Assembly: GCA_956465555.1 (NCBI GenBank)
Contig: OY101117.1
Span: 1,240,001 to 1,304,000, forward strand
Direction of reading: 5' to 3'
Length of the DNA stretch: 64,000 bases
Source: Nitzschia sp. pyKryTriq1
Lineage: Eukaryota; Bacillariophyta; Bacillariophyceae; Bacillariales; Bacillariaceae
Shown: positions 1-64,000 of the stretch, piece after piece
Position numbering within the stretch: the first letter of the stretch is position 1
Layout: the number at the start of each line of letters is the position of its first letter
Notes under the pieces: model-generated
Told to the model about the DNA's origin: nothing
What the model saw: the letters and a program-made list of their open reading frames with translations, nothing else
The model's database searches: none
Made by a program: the position numbers and the translations under genes

Positions 1-331
1 CGTCTTTGGGGTTTTCCAAGTCAAAAATAGGGCTTTCTTCTCGGCAAAGTTCTCGCATATGTGGTGTCCAGCTTCTTCTCCGCTGGTAACGGCTCCAATG
101 AAATGATCGGCATTGAATCCAAGTTTTGGAAGTTTCGCCTTGGTAGCATCCGCTGCAGAGGAAGAGTTCGACAGGATAATCAGCTTCTTTCCTTTCTGGG
201 AGAGTTCCGAGACTAACTCCGGTGCCCCCTCCAGCCCATGGCTTCCATTATGCAAGACCCCGAACTGGTCAAGAATGAAGCCATCATACTTGTCAATGAG
301 ATCGGAGAAGGAAGTGTGAACACTGAACGAG

Positions 332-362
<31 letters not shown>

Positions 363-369
363 CAGTCAT
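1..369 (-). CDS. HAD-superfamily class IIA hydrolase, N-terminal part (cut by window edge)
   Basis: The frame opens with ATG at 369 and runs off the window at base 1 without a stop, giving about 123 residues. After MTDK comes a run of eight glutamines from a CAA repeat. The motif FILDQFGVLHNG follows at about residue 31; this is HAD motif I with the nucleophilic Asp and the hydrophobic second position typical of the class IIA group that reads DxWGVxH(D/N)G. Motif II is visible as LIILSNSS, about 40 residues on. Family members hydrolyse phosphate esters of small metabolites in the cytosol; the substrate cannot be told. No targeting peptide is seen. The rest of the gene lies outside the window. 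Confidence 0.8.
333..359. repeat. TTG/CAA trinucleotide microsatellite in the HAD gene
   Basis: A pure TTG run on the plus strand encodes the polyglutamine tract just after the start codon of the HAD hydrolase. It is likely to vary in length between alleles. Confidence 0.9.
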
Positions 370-1004
370 TCTATTATTGTATGCTCGCTACTTGGGCTTG
401 GAAAAGTAGGACAGTCGGTATTTGAAACGCAGGAGGAAAATATTGCAATGCCGCAATCATCGGCAAACTTGAAACTGCCCAAAGCAATGCGAAATAGCGA
501 TGTCGCCATCATTGTCGAAAGTCGAAATTCGTTTTGCTTCCGACGGCGGGCCTTCAATCGACTTGTGACGTGTGACGATGACGCAACCGTACTTCCTTTT
601 TTTTTTTTTAAATAAAATCGTGCCGGTATAATAGACCACTAGACTACCGGTATAGGAGTGAATACCGGTATTTTACCGTAGATAACAATACGAGCACGTG
701 CAGTATTCATAACAAAATTATGCATTGTTACTACTTGTACATTATTCTTCATTTCTATGGCTACAAAAACAGGCGATACTGCTGTAGAATTGAACCAGTC
801 TGGACCATCTGAAATCGGCCCGACACCACGCGTTTTCCTTTCGTGGTGCAATACTACTACTAGTTGGATTGGACGGGTAGCTTATTTTGACCACCGATTC
901 CTTTGATCTTGTGGGCAATTCATTCAAATGCGCTATCGAAGACCTCGTATCTTTGCATTGTGCGACGACAATTGAAATTATACAAAATCAGTACTGGGCG
1001 TGGC
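370..1004. other. Intergenic, palindrome-bearing 5' region
   Basis: No supported gene. It holds a poly-T run near 597-610 and two copies of the octamer TACCGGTA (645-652 and 663-670). It lies upstream of the HAD gene and downstream of the Mpv17-like gene. Small open frames here overlap one another and show no recognisable motif. Confidence 0.6.
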
Positions 1005-2189
1005 CTAATGCACCAATCCAAGTGCTAGTTCGACCTGGTACCCAGCATATAACACCGGCCACATGACAATAAGCGGCCAGCAAGCACATAGTACTCTCTT
1101 TGGCAGCTCAAATGCGAGTTCGTTTCCGAGTTCGGGCCCGAGTTCTTCCTCCCGTGTCAATTCAATCTCGAGATCGGGCTGTACATTGTGCGATTGAACT
1201 ACCGCCAACACTTCAGCCCCCGAATCCTCCTTCAACTTGGCGTTCTTGTCTTCGTTCGCCACTTTCGATAGAATGGTTACCCAGATGACTTCCATGATAT
1301 CGACCCACAGTAGCTTGAGGTCCATTGGGACAGCATGGGAAAAAGATACCGTGTGAACAAAGGGCCAGAAACGCCATGCCGATCGCAAAGCAGGCCACGA
1401 AGTGGCTTTGACATCCCGCAGCACTTCACCAGGCGGTTTAAAGGCTAACAATCCGATCAGAGTCGAGTAGGCAGCATTCAGAAATACGGCCCAAACTGTC
1501 AAATCAGCAGTCACCTTGATTCCCGTGGCCCACCACGCCCCATCAAAGTCCAGGTACGTCTCCATACATATCAACCAGTAATGACAAAGCGGTCCATGTG
1601 CGATGAATCCAGCGGCCCCCGAACGAGCCGAGCGCGGCAGATCAATCGTCGCTAGCGTTCTCCCTTGGTAGATTTGAGACAGAAAGTCCCCAAAGGCGTA
1701 GGCTACTCCTGACGTACACGCCTTGTAAAAGACAGGGTTGGTGGGTACCGCTTGTTCGTACGCGTGCAGGGCGTCCATGGGAATCCGAGCTAGCAAGTCA
1801 AAGGAGACGGCAGCCGTTGTGACATCTGGCGGGTGGGGCCCCAGGCCGTATTCATAAAGAGCCATCAATGCCACCATTTTCTCATTCAAGAGCGGGTAGA
1901 GAGCCGATAGGGCGACAGTGCCTACCACAATGCCGTTCAATGCAGCCACCGCATTGATCCGATCAGTCCGTTGTTTTTGAAGAATCTCGCTCACGACTTG
2001 CTCTTCGTTCTCCGCGTCTACAGAAGAAACAAAGAGGGGTGATTGTGGACGCGATGGTCTAGTAAACTGTCGGGATGATGGAAGGCTCCCGCCGGAGTAC
2101 TTCACAGCGATAGGTGCAGGAACAGTCACAAATGCGTTCAAGGGAGCTGGTCCCAGAGAAAGCAGAATGATGGAAACAGTTTTCATCAT
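1005..2189 (-). CDS. Mpv17/PMP22 family membrane protein, predicted plastid-targeted
   Basis: Single exon, 394 residues. Residues 1-20 form a signal peptide ending in LNAF, followed by a basic, Ser/Pro-rich stretch: the diatom bipartite plastid leader. The Mpv17/PMP22 domain covers about 152-310 and contains GDFLSQ, HGPLCHYW and the family signature around 272-290 (AWRFWPFVHTVSFSHAVP), with several membrane helices. A C-terminal extension of about 80 residues carries another hydrophobic segment (about 368-390), not typical of the short classic members. Family members are small integral proteins of peroxisomes, mitochondria or plastids, probably acting in permeability or channel function. The family call is firm; plastid location is inferred from the leader. 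Confidence 0.85.
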   Translation of the reverse strand: MMKTVSIILLSLGPAPLNAFVTVPAPIAVKYSGGSLPSSRQFTRPSRPQSPLFVSSVDAENEEQVVSEILQKQRTDRINAVAALNGIVVGTVALSALYPLLNEKMVALMALYEYGLGPHPPDVTTAAVSFDLLARIPMDALHAYEQAVPTNPVFYKACTSGVAYAFGDFLSQIYQGRTLATIDLPRSARSGAAGFIAHGPLCHYWLICMETYLDFDGAWWATGIKVTADLTVWAVFLNAAYSTLIGLLAFKPPGEVLRDVKATSWPALRSAWRFWPFVHTVSFSHAVPMDLKLLWVDIMEVIWVTILSKVANEDKNAKLKEDSGAEVLAVVQSHNVQPDLEIELTREEELGPELGNELAFELPKRVLCACWPLIVMWPVLYAGYQVELALGLVH

Positions 2190-3072
2190 TATTCTGGTAT
2201 GTGTTGGTGTAAATCTATATTCCTCACTTTTTGTTCGGTCTGTCGTCTAAGGTGGTATGAGGTATGAGTAGACTACTTGTACGAGCACTGGTACTACTCG
2301 TACCTGCTTTTGATCAACAACTGTGCTGAACGTCCTGGACGCTGATGTCGTCGCCAAACCTCGCTCGGCCGCAAGTTTCGAGAGGCAGGTTGAAGGACAC
2401 GAGGTGAAGGATGAGATTCGAAGATGTTGTTGTGATGATGATGATTCACAAGACATGGTCAACAAAATTGGAGAGCAGCGCAGCTGGCAGACGTGGAACA
2501 AAGCGAAAAAACTCCTGTAGCTTGCCAATTAAAAAAAATATATCTAAAAAAGAATTTCAATTTGTGAGAATTCGCTTTCTTCTTGTCCTGTCGCTGGAAG
2601 TTTTACATGGATAAGGGGTAAAGATACAGCTCGTTCAACTTTGGCGGTTTCCAACACATTCTCAAACCAACGTGTCCCGTAGGATCCAGCGTAAAAATGG
2701 AACCCATTCTCCTTTTACCCCTTTTCGTTACGTTCGTCGTTCGTCCCTCCGATCCCTCGTTCGCTGACGTCGGACGTTCACTTTGTGTGTGTGTGACGTG
2801 GCTTTTGGTTCCCTTGAGCCCGTACATACCGGTACAATACCGGTGCACGTACGAGTAGCGTGCGGGTGGTGCGCATGAAGACATCACTCCATCCATCGAC
2901 CGTGTTTCATCCACCCGTGATTCATCAAGAAAGATCCAAGATTATGAGCTAGACAAGGGCTTGTTGGCCTATACATAGTATTTGATCCCAAGTATCATGA
3001 TGTAGCCATATATGTTCATCTTAAAATCCTAAAAACTGTATTTGGAAGATGATGGCATGCTAGGTAGGAGAC
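2190..3072. other. Intergenic region
   Basis: No supported gene. It separates the start of the Mpv17-like gene from the end of the SET gene. A TACCGGTA octamer sits at 2827-2834. A minus-strand frame at 2247-2528 looks faintly like a mitochondrial presequence but has no convincing continuation (see rejected items). Confidence 0.5.
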
Positions 3073-4965
3073 TCAAGTTTTCTGCGAGGTTGAAGAATCA
3101 TTCTCGCGATTCTTCCATGCAGTGGGCATAATGTCTTCAGGGATGCCGATGGGATGCCGAAAGCTATTTGGCAAATGAATATCGGTCGAATAGGGCAAAT
3201 CAACAAATTTGATGGCATGCCTCGGGACATCTTCCAAAGTCAACACGCGCTGGTGCGAAGGGGTCGAAACAAGCATTTCAACGGAGTAGACATTGCGAAA
3301 GTCGTCTCGTCCAAGGATCGTGCAATCAACGCCTTTTTCGTTTGATCTCCAAGTCAACTTATGGCCGAGCGTCTTCTGTTTTCCTTCAGTTCGAAGTTCA
3401 AGGTATTCTTCCTCTAAAAGAAAGGAGTGGCAATGGATCGCCAAATTGTCGGGGTAGGGATTGTCGTCTTGCTCGGAACTGGTTCTTAGCCAATCTTTGT
3501 CGTGTTGCTCGTTGAATCTAAATGACGAAACATGTGATTTCCAGTGTTGGGGTGGCTCCCAGTTGTGCACGTGATTCAGCCATGCCTCCTCCCACATGGC
3601 TCCGTAGTTCAAGAATAGTTCTTCGCCTTGTTGAATTTCACGCGTTGTAACATAATCGAAAGCAAGGTTGGTTGTGCTTACGCCCTCCATGGTATGTGGT
3701 AGTATTTCCAGCCAACTCGAGTTTTGACTTGTGCTTCCATTTTCGGCCCATTGGATTCGTACATTAGCAAGGGTTCGATTGTGATTGATATCGTTCACAC
3801 CGGCACCATATGGACACAATAACAGAGTCGATTTAGCATGCCCAAAGCAGTAATTCATTAAGAGTTGCCAGGAAATTTGTTGGTCAGTTCGGATCGGCTG
3901 GCCGCGGATAATACCACTTGGATCAAAATCATACATGGCCAAGACTTGTTTATTTGGGATATGATGAAGAGGTGAACCTGTAATGATACTTCCTGCTTGT
4001 AATTTCCGTTTGGCAAAAGCGCCTCGGCCAGCTCCCTCGATAGTGCTCGGACCTGATTCAATATTGTCAATGCATTTCCCGTGCTTCTGCAGCCAGTCCA
4101 GAGAACGAGTAGCATTGGGTTGGTGGACAGCGGCCATATCATTTGCCTGAACGGCTGTCTCTGCTTCTCGAAGGGTTGATGGAAGTGCATTCAAGGCGCG
4201 GGTATTCCTCTTGTTCTTTTGTTCTAACAGTCGTTCATATAGTTCATGACGAAGAGGACCCGGTTCGGTTTGGAACAACTCTTTCAAAACCTTCAATGCA
4301 TTCTTGTAGTCGTGCCACAGGGGGATCTCTCCAAATTGCTCATACCGTGTCGTAAACCAAGTATCCCCGTAATATTTGAATAGCTCCCCACCTGCCGGAA
4401 TATTCCTAGTGACCTGAGCATTTTTGGCAATTCCATGATATGGAGAAATGGCCCCTGCTCCTGGATGTTGTCCACGATGCAGTCCAGCCTCGTCGTAGAT
4501 GGGAACGGACTTGGCCACATTTATGAGGGCCAAATGACTATTGACAATGCAGTCGAGACCAGGCCAGTAGGCGTCGATATCGTCGCTGTCGACCTCGAGA
4601 CCCATGGCCATCTTTCGGCCGTCCCAAACGTAATCGGAGAGGACGAAAAAGTAATCTTCGTCGCCGTTGTGCCAATCCAAGTCCAGCAGTGGGATTGCGA
4701 CCTCCCCAGTGCCTATGAGTTCACCCTTGTTGATGGGGATGGCTGAAAAAATCCCAAGACCAGCTCCCGGTATTGTTGATTCGGCCACATATAATTCACA
4801 TGACGAGGAGTCGTCTTCATCGTCTGTGGATATTTCCGCCGGTATTGGCGCACGACTTGGACTGGCATCAGTTTTTCCACAGCCGAAATCGCCTCTCAAA
4901 ATAATGAGGCATAGGAAGATGACACGTCGTTTCAAAGTTAATGGAAAACATGTATGGAGGTGCAT
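3073..4965 (-). CDS. Secretory-leader protein with two SET domains
   Basis: Single exon, 630 residues. An N-terminal hydrophobic segment (about residues 8-28, after basic residues) looks like a signal peptide or anchor. SET domain A spans about 55-215: STIPGAGLGIFS at its start, NIPAGGELFKYYGDTW at its end. SET domain B spans about 305-475: GPSTIEGAGRGAFAKR, the cofactor-site motif DINHNRTLANV, and GEELFLNYGAMW. Domain A lacks a clear NHxxxPN-type motif (it reads CIVNSHLALIN), so B looks more likely to bind S-adenosylmethionine. A further 150 residues have no known domain. SET domains usually methylate lysines; with a secretory leader the target is unlikely to be histone. Diatoms have many such SET proteins of unknown role. 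Confidence 0.8.
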   Translation of the reverse strand: MHLHTCFPLTLKRRVIFLCLIILRGDFGCGKTDASPSRAPIPAEISTDDEDDSSSCELYVAESTIPGAGLGIFSAIPINKGELIGTGEVAIPLLDLDWHNGDEDYFFVLSDYVWDGRKMAMGLEVDSDDIDAYWPGLDCIVNSHLALINVAKSVPIYDEAGLHRGQHPGAGAISPYHGIAKNAQVTRNIPAGGELFKYYGDTWFTTRYEQFGEIPLWHDYKNALKVLKELFQTEPGPLRHELYERLLEQKNKRNTRALNALPSTLREAETAVQANDMAAVHQPNATRSLDWLQKHGKCIDNIESGPSTIEGAGRGAFAKRKLQAGSIITGSPLHHIPNKQVLAMYDFDPSGIIRGQPIRTDQQISWQLLMNYCFGHAKSTLLLCPYGAGVNDINHNRTLANVRIQWAENGSTSQNSSWLEILPHTMEGVSTTNLAFDYVTTREIQQGEELFLNYGAMWEEAWLNHVHNWEPPQHWKSHVSSFRFNEQHDKDWLRTSSEQDDNPYPDNLAIHCHSFLLEEEYLELRTEGKQKTLGHKLTWRSNEKGVDCTILGRDDFRNVYSVEMLVSTPSHQRVLTLEDVPRHAIKFVDLPYSTDIHLPNSFRHPIGIPEDIMPTAWKNRENDSSTSQKT

Positions 4966-5561
4966 TTTTCTATTGCAAGGACCCTATCATCTCTCTCATT
5001 GTTAATTGCAGAATCGTTATCATCTCGAGAAGTGAAAACATTGATCACGACGAGATGCAAAAGCATCATTTCATGATTGCGATTTTATGGCGCACCCATC
5101 ATCATCTAACCCAACGCCCACAACGGATGCACCCGAATCAGATATGCCTAGCATGTCGCACGACATGTCGTAGAACGAGACTCTCTGAGTGAAAAGGTCG
5201 GTTGCTGGTGTCCCGCCTGGGTTGCACCGAACAGCAAGTAGACTGGTACTGTACTGAATGAGTACCTGTACGTTCGTACGGTACTCGTACCTGGTACCGG
5301 TAGGAGGTTGGACCATAACTCAGACGTGCGCGTGATCCGTGATGGCGCCCGCCTTCTACCATCATCATCGATCGCAAAGATCCAACATACTGCAGTAGTC
5401 TTCGCATAACTTTTGTTTGAGAACATCAGCAGTACTCGTACCGAAGGGGCAACCTTGTTTGGAGAAGATGAGACCTTTTAGATTTTGCATAATACTGATT
5501 GTCCATTGTCTATCAGTACCCGTTTGGAGTCGTCTTCCGGACGAGTTCGAGTACTCGTACA
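4966..5561. other. Divergent intergenic region with GTAC-type palindromes
   Basis: Shared 5' region of the minus-strand SET gene and the plus-strand gene at 5562. It contains GTACTCGTAC-like elements around 5225-5290 and TACCGGTA at 5295-5302. No gene supported. Confidence 0.6.
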
Positions 5562-8399
5562 ATGAGTGGCGATTTCGTGAGCAAGGTAAGTATGGAAAAC
5601 GAAAGCCCTGTTGTCAAGTACGGTACGTCCGCGAGGAACCAAGCATTATGGCAGGGCAGGGAAGACTCACGCTACATTGTCTTCCCTTTTTCATTGGTAT
5701 TTCATACTTTAGTGGAGAGGGCGCTCCAAGTCGTCGAAGGGATTCTCAACACAACGCGGCACCCTACTCTTCCTGGTCTATCGGATAATCACACCTATGA
5801 AGACAAGTATGCACTCGTCGAGACCATGACGAATACAGCAATAGCTTCGTACATTACTGTACTTGAACACCTGGGCCTTCGATCAATAACTGAAATTGTT
5901 AGCTGGGTACAGGAAGAACGTCGACCCGTGGTGCTCCTGTTCGAGATGAATCCGATGTGTGTCTTTGACCGTCGGTCGGAAAGGCAGGTGGTCACTTCTG
6001 AGGTCGAAATAGAGAGGTCCCAGGGAGGATCGGGACTGATGGGGCGACTCACCAACGAACGTGAAAATGTAAAAGTCAAACGCACAGTGGTAGAATACTT
6101 CTGGAATGTTACTGCTGCGTACAAATTGGTGTTGGCAAGTGGTGACGATGAAATTGAGCTGCTGCAACGGGACGAAACCAATGCTGCTACCACTATCAAA
6201 ATCACCGGTGGATCGCAGGACGAAGACAACATACCAGAGGCGCCATGCAAGAATTATGAAAGAGCTCATCATGAAGTGTCTATGACCTGGTTGTTTGAGA
6301 ACATTCGTATGTTTGAGGCGAAAAGTGAAAGAAACGGAGGGACAATAGTAAGCAAGTTTGCCATCGACCGCCTTGCCCCAACCTGCAAGACACCAGCCCG
6401 AAATGATGATGTTGAAAAGGCTTGGGCCTTTGCCGATGGCTTGGTCGAGTGGACAACCGCAGTGTCTGATAGGTTCAAGTATTTGAATGTCATTATTACG
6501 CACGATGAATCTTGGGACTCCTGGCCAACAACTGTACACAACGATCGATTGAGAAAGGAAATATTTTCCCCAATCCTTCCTTTGTTTGAGGACTCCAAGG
6601 TTCTACCACAAGCGGACGTGGAGAATTTTCTTCAGGCTCATAACACTTCTTTGACTGAACATATTGATCAGACTACAGAATCGTTTCCGGAAAGTGGCTT
6701 AATGTCGAGACACGAAGTGAAGATTGTGACTCTTTTGGATCATCTAAGCCTCTATGGTTGTGGGCTTGTCAGGGACTGGCAGTACTCAGTTGGTTTGGTC
6801 GAAAAACTCTTGGTTTACCAGCTTGTCAAAGCAATCGGTAAAGAGATAAAGGCAAGCGACTTTGAAGAATTCATGTCTTTTCACAGCAAGGGACTGCTCC
6901 TGCCGATGTATGCCCCACGGTCTTTCTCCTATTCTGTGAGAAATGGGACAAGCAGCTTTCCAGATGGCTTATTTTCGATTGAGGCTACTAGTCTGGACAG
7001 GAAGAGTTTACCCATTGAGACGACTGTTCGGCAAGTTGCCGGGGGTGCGGACCATGCTCCATTTTCAATTCCAGTGACGGCGGCGACGTCCGTAGAAGTC
7101 GGGGGCAGTCGGTCTCTGCATGGGTGGTTGCGCTACCAGTGGCAAGACGATACATCGGACCTTAACCTTCATGCTCGTGCTCACCAATTTTCGAGCTTTG
7201 TGGTCCTTATCGGAAAAATGAATGGTCCCGATAAGTTCATGCCGAAGGATGCCATCATTGTACAGAATAAAGATGATGTTCTCGTGCCGCTTCTTGCTAA
7301 TGTGTTGCCAAGCGCCAAAGAATTCAAAGATGCTGTCTCGTCTCTCTCACCTGAGCAGCGCGCATTTGCAGAAGCCTTCCGTGCGATGCAACTACAATCT
7401 TCGGTCTTTGGAGTCTGTATTATTCAGATCAAACCCCAGCTCGAACGCCTTCTCAATTTACCGGCGAAGTCGCTGGCAAAGGAGATTCAACTGACCCAAG
7501 ACCTCATGTCTCTGTTCGTTGAATATCAAATCCCTTCTGATCTTCTCTCGTTTGATGGAGATAATGACGCGCCAACAACGGAAAAGGTACAGGCGGTGCG
7601 TGGCTATGTCAAGGCCGTGACAGACGTCATTGACGGTGCCAAGAAAAAGCAACTCGAGGAAGAATCACAGAAAGCAAAGATGAAGGAGCATAAACATGGG
7701 AAGGAATATGCTGCTCGTCCTACAGTTGGACCTACTGCTGGCCCTACGGCAGCGGGGCGTGCCGTTCGGTCAAGTTCCTCTGCGTCTTCGCGTGTATTAC
7801 AAGCGACCATGGCGATGGCTGGTGGCGATGAATTCATGGCATTTTCGAGCTCAGAGAGCCAAGGAATGGATGAAACCCACACCACGTCGGCGGGACACAT
7901 GCCCCCTGCGAAATCCAGTAGCAGTCGACAAGAAAGCACAAAAGATTGGAGAGGCGATAAAGACACCCCTTCCTCCCTTGAAGACTTCACAAAGATCCCC
8001 GTAATATTGGACAAGAAGTTGGAAGCACTAGATCCAGACGGTGCTCTCAAGTCGACAATTCTGGAGACGGGTAGTACCTGGTCCAGATCGAGACAAGAAA
8101 ATCTTCTTGAGGCTCCCAAGAAAAACGATTTGTACCCTGACGACATTAGAAAGGAGACCAACAAGGCCATGGACCTATTAACAGCATTGAGTCGCAGTGG
8201 CTCGTTACCAATCAACTCTTCTGAGTTACATATTGTGGTCACGGTGACCCACTGTTTCGAAAAGAGTGTCATCGACACCGTCATCAAAGATAATGTCAAC
8301 CCAATCGAAAAGGTTGAAAAATCCTTGCTGGTGTTGGCTTCCACGATTCAACTAGTTGAAAAATCTCAGCTCATATCATCTGAGGAGCAACGAGGATGA
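5562..8399 (+). CDS. Large conserved protein of unknown function
   Basis: Start chosen at the ATG of MSGDFVSK; the frame extends upstream only by a non-ATG codon. Read straight through it gives 945 residues. Directly after AAG at 5585 lies GTAAGT, and an AG at 5653-5654 would close a 69-bp intron that keeps the frame, so residues 9-31 may be spliced out. The middle holds a block (near 7340-7560) with LSPEQRAFAEAFRAMQLQSS, IQIKPQLERLLNLP and YQIPSDLLSFDG, which I recall from multi-domain protein families of protists, without a named function. A low-complexity linker follows (PTVGPTAGPTAAG, Ser-rich). No transmembrane segment or known catalytic motif was found. Function unknown. Confidence 0.7.
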   Translation: MSGDFVSKVSMENESPVVKYGTSARNQALWQGREDSRYIVFPFSLVFHTLVERALQVVEGILNTTRHPTLPGLSDNHTYEDKYALVETMTNTAIASYITVLEHLGLRSITEIVSWVQEERRPVVLLFEMNPMCVFDRRSERQVVTSEVEIERSQGGSGLMGRLTNERENVKVKRTVVEYFWNVTAAYKLVLASGDDEIELLQRDETNAATTIKITGGSQDEDNIPEAPCKNYERAHHEVSMTWLFENIRMFEAKSERNGGTIVSKFAIDRLAPTCKTPARNDDVEKAWAFADGLVEWTTAVSDRFKYLNVIITHDESWDSWPTTVHNDRLRKEIFSPILPLFEDSKVLPQADVENFLQAHNTSLTEHIDQTTESFPESGLMSRHEVKIVTLLDHLSLYGCGLVRDWQYSVGLVEKLLVYQLVKAIGKEIKASDFEEFMSFHSKGLLLPMYAPRSFSYSVRNGTSSFPDGLFSIEATSLDRKSLPIETTVRQVAGGADHAPFSIPVTAATSVEVGGSRSLHGWLRYQWQDDTSDLNLHARAHQFSSFVVLIGKMNGPDKFMPKDAIIVQNKDDVLVPLLANVLPSAKEFKDAVSSLSPEQRAFAEAFRAMQLQSSVFGVCIIQIKPQLERLLNLPAKSLAKEIQLTQDLMSLFVEYQIPSDLLSFDGDNDAPTTEKVQAVRGYVKAVTDVIDGAKKKQLEEESQKAKMKEHKHGKEYAARPTVGPTAGPTAAGRAVRSSSSASSRVLQATMAMAGGDEFMAFSSSESQGMDETHTTSAGHMPPAKSSSSRQESTKDWRGDKDTPSSLEDFTKIPVILDKKLEALDPDGALKSTILETGSTWSRSRQENLLEAPKKNDLYPDDIRKETNKAMDLLTALSRSGSLPINSSELHIVVTVTHCFEKSVIDTVIKDNVNPIEKVEKSLLVLASTIQLVEKSQLISSEEQRG

Positions 8400-8495
8400 A
8401 AAGAACAAGTACTATGTAGGTGCTTGATAGTCAGTAACGGACCACTCCTAGTCGAGAGATGAGTCGAGAGGTACAGAAAGTGTACCGGTAGGGAC

Positions 8496-8562
8496 CTCTA
8501 CTCTCTCTCTCTCTCTACTAGAGAGAGCTACTACTCTAGAGAGAGAGAGTAGAGAGAGAGCT
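8496..8562. repeat. CT/GA low-complexity inverted repeat
   Basis: A CTCTACTCTCTCTCTC arm is followed, after about 20 bases, by its near complement GAGAGAGAGAGTAGAG. The two arms could fold into a long hairpin. It may have arisen by microsatellite slippage. Confidence 0.7.
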
Positions 8563-8781
8563 CTACGAGCTACTGTAGCTAGTAGTAGAGTAGAGATAGC
8601 GCTACGAGTCCCGATAGTACAACATGTACGCCCATAGTCTACTCCCAATTCGTACTCGTACGAATCATCATCTACAGGTTCTGTACAGTAGTACAACGTG
8701 CGGTAAAATACCTGGTATTATACTGGTACTACTAGAGATGATACCGTACACCTGGTACTCCCCGCTCTTGTGGTGTTGCGT

Positions 8782-8865
8782 GGTCGGTTATGGTCGAGTG
8801 GTCGGTTATGGTCGAGTGGTCGGTTATGGTCGAGTGGTCGGTTATGGTCGAGTGGTCGGTTATGG
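8782..8865. repeat. 18-bp tandem repeat, about 4.7 copies
   Basis: The unit GGTCGGTTATGGTCGAGT is repeated four times without change, followed by a partial fifth copy. The lack of divergence suggests recent expansion. It lies about 470 bp upstream of the argC start. Confidence 0.9.
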
Positions 8866-9336
8866 AGGTCGAGTCAAGGTCGAGTGGTAGCTGGATCAGG
8901 CGGGAAGGGAGCGATGTGGATTTGGATTGGGCGAAGGATCTTTTACTCGTATTTGCTTGGCGGCGGCCGCCGGCGGCGGGGGCGTCATCAACGACTGGCG
9001 GGATCAATTGCACCCAATCTGGATGTGACATGATTCCACCAATCATCTTCCACCATTGTTCCGGCAGCATGTCCGGTAGTTGAATTTTCGTAGAAAATAC
9101 GTAGCGCAAGGGGCGGGGCGAAGGAGAAGGCATCCCGCATTTGCATCGGCGGCATTCTCCGATCTTTTTCTGATCATTGCCTTCGCATCTTCTCTCCATC
9201 ATCTATCCGACCTCATCGGTCGGCGACCGGCGACGGATCTCTTCCAGCTTCGGCCGTCGACCACAGAGGTTTCTCAATTGCACATTAATCTTGCCAACTG
9301 TCTTTGCTTACGATCCACCTTTTAATATCCAACAAG

Positions 9337-10758
9337 ATGAAATTCGCTGCCGCTGTTCTCGCTTTCTGTGTCACCCAGTCAATTGGTTTCACCCTACGAA
9401 CACCTTTGTCATCGTTGTCATCTGCCCGATCCGACACTTCGCTCAACAAGTACAAGGTCTTCATTGACGGCGAAGCAGGAACAACCGGATTGCAAGTTCG
9501 AGGGAGACTTGAGGCTCGTGATGACTTGGAAATTATTTCGGCACCCGATGAGCTGCGAAAAGATGAGGGTACTCGCAAGAAGTTGATTAACGAAGCCGAT
9601 GCGGTTATTCTTTGTAAGTGGTGGTCACGGCAGAGCCCGAAAATTTCCCCATTGGGCTTTCTACAGAAAAAGTCATTTCAAATGATTCTTTACTCAACAT
9701 ACATTTATTTACTTTTTAATCTTATTTTCTTTTGCAGGTCTTCCTGATGCCGCCTCGATCGAAGCAGCCTCGTGGGTTGAACCTGACAACGACCGAACGG
9801 TCATCATCGACGCCTCGACGGCGTTCAGAGTCGACAAGACCTGGGATTACGGCTTCCCCGGTACGTATTATTTTTGTGGTCGTCCATCATGCTGTATCCA
9901 CACGAATTAAAGAACTAATGTGTGTTCATTGCCCTACAGAACTGTCGGCTGATCAACGAGAAGCACTAAGTAAATCCAAGCGAATTTCCAACCCTGGATG
10001 CTATCCTACTGGATTCATCGGCCTGACCCGCCCTCTTGTCGACGCTGGGATCCTGAAGGAGGGAACCCCTCTGACTGTTAATGCCATCAGTGGATACTCT
10101 GGTGGTGGCAAAGGATTGATGAATATTTACGAAAACGAAGAACACGAGCCCTGGGGAGCTTACGGTTTCAGTCTGGTATGTACTACAGAACAGTGCGATG
10201 ATATCGTCCAGATGCATTCGCAGCATGATTTTCGAGATGGTGATTTTAGTAAATGCACCGACCGACTATGGATAGCATTCCTTCCATGCTAATATTTTCT
10301 CTTGCTCTCTTCCCTACTAGGCACACAAGCACCTTGCAGAAATGGCCGAATACTCTCACTTGGGTAGGAAACCAATTTTCCAGCCGCAAGTTGCTACTTT
10401 TGCTCAGGGTATGGTTGTATCGGTTCCCATCCATTATGAGTGGCTCGCTCCCGGAACCACTGGCGCCGATATCCATAAGGCTCTCTCTAAACATTATGAA
10501 GGAAGCAAGTTCGTTTCGGTCATGCCACTTGGTGAAGGCAGTGTCAAGGCAGCCGGTTTGTTGGAACGTGATGCCTTCTTGAGACCCGATTCGTTGGCCA
10601 ACACCAACAAGATGGAAATGTTTGTCTTTGCCAATGATGAAGCTCAACAAGCGGTTTTGTGCGCCCGATTGGACAACCTTGGAAAGGGCGCTAGTGGAGC
10701 TGCCGTCCAAAATCTCAACATTGCCTTGGGACTTGACGAGACCACTGGTCTTCTGTAG
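9337..10758 (+). CDS. argC: N-acetyl-gamma-glutamyl-phosphate reductase, plastid form
   Basis: Reduces N-acetylglutamyl phosphate to the semialdehyde in arginine and ornithine synthesis. Four exons: 9337-9613, 9738-9860, 9940-10175, 10321-10758; introns of 124, 79 and 145 bp, all GT-AG, join in frame to 357 residues. The ATG at 9337 starts a signal peptide ([18 protein letters not shown]) with a following Ser/Thr-rich stretch, i.e. a plastid leader. The NAD(P)-binding start reads [19 protein letters not shown]; the catalytic Cys is in [21 protein letters not shown] follows. The short length and sequence fit the compact ArgC type rather than the longer bacterial type. A tail-to-tail neighbour ends 83 bp away. 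Confidence 0.93.
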
Positions 10759-10841
10759 GGATGGAATGCTTCCAGCTGACTAAATTACATCTAGTAGTAG
10801 TCTTGAGAGTATACAGAAAAACGATGCTCGCTTTTACATCT

Positions 10842-11537
10842 CTACTCTTCTTCCAGAGGCGGTTTCAGTGCCTTCAATCGTTCCAATGCGCTGGCTGCTA
10901 GTTCGGCCAGATCCCATAATCCTTCGTCTTGAAGACAGCTTTTAAATATGGCCATTTTCACCACACAGTGTTTTCCGGTAGCCCGTTCGATAGCTTTGAC
11001 ACGATTGGCCAGCCCATTTTCCGTCATTGTGCGAACTCGCATTAGACAATGATCATACGTGGCGGTAGGATTTTCCATAGCTGCTTTTTCTGCCCCTTCC
11101 TCTGAGACTTCCAAAGCACGGCGAAGTCGAATTTCACGGCACTCCTTGACTCTAGCTTCCCGCTCTTCGCTCACTGATTGTGGCTTGGGTTCCTCGTCCG
11201 GTAGCGTATCCTGGCCGGCTGTATCGGGGCCTATGCCTTGAAGTCTCATTGATTTGCGACTGCCACTACCACTACCACTACCACTACTCGTACGACTGAC
11301 AGAGCTGTTGGCATTATTATCACCAGCCTTTCGTTTTCGGTGTACACGTACCACTTGGCTCTTTGTGTTTTCCTTATCTCCAATGCTGACGGTGGAAATT
11401 TTCTTCCAGGCAAGTTTATTGGAACACTTTTCCTCTTTGGCGGATATCAAGCCCAAAGCTCTCAGACGAGCATTGTTTCGCTCGATGTTACGGGCTCGTA
11501 GGGCCTCGTAGTCACTCAGCGCCTCCTGCGTCGACAT
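10842..11537 (-). CDS. Protein with YExxRxxNIxRN motif, probably nuclear
   Basis: Start set at the ATG of MSTQEALSDYEALRARN; 231 residues. The first 30 residues, YEALRARNIERNNARLRALG, match a short motif known at the N-terminus of WDR76/DDB2-like and other chromatin-linked proteins, and the later RKSMRLQG is the partner element usually found downstream of it. Between them lie a basic KRKAGD stretch that could be a nuclear signal and a Ser/Gly run. The C-terminal 100 residues (TATYDHCLMRVRTMTENGL and following) look folded and helical. No WD repeats or zinc finger are present. Function unknown; a chromatin role is inference from the motif. Confidence 0.65.
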   Translation of the reverse strand: MSTQEALSDYEALRARNIERNNARLRALGLISAKEEKCSNKLAWKKISTVSIGDKENTKSQVVRVHRKRKAGDNNANSSVSRTSSGSGSGSGSRKSMRLQGIGPDTAGQDTLPDEEPKPQSVSEEREARVKECREIRLRRALEVSEEGAEKAAMENPTATYDHCLMRVRTMTENGLANRVKAIERATGKHCVVKMAIFKSCLQDEGLWDLAELAASALERLKALKPPLEEE

Positions 11538-12284
11538 TACTGTAAATTTTGTTGTTAGCTGTTTGCTTTCCACTGTGAATCTCGAGGGAGGGCTGCTGTA
11601 GTCTATACGTTGGAGTAGTGAGTAGTGGTTGCGGTATTATGATGTTGTAATAGCCAGTAAGTCGAACGTCGAGAGAGTTGAAAGGGTTGCGCCTTTCGAC
11701 TTTTCGGTGTTCGCGGTCGGTGTCTTGTGCGTTGTGGTTGTCTTTGGGCGTTTGCTTGTTTTTATGGCGCGAAGCCATCGAGTCGCACGAACATACAGCC
11801 CATACTTTCCGAGTCTGGTAGAGTCTACCGTACTGGTACACGTACCGTACGAACCTGTAAACATCTCACCGACCGACAACCAAACTCTACTAGCTCTGCT
11901 AGCTAAGTACGAGTAGTAGAGTAGACTACACACATCATCATCTCTCTCTAGAGAAGAGAGACGACGATCACTACTGTCTAACACGGAGTAGAGGAGAATA
12001 CAAATACCGTACGAATTATTTATTGCAAGTAATTGCACTCTACTCGTAATTCAAAAAGGCTCAAATCGAATCATCGAATCATCAATAAACTAGTAGCCTG
12101 GAGGAGTACTTGTACCAGTACGAATCGAATGCTGAATGACGACCAGCTGCCAATTTTGCTCCATGCTCTCTACTGTAGATTGCGCGGGTTGTTGAATCAT
12201 TTTTCGGTAGTCTGCTTCGCATAGTCTCAGTACATACATGCTTCTTCGGAGGTTACACTTTCTAAAAATTATTAGATACTTTCA
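11538..12284. other. Intergenic region
   Basis: No gene supported. Upstream of the 10842-11537 gene and downstream of the syntaxin gene. Contains CTAG/GAGA-rich and GTAC-rich short palindromes around 11820-12010. Confidence 0.5.
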
Positions 12285-13312
12285 TCAGAAGCCCCTTCGT
12301 GCTCGGAATTTCAAAATCAAGAGGACGAACAATACGCAAATCACACTGACCAGACACATGATACATTTCATCGGCCGAGCATTCTTTTGAGCTTTCTCTG
12401 CCTTTTCGAGTTGTTTGATTCCCGTTTGTGTGTGCTCGACGACCGCCTCCATATTGTAGTCAATCCTATCCAGAATCGTACCCTGGTCGATCACCAAGAC
12501 TGCCAACTCCTTGAATATCGTACCCAGTTCCTCGATACTTTGTGCAATTTTCGAAATCTCCTGGTCCCTCGATTGTATAGATTCCTGCAGATCATCCACT
12601 ACTTGTACCTGCTGAGTCGTGAAGAAATCTCCTTCTTCCGTCAGATCAATGCCAAACTTGGCATCCCCCACCATATCTCCTTGTTTCTGGGATTTGACTT
12701 CCGCCAAGTATTTCCTTTGCGATGTTCGAAAGTTGACACTCAATTCCTGCAGTTTTTTTGCGAGACTACGTTGCACGTTGGCACCAATTGATGCCTCTTC
12801 CCCACCAGCTCTCCGAGTCGCCGCACCGACTTTTTGGAGGATGCGTTCCGCCTTGCGAAAACGATCTGTGACTTCCCGCGTCATGACTTCGATTCGAGTT
12901 TCCATATCATCCAAGTCCTTGCCAAACACCGAACCAAGTCGGGAAGCGTGCATGGATTGCAAGTCATCCATGCGGCGTTGAATCTCACCCAATGCATCTT
13001 TCACTTGGTCGACATCATGGACCCAGAGAGGCTGGGACGAGAGATTGCTCATTTGAATGCCATCTCCTTCCTGTAAGAATGACAGAAAAAGAGACAATTC
13101 AGCGTTACAATAATGATTCTAGAAACAACCCTCCATTGTCATCCGTTCCACAACCCACAACGCACCTCCATGAGACTGAGGGAATGACCATCGTCAGTTC
13201 CACCAGCCGTTAACCGATTCTTGGGGCTGGACGTATCTCTGCCCGGTCCTCGACGCTTGAGAGCTGCTGTGCGTCGCTCTATGAAGGTTGCTGTCAAGTC
13301 ACGGGACGCCAT
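12285..13312 (-). CDS. Syntaxin-16/Tlg2-like Qa-SNARE
   Basis: Two exons, 13166-13312 and 12285-13070, with a 95-bp GT-AG intron; 310 residues. The first exon starts MASRDLTATFIERRTAALKR, the N-terminal form seen in syntaxin 16, SYP4 and Tlg2 that binds the Sec1/Munc18 partner. The body has a helical Habc-like region; the SNARE helix begins near IQSRDQEISKIAQSIEEL and holds the central-layer Gln in VLVIDQGTILDRID. A C-terminal membrane anchor (about 280-302) ends in basic residues. Such proteins mediate fusion at the trans-Golgi network and endosomes. The start is supported by the conserved first-exon motif, which a single-exon reading would miss. Confidence 0.9.
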
Positions 13313-13890
13313 CGTTCAGAAGGGAGCCTTTTTAAAGAAAGGATTGGAATGGCAACGATGATGAGAGACGAGAGCAAAGAGCAACGTGTGATGATGATGT
13401 TGGGTCTTGGTTTAACGCGTTGTTTTTGTGCGTTGACATGGTCGCCGCACTGCTTTTCACACTACATAACTAACGGTACCGGTACAGTACAGAAGGACCA
13501 GTGGTACTGAAACGTCGTCAACCGCCATCTTCGACTAGACTGACCCAACAGGCACCCCTGTTGTTGACGATGCCGGCGCGCAGAAATGAAGAAGTAGAAG
13601 TTGACCCGGATGACTGACGAGCCAACAAAAAATTGAGTCACGAGCCAGTCAGGGGTCCAAATTTTAGAGTGTGAGTGATGAGTCACTGTACGAGTACCGT
13701 ACCTGGTACAGTACAGTAACGGTACCGGGACAGTATTCATACAGAGTTGTGTCTTTTTGTAGCATTGCTGCTTGCGCGAGGATCCACCATGTTGTGACCA
13801 TTGACCCCGACCAGAGAGAGTTGAATTCCATCCTAGCAAGACTGATGAAAAAGGAAGGCTTATTAGCTCTCCCGTTTAGTGAATTGAATT
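13313..13890. other. Intergenic region
   Basis: Upstream of the syntaxin gene. TACCGGTA occurs at 13477-13484, with several GTAC palindromes near 13690-13730. No gene supported. Confidence 0.5.
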
Positions 13891-14091
13891 ATGAGTTTCA
13901 GGAACAAATTATTTGGGTACAGAGATCGGTTTCGAAGGCTGGATCGCAAGTGGCACGTATTGATTGGATCGCAGCTAGTATTTGGTATATTTGTCTTTCG
14001 GGCGTACAAGCAATCTTCCCTGGGGGCAAACAATATCATTGCGGGAAGATCTGCAGGCGGTACCTCTCCTGAGGGTGGCACGAGTAGTTGA
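13891..14091 (+). CDS. Possible small membrane protein
   Basis: ATG-started frame of 66 residues. After a basic start (MSFRNKLFGYRDRFRRLDRK) comes one hydrophobic segment, about residues 22-38 (HVLIGSQLVFGIFVFRAY), and a polar Gly/Ser tail. The arrangement suits a small single-span membrane protein, for instance of mitochondria. I recognise no family, and the frame is short enough to be chance. It lies between the syntaxin gene and the thymidylate kinase gene. Confidence 0.35.
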   Translation: MSFRNKLFGYRDRFRRLDRKWHVLIGSQLVFGIFVFRAYKQSSLGANNIIAGRSAGGTSPEGGTSS

Positions 14092-14256
14092 TGCAACTGG
14101 CTCCGATGGCTGACTACGTAAAGTGCACAATGGTCCAAGAACACCTTTCTGGTTGAGTTTGCAAAACTTGGAACTACGAGGACTTCTCCTGCTCCAGAAT
14201 ACAGTTTGTTCTATAATATCATTATGTTCTCTTTCCAGTGGATTGATTTTCAGTTC

Positions 14257-15098
14257 TCAATTATTAGCATTTTCCTTGTTTTCTTCCCCCTTGATGACTG
14301 TTTGCCACAAGCGTGACACCGGTTGTTCCTCCTGTTTTTGGACGCGATCAATGGTACTTTCCACAATACTATTGATTTGCTTCTGAACTTCTTCGATAGT
14401 GCCGGCCGCATTGACCACATGCCATGGTACCTGGCCATCTCGTTCATCTTGCTTTTGAAGTTCCGAGAATCGCTCTCGCACTCGGGTCTGCATGTCACGC
14501 TTTTCATATCGCTCTCCTCCGTACCTGAACCATAGAAAAAGTGAAATTAATAAAATATGTTTGAGAAACAAGTATTTGGTCGTTGTTCTCCATGTTCTTC
14601 GTCTGCACAACCAACGCTGTTTGCTTACCCTCCGCGTTGTTCGGCTTCATCTTGGGTCAAATCTAGGAAAATGACCGCATCCGGAGCGGGCAATCCAACA
14701 TCACAGGCTTGACACCAACTCAAATTATCCGAGAGGTTCGGTTTGGCTGAAGAAAACGCCACACCCGAATACGCATATCGATCACAAATAACCGTCTTGC
14801 CCTCCTGCAACAAGTACTTTTCGAGCTGGGGTACTGCCTCCCAGCGATTGGCACTAAATAACAAATGGACAGCTCGATCGTCCAATTCACTCTTGGATTG
14901 CAAATATTGATTGATCAGATCGCCGACCATGGTGGTTCGGTCGGGAAAGCGCATGGCCACGGCGGCCAAACCGAGACTCATCAGGTGTTTGACGAGCAAG
15001 CCAACTTGCGTGGTTTTGCCGCACCGGTCGACGCCTTCAAATACTATAAATGCACCCCGCTTGGTGGGAGTGGGGGGGCCTTGTGTGGGAACAATCAT
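14257..15098 (-). CDS. Thymidylate kinase (dTMP kinase)
   Basis: Phosphorylates dTMP to dTDP for DNA synthesis. Two exons, 14629-15098 and 14257-14524, with a 104-bp GT-AG intron; 245 residues. The P-loop is FEGVDRCGKTTQ (about 20-31), in the eukaryotic form with Arg inside the loop. The dTMP-site FPDRTT and CDRYAYSGVAFSSAKP follow. The intron falls inside the lid region: joining gives EQRGGYGGERYE, matching the family's RGGYGxERYE. No targeting leader is visible, so a cytosolic or nuclear location is likely. The C-terminal tail is Glu/Asn-rich. The joined lid motif confirms the exon model. Confidence 0.93.
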
Positions 15099-15187
15099 TC
15101 TTTATTGTGAGTTCTGTTGCGTTGCTTCTGCAGAGGAAACAATAAGAATACTGTATCGTCTTGCGGTTCTTCGTTCTTTTGTGTTGT

Positions 15188-15189
15188 TG

Positions 15190-15221
<32 letters not shown>

Positions 15222-15231
15222 GATGATGGTG
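15188..15231. repeat. TGA/GAT trinucleotide microsatellite
   Basis: Imperfect run of GAT triplets, interrupted by GGT, directly followed by a TACCGGTA octamer. Confidence 0.85.
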
Positions 15232-15507
15232 ATACCGGTAGATCGTTGATCAAGATTTTTCTGCGCCGCCGCCAAACATCGCGAAAAATCAATGACGGCC
15301 ATGCGGGCATTGGGCGCGCCGGCGTGTCTTGGAGGGAGTTCATGATGTCGTCGAGGATGGCGCGAAAAACAAGCGCGAACCTTCACAAAGATACAGAGCG
15401 CACGCAAACTGCAACGTGTCGCGATCTTTGCATTCTTGGCTTCGTCCCACAACAATCGCCAACAAGGACCGAGAAGTGACAGCAGCAGAAATTGGCAATA
15501 CTCTAGA

Positions 15508-15558
15508 GCTGCTGCTACTGCTACTGCTACTGCTACCAGTACTACTACTACTACTACA
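15508..15558. repeat. GCT/ACT compound microsatellite
   Basis: GCTGCTGCTACTGCTACT passing into ACTACTACT, ending 8 bp before the next start codon, so it probably lies in that gene's 5' leader. Confidence 0.85.
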
Positions 15559-15566
15559 GATCCCCC

Positions 15567-16124
15567 ATGACATTCCAAAAGTGTTCCTCAGTGAAGATGC
15601 TATGCTCTACTGTGATTGTTCTTTGTCTTGCGACATTTTCCTTTCAAGTACGAGCTGCGCCAGCGTACGATCCCAGCAAACTGTCCTATAGATCCTCGCC
15701 CAAACCTTCATCGAGAGCCTTTTTCGATGACAGTACCAGTAGTGTGGTCTTGAATAATGAAGCGGCTAGTGCAAGCTCCAGCCACCACCTCTGCGATAAT
15801 GATGGTGGTGATTCATTCACACGCACAACCACTCCAGCGACTGTTCTGGAACATAGAGGTGGGGGTCTCATACCGGCAGGATACCATCCGATGGGCTACA
15901 AAATTACAGCATTGGGGGAACGATTTCTGGAGTTTGGTCCGACTTGTTTGGAGTCGGATGTGGGCCGTTTACTAGCATCGATCAAGAAACGCAAGACGTT
16001 GTCGGCCATACAAACGCAGTGGCTGGAAATTGTGAGGGTCTCCAAGTCGGGACAATCCATGAGGATTTATCGGACGCTCAAGGATTTGATTGATTTTTGC
16101 TTGGCGGCTCGGCTGCTTGATTGA
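15567..16124 (+). CDS. Small secretory-pathway protein, unknown function
   Basis: Single exon, 185 residues from the ATG at 15567; an in-frame ATG at 15597 is an alternative that gives a tighter signal peptide (MLCSTVIVLCLATFSFQVRA). The middle is Ser-rich and probably disordered. The last 80 residues form a compact block: GYKITALGERFLEFG, SDVGRLLASIKKRKT, QWLEIVRVSKSGQSMRIYRT. I believe this block recurs in other diatom proteins, but I know of no function. Plastid or secreted fate is open: there is no aromatic residue right at the predicted cleavage site (AAP). Confidence 0.65.
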   Translation: MTFQKCSSVKMLCSTVIVLCLATFSFQVRAAPAYDPSKLSYRSSPKPSSRAFFDDSTSSVVLNNEAASASSSHHLCDNDGGDSFTRTTTPATVLEHRGGGLIPAGYHPMGYKITALGERFLEFGPTCLESDVGRLLASIKKRKTLSAIQTQWLEIVRVSKSGQSMRIYRTLKDLIDFCLAARLLD

Positions 16125-16248
16125 TCAATTAGAATGAAATTCAATGCTATGCAAATGCAGGAGCAAAGAGAGGTGCACTCAGTGTCCATTAGTATAGCTA
16201 ATGTCGCCTAGAGTAGTACATTGGGGGGAGTTTTTACATTTTTTTCGG

Positions 16249-18411
16249 TCATGTCTTCTTCGATGATTCGTCAATCTCCTTCTCCCCCTCCGTAGCACCT
16301 TCCTCTGCACTTATCAATATCCATTGTTCGTCATCTTGTTCGGCCAAGTCATTATTATTCGTAAGTGCCCCCACTACCTCGCTTCCAGGAACCAATACCC
16401 TTTCTTGCACGGAGATATCTGGGGCTTCTTCAGATTGAAGCGAGAGCTCCTGCGAGGAAGGTAACGCCGAAGACTGGTCTTGCTCAATACACTCTCCCTT
16501 CTTGACCTGTTCCACCTCCTCTTCCAACGGATGGTTTTCCGTTGACGCTTCTGCCTTGTCATTCCCTTCTTCATCCATGGCAACTTCCACGTTAGTATCA
16601 TCCACCGGCTTTGTTTGGCTGCTCTCGTGTACTTCTCCAGCAAGCCCCTCCAGATTATATGGCCTTCCATCCTCCCCGTCCTTGTCGCCGTCGTCAGCGG
16701 TGGTCGTTTCGACTTCTGGAGAACTATCATCTGGTTCAGGTTGTTGTACACGTAGCAGTGACTGTAGACGATCTTTGGCAGCTTGTACCGAGTACTTGTT
16801 CCTTGGAAGAGAAGTTGCAAAAGCCCGTTTTGGACGAAAGACGTGTAAGGACCGTCGAGTGAGGACTATGAGATCAAACGAATTCGAATCACCATCCTCG
16901 GTGTTGGCGCTCGTCGTTGGTCGCACCTCCAGACCATGGATCGAATAGGGCAAGGTGCATTCCCAGAGCTTGTAGTATTGCTGCCCAAAAAGTGCCGCCT
17001 GATAAATCAAACACCGACCACTCAGTGTCCCAAGCGCAATACAATCCCCAAAGGCGTGTACAGCCAGGACCGAATCTTCATCTTGCACGGCACTATTCCA
17101 CAACCCCTGGATCACCATGGTAGGTCCATGCCACTCCGATCCCACGCGAGTCAAGTGGCACACATATCCACACAAGGATCCGATCAAAATGCGGATTGTT
17201 CCCCCATGGACTGTTTGTTGTGGTTGTTCTTGTTCTTGGATTTGCAAACTGACCAAGGGCCCGTCGACAATGACTCGATGAGACGAAATGTCTTGGAACA
17301 AGAGTGTTCCTTTGTCACGGCCTCCTTTCCAAGATATGACTTGAATGGTTCCATCTTGACCTACGGTCGCCAGAGTGTGTGTTTCTCCGTCCGTATGAAA
17401 ATCAATTCCCATAACGGGGGTCTCCACATTGAAATGCTCTTCTGGCAGGAGGTCGGTACGAGCTACAAGAAGACGACCACCACCGTCCACCACCAAGGAT
17501 GGATCGCCAGGCTCATAAAAACGCAACCGAGAATCGTCCGCGCTACCGACAAAGATCCCCAAGATGAGCTGCTCCACTGTCGCATTGTCGTCGTCGTTGT
17601 TGTTGTTGTCACCAACACCACCACCCCACATGGCAATACATGGTGAGAGAGGTCGAAAGTCACAAAGGGCAACATGTTCCTGTGCCATGGAGGAATTATT
17701 GCCACCTCTACTAGTAGGTACTTGTAAAATCAGGCGCGCCTTGGGTGGTTGCAAGGTGGTAGCAATCCCCTCCAAGATTGTAACTTCCCCACTGCTGCCC
17801 ATATTATTCGGCACGGTCCGAATGCTGGAATCCAAAACATTTCCAGCAGCAGAAGCAGCAGTATTCTCTGATTTGCTGAACGATGGTCGTCGACTACTGC
17901 TCCCGGCGCGAGAGGATGCCGCCGTGGATACGTCGGTGGCTTGGACCACAGTCGAATGAGAAACGGAAACGACCGATGCATCGTCCCGGGCGGCCACACC
18001 GGTAGTAGTATCAGGAACCCCCGTGTTCGCGGACGACGGTTGCCGTAGGGGTGGAGGGGCATCTTCCGGTTGATCGATGCAGACAGGATCAATCAACACC
18101 AGCGCTTGTATGGGCTCTTTATCATCATCATTATCATTACTATCGTCGGAGCTTGGTGGTTGAGGGTGCTGAGCAAACCCCACACAAATCACTGACGGCT
18201 TATCGCGCGGAACGGTGCCATGAGTGACAGTACGATACCGGTAGGTTTTGTTGGGGCTATTCCTATATGTAGTAGGACAAGATAGTCCTAGAACATGGTT
18301 TTCTGTGGCAAATCGAAATGGCAGCGTTCGATTGATTCCGGCGCAAGGTGAAGACGAAAAACAAGTAGACGGCGTCGTGAAGGGCGACAGGAGTATTTCT
18401 TCCAATTCCAT
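16249..18411 (-). CDS. Kaptin-like beta-propeller protein
   Basis: Single exon, 720 residues. Repeating propeller-like strands run from about residue 200 to 540: MGIDFHTDGETHTLATVGQDGTI, RILIGSLCGYVCHLTRV, CIALGTLSGRCLIYQ, LIVLTRRSLHVFRPKR. The order and the closing strand resemble kaptin (KPTN), a subunit of the KICSTOR complex that links nutrients to TORC1 in animals, but identity is not certain. Residues 80-200 and the last 170 are acidic, low-complexity and probably disordered. No membrane segment. If not kaptin it is some other WD/FG-GAP-like propeller scaffold. Confidence 0.55.
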   Translation of the reverse strand: MELEEILLSPFTTPSTCFSSSPCAGINRTLPFRFATENHVLGLSCPTTYRNSPNKTYRYRTVTHGTVPRDKPSVICVGFAQHPQPPSSDDSNDNDDDKEPIQALVLIDPVCIDQPEDAPPPLRQPSSANTGVPDTTTGVAARDDASVVSVSHSTVVQATDVSTAASSRAGSSSRRPSFSKSENTAASAAGNVLDSSIRTVPNNMGSSGEVTILEGIATTLQPPKARLILQVPTSRGGNNSSMAQEHVALCDFRPLSPCIAMWGGGVGDNNNNDDDNATVEQLILGIFVGSADDSRLRFYEPGDPSLVVDGGGRLLVARTDLLPEEHFNVETPVMGIDFHTDGETHTLATVGQDGTIQVISWKGGRDKGTLLFQDISSHRVIVDGPLVSLQIQEQEQPQQTVHGGTIRILIGSLCGYVCHLTRVGSEWHGPTMVIQGLWNSAVQDEDSVLAVHAFGDCIALGTLSGRCLIYQAALFGQQYYKLWECTLPYSIHGLEVRPTTSANTEDGDSNSFDLIVLTRRSLHVFRPKRAFATSLPRNKYSVQAAKDRLQSLLRVQQPEPDDSSPEVETTTADDGDKDGEDGRPYNLEGLAGEVHESSQTKPVDDTNVEVAMDEEGNDKAEASTENHPLEEEVEQVKKGECIEQDQSSALPSSQELSLQSEEAPDISVQERVLVPGSEVVGALTNNNDLAEQDDEQWILISAEEGATEGEKEIDESSKKT

Positions 18412-19145
18412 GCTGGCTGGAGTGTTGGAGTGTACCAGGTACGAGTAGTGTGCGTTTCGTCTTGTATCTTAATGTACTGTACTCGTACGTGTAGTGCTAT
18501 GATGTATCTGTCGGTAGTGTGGCTTTCTCCCCACAGTACAAGTTCTCTCTAATACGCTAATGATCTTATCTTCCGGTACGAGTATGATTCTTCTTCGTCT
18601 TCGTCCATCCCCGTGCCGCATCGTCGCTGCCGGATGGCGGATGAAGAATAAATAATCAATCATCGTCAAGATCCAGCGATAACTGAGAGATCTTTGTCGC
18701 ATCTCGTCCCAGCACGCGAGAGTTTTTTAAATGTTGCTTTCCTTTGAGTCGAAGTAGTCAAGTCTCGAATCGGTTTAGTCGAGAAAAACAACGCACCGCC
18801 GCCATCAAACTGTTAACGGCCGATACCGGAGCCACGATGCTCTCATCACCAGTACCAGGTAGTCTCATAAATCTACTAAGCTCCTCTTATTGGTTTACTT
18901 CACACGTAGTGACACAAACCAAGACCAAACGACCGACCAAAGCCAGACGCTCAACAGCACATTTTCTACAAGAGAACAATTCTGATGACGCCGAGCGAAA
19001 AGAGATTCTCGTATGAAGCCCTAAAACCCTGCTCGAGCAGTAAAAAGGCATCATGTCACGACCATCAAGCGAACATGTTTTGCAAAGAAGTGTTGTTGTT
19101 TTATACGAATGTGAATGAATTGAGCAAGGAATTTATCATAATATC
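18412..19145. other. Divergent intergenic region with dispersed repeat
   Basis: Shared 5' region of the kaptin-like and DEP-oxidoreductase genes. Holds copy A of a dispersed repeat (18821-18914). A 90-codon frame at 18744-19016 crosses that repeat and has no recognisable product. Confidence 0.55.
18821..18914 (+). repeat. Dispersed repeat, copy A
   Basis: About 94 bp that reappear in inverted orientation at 60147-60234. The shared core includes CGGAGCCA, GATGCTC, CATCACCA, then a long identical run from AGTCTCATAAATC through CTCCTCTTATT to TTCACACGTAGTGACA. The copies differ by a few substitutions and one indel of about 7-8 bp. It ends 231 bp before the DEP-oxidoreductase start. Confidence 0.85.
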
Positions 19146-21405
19146 ATGATCAGACGTCTTGGAAGATCACTTTCTGTTACGAGAAAAGCAGAAGAACCAA
19201 ACGGCGAAAAGGCTACCCCACCCGCCGCCATCATGACAACTGAAGATTTTGAGAAAGATTTGGATGCCATTGCCGATGCCTTCAAGCAAAATGTCCAGAT
19301 TCAGGATCGCAAGTATCATCTCAAAACCTACAAGGAATGCTTTGTCGGGAAGGAGGCTGTGGATTATCTGGTCCAATCGGGAGCCGCTCCCACCCGCCAA
19401 GATGCCGTGGAACTGGGCCGCGCCCTCCAGTCGACGTTTTTGTTCGAGCATGTGACCCGTGATCACCAGTTCGCCGACGAATTTTTATTTTTTCGATTCT
19501 TGAACGAAGGAGAGCGGGGAGAGTTTAAGATTGACGAAAACACGGGAGAGAAGGTGGACTGGACCAAGTTCTTGTCCCCACCTGTGTCTTCCACGTGCCA
19601 CGATCCCTGGCAACCCAAGTTTCGTTCGCCCGATTTTGAGAATCTGAATCCAAAAGATGTGCACGTCGCCAGCCATATGTGGCCTATGGATAAGTTTAAC
19701 ACTACACTCTTGAATCATGTGCATCCTCCTGAATGGCAGGATCCCAATGCAAGCAATGCAGATGGTAGTTCGACGTACGATCTTGTCGTAATCGGAGGAG
19801 GGACAGGAGGTTTGATATCCGCCTCAGGATCGGCAGGTGTCGGTGCCAAAGTTGCCATGATTGAAGAAAATATGCTCGGTGGTGACTGGTAAGCACAGTA
19901 TCTTTTGTTTTTCGTAGGCTCGAGAGTCGATAGTGTACTGATACGATGTTGACTCACTCACCTTTCTCACTCCTTTCCTTTCCTGCAACTCCTTTGCCTT
20001 TGACAGCCTGAATGTTGGATGCGTTCCATCCAAGGCAATCATTCACTCCGCCAATATGGCACACCAAGTCCGTGGTGATGCAGCTCGTCTGCTTGAAGCT
20101 GGAATTATTATAGATCCCAATTCGGTCAAGGTGGATTTTGATAAGGTTATGGAACGGGTCCGTAAGATCCGTTCGCAAATCAGTCACCACGATTCTGCAA
20201 CTCGATATTCCAAAGAATTGGGAGTGGAAGTGTATATTGGTAGAGGAAAATTCACTTCTGAACGAACTGTCATTGTCAATGGTCGTACGTTACATTTTAA
20301 GCGGGCTGTGATTGCGACCGGAGGATATCCTACCTTAATTCCCATGGCAGGATTGAATGAGCTTCATCATTTGGCAACTTCCATGGCGGAACCTGAAGAC
20401 AATCGACCGGCGGTCATGACGAATGAAACTTTTTTCAACCTGACCAAGCAACCAAATCACATGGTGGTTATTGGGGCCGGTGTCATTGGAATGGAACTGG
20501 CTCAAGCGATGCAGCGCTTGGGTACTCCAACGACCGTCCTTGGTCGTTCGGGGAGAGTGTTGCCGAAAGAAGATGAAGACATGGCGGACATCGTCAAGCA
20601 ACAATTGGTCAAGGATGGTGTAACATTTCGTCTCTCAGTAAAGTCCTATGAGAAAATTGAATTGACTGGAAACAAGTCAGAAAGTGGTCTTCCTGAAATG
20701 AAGATCACTCTGGTAGATCAAGAATCCTCTGAACCAACGTCGATCATTTGTGACGCAGTACTGGTCGCGGCAGGCCGTCGTCCTAATGTGACAGGCATGG
20801 ATCTGGAGCTCGCAAAGGTGGAATATGATACGAAACAAGGTTTACTGGTCAATGACAAACTCCAGACGACCAATTCACGGATATATGGAGTAGGAGATTG
20901 TGCGCAGCAATACAAATTTACTCATGCTGCCGACTTTACAGCAAGGGCCGTGATCCGTAATGCTTTCTTTTTCGGAAAGGAGAAATTGTCGGATTTACTC
21001 ATCCCCTACGCCACCTTTACGTCTCCTGAAATCGCAAGTGTAGGTCTCTACGGGGCCGACCTAGAGGAAAAGGGCATCGAGTACCGCATCATTGAAAAAC
21101 ATTTCAAGGACAATGATCGTGCCATCTGTGATGATACCCTCGAGGGTTTTGTGCGCTTCCGTGTCGATGCTAAAAAGGATACGATCCTGGGTGCCTCCAT
21201 TGTTGGGGAAGGTGCAGGCAACATGATCAGTGAAATTACCTTGGCCATGAAATCCGGAACCGGTCTGGGGGCTCTTGCCAATGTCATTCACCCATACCCT
21301 ACTACCGCCGAAGTCGTTCGGCAATCAGGTGATCTCTACAACAAATCGAAACTTACCACGACAGTGAAAACTCTTCTTCGCGGAATCGTCAAACTACAGA
21401 GCTAG
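19146..21405 (+). CDS. DEP-domain flavin-dependent disulfide oxidoreductase (MerA/Lpd type)
   Basis: Two exons, 19146-19888 and 20007-21405, with a 118-bp GT-AG intron; 713 residues. A DEP domain spans about 31-120 (GKEAVDYLVQSGA, LGRALQSTFLFEHVTRDHQF). After a linker the class I pyridine nucleotide-disulfide oxidoreductase starts: FAD site VVIGGGTGGL, redox pair C248/C253 in GGDCLNVGCVPSK, NAD(P) site VVIGAGVIGMELAQ, FAD site RIYGVGDCA, dimerisation domain, and the His-Glu pair in HPYPTTAE (H676, E683). HPYPT resembles mercuric-reductase-like enzymes more than the HxHPT of lipoamide dehydrogenase, yet the C-terminal Cys pair of true MerA is absent. The intron splits the first redox Cys codon. 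The substrate is unknown. Confidence 0.88.
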
Positions 21406-21635
21406 ATGGTGATTGGTGTAGAGTAGCACCGCAGACCCCCCCCCCCCTGTACCGTAGGGAGAAAAGTGAGAAGTTCTTGAGGTCGAACAATAAATAAAAG
21501 AGTGCCAACATGAAGCATAGTAGAGAAAGCTCACACCCTCATCGTCTATTGCGTAAACACTCTGTGCTATTTTCCCACCAGAGACACCTCTTGTAGCTTC
21601 TTGACTTAATCTAAAGTCACTGGTGCTATTCTTAC

Positions 21636-23549
21636 TCAGACTGGAACTAAATTTCCACTCATGAAGAGCTGGCATTTGATTGGCGCAGCGTTGTCGGGGG
21701 CGACAGGTGCGCTAGCACCGTAGATCGCTGTTCGAATAACGTTTGAATGGCAAACAACGGCAATCGTTTGTTCCCTGCGGTCCATGTATAGCCATTGAAA
21801 TGCCCTTTGGATTCTTCTGGTGGCTGGCTCATTCCCCGGCGGTTGAGGCCACTTCTTTGGTTGGAGTGATTTGTAGTCCACAAAGGCATCCTCTTTCCTG
21901 CCCTTGATGTCACTGTCAAGATCCACCAAGACATCGTCCATTGGTTTTGGTGAATTTTCGGGGCCTTCACGTCCAGCATCGGCGAGATCATAGTTTACAA
22001 TAATTTTGTGTTCTGGGAAACCCAAAAGTGCCGTATGCAGCGCCCGCTTGAGGGGCGATGTCACAACCAGTTGAATGTTTTCTAAATGCTCGCCTGCAAG
22101 TAACTTCAACAGATCCTTTGACTGCTGAATCCCATGTTCGGTCAATCCACAATCCTTTAATTCTGGGTTGGTGGATCTGTCCTTACCTTCGAAAACCTCA
22201 GCTTCCGATTGAGCATTGCGTATCAGGTAGATCATCTTGTACGGCGAAACAGGATCTGGTTGAGGAGGCCATGGTCGTCGACTTTGGACCTCCCAGAATT
22301 CTTTGCTCCCTGTGCGCCCCAAACCTGCGGTGGGATTGGGGACCCATCCATGTTTGATCATTTGTTGACAAATGGCGGCTAGGTTGCGGCAATCATCTAG
22401 CCCCGAATCGCTGCTGGAGTCTGGCGGCAGCCCCATTTCGTTGAGCATATCTGCAATTCCCCGAACCCCCTTTTTGTGGTGCATATTTTCAAATGGCCAC
22501 TTGACATTGATCCAGGATTGAAACGCAGCAGGCACCTCTTGCTTTTGATGTTCCAGTTGATTTGGCAGACAAACTTTCAAATCCCAATCCCCACATATTG
22601 TATAGAGAAATGTTTTCTTGGACTCATCCTTCTGATCCCCTTGTTTCAACGCTTCTGATAAACTAATCAAATTGTGGTCGTTTAGCCATTCCTTATGCAT
22701 CTCCAGGGCATCTACCAAACTCATTCCTCCATCGACCTGATCCTGAGTGATACCAGTGAGCTCAATACAGTAGTCTGATAATATTGGGTGAACATCTGGT
22801 CGGACATGGCAATGAAATTTTCCCTCGATTTCTCCAGTTTCTGCATTCACGAGCATTGCTGGAAATTCGATGATTTCTTGCGGTTTGGGTGGCGGTCCAT
22901 TGTTACACGTTGCCATGAAATCCAAAACGCAGAGATACTCCACCAGCCTCGTTGGCTCTTTCTTAATTAGTTTTCTACTGGAGCGTCTCTTCTTGAGCTT
23001 GCCATTCTTTGACGGGGATTTTGGCGTCCTTGGAGAAATGAGGGGCATGGACGGTAGGGATGCGCGAGTAGAGTTTGGTGTTCTGGGAGACGCTAGTGGC
23101 CGAGGAGATTTGGCACTAGCAGATGTGAGTCGTCGAGGAGATTTACCGGTTGGAGAAACTACCCTCCCGGGAGATTTAGGAGACTTGGGGGACGGAGGAG
23201 CTTCCGTAGCTGAATTCAAATTCGATTTAATAGCACTCCGCTTCTTCTGTCGCTTCGCCATGTCATCCTCCACTTGTTTCATGATGGCACGATAGGTGAT
23301 ACCAGATTCTGGAGGCAATGAATCTAGAAAAGCTCGAGCTTTCCGTTTAAATTCCTTTTGCACCTTGAGTTCTTCCTCGGTGGGGTCCCGCCCAATAACT
23401 GGAGCCGGAGCCTGGTCAATCAAATCATGGAGGTCGTCTTTTAAATGGGTGTCCAATCGATCGAGCACCATGTACAGTGCCTTTCGGACCTTTTGATCAG
23501 GGGTTTCCGGTTGTGCTAACGGCGCCTGAGGCACCTTTATAGGAGGCAT
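21636..23549 (-). CDS. ERI1-like DEDDh exonuclease domain fused to phosphoglycerate-mutase domain; both active sites substituted
   Basis: Start set at the first in-frame ATG (MPPIKVPQAP); 637 residues. Residues 110-200 are a basic Ser-Pro/Lys-rich linker with many SPK/SPR sites. An ERI1/3'hExo-like domain follows from about 205: LDFMATCN, where the family has DFEATC, so the metal-binding Glu is Met (M212); ICGDWDLKVCLP keeps its Asp; SSDSGLDDCRN, where the family has His before SG(I/L)DD, has Asp (D381). From about 436 comes a histidine-phosphatase domain: YLIRNAQSE in place of RHG(E)S, so the catalytic His is Asn (N445), while the second His in VCHSNVIR and the Arg in TSPLKRA remain. ERI1 proteins trim histone mRNA, 5.8S rRNA and small RNAs; here RNA binding without cleavage is the likelier inference. 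Confidence 0.8.
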   Translation of the reverse strand: MPPIKVPQAPLAQPETPDQKVRKALYMVLDRLDTHLKDDLHDLIDQAPAPVIGRDPTEEELKVQKEFKRKARAFLDSLPPESGITYRAIMKQVEDDMAKRQKKRSAIKSNLNSATEAPPSPKSPKSPGRVVSPTGKSPRRLTSASAKSPRPLASPRTPNSTRASLPSMPLISPRTPKSPSKNGKLKKRRSSRKLIKKEPTRLVEYLCVLDFMATCNNGPPPKPQEIIEFPAMLVNAETGEIEGKFHCHVRPDVHPILSDYCIELTGITQDQVDGGMSLVDALEMHKEWLNDHNLISLSEALKQGDQKDESKKTFLYTICGDWDLKVCLPNQLEHQKQEVPAAFQSWINVKWPFENMHHKKGVRGIADMLNEMGLPPDSSSDSGLDDCRNLAAICQQMIKHGWVPNPTAGLGRTGSKEFWEVQSRRPWPPQPDPVSPYKMIYLIRNAQSEAEVFEGKDRSTNPELKDCGLTEHGIQQSKDLLKLLAGEHLENIQLVVTSPLKRALHTALLGFPEHKIIVNYDLADAGREGPENSPKPMDDVLVDLDSDIKGRKEDAFVDYKSLQPKKWPQPPGNEPATRRIQRAFQWLYMDRREQTIAVVCHSNVIRTAIYGASAPVAPDNAAPIKCQLFMSGNLVPV

Positions 23550-24205
23550 CCTGCTGGAGAAAGGCCGAGTTATCGATGACTTCGATTGGATCAACAGTAG
23601 TAAAGTGAGCGGTGTGACTATTGCATTCCGATGATGATACAATGGTCTGATTTCCTGCGTCCTGGTGCCTCCAGTGATTTTCCTCCTCTCCACTTGTGCG
23701 AGTAGCGAGGACAAGAATGTCCTCTATCTTCATCGTTCATCGTTCTCATCGTCATCAACGCGGTGAACGCTGGGAGCGGTCGGCGGGGGGAGGGTGGAGC
23801 AGGGTGGAGGTCAGTAGTTGTTGGAAAATGAATGATGATGGGGGCGGCGGCGGCGCGCGCGGCGGCGAAAATTTTCAAATATGGCCCTGGGTCACAAGCC
23901 ATAGTTATGAAAAAAGACCTACGACGTAAATGACCCAATCAAAGTATCCCAAAGTTGTCAACAATACTTATCACAAAATGACTGGTGTGGAAGTCGAATG
24001 AGTCGTGGGTATGATGTATCATCATCGGTCTTCATTTTTTGCGCGGGAAACATCAAGATGCGTTGGGAATTTTGACTACTCCGCTGTGCCGAAAATCTTG
24101 CTGCCATCACGTCAAAGTGCGTATTTATAATATTTTTTTCTTTCTCATGCGAAAGAACAAAAATCTTGGAGACACCATCCACATTTTTCTTTTTAGAAAC
24201 ACAAG
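23550..24205. other. Divergent intergenic region
   Basis: Upstream of the ERI1-like gene and of the F-box-like gene. Frames at 23497-23733 and 23618-23938 (minus) overlap the ERI1 gene's 5' end in other phases; an upstream exon for that gene cannot be excluded. Confidence 0.45.
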
Positions 24206-24829
24206 ATGGATACCATGTCGAATTATCACAGCCCACTGATCTCTCTCTCCAGCGAGCTTCAGGCAGAAATCCTCTCCTTCCTTTCGTCGGCCGACGCCCT
24301 TCATCTGACAGAGACTTGTTCGACGCTCCACCAAGATTTGTCACTCTCTACTTTGAATCCGCCGTTTGCATTGACACCTATCCAAGAATGGTCGGGGGAT
24401 GAAGACAATCCAAGACGAGGGCCTCGGATACCAGTTCTCTACACCAAGCGAACACATTCCATTACATTGAAGGGCCGCCAGTGGTGTGGGGACGGCAACT
24501 GTCACATCTATGTGGTCGCATTCGATCGGAACAACCCCCCGATCGACTTTAATAATTTTTCAGACGGGACAGTTGTGGTGGATTCACTCATAATGTACGG
24601 AAAAGTCTCGAATTTCGCAATTTCCTTTCGACCAGACCCATCCATGATATATTTTATCTGGTACAAGGGTGAAGTCGTCCAGACCAATCGGATTATGGTC
24701 CATACGGTCGTCTGGGACAATCCTCAAAGGTCACTGGCTAAGCAATATCGTCTCTCATGTAATCCTGTCAGCCCATTGGGCTCGATGTTTGCTCATATCA
24801 TGTGGCAGGCACTCTCAGTACGAGGATGA
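24206..24829 (+). CDS. F-box-like protein
   Basis: Single exon, 207 residues. Residues 10-50 (PLISLSSELQAEILSFLSSADALHLTETCSTLHQDL) have the F-box pattern of Leu/Pro positions with helix-forming stretches and a conserved Cys before the last helix. The remaining 150 residues are strand-rich with many aromatic residues (GRQWCGDGNCHIYVVAFD, MIYFIWYKGEV) and may be a substrate-binding domain. F-box proteins recruit substrates to SCF ubiquitin ligases. The motif is weak, so the call is tentative. No leader or membrane segment. Confidence 0.55.
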   Translation: MDTMSNYHSPLISLSSELQAEILSFLSSADALHLTETCSTLHQDLSLSTLNPPFALTPIQEWSGDEDNPRRGPRIPVLYTKRTHSITLKGRQWCGDGNCHIYVVAFDRNNPPIDFNNFSDGTVVVDSLIMYGKVSNFAISFRPDPSMIYFIWYKGEVVQTNRIMVHTVVWDNPQRSLAKQYRLSCNPVSPLGSMFAHIMWQALSVRG

Positions 24830-25494
24830 GTGAGATTGGTGATGCAACAGCTTTTGTTGAAGAAGAATGTCTGGCGATGCTACGCTTGATTGTGGAATTT
24901 TTATGTGTGTATATTTTGTACTGTTGAACAAAACAGAAAACGCCTGTAAACTAGAAACTATCTTGAAAGAAATGAAGTCAAAACGGTTGCTACAATGCAT
25001 AGAGTTGACCAGGTGGTATCTTTGGACACCTTGCTTTGCACAGTTTCGTGATCATCTGAGACACTCCACCAGCTCGCTAGTTTTTCTTCGACCATCCAAT
25101 ACAAGCCTTGACGACTTCGATTTTTATTACTTGGACCATTTCTAAGGATTACTAGAGGGAACGAGATACTATATTGGATTTACCTGCAGAGAGAGGCGTT
25201 GAGGGGTGCGTATGTCTCTAGACGATTTCAATAAATTATACCGTACGTGGACGGAGTACCGCAGTACTTCTTATATATAATCCCAGTTGATTTAAATCAC
25301 GAGAAAACCAGTCGTGGTTGAAAGATAGGATAATCGGATCTTTCGTGCTTTTCGTCACAGATCCACGAGAAAAAAGGGACGGGAGACCATGATGACATGC
25401 AGATGAACAGCCCACAACCTTCCGGTCCTATCCGTACCGCCGCGGGCCTATAATACGGTAGAGTGAAGACATTATTGTGACGTAGAAAATCTGA
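24830..25494. other. Intergenic region
   Basis: Between two plus-strand genes. No supported gene; moderately AT-rich, with no TACCGGTA octamer seen. Confidence 0.5.
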
Positions 25495-26610
25495 ATGTCT
25501 GTAGAAGACGACACCTCCTCAACAATCGATGGTTGGCCAGTTACGGGACAGGTACTGAAATCAAGGCGTTCGAAATCATGCGAAATGTGTGGATTTGACA
25601 ACTGGGCTCCAGGCGACACCAAATATGTCGTAGAATATGATTATGCAAGGGAGCATCTATGTCCGACTTGTGCTGTTTCAAGGGGGCTTTCGGGTGCGAT
25701 GTTTTATCGTCAAAATCAAAATGCTCAACGGCGAGGAGCGATTGATAGTGCCAGCGGAACGCCGGCGAAGTGCAGTGCAGTAGGAGAGACAAATGAGAAA
25801 AGAGAGGCTCCTGCAATCAGCGATATGACAGCACATAAGAAATCAAAAGCTGTACACACCGAGGATCAAATTACAAGCGAGCTTGTAGCCGAGAAACTGT
25901 TCCAGGCCAAGTGGATAGGTTGTTCGCTGAGCCCGCACCGAGAATGTGCCTTGTTTGTGGCTTGGAATGGTGTTATCGTGCTCGTTTACGAGGGGTTTCC
26001 TTTGTCCCTGTTACATGTCAAGCAGAGCATTCAGGAAAGTTTTCCGGATTTAAAATCAGAAAATTTTGGGTCCAAATGGCCCAAGACCACCCTAGGTGCT
26101 CTCAAGGACAATGCCGAAGATTTCACACTTGAGGATCTGCAGACATTTCGGAATATTTGTGGCAAATTTTCGGTCGCTATTGCTTCCCTGAAGCTAGATA
26201 TCCCAGTGCGGTCCATATCGGTGGTAGAATATGAGTACCGGAGTTTGGAACGACTCCGTTCTCGAAAAGACGTTGCTCTGGAATCAGTGACTCTCAGCAA
26301 CCCTTCCCCTGTGAGTCTCGACGAGATGGCTAATGTTGACGAAGTCGTCGGGGAATGGCGCGATCCTTCTACATATCTATCCAAAGTGAATGCTCCGGGC
26401 TCTAGGGTTGGATCCTATCGCTCAGCATACGGGGGCGGTGCGACGTGTGTTGCATTTTTGGATCCATTACCTGGGGCTCTTCAACATCAGCTGAAGGAAT
26501 TCCGATCAGCAATCGAAATTAAGTTTCCGGGCCGATACGCGTGGATGGAAGAGAAGTCACTTCACTGCACTCTTCGGTCTCTGGATAGATCTCGCGCCGG
26601 AACAAAATAG
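25495..26610 (+). CDS. Protein with N-terminal four-Cys motif, unknown function
   Basis: Single exon, 371 residues. CEMC at about residue 30 and CPTC at about 58 could bind one zinc ion. A second domain begins near residue 138: KWIGCSLSPHRECALFVAWN, FGSKWPKTTLGALKDN, which I associate with uncharacterised diatom proteins. The C-terminus has FLDPLPGALQHQLKEF and ends in LHCTLRSLD; LHCTLR fits one H-x-T motif of 2H phosphoesterases (2'-5' RNA ligase fold), but no second H-x-T is visible, so that link is weak. Function unknown. Confidence 0.6.
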   Translation: MSVEDDTSSTIDGWPVTGQVLKSRRSKSCEMCGFDNWAPGDTKYVVEYDYAREHLCPTCAVSRGLSGAMFYRQNQNAQRRGAIDSASGTPAKCSAVGETNEKREAPAISDMTAHKKSKAVHTEDQITSELVAEKLFQAKWIGCSLSPHRECALFVAWNGVIVLVYEGFPLSLLHVKQSIQESFPDLKSENFGSKWPKTTLGALKDNAEDFTLEDLQTFRNICGKFSVAIASLKLDIPVRSISVVEYEYRSLERLRSRKDVALESVTLSNPSPVSLDEMANVDEVVGEWRDPSTYLSKVNAPGSRVGSYRSAYGGGATCVAFLDPLPGALQHQLKEFRSAIEIKFPGRYAWMEEKSLHCTLRSLDRSRAGTK

Positions 26611-27225
26611 AGAAGGAAACAGAGGTGCGACGTGTTTTGCTAGGAGTAGAGGCTTGATGATAGAAATTTCTTGTCCCCTTTAGTGTATTGCTGCCTCTAT
26701 CTGCTTTTGCTACTCTAGTAGTAGGTTACTGCTCTAGTCTAGAGAGACTACTTCTCTTTTTTAAGCTGGTCTTCGATAGGGAATAGGGACCCCAGAGAGC
26801 CACTAGGAGCGTACAAGGACTCGCATCTAATTGGAGGTTTTCACCGACCGAAGCTTTCGTTTGGATCGCAGATACCGGAAAGAAGAGTATCGCGTACTGT
26901 ACCAGTATCCTATTTTTAATCCCGCAGGGGCTCGGGCGGGAGTCAAAGTGGTCCAAGTTATCAAAAGCAATCGAACGTGTCGGAAGATTAATCTTGCGAC
27001 CCTTTCCGACTTCCGAACATCTTGGCGGAATCTTCCCCTATTGTTGTCTCGGAGTGACGCCTCAATATACCGGTATTAGTGAAGCAGCAAGTGAATGTTG
27101 ATGTTCCTTGTTGATCTTCATTGTACCAGTATCCCTCAAGCTTCCAGCACTTGCCTACTCTGAAGCGAGAAGAGAGGCCAACGTCCAATTTCTCGAGACG
27201 CACAACAAATGGATCATCGATTACC
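26611..27225. other. Intergenic region upstream of the MoCo sulfurase gene
   Basis: No gene supported. TACCGGTA at 27068-27075. The sulfurase frame is open upstream of its first ATG only through a non-ATG codon at 27121. Confidence 0.5.
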
Positions 27226-30012
27226 ATGACCGGGCAAACCTGTTCCAGAAAACGTCAAAACGACACATGGAATTCCAGTCTAGAATCATCTCACATTAAG
27301 ATTTCCCCGCTTTGGACTGCTTCAGTGTCTCTGTTACCGTCATACATAGGTTCCATTTCTGCTGATGTCTTGGTCATGCTGGCGCTTGCTATGGGCGTTG
27401 TATCTTCGGGTTTCTGGCTCCGGAAAAGGCGACGAAGAACACCCAAGTTGAAAGATGAAGATAACGCCAAAGCGTTTCATTCCGTGTATACATCTACCAG
27501 CGCCAACACAGGAGATGCTAGAAAACGCAAAGAAGAATTCGTGTGTCGAAATACCGAGATATATGGCTACAGAGGTACACCTGGGGGATACATTGACGAA
27601 TGGAGACCCGTGGAGCTACCGGGGCTGCAACGTCCACTAGAATCATCATCCAAGGATACCACAGAATCGGAAATTTATCTAGATTATGCAGGGGCAGCGC
27701 TGCCGGCGAAAACTCAGCTGGTGGCGGCATTTCAAGATCTTTCATCACAAAGGGTCCTTGCAAATCCTCACTCGACAGGACCCGCTGCCTCTAGAAGTTT
27801 AGTACGGATTCAACAGGCCAAACAAAGGGTCCTGCGGCATCTGGATGCCACTCCGGGACGATTTGCCTCATTGGAATGCCCCCCGTCTTTTGCCTCTCCA
27901 GCCCAGAAACATTCTGGATATGAAATGGTCTTCACATCGGGAACGACAGAAGGCCTACGGCTTATCGCAGAACGCTTTCCCTGGAGAGCAGCGTGTTCCC
28001 ACTGTCGACGACAATCCGTTTTTTTGTATGCACATAATTCGCACACTTCGGTTCTGGGGATGCGAAACTTGGCTTTGAAAGAAGGAGGTCGATTTGTGTG
28101 CCGAACATCACATGAAATCAGTTGCATGGACTCTGATGGCTTTGATAGCCTCTTCCAGCCATCTCTGGACCATTGTACCCATTGCAGGATGGAAGACTAT
28201 CCAAATCTACTGGCAATTCCCGCCGAGTGCAATTTTGGAGGTACCCGGCTGGACATACAGGCAGTAACAGCAACAACAAGAAATGCTAAATCCTCTTGGT
28301 TTAGCCTTGTGGATATTGCGAAGGCGGCTAGCACTGGTCCCGTCTCACTCAAGCAAACAGGCACAGATTTTGCCGTTTTGAGCTTTTACAAACTGTTTGG
28401 CGAGCCCACTGGACTCGGTGCGTTGCTGGTAAAGCAGTCCGTGACTCACTTACTACAAGGTCGTGGACACTACCAGGGAGGAGGTTCTGTCAATATCATA
28501 CTACCCAACCAAAATGTTTGCGTCCCTCGATCCGGGGGACTGTCTGGTCTGGTCCATGGTTCTGCTCACTTTCGAGGTATTCAGACGCTGGTTCACGGAT
28601 TTGATGAATTGGACAGACGTGGTGGTATGCACCGAATACACGAGCATGCAACATGTCTCGCTAGGGAACTTTCACGGCGCCTCGAAGCACTATGTCATGG
28701 CAACGGTCAGCGGGCGATTGTATTGTCGGGAGCCTGGGCTGATCCCACACTTCGTGACGCGGCAGGGCCGACAATGACTTTCAACGTGATACGAGATGAT
28801 GGTTCTTTTGTGGGGTATAATGAGGTATCCAAGTTGGCATCTTTACATCATCCGCCGATACAATTTCGTACCGGGTGCTTCTGCAATCCCGGTGCCTGCC
28901 AAGAAGCATTGAAACTGAGCGACGCACAAGCGCTCGAGAACTTTGAAACGGGTGGTCATGTCTGCGGTGACCATATCGATCTTGTGGACGGAAGACCAAC
29001 CGGAGCAATCAGAATCAGTTTCGGCAAAGATAGTATCTGGGAAGATATGGATATCTTTGTCACCTTCCTCCAAAAGACTTTCGTCAATGATACCCACTCT
29101 GACTCATCGGCGTCGGTGAACGTATCCGGTCCTACCCGAGTAGAAATTGCCGAGTTATTTATATTTCCCATCAAGAGTTGCGCTGCACAGAGAGTAAAAC
29201 GCTGGAGAATCGAAATGCCCAGCGGAAAATTGCAACACGACCGAGAGTTCGCTTTGGTAGACACCTCTGGTACTGCCATTCGGCTGCAGACCTGCCCCAT
29301 GATGACAACCATTGAACCATCGATTGATCTGGAAACACAGACAATGACGATTTCGGCGTCAGGAATGCAAGATCTTGTGGTCCAGCTTACTGGTGGATCC
29401 CAATACTACCACAACGGCGAAAATAGTATCAACGTTTGTGGAAGCAAGTGTGGGGGTAGACTTTGGGGGGACTTCGAGGTGTCGGAATGGTTCAGTTCCT
29501 ATTTGGGCGTTCAGTGCTGGCTAGCACGTTTCGATAGTGACGGTAGCATTCAGCTGCCCACACAACGACGAAGATCAGATGCTGCGACCATCCCGCGTGC
29601 TGGATTCGCCAACGAACAAGCGCTCCTGCTTATATCTCAAAATGCGGTCTCATTATTGAATGAAGTCCTGAAAGAACAAAATCAACGACCAGTAGGCTCT
29701 CGCCACTTTCGGCCAAATATGGTAGTACGAGGAATCGATTCGTCCGATCATCATATTGAGGATGACTGGAAGGTGCTGACCCTCACGAGGAATGGATTGG
29801 CGTTGAACACGAAAGGAAGCTGTGCACGGTGTGCTATGGTTGATTTCGATCCATATAGTGGCAAGAAAGGCAAGACCCTGCGAGCGCTGGCACGATATCG
29901 AAGGCGAAAAGGTCAGATTACCTTTGGCGTCTTCCTCCAAGCTATGGAAGGTCGTGGCAGAGATCGAGATGATAGTTGGATCGAAGAAGGAGACGAGGTA
30001 TTATGCCGCTAA
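27226..30012 (+). CDS. Molybdenum cofactor sulfurase with N-terminal membrane anchor
   Basis: Transfers sulfur from cysteine to the molybdenum cofactor of xanthine dehydrogenase and aldehyde oxidase. Start set at the first ATG (MTGQTCSRKRQ); 928 residues, single exon. Class V aminotransferase-type domain: YLDYAGAALP, NPHSTGPAAS, TSGTTEGL, the PLP Lys389 in SFYKLFGEPTGLGALL, and the sulfur-carrying Cys region FRTGCFCNPGAC (C551/C553). The C-terminal MOSC part runs from about 640 (IAELFIFPIKSCAAQRV) and holds the Cys pair GSCARCAMVD. Unusual is a hydrophobic stretch at about 28-68 followed by WLRKRRRR, which suggests a membrane anchor before the enzyme. Its stop lies 19 bp from that of the opposing gene. 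Confidence 0.93.
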   Translation: MTGQTCSRKRQNDTWNSSLESSHIKISPLWTASVSLLPSYIGSISADVLVMLALAMGVVSSGFWLRKRRRRTPKLKDEDNAKAFHSVYTSTSANTGDARKRKEEFVCRNTEIYGYRGTPGGYIDEWRPVELPGLQRPLESSSKDTTESEIYLDYAGAALPAKTQLVAAFQDLSSQRVLANPHSTGPAASRSLVRIQQAKQRVLRHLDATPGRFASLECPPSFASPAQKHSGYEMVFTSGTTEGLRLIAERFPWRAACSHCRRQSVFLYAHNSHTSVLGMRNLALKEGGRFVCRTSHEISCMDSDGFDSLFQPSLDHCTHCRMEDYPNLLAIPAECNFGGTRLDIQAVTATTRNAKSSWFSLVDIAKAASTGPVSLKQTGTDFAVLSFYKLFGEPTGLGALLVKQSVTHLLQGRGHYQGGGSVNIILPNQNVCVPRSGGLSGLVHGSAHFRGIQTLVHGFDELDRRGGMHRIHEHATCLARELSRRLEALCHGNGQRAIVLSGAWADPTLRDAAGPTMTFNVIRDDGSFVGYNEVSKLASLHHPPIQFRTGCFCNPGACQEALKLSDAQALENFETGGHVCGDHIDLVDGRPTGAIRISFGKDSIWEDMDIFVTFLQKTFVNDTHSDSSASVNVSGPTRVEIAELFIFPIKSCAAQRVKRWRIEMPSGKLQHDREFALVDTSGTAIRLQTCPMMTTIEPSIDLETQTMTISASGMQDLVVQLTGGSQYYHNGENSINVCGSKCGGRLWGDFEVSEWFSSYLGVQCWLARFDSDGSIQLPTQRRRSDAATIPRAGFANEQALLLISQNAVSLLNEVLKEQNQRPVGSRHFRPNMVVRGIDSSDHHIEDDWKVLTLTRNGLALNTKGSCARCAMVDFDPYSGKKGKTLRALARYRRRKGQITFGVFLQAMEGRGRDRDDSWIEEGDEVLCR

Positions 30013-30031
30013 TACGATCTAAAAAGAATAG

Positions 30032-30614
30032 CTAGAGACTTGGTCTTTTTAACCAATCATCCCACCCTTTCCACTGAGTTTTGTATTTCAAATCGGGTCG
30101 ATAAGGAAGTCGGCTCGCAGGATCATCATCGTCGAGCTTCTTGTCCTCGAATAATGCCAAATATTCGTCCTTGGATTCAATCTTTAAAGAGCGAGCGATC
30201 TCACGACCCGGTTCGAATGCATGGCAAATACCAAGAAAATCCTCCTATGGTAACCACAAAAATCATGTGAGCCATCCTACTAGTGGTACCCGAAACATAT
30301 GTCCACAGCCACCTCAAGCTTCCCCCCCCCCCACTACTTACCCAACCATTCCAGTCGTCCGACCACACCTCTTCTGGATTCTTCGGCAATTGGTAAGCGC
30401 CCGGACAGGAATATTCTATGAACTCTTCCTTGTTGGAGAAGCCATGCCCCCTAGCAATCTTCCTCGCCTCTTGAAACGGATACAACTTTGATTTTTCTTT
30501 TCCGCCTGGCATGGCCGATAGGGCAACTCGTGGTCTCACGAACGACGGATTCCCTTCAGTCAAGAAACTTGACGCCAACGGAAGCAAAACAAATCTGAAG
30601 GTAGCCAGCTTCAT
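30032..30614 (-). CDS. Secretory protein with two PFxEAR/WxGW repeats
   Basis: Two exons, 30342-30614 and 30032-30244, with a 97-bp GT-AG intron containing a poly-C/G run; 161 residues. Start set at the ATG of MKLATFRFVLLPLASSF, a likely signal peptide, followed by SFVRPRVALSAMPGG, possibly a plastid transit part. Repeat 1: YPFQEARKIARGHGFSNKEE, ending DDWNGWEDFLG across the splice site. Repeat 2: AFEPGREIARSLKIESKDEY, ending WKGWDDWLKR. Such repeats (P/F, EAR, then WxGWxDWL) are common in stramenopile and plant proteins, without a settled function. The intron removes a frame-closing stretch: unspliced reading loses repeat 2. Confidence 0.8.
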
Positions 30615-31072
30615 GGGACACAGCACGAGATTGCAACCTAAGCTTTTAGCTAGCTATTCTATCAACCGCACTCAAATCTGTTCGTTTCTCCTTTCCCGCC
30701 CACGAAGGTCGTAGCAGCGCCAAGCGCCATGGTGGGGTGTGCCGTTTCGGATAGAAGAACTAATAAAACATGGGCGAAAATCCGCCATGATCTTTGTTGT
30801 CGAATGGATCATTATGGTCCAATCAGTCAGTCCAGCCACTCTTTATTTCTTACGAGGTACACGAATACTAACTTCCGAATAATAGCGAGATGACGATTTA
30901 AGAGTATCTCTCTACTCTAGTAAGAGGAGACTACAGGTACTTACAGGAAGAGGCCGTCTACTAGAGCCAACGTACAGTATTCAATTTCAGCTTCCCTAAG
31001 AGACACATGGATCTACGGTTGCAACAGTTTGCCCCGTAACTTTCTCAGCAGAGAATAGTAACACGTTTTTTA
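30615..31072. other. Intergenic region
   Basis: Upstream of the repeat protein and downstream of the Fcf2 gene. No gene supported. Confidence 0.5.
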
Positions 31073-32071
31073 CTAGAACCCTCGCTTGCCTTTCTTGGGA
31101 CGATGAACGCGGGAGCGCTGTTTTGCTTCTTTTGTCTTTTCTTGAGCCATGGAACGGAACTTCTTTCGCGCATAATCCGCTGAAGCTGGGTCCGCCATGA
31201 TTTCCTCGGTGAGATTGGTGCGTCTTTGCTTCTTTGTCAATCTGGCCGAGTAATATTCGGCAGCACCTTCGATGACAGTACCAAGTTGTACCACACTTCC
31301 TTGCTTGTCTGCCGACTTGTAGAACTTTTTAGGATCAAGATAGTTGCGATTGCGGATGACGGCCAAGTCAGCTTTGAGCTCTTCTGTCATGGGAGTTGAA
31401 ACCATACCGAACCAACCGTCACCAGCCGTTTTGTCAGGTGCCCGCTTTGTCCCCTTCTTGAACGAAGAATACGCAGCAGTGTAGCTAGAAGATACCATAC
31501 CGTTGGAAGTTCCTTGCATTACGTCAACATGCTTTTTAGTTGCCTCTTTCACGAAGCCTCGCGTCGAGGAATCCGACCGTTCTGCACGACGCTGCAAATC
31601 TTTGATGCCCCCAGTTGGTCTATACCTGTCCAAGGAAGATGTATTCAGCTGCATCGGGGCAGTGTATCCAGGAAGGAGCTTTGATAATGGGTTGTTTCCT
31701 TGCTTTTTCTTCTTCTTTCGATTCCTTTTTGTTTTCTCTGATATTCCATAACCAGTGTTCGATTTCTCATCACCGTCCTTTTCAGCCTCTGCAACAGCCA
31801 CACCACCTTCCTCTCCCGTTCGATCCAACACAAAAAGATCTGACGTATCAACTGCTTCTTCTTGGGTGGGGACATCTTTAGCTTCTTCAACGTCGTCCTT
31901 GTCCTCCACGGGGGACGATGATGACTCGTCATTTTGATCTTGTTCTTCCAAGTCGTCTTTGACCGCCTTATCGACTTTTTTCAGCTCGAAGACGTTCTCA
32001 GTGGCCTCATCTTCAGGTTCCGAGATCTCCCGCGAGTCAGATCTCTCTTTTTGTCGCCGAGTCAACACCAT
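31073..32071 (-). CDS. Fcf2/DNTTIP2-family pre-rRNA processing factor
   Basis: Acts in the nucleolus in early cleavages of the small-subunit rRNA precursor. Start set at MVLTRRQKERSD; the frame is open further upstream, but that part contains GTAC-palindrome-derived residues. 332 residues. N-terminal half acidic and disordered, then a nuclear-signal-like KRNRKKKKKQG. The Fcf2 domain is at about 220-320: GDGWFGMVSTPMTEELKAD, NRNYLDPKKFYKS, QLGTVIEGAAEYYSARLTKK, MADPASADYARKKFRSMAQ. The C-terminus is basic (RPKKGKRGF), as in the family. Confidence 0.9.
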   Translation of the reverse strand: MVLTRRQKERSDSREISEPEDEATENVFELKKVDKAVKDDLEEQDQNDESSSSPVEDKDDVEEAKDVPTQEEAVDTSDLFVLDRTGEEGGVAVAEAEKDGDEKSNTGYGISEKTKRNRKKKKKQGNNPLSKLLPGYTAPMQLNTSSLDRYRPTGGIKDLQRRAERSDSSTRGFVKEATKKHVDVMQGTSNGMVSSSYTAAYSSFKKGTKRAPDKTAGDGWFGMVSTPMTEELKADLAVIRNRNYLDPKKFYKSADKQGSVVQLGTVIEGAAEYYSARLTKKQRRTNLTEEIMADPASADYARKKFRSMAQEKTKEAKQRSRVHRPKKGKRGF

Positions 32072-32818
32072 ATTACCACTACTGTAAAAGTTTGGGACGA
32101 AGATAGAATAAATGATGCACCACCAGATAGATGGGCCGGACAAAGAACAACAACATTGTCGCTCGTCGCCATCATCTATCCTGGTTGTTTGGTTGGTTTT
32201 GGTTGGCGGTGAAGAGCGCACACGGGTTGTCTGAATCTTGCACGTGGCGCGCACAAAATTTGGCGGGAACGTCCGTCCGCCACTGGTCCGCAAGCAAGGG
32301 CGAGAACTGAAATACCGGCATGTACCTGGTACTTGTACAAGTACAGTACGTGTACTGTATAAGTATGTATACCCTACGGACGGGACTCGTCGAACGGTAC
32401 CTGGTACCACAACGAGCGGAAACTAGCATACTCGTACTTATCGGATACAAGGATGTACATCGCTGGGAGAAACGCACCCACACACCTCCCCGTCAATAGC
32501 AAGACTACTGGTACAGTAGCATCCCATCTTCTTGTCCTACGGTACGTACTGTGAAGTGATCGCCAAAGACTACGACAGAAGCAAAAATTCCATGAAGACG
32601 ACCACGGGATAGAACGGATCCTCCTTGCTATTCGACGAACAATGTTAAAAAAACCTCTTCGCTATCGTATCTATTCTTAGAGACTGCGAAAGGAACTTTG
32701 TGTGTCGGTGATGGGAGTCTATTGGAGATGTATTAGTAGTATTAGAAGGTTGCTAATGGATCAAATGTTCTACAACAATCGTGGGCACGATCCCACGAAG
32801 CATGCTAACATATGACTT
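32072..32818. other. Intergenic region
   Basis: Between the Fcf2 start and the end of argininosuccinate synthase. GTAC-rich palindromes near 32330-32410. No gene supported. Confidence 0.5.
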
Positions 32819-34075
32819 CTAACCGTCGACCTTTTTTCGGAGGGCAGCGTATGTCTTGAGGCGGACGGCGTTGATGCGGATGAATCCATTGGCATCAGCA
32901 GGGTTGTAGTCGAAGGCATCACCTCCTCCCTCAATATCCATCGACGCCAAGTCGGCGTTGTAAAGGGCATTGGGACTGGAACGTCCGCAGATGGTGCAAT
33001 TTCCCTTGTAAAGTTCGATCTCGACGAGACCGGCAACGTCTCGTTGTCCGAATTCAAGTGAGTTGCGGATCAACTCCATTTCAGGGGCAAACCAGAAACC
33101 ATTGTAGCATAGACGAGCAAATTCGTTGGCCAAACCTTCGGTGATTCGCTTGACTTCACGGTCCATGCAGATTCCTTCGAGGTCCATGTGGGCAGCTCGC
33201 AAAAGAGTGCCTCCTGGAGTCTCGTAGACACCTCGAGACTTGATTCCAACGAATCTGTTTTCGACGATGTCGATACGGCCGATGCCGTGCTTGCCAGCAA
33301 TCATGTTGCAGTACAAGAAGAGTTCAAGAGGGTCAGTCTTGACTGTTCCGTCGGTCTTGTTGGTGATCTTGACGGGAACACCCTTGACGAATTCGATTTG
33401 AACAATCTCGGAAGAGTCGGGGGCAGCCTTGGGGGAGACAGTCATCTTGAACATGTCGTCTTCGGGGCCGCACATGGCGTCCTCGAGGCATCCACTCTCG
33501 TAAGAAGTGTGGAAAAGGTTCTCGTCGATAGAGTAGTTGGCCTTGGGCTTGGCATCGACGGGGATTTCGTGCTTTTGGCAGTAGGCCAACAAGTCGGATC
33601 GGCCCTTGAAGGACTCGATGAATTCGGCGTCTCGCCAGGGGGAGACGCACTTGATGGTGGGGGACAACGCTTGAGCGCACATTTCGAAACGCACTTGGTC
33701 ATTTCCCTTACCGGTGGCACCGTGGGCAATGTATTCGGCGCCCTCTTCGGTGGCGATGCGAATCATTTCCTTGGCAATGCAGGGTCGGGCGATGGAGGTA
33801 CCCAAAAGGTAGCGACCTTCGTAGATCGCGTTGGACTTGATGCATTCAAAGACGTAGTCAGTGACGAATTCCTTTCGGAGGTCAGTGATAATGCACTTGC
33901 TGGCACCAACGGCAAGGGCCTTGGCCTCGACGGCAGAGAAATCTTCCTCGAATTGACCGACGTTGGCGCAGAAGGCGATGACATCGAATCCCTTTTCGCA
34001 CAACCACTTAAGGATAACAGAGGTATCAAGACCTCCAGAGTAAGCAAGAACAAGTTTGGGCTTAGTTTCGGCCAT
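32819..34075 (-). CDS. argG: Argininosuccinate synthase
   Basis: Joins citrulline and aspartate, with ATP cleavage to AMP, giving argininosuccinate in arginine synthesis and the urea cycle, which diatoms are known to have. Single exon, 418 residues from the ATG of [15 protein letters not shown]; an upstream open stretch of 23 codons starts without ATG at 34144. ATP P-loop [10 protein letters not shown], citrulline/Asp region [47 protein letters not shown]. No leader, so cytosolic or of unclear location. Strong preference for C/G-ending codons, more than in its neighbours, suggests high expression and explains a long antisense open frame. Confidence 0.96.
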
Positions 34076-36691
34076 TGTGATAGTTTTATTAGTAAGTTGG
34101 TGAGAAGACGAATTGAGATTCGAGATTGTCGATTTTATGACCATGGATAGGAATTGAAAGATTTCTCACGACGACGAGGAGGGATGGTCGTTGTTGCGGG
34201 AGGCAACGACGTCGGAGTCTCGAAAACACGGAACCCTTCGCCTTTCTCCTTGTCGGGTTTCGATCTTTCAGAATCTTGGATTTTTGACATTCCCTTCGCC
34301 TTCCTGTATTCCTTGTGATTTTTAACCGGGAAACACGCGAAGTGGAATTCATGACTCCAAAATCATTCGTGATTAAATATGCCGATAACCACATCACCAC
34401 CCCCTGCCGAAATCTTTGCATTCTCATCTCGTGTCGGTCGCTCGACAACCAACCAGGCATCACCGGGCTGGGCGGCCCGCTCTGCGGCGACTCCTCCTCC
34501 TCCTCACTCGTGACAGCTGAACCCACGTGTTGTTCCGACGACGGCCCCGTTGCAAATGCATGGTGCAATGTGCGAGCACTTGGTCGGCCAGCTACGCAAT
34601 CGTACAAAGGCGAAAAGATTATTTCGGCGGAATCTAGCGAACCGCCAACAACGAACGTGGACGAGAGGAGTTGTCAAGACAAGAAATCTTCGTCTGATGG
34701 AAATGTAATTTCGAAATTGTGCAAAGGCATTAGGTTTATTCTTCCTCCTTGGCTTGGATTGCTACTTCCTCCTTCTCACCAGGACAACAGGACAACTGTC
34801 GGCTGGGAAAGACCACCATGAGGATTTCGGAAACTGGAAATTGAGGTGACGACTGACGACAAACTCCTTTCGGTCAAGATCGGTCGGTAGGACTGTTAGG
34901 GGAGCTATGCGGACGATGGATATAAAATGACGTTGCATTTCGTGTTTCGAGTGTTCTGTCAGACCCACGACAATCTTCAAGTATCTTCCTTCGATTATGG
35001 GGCACTCGACATTGTTCTTTTTACTTTGATTGTTTGTCGATCCGTCAAATTCGCCTACTGTAGCAGCTGACGGCGTCGAACAAGGCCACCAGCACCTCAA
35101 TTGGTTTCCATATATCCATAGAAACATTGTCATTTCTGGGACTCGGTGGAAAAGAAAATGACGGTCGACAAAAATATAGCCGTTTGGAGTGGTTTTGGTG
35201 AAAAAATTGGACTCAATTATCATTTCTTCCATGGTTTTGAATTGATGGATCTTTAACAAATGTTTCTAAGCAGTGACGGTGACTTGTTCAAGAAATAATG
35301 CAACGAGGTGGTGACGAATCAATCATAAAGGTGCTGTCGCCAGCTATTACAGCAACATGTTGGGGCCCCTTGGAAATGTCGCCGGTCTCCTCTGTGAATA
35401 CGACAAAAGCAGGCCACCGCTGCGCTTCGCCTCGACTCAAGGTAGCCCCAGATGACAGAGCCGGATGATACTATTTACGACAACAAAAAAGAATGATCCG
35501 CCATATTGCACACGGGGCATCAATGGTTACCATAGTCTTTCCAGATCGATTAAGGATGAACGAGGACTTTCTATGAGGAGAATCCACCACCAGAGCAGCT
35601 AGCTCCTCTCAACTCGTGTTACCTTCTACTAATACTACTTTTTTTAATTCCATGACAGCACTATTCCCCACTTCATGATCTAATGAGAAAACTCATCGTC
35701 CCTACTAGACTAGCTAAAGAAGAATGGTACCAATACTATCTTCTATGGAATGTGAGATGATCACTATGCATCAAACTCGTCAGGCGCCCCTTCAATCCCA
35801 AAATTCTCCCCCAAGGCTGCGCAGATACGCGCGTGTGGGCAGCGGCCCCACCATCGCGCTCCAGTGGCTAAGTTTTATAATTCTTTCATCTTAAGGAAAA
35901 GCTCCGGAGGACAAATTGGGAAAAAAAAAGTTGGAAAAATTACTTAGGCGGTACTTAGGCAAAATGGTTGACAAGAGCTACCTCTTTGGTTTTGTAACCT
36001 TTCGGCCATGAAGTTGCATCAAAATTTACCTCTTAATAAGGAGTTTCGGGGTATGCAAGAGTTGGAGGCGTTGGTTGTGCCTGTGGTGAGCAGGAGGGGA
36101 TCAATTGCCGTTGATTAAATGTTATTTCGGTGGAATGAATGGCGAATTGCTTCGATGGGTGTTCGGTAAAAAAAAAAAACCAAAAAAATTCAAGTGAACC
36201 CCATTTGAACTCCTGACAAATTCAGGACGTAACTGCCAAAAGTGTCAATCACAGTTGTAAAGCGCTGATGGAGGAAATTTTATTTCATGTGGAGTCGCTT
36301 GGATTTGGTTGAGAGGAGCAGGAATTGTAACGATGTGAAAGTCGCCCGATCCTGCCGGCCATGGTGCACGTGTCTTTTTGTTTGGATTGTGAATTCGATG
36401 AGATTGGTGGACTACATTGATCGCAGTTTTATTTGACAGAAACGGTTAAATATGGTAAGTTTGATAATCAAATAGAAAGCAAATTATATTGATAAATGAG
36501 ATTTTTGAGGAATTTGAACGGCAATGGCAAGCTTCCAGACAACATCGATTGATGTCTCTTCAATCCTGTACAGCTTTGGATATAGCTCATTTAGCTTCCG
36601 CCATTGTTGAGAGAGAAGAATTCTTGAGCTTAAGTCTGAGAGTGGTGTTGATGGTAAAGCACGGATGAAGTTCCCGCTCTTCTCTAAATAA
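34076..36691. other. Long gene-poor region turning AT-rich
   Basis: No well-supported gene in 2.6 kb. Frames at 34315-34821 (+) and about 34762-35232 (-) are open but not recognised. From about 35900 the base composition becomes AT-rich, with poly-A runs (36169-36180) and a short palindrome CCTGACAAATTCAGG near 36213. It may be the flank of an insertion that includes the orphan ORF that follows. Confidence 0.45.
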
Positions 36692-37486
36692 TTGGACATT
36701 TTAATTGTAGGCGAACTTTTTGCTTTGTACGTTAAATTAATCCCAGCCACCTCTTTCGTTCACAAAGTGCAACATATCACGAAAACCTTGACGTACTTGG
36801 ATTATATTTTGACGCAATGTTTCTGTGGCAATGTTTGTGACCGGATTGTTAACTGTAAACGCCATTTGAGTGAATTCCCAGGAGGTGAACTCCGCATCAA
36901 TATCCATACCGGTATCAGCAACTCTGATCCTGGTATTGAATCTGGTGGATTTGCAAGAAGAGTTACTATGGGATTTGGTCAAGTCCAAAGTAATAATGGA
37001 TTGAAGTCTGAATCCTACCAAGGTCACTATTTACCCTATCATCTCTTTGACCACCTTACAGGGAAAAAGAATGACACGACGCATGTAATGGGTGATGACT
37101 TGAAATTGGCACTGTCCAGGATCCTTTGTGCTAGCCAACAACTTCTCGACAGAACTCCCTTCTCTGTGGATTCTACTCCTGTCATGAACGACATACTTCG
37201 GACGTGGTTAATGGCAGGCAGGTTCAACATGATGCTTGGTAATCCTACATCAAAATCCAGATTCGAATTTGTTGATATATTTGTTGAATCCAGAGCCGGG
37301 TTGAATAGACACTTGGACTACAAGAATGACCAAAGACTGGGATACAATGTTGGAGCATCCCTTTCCAAACTCCTCGAGAAGGACGGTAGAGAATACAGAC
37401 TCAATTTTATTATGACAACAAGACAAGACTGTGGAAGCACTATGGAGCATATTCGAAAAAAAGGAGCTACCATCTACGATAACTAA
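36692..37486 (+). CDS. Orphan ORF without ATG in an AT-rich island
   Basis: Open for 264 codons, but opening on TTG; the first ATG is at codon 93. An AG at 36709-36710 after a T-rich stretch (ATTTTAATTGTAG) could be a splice acceptor, so this may be a 3' exon or a fragment. Near the C-terminus, RHLDYKNDQRLGYN and YRLNFIMTTRQDCGS are strikingly ordered; the HLD could be the H-x-D iron site of a 2-oxoglutarate dioxygenase, but this is a loose likeness only. AT-rich composition unlike neighbouring genes and the empty surroundings suggest a transferred or mobile-element origin. Function unknown. Confidence 0.4.
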   Translation: MDILIVGELFALYVKLIPATSFVHKVQHITKTLTYLDYILTQCFCGNVCDRIVNCKRHLSEFPGGELRINIHTGISNSDPGIESGGFARRVTMGFGQVQSNNGLKSESYQGHYLPYHLFDHLTGKKNDTTHVMGDDLKLALSRILCASQQLLDRTPFSVDSTPVMNDILRTWLMAGRFNMMLGNPTSKSRFEFVDIFVESRAGLNRHLDYKNDQRLGYNVGASLSKLLEKDGREYRLNFIMTTRQDCGSTMEHIRKKGATIYDN

Positions 37487-38292
37487 AACATAATTGTATC
37501 GGTATAACTATAATTCATGTCAATTGCAGTAAACATGAAAATTGTTCTATGATATCTTGAATTGCAATATTAATACGGGTGTTTTTACATAGTTTCCTCA
37601 ATGAAAGATTGTTAAATGATATATTTCCTTACATTAATCGGGGCGATTTTATATTAAATTGATCTATTTTTATTTCTTATTGACATGCGCTACAATTTAA
37701 ATGTTTCATGTTTTCAGTTGACAGCTTCCTTTGGTGAGATTCCATTGAGATACCATTGATTCGGTATTATCGCGTGCACCGTGCTGCACTCCCATGCATG
37801 ACTTACGCAATCTCGCGCTGCCAGCGCCAAACCACACTCGGACATTCTGAAGGCCCCTCGTACGAGTACCGGTACAAGTACAGGCGAGTGCGGCAGTCCA
37901 TCCAAAGCGCGCCAAAAACGGACGACCCTCCCTCGTACATAACGCTTCGTACAAATTTTACCAGCCAACGATCAGCAGTCGAAAGAGTCGTCATCTTTCA
38001 TCGCCGGCCGGGCCATCACGGAGTTTCGCGTTGGCAGTTTCCAGGTTTGGCGCAGACAGCGATCACGAAGCTATCGTTGGCAGCAGATTTTCAAGTGCTT
38101 CGCCACCGTAGAACTCAGTACCATGGCTACGTGAAAGAGCAACACAACAAGGAAATACGAATTCAAGGCTCGCCGCTTCCCATCATTGTTTTCAATTCAT
38201 TGCCCGCTCCCTCCACGAGTAGTCTACAAGTACTGCTGGATCAAAGAGAGAGTAGTACAATACAAGATCGGCCTAACCTACCTACAGTAACA
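37487..38292. other. Intergenic region; AT-rich then GTAC-palindrome-rich
   Basis: AT-rich to about 37730, then composition returns to normal. TACCGGTA near 37867. The DNA ligase frame stays open back to 37756, so a longer N-terminus cannot be excluded, but that part is built largely of GTAC elements and has no conserved motif. Confidence 0.5.
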
Positions 38293-41090
38293 ATGCCGAA
38301 ACAGCAATCCAGTTTGGATTCCTTTTTTGGAACTGGTACCAAGGTGAAAAAGCAAAAGACCTTGACGTCCTTTTTCAACAAAGAGAACAACATTGAAAAC
38401 AATGACGAGAAAATCATTCAAGCCGAGGAGGAGGAGATCGAAGCAGCAGCACCCAAGAAAAAGACGGCAGTCGTCCTGAGTAGCAAGCGTCGAGCGATTG
38501 TCGATGATGACAGTAGTGATGATGACGACGACGGCAATGTCCCAATGAAGGACGCCACCGCCAAAGACGTCAAATCACCCTCACCCGTCGTGTCCAAGGA
38601 GGAAGAAGAACCCTCGAGTGTCCAAACGCCGAGCACCAATGCCGCCGCCGCCGCCGCTGCTGCTGCCAAGCCCAAAAGTACGGCTACTAGTGCAAAGAAG
38701 CCTAGTCCCACCGTCACGCCTCCACCGTCAGCCGAGACCGCCACCAAGGAAGAAGATACTACGAATACGGAGCAAGCGTCGTCGTCTTCACCGTTCATTC
38801 GAAAATTGCAAGCCCAAGCGAATAAGCTCGTCAAGCAAGCCAAGGTCTCCACCAACGAACAGCTCGAAACTTTGTCGTCTCCGGTTCAGTATCAAGATTT
38901 GGTCAAAGTCTTTGAGCAAATTGAGGCTATTAGTAGTCGCTTAGATATTCAAGGGCTCATGACGACCTTTTTTCGCCGACTCTTGCGAGACTCTCCCACG
39001 GATTTGTACGATTGCGTCTACCTGGCCTCCAACAGTATCGCTCCAGCCTACGAGTGCGTGGAACTCGGTATTGGAGACTCCATTTTGATGAAAGCGATCG
39101 GTGAGGCCTACGGCCTCAAAGCGAGTAAGTACAGTACATCAGTCTCTTGTGCTCCTAGCTGTTTGCCACTACAGCACATTCTTCCAAAATCTTGCTGACA
39201 AAATCGTTGCTCACATTTCACTATTACAGGCAGCGTAAAGGATAAGTACGAAGCAGAAGGTGATCTAGGAAGTCTTGCCATGACTTTCAAGAGCAAACAG
39301 CGAACTTTGTCCTTTGGTATCAAACCCAAGGCCTTGACGGCAAACAATGTCCTCAAGACGTTTCGCGAAATCGCCAACATTGCCGGCTCCAAGTCGCAGC
39401 AGCTCAAGGTCAATCTCATCAAGAAAATGCTGGTGGCCGCTCAAGAACCAGTAGAAGCCAAGTACATCATTCGTGGACTTCAAGGCAAGCTACGAATCGG
39501 GCTGGCTCAATCGACAGTCTTGATTTCCCTGGCCCATTCAATGGCGTTCACACTCCCTTCCACTGTCGAGGAAGCCACCATCGTCAAGAACACATCCTTT
39601 ATTGGCAAGAAGGATGATGATGATGATGATGAGCAAGCAGAAATTGACACGGGCGATGACAAAAATGTGCAAGTCTTTCAAGACGATTCGGCTCCAATTG
39701 AGAAACGACTGGAAGCTGCCGTCAATATTGTTAAGCAAGTGTATTCGGAGGTGCCATCCTATGACGCCTTGTTGGATGCCGCCCTGAAGGTTCCATTGGT
39801 TGCCTTGCACGAGGCGTGCTCCTTTCAGCCAGGTATTCCTGTGGTACCGATGCTTGCCAAACCAACCAAAAGTATTCAAGGTGAGTCAGTCGGTCACTAC
39901 CGCTTCTTGCGTCGAAAGTGTATCTGTCTATGCAAGTACTACAAGTAGAGTATTCTTACAATTTTTATTGTTGTTGTGCAGAGGTTCTCAATCGATTGAA
40001 TGGACTGTCGTTCACGTGCGAGTACAAGTATGATGGAGAACGAGCACAAATCCACAAGATGGCTGATGGCACATTGAAGGTATTTTCCCGTAATCTTTTG
40101 GAAACGTCTTCCAAATATCCGGAGGTCCCCTTGTTCGTTGAAGAGGCGGTGACAAAGGGAAGCAAAGTAGAGTCCTTTGTGCTAGATGCAGAAGTTGTGG
40201 CGTACAATCCGCAGACCGATAAGCTCGTTCCCTTTCAAGTTTTGTCGACACGAAAAAAGACGGAAGAATCGGCCGCGACAGCCAAGGTGCAAGTGATTGT
40301 ACAGGCCTTTGATCTAATGTATTTCAATGGAAAGAGTCTACTCAAAACGAGTCTTGAAGAACGACGAGCATTGATGAAAAAACACTTCTTGCCAGTGGAA
40401 GGCAAATTTCAATACGCCAAGTCGTTGGACTTTGTAGAAGATGGGGATACGACGGCGTTGGAGCAGTTCTTGGATGCGGCAGTAAAGGGTCAGTGCGAAG
40501 GTCTCATGGTCAAGACTATGGGCGACGTATACGAACCATCACGGAGGTCTTTGAACTGGCTCAAGTTGAAAAAAGACTACCTGGAGGGCCTGGGGGACTC
40601 CTTCGACTTGGTACCACTCGGGGCTTACTACGGACGGGGCAAGCGAACGGGTGTCTATGGGGCCTACCTATTGGCATGCTACGACGAGGAATCAGAGGAG
40701 TTCCAATCGGTGTGCAAAATTGGTACCGGCTTTTCCGACGAAGACTTGCAGACGTTGTCGGCAGAGCTAAACAAGCACAAGATTGGTGAGAAGAGTTCCC
40801 AGTACAATGTTTCCGATGCCTTGGAGTGCGACGTTTGGTTTGACCCTGTTCAAGTATGGGAAATCAAGGCGGCGGATCTCTCGAAATCGTCGGCACACCG
40901 AGGTGCGGTCGGGAAGACTGGAGAAGTGGGTCGTGGGATCGGATTGCGCTTTCCTCGTTTCGAGCGCATTCGAGAGGACAAGAATCCTGAACAAGCCACC
41001 AACAGCGACCAGATTTTGGACATTTACTACAACCAAGATGCAGTGAAGGGACAGGAGCAAGAGGACGGTGACGAGGATGATGGTATCTAG
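38293..41090 (+). CDS. DNA ligase I (ATP-dependent) with two PIP boxes
   Basis: Seals nicks in replication and repair. Exons 38293-39124, 39230-39880, 39982-41090; introns 105 and 101 bp, GT-AG; 863 residues from MPKQQSSLDSFFG. Two PCNA-binding motifs of form QxxLxxFF at residues 5-12 (QSSLDSFF) and 21-28 (QKTLTSFF). A disordered, acidic and Ala-rich stretch follows to about 165. The DNA-binding domain includes FIRKLQAQANKL and LVAAQEPVEAKYIIRGLQGKLRIGLA. The nucleophile is Lys510 in EYKYDGERAQIH; later motifs are FVLDAEVVAYN, EGLMVKT, LNWLKLKKDY, and DVWFDPVQVWEIKAADLSKS near the end. Nuclear form; no clear organelle leader. Confidence 0.95.
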
Positions 41091-41689
41091 TAGAATTATC
41101 GATAGTCCTCACTCTGTGGATTCATTCTTCTTCGCACTAATGGTATCTTCGGTGGACTACCCGAATGTAGGGGCGACAAATCGTGTAGGACTGCTGTAGA
41201 GAAATATCTCCCGCTCGTGACTAGTAGATACTCATAGTAGCCATGGATGATGGATGCATTGAACAATCAAATTGTGCTATCGCCTGGAGGCGGAACAGTG
41301 TGTTGGAAGTGGTAATGACCACATCAGGCTCAATACCCAATCGAAGGGCGTCGTACGGTGGTGAATGACATGACATGAATGTGCATGTGCAATGCTAGCT
41401 GTCCTATCCTGCCTACAGTACAAGTACCAGGTACAGTATCTCTAGCCAGGCAGGGCAGGGCAGGGGGCGGGCGGGCCAGATCCCTAGATTAGATGGCATG
41501 GCCCCCGGGGCTACCCAGTATGGATATTATTATTCTTACGTACTGTATGTGTAGTAGGGACAAGAGTTCGTGTTGTTCTGGGAGACAGACAGGGACAGAG
41601 AGAGACATGTCACATGTGGCGTGGCTGGGTAATACCGGTACCGGTAGTATGTAGTCTAGTAGTAGGTATCTTTTCAAGCCAAGAAGAAA

Positions 41690-41768
41690 GAGCAAGCAAG
41701 CAAGCCAGCAACAAACGCAAGCAAGCAAGACTACCGGTACTGGTACGGTAGCAAGCAAGCAAGCAAGT
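41690..41768. repeat. CAAG tetranucleotide repeats around a TACCGGTA element
   Basis: Two runs of GCAAGCAAGCAAG flank GACTACCGGTACTGGTACGG. They directly precede the MITE. Confidence 0.8.
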
Positions 41769-41781
41769 CGTCACAAGTCAC

Positions 41782-41925
41782 CACTCTTTAGCTGTCGGCT
41801 GATGTACAGACGCGAGCGTCCGTCCGCCGTTCTTTTTGGGACCGGCCCGCACTGTACAGCCGTTTCCCCATAAAGATCCCCCAAAGGTACCCCCGGTCCG
41901 TACGTCAGCCGATAGCTAAAGAGTG
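41782..41925. mobile_element. 144-bp MITE with 26-bp inverted ends, CACTA-like
   Basis: Ends 41782-41807 and 41900-41925 are inverted repeats matching at 24 of 26 positions; both begin CACTCTTTAGCT. The flanking bases are CAC on each side (41779-41781 and 41926-41928), compatible with a 3-bp target duplication. CACT-starting ends plus 3-bp duplications are the marks of the CACTA (En/Spm) superfamily, so this is probably a non-autonomous deletion derivative. There is no coding capacity. The target appears to have been a CACAAGT-CACAAGT direct repeat. Confidence 0.75.
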
Positions 41926-42203
41926 CACAAGTATCATACCGGTACAGTATGTACAAGTACCGGTAGTCACCAAGCAAGAAAGCACGATAGAGCAGTCGAA
42001 GGAGTCGTCGTCCCGCAAACCACGTCATCCTGCTACTGTTCCCCCCCCCGCCACTTTCTTTTTCCACATCATCACTTTTTGCATCGCTTTTTTCGATAGA
42101 CCCACTCATCATCGACTATCCGAAGAGACACAAACCTGCAAACTCCTAATACGATTGTAGCACAGAAATCGCAGACGCAAATATCTAAAAGCAAGGCAAT
42201 CGA

Positions 42204-44670
42204 ATGAGAATATCAGGAGCTAGTTTACTTTTCTGTTTGGCTCTGCTGGCCCAGGATGGTGCGGCGTTCCAAGGCAGCGGGCTTCCGCAATGCCAGACAC
42301 GGCACCGCACAACCTCTTTGTTTTCTTCTGTGGCAGAAACAAGCGCACTCATGAAGGAGATGCGGGAAAGAATGGCCGAGGACAGTGATACCCAAATGAT
42401 GATGGATGCACTTCGGGGAAAGAATTTGAACGACGACGATGCGGCAGTTGCTGGTTTGCAAATGAGATTGGTCGACGTGGTGGCCGGAACCGGCGGAGAT
42501 ATTTTGCCCTACGATTACGACCCAGATGCCCTCAAGAAGTTTTTTGCGAAACGACCCATGAGCGTTATCACACGAGTCTTTCAAGTGCTGTCAGTCGGTG
42601 GTGGTTTTCTTTTCAACGCTGCTTGTGACACGGCCCTGGGTCGCCTCAAACGAAACCCGGACCTGGAAGTGGAACGTGCTGCTGAATTGCGAGATACCAT
42701 CACCAGTCTCGGACCATTCTTCATCAAGATCGGGCAAGCCCTTTCCATCCGACCTGACATTCTTTCACCGAGATCCATGGTCGAGCTCCAGAAGTTATGC
42801 GATAAGGTTCCTTCTTATGACTCTACCATCGCTTTCGCGACGATCGAACTCGAACTTGGGAAAAAAGTCGAGGACCTTTTCAGCGAAATTACACCAGAGC
42901 CAGTAGCAGCAGCTTCTCTGGGGCAAGTTTACAAAGCGAAGCTCCGATCAACAGGAGAAACCGTGGCTGTAAAGGTCCAAAGGCCTGCAGTTCTAGAAAC
43001 TGTGTCTTTGGATTTGTACCTGGCACGAGAACTGGGCATGATTGCCCGAAATTTTCCAGCGCTAGTCGAGCGCCTCGATGCAGTTGAACTGCTCGACGAA
43101 TTCGCTTTTCGATTCTTCCAGGAGCTCGATTACAATAAGGAATGCGAAAATGGAATTCGAATTGCCGAAGATATGAAAGTTTTGCCGATGGTAGTTATCC
43201 CTAAGAACTACCCCGAATATACTTCACGCCGCGTTCATGTTGCCGAATGGATTGACGGTGAAAAGCTCAGTTCAAGTACCGCAGATGATGTCGGAGCGCT
43301 TGTGAATCTTGGAGTTATTACCTACCTGACACAGCTCCTCGATAAAGGCTTCTTCCATGCTGGTATGTATTTTTTTGTTTTTTGTCGGGTTTGATGGCAC
43401 GTGATGACTTATAGCTCACCCTTGTTGCATTGATACTTTGATAGATCCTCATCCCGGAAACATGATGAGAACAACGGATGGGAAGCTTGCGATCTTGGAC
43501 TTTGGATTGATGACGGAGGTAACGGAGAATCAAAAGTATGGTATGGTTGAGGCTATTGCCCACCTGCTGAATCGGGACTATTCTGAGATTGGGCAAGACT
43601 TCATCAATCTCGATTTCATTCCAGAGGGAACAGATACACGGCCGATCGTTCCAGCGCTAACAACAGTGTTCGATGTTGCGCTTGCCGGTGGTGGTGCCAA
43701 ATCGATCAATTTCCAGGAGCTTGCTGCTGACCTGGCCGAAATCACATTCCTGTTCCCATTTCGTATCCCCCCTTATTTTGCCTTGGTCATTCGTGCCATT
43801 TCCGTCCTCGAAGGAATTGCTTTGGTTGGAAACCCGAACTTTGCCATCATCGACGAAGCGTACCCTTATATTGCCCGCCGTTTGATGACCGATGACTCTC
43901 CTCGTCTTAAAGCAGCACTGCGGTACATGGTATACGGAAAGGAAGGCCAATTTGATGCCGAGCGCTTGATTGACCTTTTGGAAGCCCTCGAGAAGTTCAA
44001 AGCAATCCGAGACGACGGTGACGGCAGTGCATACAAAGTCGATGGTGTTCGTGGAAGCAAGACGGTCGGTTCTGCTGGCGACTTCGTTGGATCGAAAATC
44101 GTGGATACTTCGGAACGAGACTCGGATATTGGTGGAGGAAGATTCCGTGTCAATACATTTGGTCTTTCGAACATTGGTGGTAGTACTTCACAGCTTCAGA
44201 CAGCAGAGGACCGAGAAACTGCTCGTGAGGCTCTTCGTTTCTTCTTTTCCCCGGAAGGAAAACCTTTCCGTGAGTTTCTTTTGGAGGAGATTGTCACTGT
44301 CGTCGATGCATCAAGTCGTGATGCGACGCAGGAATTGGTGAAGCGTCTCGGGCTTGGCAATGTCCCCGTTCCTTCGTTCTTCCGTGCTTTGAGCCCTGAA
44401 CTAAGCAATGAAGATCGACGCATGGTCCAACAGATCGGAACGCTAGTTCAATTCTTGACTGGAGACTATGAAGGGGCGATCGGGGGCTCTGGAGGAAATG
44501 GAGCTGGTGCTCTTCAAGCGCAAACTCGTCTACGAGCGTTGCTTCCCGTCGTAAGAGAGTACGGGCCTCAGCTGAGAGATTTCGGGCGCCTTCTGGTTGC
44601 ACGTCTTACGGAGAAGGCTCTTCAACGAAGTTTGAGCTGGGCGAGTGGGCGAATTCCTTCGACAGTGTAG
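42204..44670 (+). CDS. ABC1/ADCK (UbiB) family atypical kinase, plastid
   Basis: Two exons, 42204-43362 and 43445-44670, with an 82-bp GT-AG intron; 794 residues. Signal peptide (LLFCLALLAQDGAAFQG) with Phe at the cleavage site: plastid leader. ABC1 hallmarks: KxGQ motif in PFFIKIGQALSIRPDIL (about 172-188), Ala-rich loop AAASLGQVYKA, VAVKVQRP, QELDYNKECEN, then FFHADPHPGNMM spanning the splice site and ILDFGLM. The C-terminal 300 residues are family-specific to plastid members. ABC1 kinases regulate quinone and prenyl-lipid metabolism; in plastids they are linked to plastoglobules and stress. The exact substrate is unknown. Confidence 0.93.
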
Positions 44671-44740
44671 AGTACTCATTGGAAGCCCTCGTGCTAAATA
44701 CCAAAAGGTAGCACAGACAAAATAGACAAGACTTTAATCT

Positions 44741-45298
44741 TTATTTTGGCGGACTCTCCACGTCCACTACAGGACCCTCCGATTTCGTGTAAAACATACT
44801 ATGGAAGTCAGCCTGCCTATACGTTGCATCCATCAAAATATCCACGCCTTGATCAATCGGATGAATAATGAGGGGAATCGATCCCAGCCCGACTATTGTA
44901 GGGGCCCACTTTGCGATCGAAATGGGAACCGCCACCGGGCTTCTGGCGACAGCAAATCTTGAGGCTCGAACGATGGCGTTGATTGTAGCTCCAGGAATCA
45001 TCACCGATGCCAGAGATTGCCAAATCAAACAATCAAAAGTTGATACCACAGAATCCAAAGCAGCGGTTGGGGAATTCTTTTTCGTTGCTCTATCATAGGC
45101 ATCGTGCCCCGAGGTTATGGCATCCGCAAAGCAATATCCAAACGCCAAAACATATGATGGGGTGACAAGCCCGGGAAACTGGTATCGGAACGACTCTCCC
45201 ACTTCGTTGGCATACCCCATGTACCTGAGTGGAGAATCTCGAAATACATTGTAGCCGTCGTCAGTTTCCGAGCTGTTGTTGCCACTAGTAGTTGTCAT
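44741..45298 (-). CDS. Mitochondrial fission process protein 1 (MTFP1/MTP18 family)
   Basis: Single exon, 185 residues. Conserved start FRDSPLRYMGYANEVGESFR and conserved end IPLIIHPIDQGVDILMDATYR match the family, with hydrophobic segments between (VLAFGYCFADAITSG, LASVMIPGATINAIV). In animals the protein sits in the inner mitochondrial membrane and affects fission. Length is near the family norm. Its stop is 70 bp from that of the ABC1 gene. Confidence 0.92.
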   Translation of the reverse strand: MTTTSGNNSSETDDGYNVFRDSPLRYMGYANEVGESFRYQFPGLVTPSYVLAFGYCFADAITSGHDAYDRATKKNSPTAALDSVVSTFDCLIWQSLASVMIPGATINAIVRASRFAVARSPVAVPISIAKWAPTIVGLGSIPLIIHPIDQGVDILMDATYRQADFHSMFYTKSEGPVVDVESPPK

Positions 45299-45972
45299 GG
45301 CTCAGCCGTTCAATTAAGGCTTTAGGCTCGCAATATTCTTGACCTCTGTATACACCAAAGAAAGAAAGGCAATAAGCGAGTAATCGATTGTAGTACCAGT
45401 ACTTGAAGAATGATGGATGATGACGAGGCGACGGAAGGGGACAAGAAAGAAGTATGAAGTACTCGTACCGGTACGAGTAGAGAGGAAGGAGAAGTATCGT
45501 GTATCGTACCACAACAAACCACAAATTTATTGGAAGCAAAGAGCTCTTCGCGCTTTGCCGACCCCCGTTAAATTCTGGCGAAGGAGATGCGATGATCTGT
45601 GTGCAAGCTGTGTGTGTGGAGCCGTCATCATTCATCAGGGGAGCCGGCGGGAAAATTTGGTCGTATTGGTCAGCTCGACTCGAATTGCTTCTCGCGCTGC
45701 GATGCGCGACCGAAGTAAATGAGCTTACTTAGGCCTTATCGGGGTCGAAGTTGAAAGATACGCTCGCCACGAGGTTCATGCATGACGTACATAATTGAAG
45801 GAAGCAAGGAACATGCAACATGTTGTGTCGGGTTTTCCTCTATCCTTTGGAGGACGATGATGCCCAACCCCCAACCAACCGACCTGCGACCTGCTGTGAG
45901 GATCTCAAGTGACACCACATCTCGGTTGATTGCTCTATCGTTTGCTCGTATTGACCTACTGGTACTTTGATC
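45299..45972. other. Divergent intergenic region
   Basis: Shared 5' region of MTFP1 and the Gfo/Idh/MocA gene. Contains a TACCGGTA within GTACTCGTACCGGTACGAGT (near 45460-45480), a near-perfect palindrome. No gene supported. Confidence 0.55.
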
Positions 45973-47510
45973 ATGAAGTTTGTTTTGGTTTTGGTTGCCG
46001 CTCTGGCCTTGGATTATGGGGTGTCCGCCTTCACTGTCCAAAAGCATGGAGCTTTGAGCAGAAACAGTGCCCTGTTTATGGCTCAAGAGAATAAGGAAGC
46101 GAAGACTATCAAAGTTGGAGTCATCGGAGCTGGCCGTATTGGATTGGTCCATCTGGAAGCTATCACAAAGGCACCAGGAGTTATCCCTGTGATCATTTCA
46201 AATCCCACCGTTTCAAAGGCAGAAGCAGGTAAGAACGTCGATTGCCAATTTCTTCCGTGGTCATTGACGGCAGTTTCGAATCTAATCCTTTCTTACTCGT
46301 AGCGGCCAAGCAATTCAACGTCGCTCGATTCACCAGTGATGCTATGGAGGTGATCACCGACCCTGAGGTCGATGCCGTCTGGATTTGTTCTCCTTCCCAG
46401 TACCACGCCGAGCAAATCAAAGCTGCCGCCGCAAATGGAAAGCATGTTTTCTGCGAAAAGCCTCTCGCCACGGACTTGAGTGAAACTGTCGAGGCTATCA
46501 ATGCCTGTAACGAGGCTGGTGTTAAACTCATGACTGGTCTTCAGCGTCGATTTGATGACAACTTCCGTCGAGTCAAGACTGCCGTCCAGAATAAGGAAGT
46601 GGGTGAACCCATCATGGTACGTATGCTCAGTAGTTTTCGGCGACGAGTGGATTGGTCAGCATTTCGAGATTGGACTAACCTTTTCCCTCGCAGATTAAAT
46701 TGTGCTCTCGCGACCCTGCCCCTCCACCGTTCGAGTACGTCAAGGGTGGTGGCGGGATCTTCACGGACATGGCTGTCCATGACTTGGACATGAGTCGCTT
46801 TCTCGCCGGAGCGGACCCCATTGATATCCTTGCCATTGGATCTTGCCACATTGACAAGAAGATTGAAACCCTAAAAGGATCTGAGGCTTTTGATACTGCG
46901 TCCTGCATTGTTCGGTATCCCAATGGCGTCCAGGCTATGATTGATGTCTGCCGCCAGTCTTCTTTCGGATACGATCAGCGTGCTGAAGTACTTGGAACAA
47001 AGGGAATGATCCAAACCGATAATGTGTACCCCAACACTGCCAAGATCTTTCGAAGTGGTAAGTAGCCGGATGCATCTTGGAGCTATATACGAACTATATA
47101 CGCAAATACTCACTAATTTCTGTGCAGATTTCACTGGAAATGCCGACATGCCTTATGATTTCTTCCTTTCTCGCTACAACGAGGCTTATGTCCAAGAGAC
47201 GATCGCCTTTTGCGAGTCCCTAGTCAAGGGCACCCCTGTTCCATGCACCGGACAGGATGGCTTGGTTGCATTGATCATGGCCATCGCCGCGGATATTTCG
47301 GCCAAGGAGAACCGATGGGTCAAATTCAGCGACGTCGTACAGAGTGTCTACTGCAAAACCCCCCAAGAGTGCCAACTTGTCGCCGAAAGCGATGTTTTCC
47401 CTGAAGGATTCCGACCTTCGTCCAACCCTCGTGATTTGTTGTTGCCCGATGCTGATGCCCAAAAGGCGGATCCTTCCCTTGTCGACCGCCTTAAGAGTTG
47501 GTTCAACTAG
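45973..47510 (+). CDS. Gfo/Idh/MocA family NAD(P)-dependent oxidoreductase, plastid-type leader
   Basis: Four exons: 45973-46228, 46303-46616, 46694-47057, 47128-47510; introns 74, 77 and 70 bp, all GT-AG and in frame; 438 residues. The signal peptide MKFVLVLVAALALDYGVSAF ends in SAFT, the plastid-type site. Rossmann start VGVIGAGRIGLVHLEA; dinucleotide-site region VDAVWICSPSQYHAEQI; family motif CEKPLATDLSETV; C-terminal domain GGIFTDMAVHDLDMSRFL with the conserved Asp-His. Closest in form to inositol 2-dehydrogenase (IolG), but the sugar substrate is uncertain. Confidence 0.92.
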
Positions 47511-47676
47511 AGCACAGTCCGTCGCAAACACTCGTTTGATAATAGAGAATAGTTTTCGCGGTATTGTGGCTCGTTATAATGTATGCTGAACATGCGTACT
47601 TGCTTTTTCCGGATCTCGAGTCATGTCATAAAAAATAATGAATGGAATCTCTACTCAACTTTAGTACTCTTAGTTG

Positions 47677-49755
47677 TTAGATCAAGTCCATGTGGTCGTC
47701 TTCATCGTCTGCTGCGACCGAGGAGCCCTCGGACATGAACCTCGGACGTGTCAGGGGATCTGTACGTGGCATGGAAGGAGGTCCTACAATACGAGGACCG
47801 ACAGATCCAGATCCACTCGTCGCTGTCGTCATCGTCGAAAGCATCAGATCGTGATCGTTGTTGTGATACAACCTGGAGGGCGATGATGATTCTTCTTCCA
47901 CGGCACCCATTGGGGTCGAGAAATCCGAAGACGTTGTTGAAGAAGGTAGATGATGCATGCTTCGGCGAGGGGGAGCTTGATTGAAAATTTCATCGTCGCC
48001 AAGATGATTCGACTCGGAAGATTCTTCCTCGTAGTATTCCTCATACGTTGGCGCGGTGGCTGACATTTGCGACGCAGTGGCGGGCCGATGATAGAGACCA
48101 TCCACATCTGGCGACCGATGGCGCGGCGATGATCGTTTTCCTCCCGGAAGCGTTCGTCGTTTTCGTCCCTTGCGCCTTCGGCGATATATTTGACCCACAT
48201 CCGAAACAAAATCTTGAAATCCAATACCAGGCTGGTTGACCCGCTCTGGTGGTTCATAACCCTTTTCCCATTCCTCAGCCGGAAACACGCACCAGTGTGT
48301 CAAGGAAAAAAATAACATTTCGCAACAAATCAAGATATTTTGATATCGGAGACCTCGCGCTGTAGGATCTTCGTCCACATCACCATCACCCACGTCGCTC
48401 CTCGCGGTTTCTCCATTGAGATGGACAAAAATCAAGATGGCCATACCCTGCCAAAAGGTAAGAAAGACGACCCCCTTGATGGTCAAGAATTTAGGCCAAG
48501 GTCGACACCATGCCAAATCATCGTGCACGGCGTGATAGAATTTGAGCAAGCCGATAAACGCAAAAAAGACGGAAATGTTGACAATCATGGCCAAGGCAAA
48601 GCCCAGACTCTGAAAGTAGGCTTTGGTAGCTTCGGTAAAATCTTCTTGATCAGAAGGGACTGGTATGAGAGTCTCGATTGATGGCATGGTAGCCACTGGT
48701 TGGGGTGCATAATCTGCAACCGGCGCATGCGATGGGAAGAGCGTTTCCGCCATCATCGAAGTACTATCCGTGCCATTGTGGCTGTTCAGTGCATCACCCA
48801 CTCCTTCCTGTAGCCACCGGAGTAATCGATTTCCAGTGGAGTTACTACCGGTATGAGATGACGAAGATGACGACGAAGAGGGATACGACCCATAGGCATC
48901 TGCATCGTCGTCACCACCCGGGTCTTTTATCGTCCAATATATCACATATATAACAGTGGTCAAGGGTCGGATGAAGACGAACTGCATTGCAAATATTTGA
49001 CATTCTGTAATGACGGCATTCGCCTTGGCGACATCGGAAGTTTCCGGCGGGGGATCATAAAACCATGATAAGAGTCTCGTTGGTTGTTCCAAGTGATGGG
49101 CGTGCATCGACAAGACTTCCACAGCATTGTCTCGACTCCCTCGTCCCAGCACCACAATGAGAAAGCTCAGAAAGGTATAGATACAGTAGGATTCGTAAAA
49201 ATCCTTAATGATTGCCATATATCCTTCCAGTGGCGGATACAGTAGCGATAAAAAGGAAGTGACACTGTAAATCGGGCTCATCCATAAAATGGCAATAATT
49301 TTTCGCTGAATGATGGGCTGATTCATTTTTTGCAGGTGTGAACTGATGTGGAACATACTGATCAAACACGTCAGCAACGTAAAGATCCCAGCAAGTGTCA
49401 GGAATGTCAAGTCGTGCTCATCTTGCACTTCTTGATGCAGCTCTTCAATCTGATTTTCTTGCTTTTGTCGCACTTCATCTTGCAGCGCTGCAATCGTCTC
49501 GTGATCTCTCTCCACTAATACTTCCAAAGATTGCACTTGATTCGTCTGGTATACCACCAATCCCCCCAGGGCGATCAGAAAGAGGCAATTGCAACACACT
49601 ATACACCGGAAGAATATTGTGGCACAGGAGGTTTCGCTGACGCTCTTGGCGATGGCCGCGGCAGTAGGAGATTGAGAAGCGATGGTCCCAACAATTTCGT
49701 CGGGGAACGAATCATCCCTGCTTCTTTCGTCCTCTTCTAGGTCTAAATGCATCAT
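47677..49755 (-). CDS. TMEM184/OST-alpha family membrane protein (DUF300)
   Basis: Single exon, 692 residues. An early membrane segment (about 50-68), then a Glu/Gln-rich coiled coil (about 75-110), then the family core: LTFLTLAGIFTLLTCLISMF, NQPIIQRKIIAILWMSPIYS, YESYCIYTFLSFLIVVLG. Loop regions are Ser- and Asp-rich; further membrane segments lie at about 385-405 and 425-450. The last 190 residues are disordered, with basic (RRRRKGRKRR) and acidic parts. The family includes the alpha subunit of the organic solute transporter; plant members sit in vacuolar or plasma membranes. The substrate cannot be told. Confidence 0.85.
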   Translation of the reverse strand: MMHLDLEEDERSRDDSFPDEIVGTIASQSPTAAAIAKSVSETSCATIFFRCIVCCNCLFLIALGGLVVYQTNQVQSLEVLVERDHETIAALQDEVRQKQENQIEELHQEVQDEHDLTFLTLAGIFTLLTCLISMFHISSHLQKMNQPIIQRKIIAILWMSPIYSVTSFLSLLYPPLEGYMAIIKDFYESYCIYTFLSFLIVVLGRGSRDNAVEVLSMHAHHLEQPTRLLSWFYDPPPETSDVAKANAVITECQIFAMQFVFIRPLTTVIYVIYWTIKDPGGDDDADAYGSYPSSSSSSSSHTGSNSTGNRLLRWLQEGVGDALNSHNGTDSTSMMAETLFPSHAPVADYAPQPVATMPSIETLIPVPSDQEDFTEATKAYFQSLGFALAMIVNISVFFAFIGLLKFYHAVHDDLAWCRPWPKFLTIKGVVFLTFWQGMAILIFVHLNGETARSDVGDGDVDEDPTARGLRYQNILICCEMLFFSLTHWCVFPAEEWEKGYEPPERVNQPGIGFQDFVSDVGQIYRRRRKGRKRRTLPGGKRSSPRHRSPDVDGLYHRPATASQMSATAPTYEEYYEEESSESNHLGDDEIFNQAPPRRSMHHLPSSTTSSDFSTPMGAVEEESSSPSRLYHNNDHDLMLSTMTTATSGSGSVGPRIVGPPSMPRTDPLTRPRFMSEGSSVAADDEDDHMDLI

Positions 49756-50533
49756 TTTATTAGTTGGTTTGACTCTATGACTGACTCCTCAATGACTGAT
49801 CGGGAATGGTGGAGGTGCAAACTTGCTTTCTTCTCTGTTTCTGTTTGTTCCAAGAAGATGATGGGAATGGAATGCAAATGCAAGTACGACTGACTGCCGT
49901 GCGCCGTGCTTTTCAGCCTGTGTTGCTTGCTACTGTATGTCTGTCTGTACCGTGTACCGTACAAGTACTGTACTGTAGTTCTGGTTTCGAAAGAAAGCAA
50001 CCACGAGCGAGCGGGCACTTTCAACTTTCAACGTGTTTCTCATCTAGCGGCGGTACACGTACCGGTAGCTCTCATCATAATCGCTGGTTTCCAAACCCCA
50101 CGAACCTCACGCGCGGGCGACGATCTCAGAGCTCGAAAGACCTCTTGGTCGAACTAATCGAATGATCTTGCGCGCCCATTATTGTTCGTGTTTGTTCTTT
50201 TGCTTCATTGCCCCAGCAGCAGCAACGCCGCAGCAAGCAAGGGAAGAATCATCTGCGCTGTGTGCTGTGTGTCATTGCATTTTGCATTATTATTTTTTCA
50301 TGTTCATTTCAACTCTCAACCATGATGATGGATGTTGCTCTATCTCATCCTTTCATACAACTCCAATCCGAATCATCTCATCATTGAAAGGCTCATTAAA
50401 AATCGCTATTCCTCATTCAACCAAACAAAAGGCCGACTATTCCACCCATTCAATTTATCTTTGAATCATCGGTTGGATATATACAGCTGGTACTTGTACG
50501 GCTCTCTAGAGTAGAGCGAGGAACGACAGCAAC
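49756..50533. other. Divergent intergenic region
   Basis: Shared 5' region of the TMEM184 gene and the 50534 gene. TACCGGTA near 50057. A TATA-like GGATATATAC lies about 60 bp upstream of the 50534 start, as a possible but unproven core element. Confidence 0.5.
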
Positions 50534-50551
50534 ATGGCATCTTCGCACAGC

Positions 50552-50582
<31 letters not shown>

Positions 50583-51439
50583 GTACGAGTAAGAATGACT
50601 TGTGGAATTTTCAGCATCGCAAAGATCTAATGATGCAAAACATCTCTAGTCAGTGGAAGAATAGCCAATCGAGTCGAGAACAAGTGAAACAGGGACTGCA
50701 GACACTGCGAACCAAGCTGCAACAAGGCGGTCAAGATCTCTTGGCGAAATCAAACACGAACGAAACCCAACAACGACTCAAGGAACAATTTCAAAATGTG
50801 GTGGGAAACAAGCTGCCTACTATCAACCTGGCGAAAAAATTCACGACGGATGCCACCGCTGGCGGCAGTGGATTGACGGGTCAGCTGGAAATGTTCAATG
50901 AACGGATGAAGGAGGAAGCTCTTCGGCGTGACGTTCGGAGAGAAGCCGAAGAGGCGTGCATGCAGACCATGAGAGATCATCTCTCGGAGTTTCTCCAGAA
51001 TGATGCTCAAAATAGCGGTACCTACGAAGAATGGATTTTTGCTCTGCATCCCGAAAATACTCAAGATGCGTCCCTACTTCAGGATATGGAATACAAAGAA
51101 GTGGATTCGAGATTTTACGTCGAGGAAAGTGATCATCGACGATTATGGAATGATATGGTAAAAGATACTCCTCATCGACAGATAGAGGCTCGAACTAGAA
51201 TGTGGAGCAGTTCGAATCCTCACAATGGGGAAGAACAGCAGAAACCGGTGGATTTGTTGGGATTTGGAGAAATCCAAAATCAACCATCACCATCGCAGCC
51301 CCAGCCCCAGCCAGATAACTCGGGAGCTATCGCCGACCCTTTTGCAGTGGACACATTGATGCCAATGATGGACTCAGCACCTATCACTACTTCTCATACC
51401 GGTAGCCAAGAACAAGAAGCAGATTTAATATCATTCTAG
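50534..51439 (+). CDS. Asn-rich protein with possible adaptor-type short motifs
   Basis: Single exon, 301 residues. A run of ten Asn from an AAC repeat follows MASSHS. A helical, charged region (about 25-150) follows, then a block EEWIFALHPENTQDASLLQDMEYKEVDSRFY that looks folded. The C-terminus is disordered and holds DLLGFG, ADPF and a terminal DLISF; DPF and LLxF-like sequences are known AP-2 and clathrin-binding motifs, so a trafficking role is possible but unproven. No domain recognised. Confidence 0.55.
50553..50582. repeat. AAC trinucleotide microsatellite
   Basis: Ten consecutive AAC codons, encoding the polyasparagine tract right after the start of the 50534 gene. Confidence 0.9.
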
Positions 51440-51526
51440 TAATGGTTCCAATAGGAAAACCATTGTGAATTATAGCTTGCAATAAAGTCGATGGGTGTTA
51501 CTGCACTGCTACCAAAGGACAAGACC

Positions 51527-52096
51527 TCATAATGTAATACCCGATATCTGGGCGTGGTACGATGGCGGATCGGCATTGGTAGGCACACGACGGGGTTTGA
51601 TAGGCGGTAAAGAAGTGTCTTCCAGTTTGAAGAGCGATTTATCAGCGCCAGACCACAGTATCAAGCTCGGTCGACGGTGCGGCCGAGGGGGTGGATCGCT
51701 GTCCCTCCTTCTCGCAATAACTCTCTTATCCGCGGAAGAGATGTCTTCCAAATCGACGAATTGGCACTGTCGTTTTGGCTGTGGACCTTTGGTGGTGTAT
51801 TCTTGCAGCACCGATGTGGAGGAGTGGTACTCGTAGTCCTCGTCGTCGTTCCAAGTGTGCTGAGGTAGCTTCGGTGGTGCATCAAAAGTGCTTTTAATGA
51901 TAGTAGCCACTGGATTTTGTGAACATGATTTTAAAAGTCCACTTCCTCGGCCGATAAGTCCCCGACAAGACGCAATACTCATTGAGGACGATCTTGTTAC
52001 GCCATCAACCATGTAAACGGTCTTGGACCCTGGTGGTTGTTTCTTGAAGCTCGTTTTCTGTTCTTCTCGCCCTTCTGATGGTACCGAAGGAATCAT
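51527..52096 (-). CDS. Small disordered protein, unknown function
   Basis: ATG-started, 189 residues, ends 87 bp from the opposing gene's stop. No domain recognised. Contains PKLPQHTWNDDEDYEYHSS, RQCQFVDLEDISSADKRVIARRRDSDP and PRPHRRPSLILW; RRPS is a basophilic kinase-like site and the whole protein looks like a regulatory phosphoprotein. It could still be a chance frame, but its length and even amino-acid use favour a gene. Confidence 0.5.
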   Translation of the reverse strand: MIPSVPSEGREEQKTSFKKQPPGSKTVYMVDGVTRSSSMSIASCRGLIGRGSGLLKSCSQNPVATIIKSTFDAPPKLPQHTWNDDEDYEYHSSTSVLQEYTTKGPQPKRQCQFVDLEDISSADKRVIARRRDSDPPPRPHRRPSLILWSGADKSLFKLEDTSLPPIKPRRVPTNADPPSYHAQISGITL

Positions 52097-53472
52097 GATG
52101 GTTGATATTGTTTTAGCTTTCAGTTTGGATGGATTTTATGAGCAACTTGGGTTGTTGGTTGTTGCGGGAGTAGACAATACCAACATTCAAATGAGTCCCT
52201 ACTACTTCCGGTAGTACAAGTCCATATTGTGAAGGGCGCCACGCAGCACACCGCCCACCGCCCGGCCGAAGATTAATATCGCGCCCCAAATTAAAAAAAA
52301 CGGACGGAGGAATTGGTTTACCCTTTCTTCTGTCTTTTCATATGCCACTTGGGCTTATTAATATGTTGTGTGTAAATCTTACATAATGAACGCTTCCTAA
52401 CTAATCTCAAATAATTAGACAATAATGGAACAACGTTCAACATTATTTATATGAAACCATTTTCGATAAAAACAAACGTACGAAGTAGACTACCAGGTAC
52501 TAACTACTACTAAACATGGTCGGTCGGTGATGAGAAAAAAGCGAAGCATGCATGATGCTACATTTTCAATTTATTCGTTGATACATCAAAAAGAAGGAAG
52601 AAAAATTCACGTCAAGAAATCAATTGTTGTTGGGGATTGTCGCGCGCGTTGGTAGCGAAAATGCAGTATGGTGCCGTTTTGATCGAAGAAGGTAGAATGA
52701 AGGCTATCCTATCACTGACCTCAATAAATCTATATCCATCCTTGGGAACTACTCGTACTCAAAGATTTGCAGGTAAGCCAAAGACACTCAAATGTCCCAA
52801 ATAGTACACCAAACCAAAATACAGGCTATGATTGTCTATTCTTCTACAGTACTTGAAATTGGCTTTCCTTGCCATCTGAGGATTCTTCTACAGTACTTGA
52901 AATTGGCTTTCCTTGGCATCAAGTGTTCGGTTTTGGAATGTACTCTAGTTTATTCCTACTGTTGTCGTTGTCTAGAGATGCGTAGAAGTTAAAGCTTTTG
53001 CCGTATTTTGTACCAGGAAGTCCGTATGGTTCGAGGTCAAGTGGGCTTGGGTGATTTTTGATGATTTCAACTTCTTTTGAGGTACAAGGAAGCTTGGCTT
53101 TATCCCCTTGGTAAGGGGTGTTAGCCTGAGGCTGAGAACAAGTAGTACCGGTAGAATGATTTGGGGTGCTAGTACTAGCTTTGTCACGTTTCGTCATTTT
53201 CGATTTCGGGTATTTTCGTACCGGAGGTCAACGTCGAGTTCTACTTGCTATTTATTTAGCTTTAGTTTCGAGGTATCTGATTTTGAGAGTTATCGGTAGA
53301 CTACTTACAACATAGTGTACCGTAAGGATAAGTACAACACATGTATAAAAAACCTTTCAATTTCATTGCATTGAGCATCAGCAACAGTCCATTATTTCAT
53401 TCCTCGTTTCCTATCATTGTCACGATCCAGAACTAGTAGTAGTCAGAAAGACTTGGTGGTGGTGACAAGAAT
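52097..53472. other. Long intergenic region with a duplicated segment
   Basis: No supported gene in 1.4 kb. AT-rich from about 52280 to 52620. Contains a 39-bp direct repeat (listed separately) and TACCGGTA near 53146. Confidence 0.55.
52838..52920. repeat. 39-bp direct repeat, two copies
   Basis: Copies at 52838-52876 and 52882-52920 differ at one base (GCCATC against GGCATC). Both begin ATTCTTCTACAGTACTTG. Only 5 bp separate them, so this is a recent tandem duplication of a 44-bp unit. Confidence 0.9.
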
Positions 53473-55185
53473 ATGGTACTAGCGGAACTAGGGGGCAAGC
53501 TCCGCGACTCGTTGCGCAAGTTGCATACGAGTGCGGGAGGCAATGTCACCAAGCAGCAGCTGAATCAGCTTCTCTCCGAAATCACTCGTGCTTTGATTGA
53601 GTCGGATGTGAATGTCAAGCTCGTCATGTCCTTGAGGGAAAATGTCAAAAACAAGGTAGAAAACTTGATTGCTGAGAACGAAGCGTCCGAGGAAGACGAG
53701 AAGATTTCCCGCATCAACAATGTTAGCAAATTGGTTCAGAAGGCAGTTGTGGAAGAGCTCGTGCAGCTCTTGGAGCCATCTCGCAAGGCTTACAACATGA
53801 AGAGAGGCAAACCGAATGTGATTTTGTTTGTTGGTTTGCAGGGAGCTGGAAAGACGACGACCATCGCCAAGTTTGCAAATTACTATCAGCGTAGAGGCTG
53901 GAAGACTGCCATGGTCTGTGCGGATACCTTTCGTGCAGGCGCCTTTGATCAGCTGAAGCAAAATGCCACAAAATTGCGCGTTCCATTCTATGGTAGCTAC
54001 ACAGAGGCAGACCCAGTTGCGATTGCTGAAGAAGGTGTGGATCAGTTCGCCAAGGAGGGCTACGAAGTCATCATTGTTGATACTTCGGGACGTCACCGTC
54101 AAGAAGCAGGTCTCTTGGAAGAAATGCAGGAAATCGCGGCATCGGTAAGTCCCGACAACACAGTCCTGGTAATGGATGCGACCCAAGGACAGGCTGTCTT
54201 TGAACAGGCCCAAGCCTTTTCCAATGCCGTCGATGTCGGTAGTGTTGTCATCACCAAATTGGACGGCCATGCCAAGGGTGGAGGTGCCCTGTCCGCCGTT
54301 GCTGCAACCGAATCGCCCATTATCTTTTTGGGTTCTGGAGAACATTTCGACGATTTGGATCCCTTTAATGCCGAATCATTTGTCTCCAAGCTGCTTGGGT
54401 TTGGAGATGTTCGCGGTTTGATGGATGCCATGAAGTCGGCTGGAGACCCCAAATCTCAAGAAGAGCTCATGGAAAAAATGTCGAAGGGAGAATTCACTTT
54501 GCGTGACATGTACAGTCAATTCCAGCGCGTCATGAATATGGGTCCCTTGAATAAGATGATGGGAATGATCCCTGGAATGCCTGATTACTTGGTCCCAAAA
54601 GATGGAGACCAAGATGCGAGCAACCGCCTTAAAAAATTCCTGTACATGATGGACAGTATGACAGCTGCTGAACTGGACGGTAAGGTAGACTTCTCCGACA
54701 GGACCGTAGACCATGTCAAATCGCGTATTCTTCGCATCGCTGCGGGAAGTGGAACCCATCCCAAGGAGGTTCAAATGCTATTGCAAGTTCATAAACAATT
54801 TGAAAGCATGGTCTCTAAGATGGGCAAGAGTGGCATGGTAGGAAAAGGTGCGCAGGCGAAACAGCAACAAATGGCGGCGCAACTGCGCAAGAATCCTCAA
54901 CTCATTCAACAACGCTTGAACCAGATGGACCCCCGCTTGTTGCAACAAATGGGCGGCCGAGAAGCTGTCCAGGGTATGATGCAACAAATGGCCAAGGGTG
55001 GTGCTCCAGGCGTGGGCGGTGGCGGTGGACTGGACGCATTGATGGGTGGTATGCCAGGAATGGGCGGTGGTGGTGGCATACCTGGTATGCCTGCAGGTAT
55101 GGATATGGAATCCATCATGAAAATGGCACAGTCAATGGGTGGCATGGGCGGTATGCCCGGTTTTCCTCCAGCGGGACGCAGATAG
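53473..55185 (+). CDS. SRP54: Signal recognition particle 54 kDa GTPase, cytosolic SRP54
   Basis: Binds signal sequences on the ribosome and hands the complex to the SRP receptor through GTPase pairing. Single exon, 570 residues. N domain about 1-100 (LGGKLRDSLRKLHTS). G domain: GLQGAGKTT (121-129), ADTFRAGAFDQLKQNA, IIVDTSGRHRQE, VITKLDGHAKGGGALSA. The Met-rich M domain from about 330 includes MNMGPLNKMMGMIPGMP and GSGTHPKEVQMLL. The tail is very Gly/Met-rich (GVGGGGGLDALMGGMPGMGG), longer than in animals. The eukaryotic-type sequence (DTSGRH, YGSYTEADP) sets it apart from plastid cpSRP54. Confidence 0.97.
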   Translation: MVLAELGGKLRDSLRKLHTSAGGNVTKQQLNQLLSEITRALIESDVNVKLVMSLRENVKNKVENLIAENEASEEDEKISRINNVSKLVQKAVVEELVQLLEPSRKAYNMKRGKPNVILFVGLQGAGKTTTIAKFANYYQRRGWKTAMVCADTFRAGAFDQLKQNATKLRVPFYGSYTEADPVAIAEEGVDQFAKEGYEVIIVDTSGRHRQEAGLLEEMQEIAASVSPDNTVLVMDATQGQAVFEQAQAFSNAVDVGSVVITKLDGHAKGGGALSAVAATESPIIFLGSGEHFDDLDPFNAESFVSKLLGFGDVRGLMDAMKSAGDPKSQEELMEKMSKGEFTLRDMYSQFQRVMNMGPLNKMMGMIPGMPDYLVPKDGDQDASNRLKKFLYMMDSMTAAELDGKVDFSDRTVDHVKSRILRIAAGSGTHPKEVQMLLQVHKQFESMVSKMGKSGMVGKGAQAKQQQMAAQLRKNPQLIQQRLNQMDPRLLQQMGGREAVQGMMQQMAKGGAPGVGGGGGLDALMGGMPGMGGGGGIPGMPAGMDMESIMKMAQSMGGMGGMPGFPPAGRR

Positions 55186-55352
55186 ATTGGTTGGAGCAAG
55201 GAAGGTTCGATCTGACAAATCCAAACGAAAGACTTCCTACATTTCTCGTTTGGAATCATATATTATCAAGAGAAAAAATCGAATTTCCCCAGGCCAAGAC
55301 ACTATTTGCTAGATTATGTTGAAACGAACTTAGCCACACTATTTTCTGTTGC

Positions 55353-56657
55353 CTATCGTTTTCGGTCGAGCAAGGACTGTATGGACGACGGGACGACGAA
55401 ACACTTTGCGGCGGACACTCCTGCCATCGCTCTCCAAAGGAGTCTTATCGGCCAAGTCATTTTCCCAAACGTCCATGCCATGTGAGCCCCGACGGAGGCT
55501 GCGATCCCACGTTCTTCATACAAAGGAAGAAACACATACCAAGTCACAAAGAAAGTAGATACTGCTTGTTGTATTGCGAGCAACAGGAGACTCCTCTGCA
55601 GAAGTGGGGACAGCTCGGACAGCACCCTGCTAGAGAAGTGCGCCATGACGCTTTGCATGAAGGCGACCGTCCAGCTATATGGCGATATGGCAGTCTGCAA
55701 GAATGGAAGCGACGGATCAACCGTCTCAGGATTGGCGCACAACCATCCTAGTCGCGTACTGGCAAAAGCAATGCTGCTCAAAAATTGTCGTCTTGATTTT
55801 GACTGTGAAGAGGATTGTACATTTTCCGTTGCAGGATCGGGCGTGGTTTCTCCTGCTTCATTAACTGGAATAAAATGTACCACGGGGGTTCCGTATGGAT
55901 CTCCTTTGATACTTGCGTGTTGGTCTTTTCTTCCTTTACCAAGAAGTTTGGATAGTAAATAACGATACTGAATCTCCTCAATCATGGGTCGCCATAATAC
56001 GACGGCAACTCCTGTAAGAAGCGTCGTCTGTGCCAGAACATTCATGGCACTATGTAGATCTAGGAGGATTTTGACCAATTGAATAGCAGCTTTGCTGGGA
56101 AGATAATCGAACATGGGTATGACGACGGCAGGGGTCAAAGTGATGGTCCAGCGAAGGGCGTCAAATGGTAGGGTCAAAAGCCCACCAAGTGCACTGGCAG
56201 CATAAAAGACTGCCGTACAAAGATATTTCAGAAAATCAAAGGTCATGGATCCCACGATGGGTGAGATCAATTGAGTCCCCACCAGGAGGGCGACCACTGG
56301 CATCACCCAGGCAATAATCGTTCGTTTAAAGTTGTACTCCCAGAAGAGTTCGAGGTACCTCGAGTGAACGAAATTCGCTCCATACAAAAAATCCGACCAT
56401 GTTTTCCGGACGTACGATTGAGATTGACTTTCTGAGGAGTCAGTGTCCCCATTAAACGCCCCCCAAATCAGGGTGGAAGGCATGGCTGGTCTCCGTGTAG
56501 AAGCAGTAGTCGTACGCGCGCACGATTGTAGAGGATGGTGGTCATTCTTCGCGGCGGCAATCGGCTGTTTTCTCCAAGCGCCAGCGTTTGAAAATGCGAT
56601 TGCATCATCGAAGAACAAAATCAAGCAAAAGGAATGGAAAGCGAGAAATATTCTCAT
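55353..56657 (-). CDS. CPBP-family (CAAX protease/Abi) intramembrane metalloprotease, plastid
   Basis: Start set at MRIFLAFHSFCLILFF, a signal peptide ending DAIAFS with Phe at the site, hence a plastid leader; the frame extends 26 codons upstream, to 56735. 434 residues. Several hydrophobic spans from about 115. Active-site motif EEIQYR (EExxxR) in WRPMIEEIQYRYLLSKLLG; the second-motif region is VGAHMAWTFGK with the His. Family members cleave within membranes; plant plastid members are linked to plastid development, with unknown targets. The loop between the motifs (about 90 residues with Ser/Thr-rich sequence) is longer than usual. Confidence 0.8.
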   Translation of the reverse strand: MRIFLAFHSFCLILFFDDAIAFSNAGAWRKQPIAAAKNDHHPLQSCARTTTASTRRPAMPSTLIWGAFNGDTDSSESQSQSYVRKTWSDFLYGANFVHSRYLELFWEYNFKRTIIAWVMPVVALLVGTQLISPIVGSMTFDFLKYLCTAVFYAASALGGLLTLPFDALRWTITLTPAVVIPMFDYLPSKAAIQLVKILLDLHSAMNVLAQTTLLTGVAVVLWRPMIEEIQYRYLLSKLLGKGRKDQHASIKGDPYGTPVVHFIPVNEAGETTPDPATENVQSSSQSKSRRQFLSSIAFASTRLGWLCANPETVDPSLPFLQTAISPYSWTVAFMQSVMAHFSSRVLSELSPLLQRSLLLLAIQQAVSTFFVTWYVFLPLYEERGIAASVGAHMAWTFGKMTWPIRLLWRAMAGVSAAKCFVVPSSIQSLLDRKR

Positions 56658-57484
56658 AATGTGGGGATACGAGACGAGTCGAAGGGCTGATTGGTCTTTT
56701 TGCAATACACAGTACTTGTACTGGTGGTACATCAAGCAATCACTTCATGTCGCTTTGGGCTGATCATAAAATTATTTATTTGATGGGTGTCATGTACCGG
56801 TAGAGGTACCATACCGGTAGAGTACCGGTACCGGTACCGGTATGGGGTATTGAGGGAGCTGATGCTGGCGGCTATGCATGCTGGCGGGTTATTGAGGATG
56901 CGGATCCGATGAATTTGAAAAACGTGACAAGATGCTGACGTGTCGTTCGAAACTTTGGTGTCCGAGAATGGTCTACCGGTAGAGTCCGTGTCCGTTGGAG
57001 CGAACTCGACCGCCCCCCGCCCGGGGCAAGACGCGCACCCCTAACATAACGCCACCCTTTGCGTCTGTCCTGTGTGTGGGTTCTCGTACTGGTATGTACA
57101 TACCGTACATACCGCACCGCGGTGTACCCAACCCCCCGGTACGATCGTACTCATACTGTACCGGTACCAGAAACTTACTGTACAGTACAAGTACTTCGTA
57201 CCAGCAGTAGTAACGACGGTAGACGCGACGCGCGACGATTGTTTTTTCTTTCGTTGTTCGTTGCAACACAACCAAAGCAATGGAACAGTGAATGATCGTC
57301 ATCACCGTTGTTGTGTACTCCTACAGTATATGCCAAGCGACTGGGCCCTTGATCGCTTTCACCTCACTTACCTGTAGGTGCGAATGAAGTGAAGGCAAAG
57401 TAGCTTGTTTGCTGGTAATCTGAAGCAACAAAAAACGCAAAAACCACTCGTCGTCAAATTCAAATACAGAAACGGAACAGCGCG
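56658..57484. other. Divergent intergenic region dense in TACCGGTA
   Basis: Holds the densest cluster of TACCGGTA in the window (about 56795-56845, several overlapping copies), plus copies near 56974 and 57161. Shared 5' region of the CPBP gene and the 57485 gene. No gene supported. Confidence 0.65.
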
Positions 57485-59428
57485 ATGGGCAAACGAAAAA
57501 CGAGAAAAACGCGGACAACGAGCTCTGCAAGTGCGGACGGAAGTGCCATTTCAGAAGGCGTGGATGCAAATAATGACGAGGTGAGAGAACATCAAGTTCC
57601 AATGGCTTCTGAAGCTGCCGAAGAGTCCGATGGAGTTTCCGAGGAACAATCTCCTCTCACCGAACATTCGATACAACAAAACGAATCATCATCGCGATCT
57701 TTAGACACTGAGGAAAATCCTCCACCACAAAGCTCTCCACGGTCTCCACTTCCAGACACGTCAGAGCACTCGCTCGAATTGTTTCCCGAGTCATCCCCGA
57801 CGCAAGAAAAAGAATCACAGTCACCAGTCCCAGGACATTTAAAGCCCCCTTGGTTAAATCCCTTTCGAGGAGGAGGAGGAGGGCCCACCGTTTCATCGGA
57901 CGAGGGTTTTGACATGAATGCCAGTTTTGTGACCTCCAACTTTGATATGGCTACCGTTGCTTCAGATACAGACGACGACAGTCAAAATCGTGAGGCAGCC
58001 GTCAGCGATGATGAACGGACGGCGGAAAGTGCGGAAGAAAAGCTCGCGCAGGTATTATCGCAACAGGGCATTCGAATTGATATTGTCATAGAAGAGGACG
58101 AGAAGAGCTGGGGTGAACTTAGTGATATGAGCGTGGGCAACCAGTCGTATATTATGGACCTGGCGCTACAAAAGGGAGCCAGGGAAAAGAATCTCAAAGA
58201 AGAATGCATGGAGGAAGCCTTAGTCCTCTACAGGGAAGCCAAGAAAGAAGGTCACGGGGGCGAGTCATTCTTTTTGATGATGGTAGAAGAAATCACGAAG
58301 AAAAAGAAGGCATCAAAAGCTGAGTATTACAGAATCCAGGATGAGCGTCTCGACAGGGCTCTCGATGAAGAGCTGCTGCGTCGGGAACGGATGGCCGCTC
58401 TTTCCACTGGATCCCTGCAAGGGACAGCCGTTTCGACTAGTTCTCTGCTCCCGGGGCTTAGACGAACAAGTGAGCGGGTGAATGATTTCATCGAGGAAAG
58501 AGAAAAAGGCCGCATGAGCATCAGGAGCATGGCCGGGGCTGACCCTCTTCCTACCTCTAGGGAGGCTATTATTCGGGCAGCTTCGGAAACTGTGATCGAA
58601 ATGACCGAGAACGGAGACTACGAATGGGGAAATGATGACGAAAGTGATGATGACGAACCAACGAAGGTCAAAAAGAAGAAAGTCAAGAAGAAGAAAAAGG
58701 AAAAGAGTAGGAAGTTGAAGACAAAGCGAAATAATACAAAGAAATCCAGTGCAAGTTCAGAATCGAAACCAAAAACGGAAGGTTCGGCCTCTCAGAATCA
58801 GGAAAATAATCCAAAGAAATCCAAAGCTAAAAAGACGAAAAAGTCACGGAAGAACGACCAAACAGCGTCGGAGTTCGCAAATCACTCTGATGCACCGCCA
58901 GTCGAGGAGACCGTCCAAGATTCAACGATACCAGCGAAACCGAAGAAGGTCAAGAAAAAGGGGGGAAAGCCGAAAAAGAGCAAAGGCACAAAGGATAAGC
59001 TCAAGGCAAAGAACGATAGCCTATCAGGTACAGTTTCAATGACAGCAAGCGAAGGAAACGACGCGGTGGAAGAAAGCGGTAGAAGGGACTCACCTGCAGA
59101 TATTCCAATGAATCATGACCGAGAACAAAAAAGGTTGTCGCATCAAAGCGTCGCCATCGATGCAATGGGCAGGCCGACCATTCCTCCGAAGAAAAGTAGC
59201 ACGGGCCAGCAAGTGGGAAGGTTATCTTCCGTCTCTAACAAGATTCCTGTACGGAAGAGAATTTCTCGCGTTCTTTCTGCAATATGTCGGGACAAGAGTC
59301 GACCATCGCTCACCGACGAGGCTCCTAAGGAAGGAGTGCTCTTCCGTCGACGGAAGTCGCAGGGCAACGTCGCAGATCCCGCGGATCGATTACTGCCGAT
59401 ACCAGGATCTCAGCTGGGTGCTCAGTAA
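57485..59428 (+). CDS. Long Lys/Ser/Glu-rich disordered protein, unknown function
   Basis: Single exon, 647 residues. The first 165 and last 280 residues are low-complexity: acidic Ser-rich, then Lys-rich (repeated KKVKKKKKEK and KPKKVKKKGG). A helical, ordered stretch at about 175-300 (QQGIRIDIVIEEDEKSWGEL, QSYIMDLALQKGAREKN, EECMEEALVLYREAKKEG) is probably the only folded part. Abundant Lys/Ser clusters suggest nuclear or nucleolar location or nucleic-acid binding. No family recognised. Confidence 0.6.
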   Translation: MGKRKTRKTRTTSSASADGSAISEGVDANNDEVREHQVPMASEAAEESDGVSEEQSPLTEHSIQQNESSSRSLDTEENPPPQSSPRSPLPDTSEHSLELFPESSPTQEKESQSPVPGHLKPPWLNPFRGGGGGPTVSSDEGFDMNASFVTSNFDMATVASDTDDDSQNREAAVSDDERTAESAEEKLAQVLSQQGIRIDIVIEEDEKSWGELSDMSVGNQSYIMDLALQKGAREKNLKEECMEEALVLYREAKKEGHGGESFFLMMVEEITKKKKASKAEYYRIQDERLDRALDEELLRRERMAALSTGSLQGTAVSTSSLLPGLRRTSERVNDFIEEREKGRMSIRSMAGADPLPTSREAIIRAASETVIEMTENGDYEWGNDDESDDDEPTKVKKKKVKKKKKEKSRKLKTKRNNTKKSSASSESKPKTEGSASQNQENNPKKSKAKKTKKSRKNDQTASEFANHSDAPPVEETVQDSTIPAKPKKVKKKGGKPKKSKGTKDKLKAKNDSLSGTVSMTASEGNDAVEESGRRDSPADIPMNHDREQKRLSHQSVAIDAMGRPTIPPKKSSTGQQVGRLSSVSNKIPVRKRISRVLSAICRDKSRPSLTDEAPKEGVLFRRRKSQGNVADPADRLLPIPGSQLGAQ

Positions 59429-59658
59429 AAACTGGTTTGTGAGTATGATGTAGTGTATTTGGAAGACACCAAAATGACGTGATTGATGATTCCTCTTGTT
59501 GCTAATATTTGACGTATTGGAAGGCGTTGTCAAGACGGTAGTTTCACTCCTACTACGAGCTTTTAGTAGAGAGAGCGGGTTTTCTATTTTTAGTACCTGT
59601 AGACTCAACCAATACCAGCTAAAGCTGCTAGTACTACTAGTAGTAGTATATCGTAAAG

Positions 59659-59915
59659 CAGCGAAAAAGTGCACCGTCTAATTTAGTTACTACCTTGACG
59701 GTCGAGAGCAATGAATCTCTCTTCCGCCGGAACGATAGTAGCCATGCTACGTGCAGTAGACAGTCCTCTGATTGACTCAGTGGACTCTTTTCAACCGTAC
59801 GTGTACGGGATCATCAGCGCTAGTCTGCACATCTACAAACAGCAAAAAAGTGGTCTGTCTAATTTAGCTACAGTAGTACTTCGTACCTTGACGGTCGAGA
59901 GCAATGAATCCCTCT
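59659..59915. repeat. Local segmental duplication, two copies
   Basis: Copy 1 (59659-59722) and copy 2 (59840-59915) share CAGC(G/A)AAAAAGTG, GTCTAATTTAG, and TACCTTGACGGTCGAGAGCA then ATGAATC. Copy 2 carries a 12-bp insertion, AGTAGTACTTCG, in its middle. About 180 bp between copies; identity high outside the insertion. Confidence 0.85.
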
Positions 59916-60146
59916 CTTAGGAGAGTAGCTCATAGCTACTACTACTACATGATTACTACACCCAAGTTGAATATTTATGGCAAGGCAAAGCAATCAGTTG
60001 TATGAAATCGTTTGGTACCCCTGCAGCGACTCGTACACAGGTTGACCGTGGAGACGAGTGAGCACTTTGTGCTGGAAGTAAGTGTCGTTGACACTGGGAA
60101 TACGGGAGGACATCATGGTCAAACCCAAGAAAAATCACTAGGCTCT

Positions 60147-60234
60147 GTCACTACGTGTGAAGTAAATCAATAAGAGGAGCTTAGTAGATTTATGAGACTA
60201 GTGGTGATGGGAGCATCATGGCTCCGCTATCGGT
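60147..60234 (-). repeat. Dispersed repeat, copy B (inverted relative to copy A)
   Basis: On the minus strand it matches 18821-18914 at most positions, with one indel of about 7-8 bp (GTACCAGG-type bases missing here). It lies about 365 bp upstream of the SH3BGR-like gene. Confidence 0.85.
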
Positions 60235-60598
60235 CATCGACGGACGAAGGACGGACAGTGACGTCACATATGGATCTTGGATACCGATAGGAGAAACAGT
60301 CGCATCATTTTCGCCAAAAATCGGTTATCGGGTCTTTTTGTCGCATCGCCGGTCACCCGTCATTCGCTGGAGGCATCCTCATCCTCATCATCGATCATCA
60401 AGATCATGCATCATGAAATCATGAACGATGGAAATGATGCCCCAGTACCGCCGTTCTGCACGACTTTCAATAACGTCGGTATACTTGTTCTTTGACTTCT
60501 ACTTTAGCTCTGTCATAGGGTGAGGACGATAATTCTGCCAGTTGTCGGGCGCAAAGGACGAATATAAACTGCAGGGCGATTCTTGTTTGACCAGGAGA

Positions 60599-61300
60599 AT
60601 GAGTGGTGGTCGGGATGGTTTGCCGGAGAAATACGTCCTCGTCCTGCAATCGACAATGGCGGGCACCCGAGCTCAGACCTCGAACTCGGACATGGCTCTA
60701 ACCATACTTCGAGCAAAAGGAATCGAGCCAGTGATACTGGATGCTTCAGACCCAGAGAACAAGGAACGCCGAGATGAACTCTTCGAAGCTAGTGGTTTGC
60801 GGGGAAACTTCCCACAGATATTTAAGGTGGATGGGAAAACAACAACTTTTCTTGGCGACTTTGACGAATTGCAAGCCATGAACGAGGATGGAGCGCTGGT
60901 AGAGCTTTCTGCTTCGATTAAATCTGGCGACGACGTCGGATCTGAACAGCCACCAATACCTGTGCGAGTTGACAGCACAAACCCTTCCCTCGATCCCGAC
61001 GAAGATAGTTCAGACGACGAAGAGGAGACGTCATATGATGGAGAAGGGGCGTCAGATGAGGAAGGGGAAGAGGAAGAAGGTGATGATGGTGCTGCTGCTG
61101 CTGCTGATGATGATGATAGAACGGATACTGAAAGCGGCGAAGCGAATCCCGAAGACGAAGGAACTAGATCTTTGCAAGAGTTCGGAGAAGGAAAGAAGGC
61201 CGAGGACACCAAAAACTACAACAAAATGGTTCAGATTCTTGCAGTCGCCGTTTGTTTGTTTTTGATTCTGGATGTAGTTTTGGTCGTAGTCACGAAGTAA
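60599..61300 (+). CDS. SH3BGR/glutaredoxin-like protein with C-terminal membrane tail
   Basis: Start set at the ATG of MSGGRDGLPEKY; 233 residues. Residues 10-100 have a thioredoxin-like fold of the SH3BGR type: KYVLVLQSTMAG, GIEPVILDASDPENKERRDE, GNFPQIFKVDGKTTTFLGDFDELQAMNEDG. There is no CxxC, so redox activity is unlikely. A long acidic stretch (EDSSDDEEETSYDGEGASDE) follows, matching the Glu-rich tail of SH3BGR proteins. The last 20 residues (ILAVAVCLFLILDVVLVVVT) form a tail anchor, so it is probably set in the ER, mitochondrial or other cytosol-facing membrane. Confidence 0.8.
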   Translation: MSGGRDGLPEKYVLVLQSTMAGTRAQTSNSDMALTILRAKGIEPVILDASDPENKERRDELFEASGLRGNFPQIFKVDGKTTTFLGDFDELQAMNEDGALVELSASIKSGDDVGSEQPPIPVRVDSTNPSLDPDEDSSDDEEETSYDGEGASDEEGEEEEGDDGAAAAADDDDRTDTESGEANPEDEGTRSLQEFGEGKKAEDTKNYNKMVQILAVAVCLFLILDVVLVVVTK

Positions 61301-62634
61301 GAAGTATCCGCATGCGCCTTTCCCCATGGACATTGAGCTGCAAGTGGAAATACTTGCCGCGGGCTAGAGTAGCTGGTTCGAGCCAACACCCTTGCTGCGC
61401 CATCAGCAGCCAGGCTAACTTTACTCCTCCTTTGCTTGAAAAGACTATTGAACCGAGCCATTCGTAATAGCCTGGATGGGGTAAAAGAAAGAGCATGAGA
61501 CGAGTGAGTATTCGTATCGGTATAAAAAACAACACGCGATTTCGATGATTGACCCATTCGACCTCGCTTCTTGCTTCAATGTATCGCGCCAGTCGTGGTA
61601 CAAGTACCGGTGTGGACCGGTATGGTATGATGATTTAGAGGCCGATTTTGACGCTCTGCTAAGTTGTATGCCAAAAATATTTCGGTCGTGGTTTCCCTTA
61701 TCTATTTGCTGTTCGCCCTAATCTCTAAATCACAGTTCCACTTCGTCTAATCTGTTCTTTCGACGGCACTGCAAAGAGAGAAAGAGAACTTCACACAACA
61801 CAAACACGATTTTGAAGTAGTTGTTTAAAGCCACAATGCCAATCTGATCTACGGACCATTGGTCAGTCCATATTCAATTCTACGATTAGACCAAATCGAG
61901 CTTCCTAAAGCTAATATTCTTAGTCTCTACTAGAGTCATCAGCACATAAAAATATTTGTTGCGAATGAAGAGGCAAGTAGTCCGTGAAAGCCCGCTCTCT
62001 TGAAAGTTATAATGAGAAAAGGCAAAAGTGGCGATAACTCCAACTTCATGGCATCATCAAGAATGGAATCCTCCTTCTCGTCATCGTCAGCGCCTATCCA
62101 AAAGGGAAGCAACCATGTCAAATGCGACTACCATGTCCCACCGCCAAGCCACGCCCGCAAACTTCTACAGTGCAATGACGACAAGAGCCAACCTCGAAGT
62201 CTCAGTCAAACTGAAGCAGCCAGAAAGCCAGACTGGTGGAAGCAATCCATGCAAAAGAGCACCAAGAACCTCTTTGAGGATGTAGAACCGATAGAATCTC
62301 GGCACATGTCCATCTCTTGAGCTGAACATCAATCGAATGGGCTCACAAAGAAATGATGGAAGGTATTGCCACAGGAGTATACGAATATTCCGTGCAAAAT
62401 ACACAGAGCGACACTGATCACGTGCCGCGTAATGTCTCCATAGGCAAAATCCATTTTTGAAACACAGTCGCTGTGCAGTAGTGCTGAATATCTTCGTACA
62501 CAAGATCGTCAGTTTATGAAACACTTCCAAATGGATGTCGCATCCCACACAAAAACAAGGCCAGCGCGGGAAGGCACTGCCTGTCAAGGTCCCATGCATA
62601 TCACGGCAAGGCGTCTCATTTCGTGTGGCCACCA
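61301..62634. other. Intergenic region with one possible small gene
   Basis: 1.3 kb. Apart from the small frame at 62012 no gene is supported. A minus frame at 62165-62635 adjoins the PIG-S-like gene's 3' end and has an unlikely Cys/Phe-rich composition. Confidence 0.5.
62012..62320 (+). CDS. Possible small protein, unknown function
   Basis: ATG-started frame of 102 residues. Ser-rich beginning (ASSRMESSFSSSSAPIQKG), then EAARKPDWWKQSMQKSTKNL near the end, which is unusual for a chance frame in keeping order of Trp, Lys and acidic residues. No family recognised. It lies tail-to-tail with the PIG-S-like gene. Confidence 0.35.
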   Translation: MRKGKSGDNSNFMASSRMESSFSSSSAPIQKGSNHVKCDYHVPPPSHARKLLQCNDDKSQPRSLSQTEAARKPDWWKQSMQKSTKNLFEDVEPIESRHMSIS

Positions 62635-63894
62635 TTAGTCTGTTTTCGCTTTCTTTTGTTCTTTCTCGCTCTTGTTTCGTTTCTTCTCCTTGTAACGTTT
62701 GAACTCTTTGATGGCTCCCGCTAGAAAAGGGAGGAACAGAGGGAATAAGAGAGGCGCAAAAATTGCTGCGTAATGCTCGATTGGAAACTCTGTTTGTATG
62801 CTCTTTTTCGTCAAAATGGATTCCATATCCTTGTACAATTTTACAAGCGCACCGTAGTGTTCCTTCAAGGAACCCTCAGAAGAAGATTCAAGTTCTATCG
62901 GGGCTTCCAACAGATGCTCCGTTCTTGAGAACAATTGTATTATCTCTTTGGAGATCCCCTGAATCGCCGAGTGCCAGTACCAATTCTCGTACCAAGTGGG
63001 GAAGGAGCCATCTGCATCCAGACCTGCTTGCGTGGGGATTCCGACCTTGTGCGAAAGCCATTGGCCAACGGACGAGGCGTCCAAACCTCCCACCATGAAA
63101 ATATCCGTGCCTTCCTTTCCAACTTCAAATGTGGATTTCTCTTCAGGTGCAAGGGCGGGAATATAAAGGATCAAGTCATGCCCCTCAGAAGAGGGCAGGT
63201 TCAGCGCATCCAAAATCTCTGCGACTTGCACCTCAGTCACCCTGGGGAGGTGGGGAGGCCTAATTTCAACCGTGTCTTCTTCTGACGATTCTTCTGGGAC
63301 AATCAACTTTTCTGTATAAGGTTCTACCACGGTCATTTGAACTTTTACTGTCTCCACGCAAGGCCAGTCTTGGAGCCGCGCTATTTCCTCTTCCAGCGAG
63401 GCTGCCAGAGATTGCGCCTCACTAGCGAGGTTATTCGACCGTTCTAGCACCAAATGCACAGTCAGTAGGAATGGAAGTGAAACTTTCGGCATGGCAAGAG
63501 CGGCTAGTTGTGTTTCCTTGCTGAATAGGAGCATACTCGATTGACGCACAACCAACCGTGGCGGATCCTGAGGCTGGATAGGGGGACACCACCAGAAGAT
63601 CTGACCTTGTACTACCGGCGACTCGGGCTGACTGCACACAATGACGGCGTTCGGATTCCTCTTCCACTCCATACCCGTATCGGGGTGTAGATGCTTGTTT
63701 ACTTGCACCAAGGGGAGTCCGAGAGGAGCTTCTAATGGTGGCAGCTGGAATTGTGTTTCATCGGAAGATTGCCAATACGCCTGCGTACACAAGACATCGC
63801 CATTTCGACAGAGCCCGTAGTAAAAAGACCACAGCGCCAAGGCTACCAGCTCAAAGAAAGCTAGGCTTTGAATGTACAAGCGAGTTCCCGCCAT
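62635..63894 (-). CDS. PIG-S-like GPI transamidase subunit
   Basis: Single exon, 419 residues. One membrane segment near the N-terminus (about 8-28) and one near the C-terminus (about 370-392, IFAPLLFPLFLPFLAGAI) followed by a basic tail (KRYKEKKRNKSEKEQKKAKT). The part between would face the ER lumen. This two-anchor layout, the LPFLLTVHLVLE and LILYIPALAP strands, and the C-terminal FPIEHYAAIFAPLLFP fit PIG-S/Gpi17, which helps attach GPI anchors to proteins in the ER. The likeness is in layout and a few motifs, so the call is moderate. Confidence 0.55.
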   Translation of the reverse strand: MAGTRLYIQSLAFFELVALALWSFYYGLCRNGDVLCTQAYWQSSDETQFQLPPLEAPLGLPLVQVNKHLHPDTGMEWKRNPNAVIVCSQPESPVVQGQIFWWCPPIQPQDPPRLVVRQSSMLLFSKETQLAALAMPKVSLPFLLTVHLVLERSNNLASEAQSLAASLEEEIARLQDWPCVETVKVQMTVVEPYTEKLIVPEESSEEDTVEIRPPHLPRVTEVQVAEILDALNLPSSEGHDLILYIPALAPEEKSTFEVGKEGTDIFMVGGLDASSVGQWLSHKVGIPTQAGLDADGSFPTWYENWYWHSAIQGISKEIIQLFSRTEHLLEAPIELESSSEGSLKEHYGALVKLYKDMESILTKKSIQTEFPIEHYAAIFAPLLFPLFLPFLAGAIKEFKRYKEKKRNKSEKEQKKAKTD

Positions 63895-64000
63895 GATACT
63901 CTCTGCAACAACGGTTGGGGTTTAAGGTCGATTGCAGGTACCGGTATTGTGTATTGTGACCTCCGACCTCTTGCTTGTCTTGTGGTTATGAACACTACTA

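Follow-up and report, generated by a model that had tools for sequence, protein, structure and literature searches.

A probable two-domain pseudoenzyme that joins an ERI1-type exonuclease to a histidine-phosphatase domain in a diatom

Can a protein that joins two unrelated enzyme domains still act as an enzyme when key residues are gone from both? This question is raised by a gene in a 64,000-nucleotide stretch of diatom DNA, hereafter called the window, which lies on contig 3 of the 40.65-Mb source genome. The 637-amino-acid protein is encoded by a single ATG-to-stop frame (positions 21636 to 23549 of the window, minus strand, stop codon included). A preliminary description had recognized an ERI1-like exonuclease and a phosphoglycerate-mutase-type domain fused in this frame, and Pfam matches to RNase_T and His_Phos_1 bore it out. 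With catalytic residues missing from both partners, the protein would make a case for binding outlasting catalysis. A profile search of the source genome returned eight silicon-transporter matches, all above the cut-off (best E value, 6.9e-266); among 14 control genomes, a single one matched, below the cut-off. These matches support the assignment of the genome to a diatom.

The ERI1/ERI2/ERI3-type DEDDh exonuclease domain occupies residues 199 to 408 (22326 to 22955, minus strand). RNase_T matched residues 209 to 393 (E value, 2.3e-17) with 64.5 bits against a gathering score of 24, and the closest solved structures by sequence were human ERI2, ERI3, and ERI1, with E values of 3e-37 to 1.5e-30. 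By score and by nearest solved relatives, the domain is a DEDDh homologue of the ERI1 clade. An AlphaFold2 model built with 21 relatives, which is unreliable over the linker and the mutase part, reached block pLDDT values of 88 to 98 across residues 201 to 400. Foldseek placed ERI3, ERI2, and ERI1 at the top, followed by CRN-4. The RNaseH domain of ESRP1, which is not known to be active as a nuclease, came next (RNaseH-qRRM1 structure 7wrn; rank 18; E value, 1.1e-10; 19% identity). The fusion protein shares the exonuclease fold, 35 to 41% sequence identity, and the Asp residues with human ERI3, ERI2, and ERI1 (3'hExo), but differs from them by a Glu-to-Met change, a His-to-Asp change, and the phosphatase-type domain at its C terminus.

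The catalytic residues of 3'hExo are D134, E136, D234, H293, and D298, as given in the available part of PMC10388802, and they align with D210, M212, D323, D381, and D386 of the fusion protein. The aspartates of ExoI (D210; 22920 to 22922), ExoII (D323; 22581 to 22583), and ExoIII (D386; 22392 to 22394) were kept. M212 (22914 to 22916) stands at the ExoI Glu, E136 of human ERI1, and D381 (22407 to 22409) stands at the ExoIII His, H293 of human ERI1, all on the minus strand. Two of the five residues of an active ERI1-clade enzyme (D, E, D, D, and H) are therefore replaced. Direct reading of the codons gave GAT for D210, TTC for F211, ATG for M212, and GAT for D381, which precedes SGLDD. Both the ExoI Glu and the ExoIII His take part in two-metal hydrolysis in the DEDDh family. 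When DFE was mutated to AFA in bacterial KapD, activity fell more than 10-fold, according to the accessible portion of PMC11736430; that mutant lacks both the Asp and the Glu, whereas the fusion protein retains D210.

The two replaced residues were compared with those of 21 relatives, six from a viral collection and 15 from bacteria (22 loci were fetched, and L045 was left out because it encodes the same protein as L044). All 21 carry Glu at position 212 and His at position 381. The search patterns admitted Glu or Met at 212, so that Met was not excluded and other residues were possibly thinned; the His column was part of no search pattern. Human ERI1 to ERI3 read Glu in three of three rows and His in two of three, with Ala at the His position of the ERI2 chain, presumably an engineered crystal construct. 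Searches covered the source diatom genome and collections of prokaryotic, viral, phage, and plasmid origin. Single-protein patterns located close relatives neither in viral_contigs nor in genome_contigs (three candidate stretches, no relative), and patterns for the mutase pair gave 62 candidate stretches and zero relatives in viral_contigs. KapD was the best NCBIfam match of the fusion protein, far under its cut-off (43.1 versus 169 bits), and the bacterial KapD-like relative L051 is 45% identical to it. All five catalytic residues, two of which are replaced in the fusion protein, are kept in 15 of 15 KapD-like bacterial relatives; a fused mutase was not noticed by eye in the frames read.

Seventeen of the 21 exonuclease columns that are invariant among the 21 relatives are kept, and the four broken ones are E212M, F278L, G378S, and H381D. 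A preferential loss of catalytic residues was considered and rejected, as at least two catalytic residues among four broken columns are expected with P = 0.23. In a 25-row tree, which leaves the placement of the protein within the ERI1 clade unresolved, its end branch measured 1.11, shorter than those of human ERI1 (1.42), ERI2 (1.76), and ERI3 (1.21) and longer than all 15 bacterial ones (largest, 1.03), these lengths being dependent on sampling. The earlier claim that the rest of the domain is well preserved is thus borne out by 17 of the 21 invariant columns but qualified by losses that show no statistical concentration on catalytic residues and by an end branch that, though shorter than the human ones, is longer than that of any bacterial row.

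One acid lost (E212) and one gained (D381) in the same active site, with D210, D323, and D386 kept, could also describe an exonuclease that is altered rather than dead. D381 would then supply the carboxylate lost at E212 and allow slow or differently metal-dependent cleavage, and an active-site switch has been proposed for Maelstrom, a DEDDh descendant, in the part of PMC2628886 available. However, the usual base would then be missing as well, and the adjacent G378, invariant in 21 of 21 relatives, was also lost. We regard this relocation of the ligand as distinctly unlikely.

The histidine-phosphatase branch 1 domain spans residues 438 to 637 (21639 to 22238, minus strand). His_Phos_1 matched in two stretches, the better being residues 440 to 509, with a whole-protein E value of 1.7e-12 and 47.9 bits against a gathering score of 21.7, which identifies the domain as a branch 1 homologue. 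Folding it from the single sequence gave a mean pLDDT of 36.6 and no usable model, and residues were assigned by alignment with L009, a stand-alone paralogue of 259 amino acids on contig 1 that is 43 to 44% identical to the fused mutase domain. At the position of the RHG nucleophile motif, the protein reads R444-N445-A446 (22212 to 22220, minus strand; codons CGC, AAT, and GCT), so the nucleophile His of the RH(G/A) motif of active enzymes is absent. A histidine phosphatase without this residue cannot form the phosphoenzyme. R502 of SPLKRA (22044 to 22046) and H601 of CHSN (21747 to 21749), which we take to be the phosphate-pocket Arg and the second catalytic His, were kept, and D524 (21978 to 21980) aligns with the Glu of LREVG in L009, assumed here to be the catalytic general acid; all three lie on the minus strand. 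Reading of the codons upheld M212, D381, and N445 as first described, and residues required for the known chemistry are missing from both domains (from the exonuclease, the Glu and His that all 21 relatives share; from the phosphatase part, the nucleophile His). The broader statement that both catalytic sites are substituted holds for these three positions but only in part for the sites, as D210, D323, D386, H601, and R502 are intact.

L009 shares the equivalents of R444, R502, and H601, the second of these being the arginine of SPLxRA, but stands alone. Its motifs are RHG, LREVG, and CHYN, which correspond to RNA, LADAG, and CHSN in the fusion protein. Because L009 retains RHG, a loss on the fused lineage is the simpler reading, and the missing nucleophile is probably a derived state. 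We weighed and rejected a reading of RHG to RNA as two meaningful changes; the Gly-to-Ala part carries little weight because another histidine-phosphatase gene of the same genome, L041, reads RHA. The preliminary description had named intact motifs in orthologues as evidence against a pseudoenzyme. Such motifs do occur in distant relatives and in the paralogue L009, where they indicate derived losses and do not refute the reading.

The source genome holds 60 His_Phos_1 matches, the window's own counted. The start motif could be read in 28 others, namely, 21 of 30 loci (the remaining nine do not cover it) and seven further regions, an eighth being left uncounted since it overlaps L027. RH(G/A) was found in 26 of these 28 places, L009 included; the nucleophile His is absent from L027 (contig 16; RCG) and L034 (contig 2; RYG). 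Its loss is uncommon, though not unique, in this genome. The L027 frame contains a second RHG motif further along.

Such losses elsewhere are compatible with a history in which catalysis disappeared by drift and the fusion, having no joint function, survives through the binding of one domain or by drift itself. A precedent is the actinobacterial RNase H-CobC fusion MSMEG_4305, which its authors consider most probably fixed by drift (PMC7466739, in the part available). We judge this account unlikely, as the 637-codon frame is intact with both domains recognizable, and the exonuclease end branch does not exceed those of human ERI1 to ERI3.

At the local base composition, any one frame would remain open over 637 codons with a probability of 3.5e-15. 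The in-frame codon score was the highest of all six frames over the N-terminal region, the exonuclease, and the mutase; in the linker and a short hinge, a different frame scored higher, and the codon score is uninformative for both. Coding signal and intact length argue against a decaying gene. Differences between the fused mutase domain and L009 numbered 96, 71, and 140 at the three codon positions (207 codons), as expected under protein-level constraint in one or both lineages. A recent pseudogene, or a sequence error at the critical codons of what is a single assembly, is in our opinion very improbable, since at least four base changes, or five with RHG as the ancestral mutase motif, are spread over three distinct motifs without breaking the 637-codon frame. 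Glu-to-Met at 212 alone takes at least two base changes and therefore cannot be a one-base error. Elsewhere in the window (27226 to 30012), a frame combines class-V aminotransferase and MOSC domains, an arrangement that we take to resemble molybdenum-cofactor sulfurases.

The part of the protein that precedes the nuclease consists of two segments. Residues 12 to 114 (23208 to 23516, minus strand) form a predicted helical region of no known family, with AlphaFold2 block pLDDT values of 70 to 87 at residues 11 to 110 and 57 at residues 111 to 120; no Pfam family matched the first 200 residues at E values up to 1. ERI1 (3'hExo) has a SAP domain before its nuclease, whereas none was detected here by Pfam at E values up to 1, a search that a divergent SAP domain could escape. 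Residues 106 to 198 (22956 to 23234, minus strand) make up a basic, Ser/Thr-Pro-rich linker that is probably disordered, as pLDDT is below 50 across residues 116 to 187. It contains 23 Lys or Arg and 2 Asp or Glu residues, and its 93 residues hold 11 Ser/Thr-Pro pairs, compared with 5 in the remaining 544. This richness fits proline-directed kinases.

Taken together, the gene probably encodes a two-domain pseudoenzyme that would bind RNA 3' ends without cutting them and use its second domain as a phosphate-pocket scaffold. From the sequence, we infer loss of activity, binding of RNA and phosphate, and regulation of the protein. The ERI1-type domain is predicted to fold and, because three of four metal-site acids remain, probably still binds an RNA 3' end; with both the ExoI Glu and the catalytic His gone, two-metal hydrolysis would no longer run. 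The phosphatase-type domain appears to retain two Arg and one His of its phosphate pocket. Lacking the nucleophile, it would form no phosphohistidine and therefore may hold a phosphorylated ligand or act as a contact surface. Kinases would tune localization or assembly through the basic Ser/Thr-Pro linker that leads from the N-terminal helices to the exonuclease. Since each domain keeps its fold and some of its pocket, binding would be the likeliest surviving function, as in fungal Ssd1 and other inactive nucleases described in the available part of PMC8097288.

Inactive nucleases that bind RNA are an established pattern in that same source. Maelstrom, EXD1, Exuperantia, and Ssd1 have a nuclease fold without catalytic residues and act in RNA binding or regulation, and in the accessible portions of PMC8097288 and PMC2628886, none is described as pairing an ERI1-clade nuclease with a histidine-phosphatase domain. 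MSMEG_4305 and its counterpart Rv2228c likewise join a nuclease of RNase H fold to a histidine-phosphatase-type domain, but their nuclease family differs and both domains are reported as active in the part of PMC7466739 available. NCBIfam PRK07238 matches the mutase part of the diatom protein weakly (19.8 versus 326 bits). Inactive nucleases and inactive phosphatases are each familiar; their combination is unusual. We found no report of an ERI1-type and histidine-phosphatase fusion in one library of open-licence papers, an absence that is weak evidence.

The protein may be the only ERI1-type protein of its genome. RNase_T matched seven places, the window's included; the other six, judged by eye, were PAN2-like, REXO4-like (three), DnaQ-like, and a transposase fusion, none of them ERI1-type. 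Queries with the window protein and with L051 located no second ERI1-type locus in the source genome, where the search runs exon by exon and might overlook a gene with numerous introns. A brown alga reportedly carries an ERI1 homologue, Esi0039_0083 (PMC4513859). In the transposase fusion (L006; contig 8:1708348-1708752), a DEDDh exonuclease domain is joined in frame to a downstream part that resembles, by eye, a piggyBac-type transposase. If one substituted protein does represent the whole ERI1 clade here, the tasks that ERI1 performs in other organisms (histone mRNA decay, 5.8S trimming, and small-RNA control) would have to fall to another nuclease or go undone. Piwi domains were matched at two places in the genome.

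The histone stem-loop is the classical and best-known ligand of ERI1. An SLBP RNA-binding domain was found at L066 (contig 5:996049-996234; E value, 1.5e-18), and none of the 14 controls matched. Of 17 histone-fold places in the source genome, six are followed by a histone-type stem-loop on their 3' side, and the best-known ligand and partner of ERI1 are both present. Because of this, binding without cutting is directly testable. That the diatom protein binds SLBP or the histone stem-loop is speculation. The fuller proposal, that the sole ERI1-type protein occupies the histone mRNA stem-loop, or another ERI1 RNA such as the 5.8S 3' end, in a regulated way and without cutting it, while its nucleophile-less histidine-phosphatase pocket recognizes phosphorylated SLBP or the protein's own linker, would make it a phospho-responsive protective cap; we grant this only a slim chance. 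No report on diatom SLBP and histone mRNA was found in the same open-licence library.

The stem-loops were located solely by reading downstream of histone genes. All six genes (L080, L081, L085, L086, L092, and L093) lie on contig 9 at about 762 to 785 kb and represent, by eye, three gene types, with two each of H3, H2A, and H2B. The element has a 6-bp stem and a TTTT loop, preceded by CAAACAAACC and followed by ACCCTTTT; its stem starts 74 to 113 bases past the stop codon. It was absent within 400 bases of the other 11 histone-fold places, some of which are H3-, H2A-, or H2B-like. A pattern derived from the six had no further occurrence in the genome, and the reversed version, used as a control, gave no match; the H2A/H3 pattern with up to three mismatches gave four places, all among the known six, and one control match. 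Rfam Histone3 produced two matches in the source genome, both below the gathering score (75 of 5,266 candidates scored), and at the same threshold, 9 of 14 control prokaryotes matched. The H2B stem differs from the H2A and H3 stems at two base pairs, with both sides changed in each. At about 762 to 784 kb on contig 9, the histone cluster has the look of a large inverted duplication, with H2B, H2A, and H3 mirrored.
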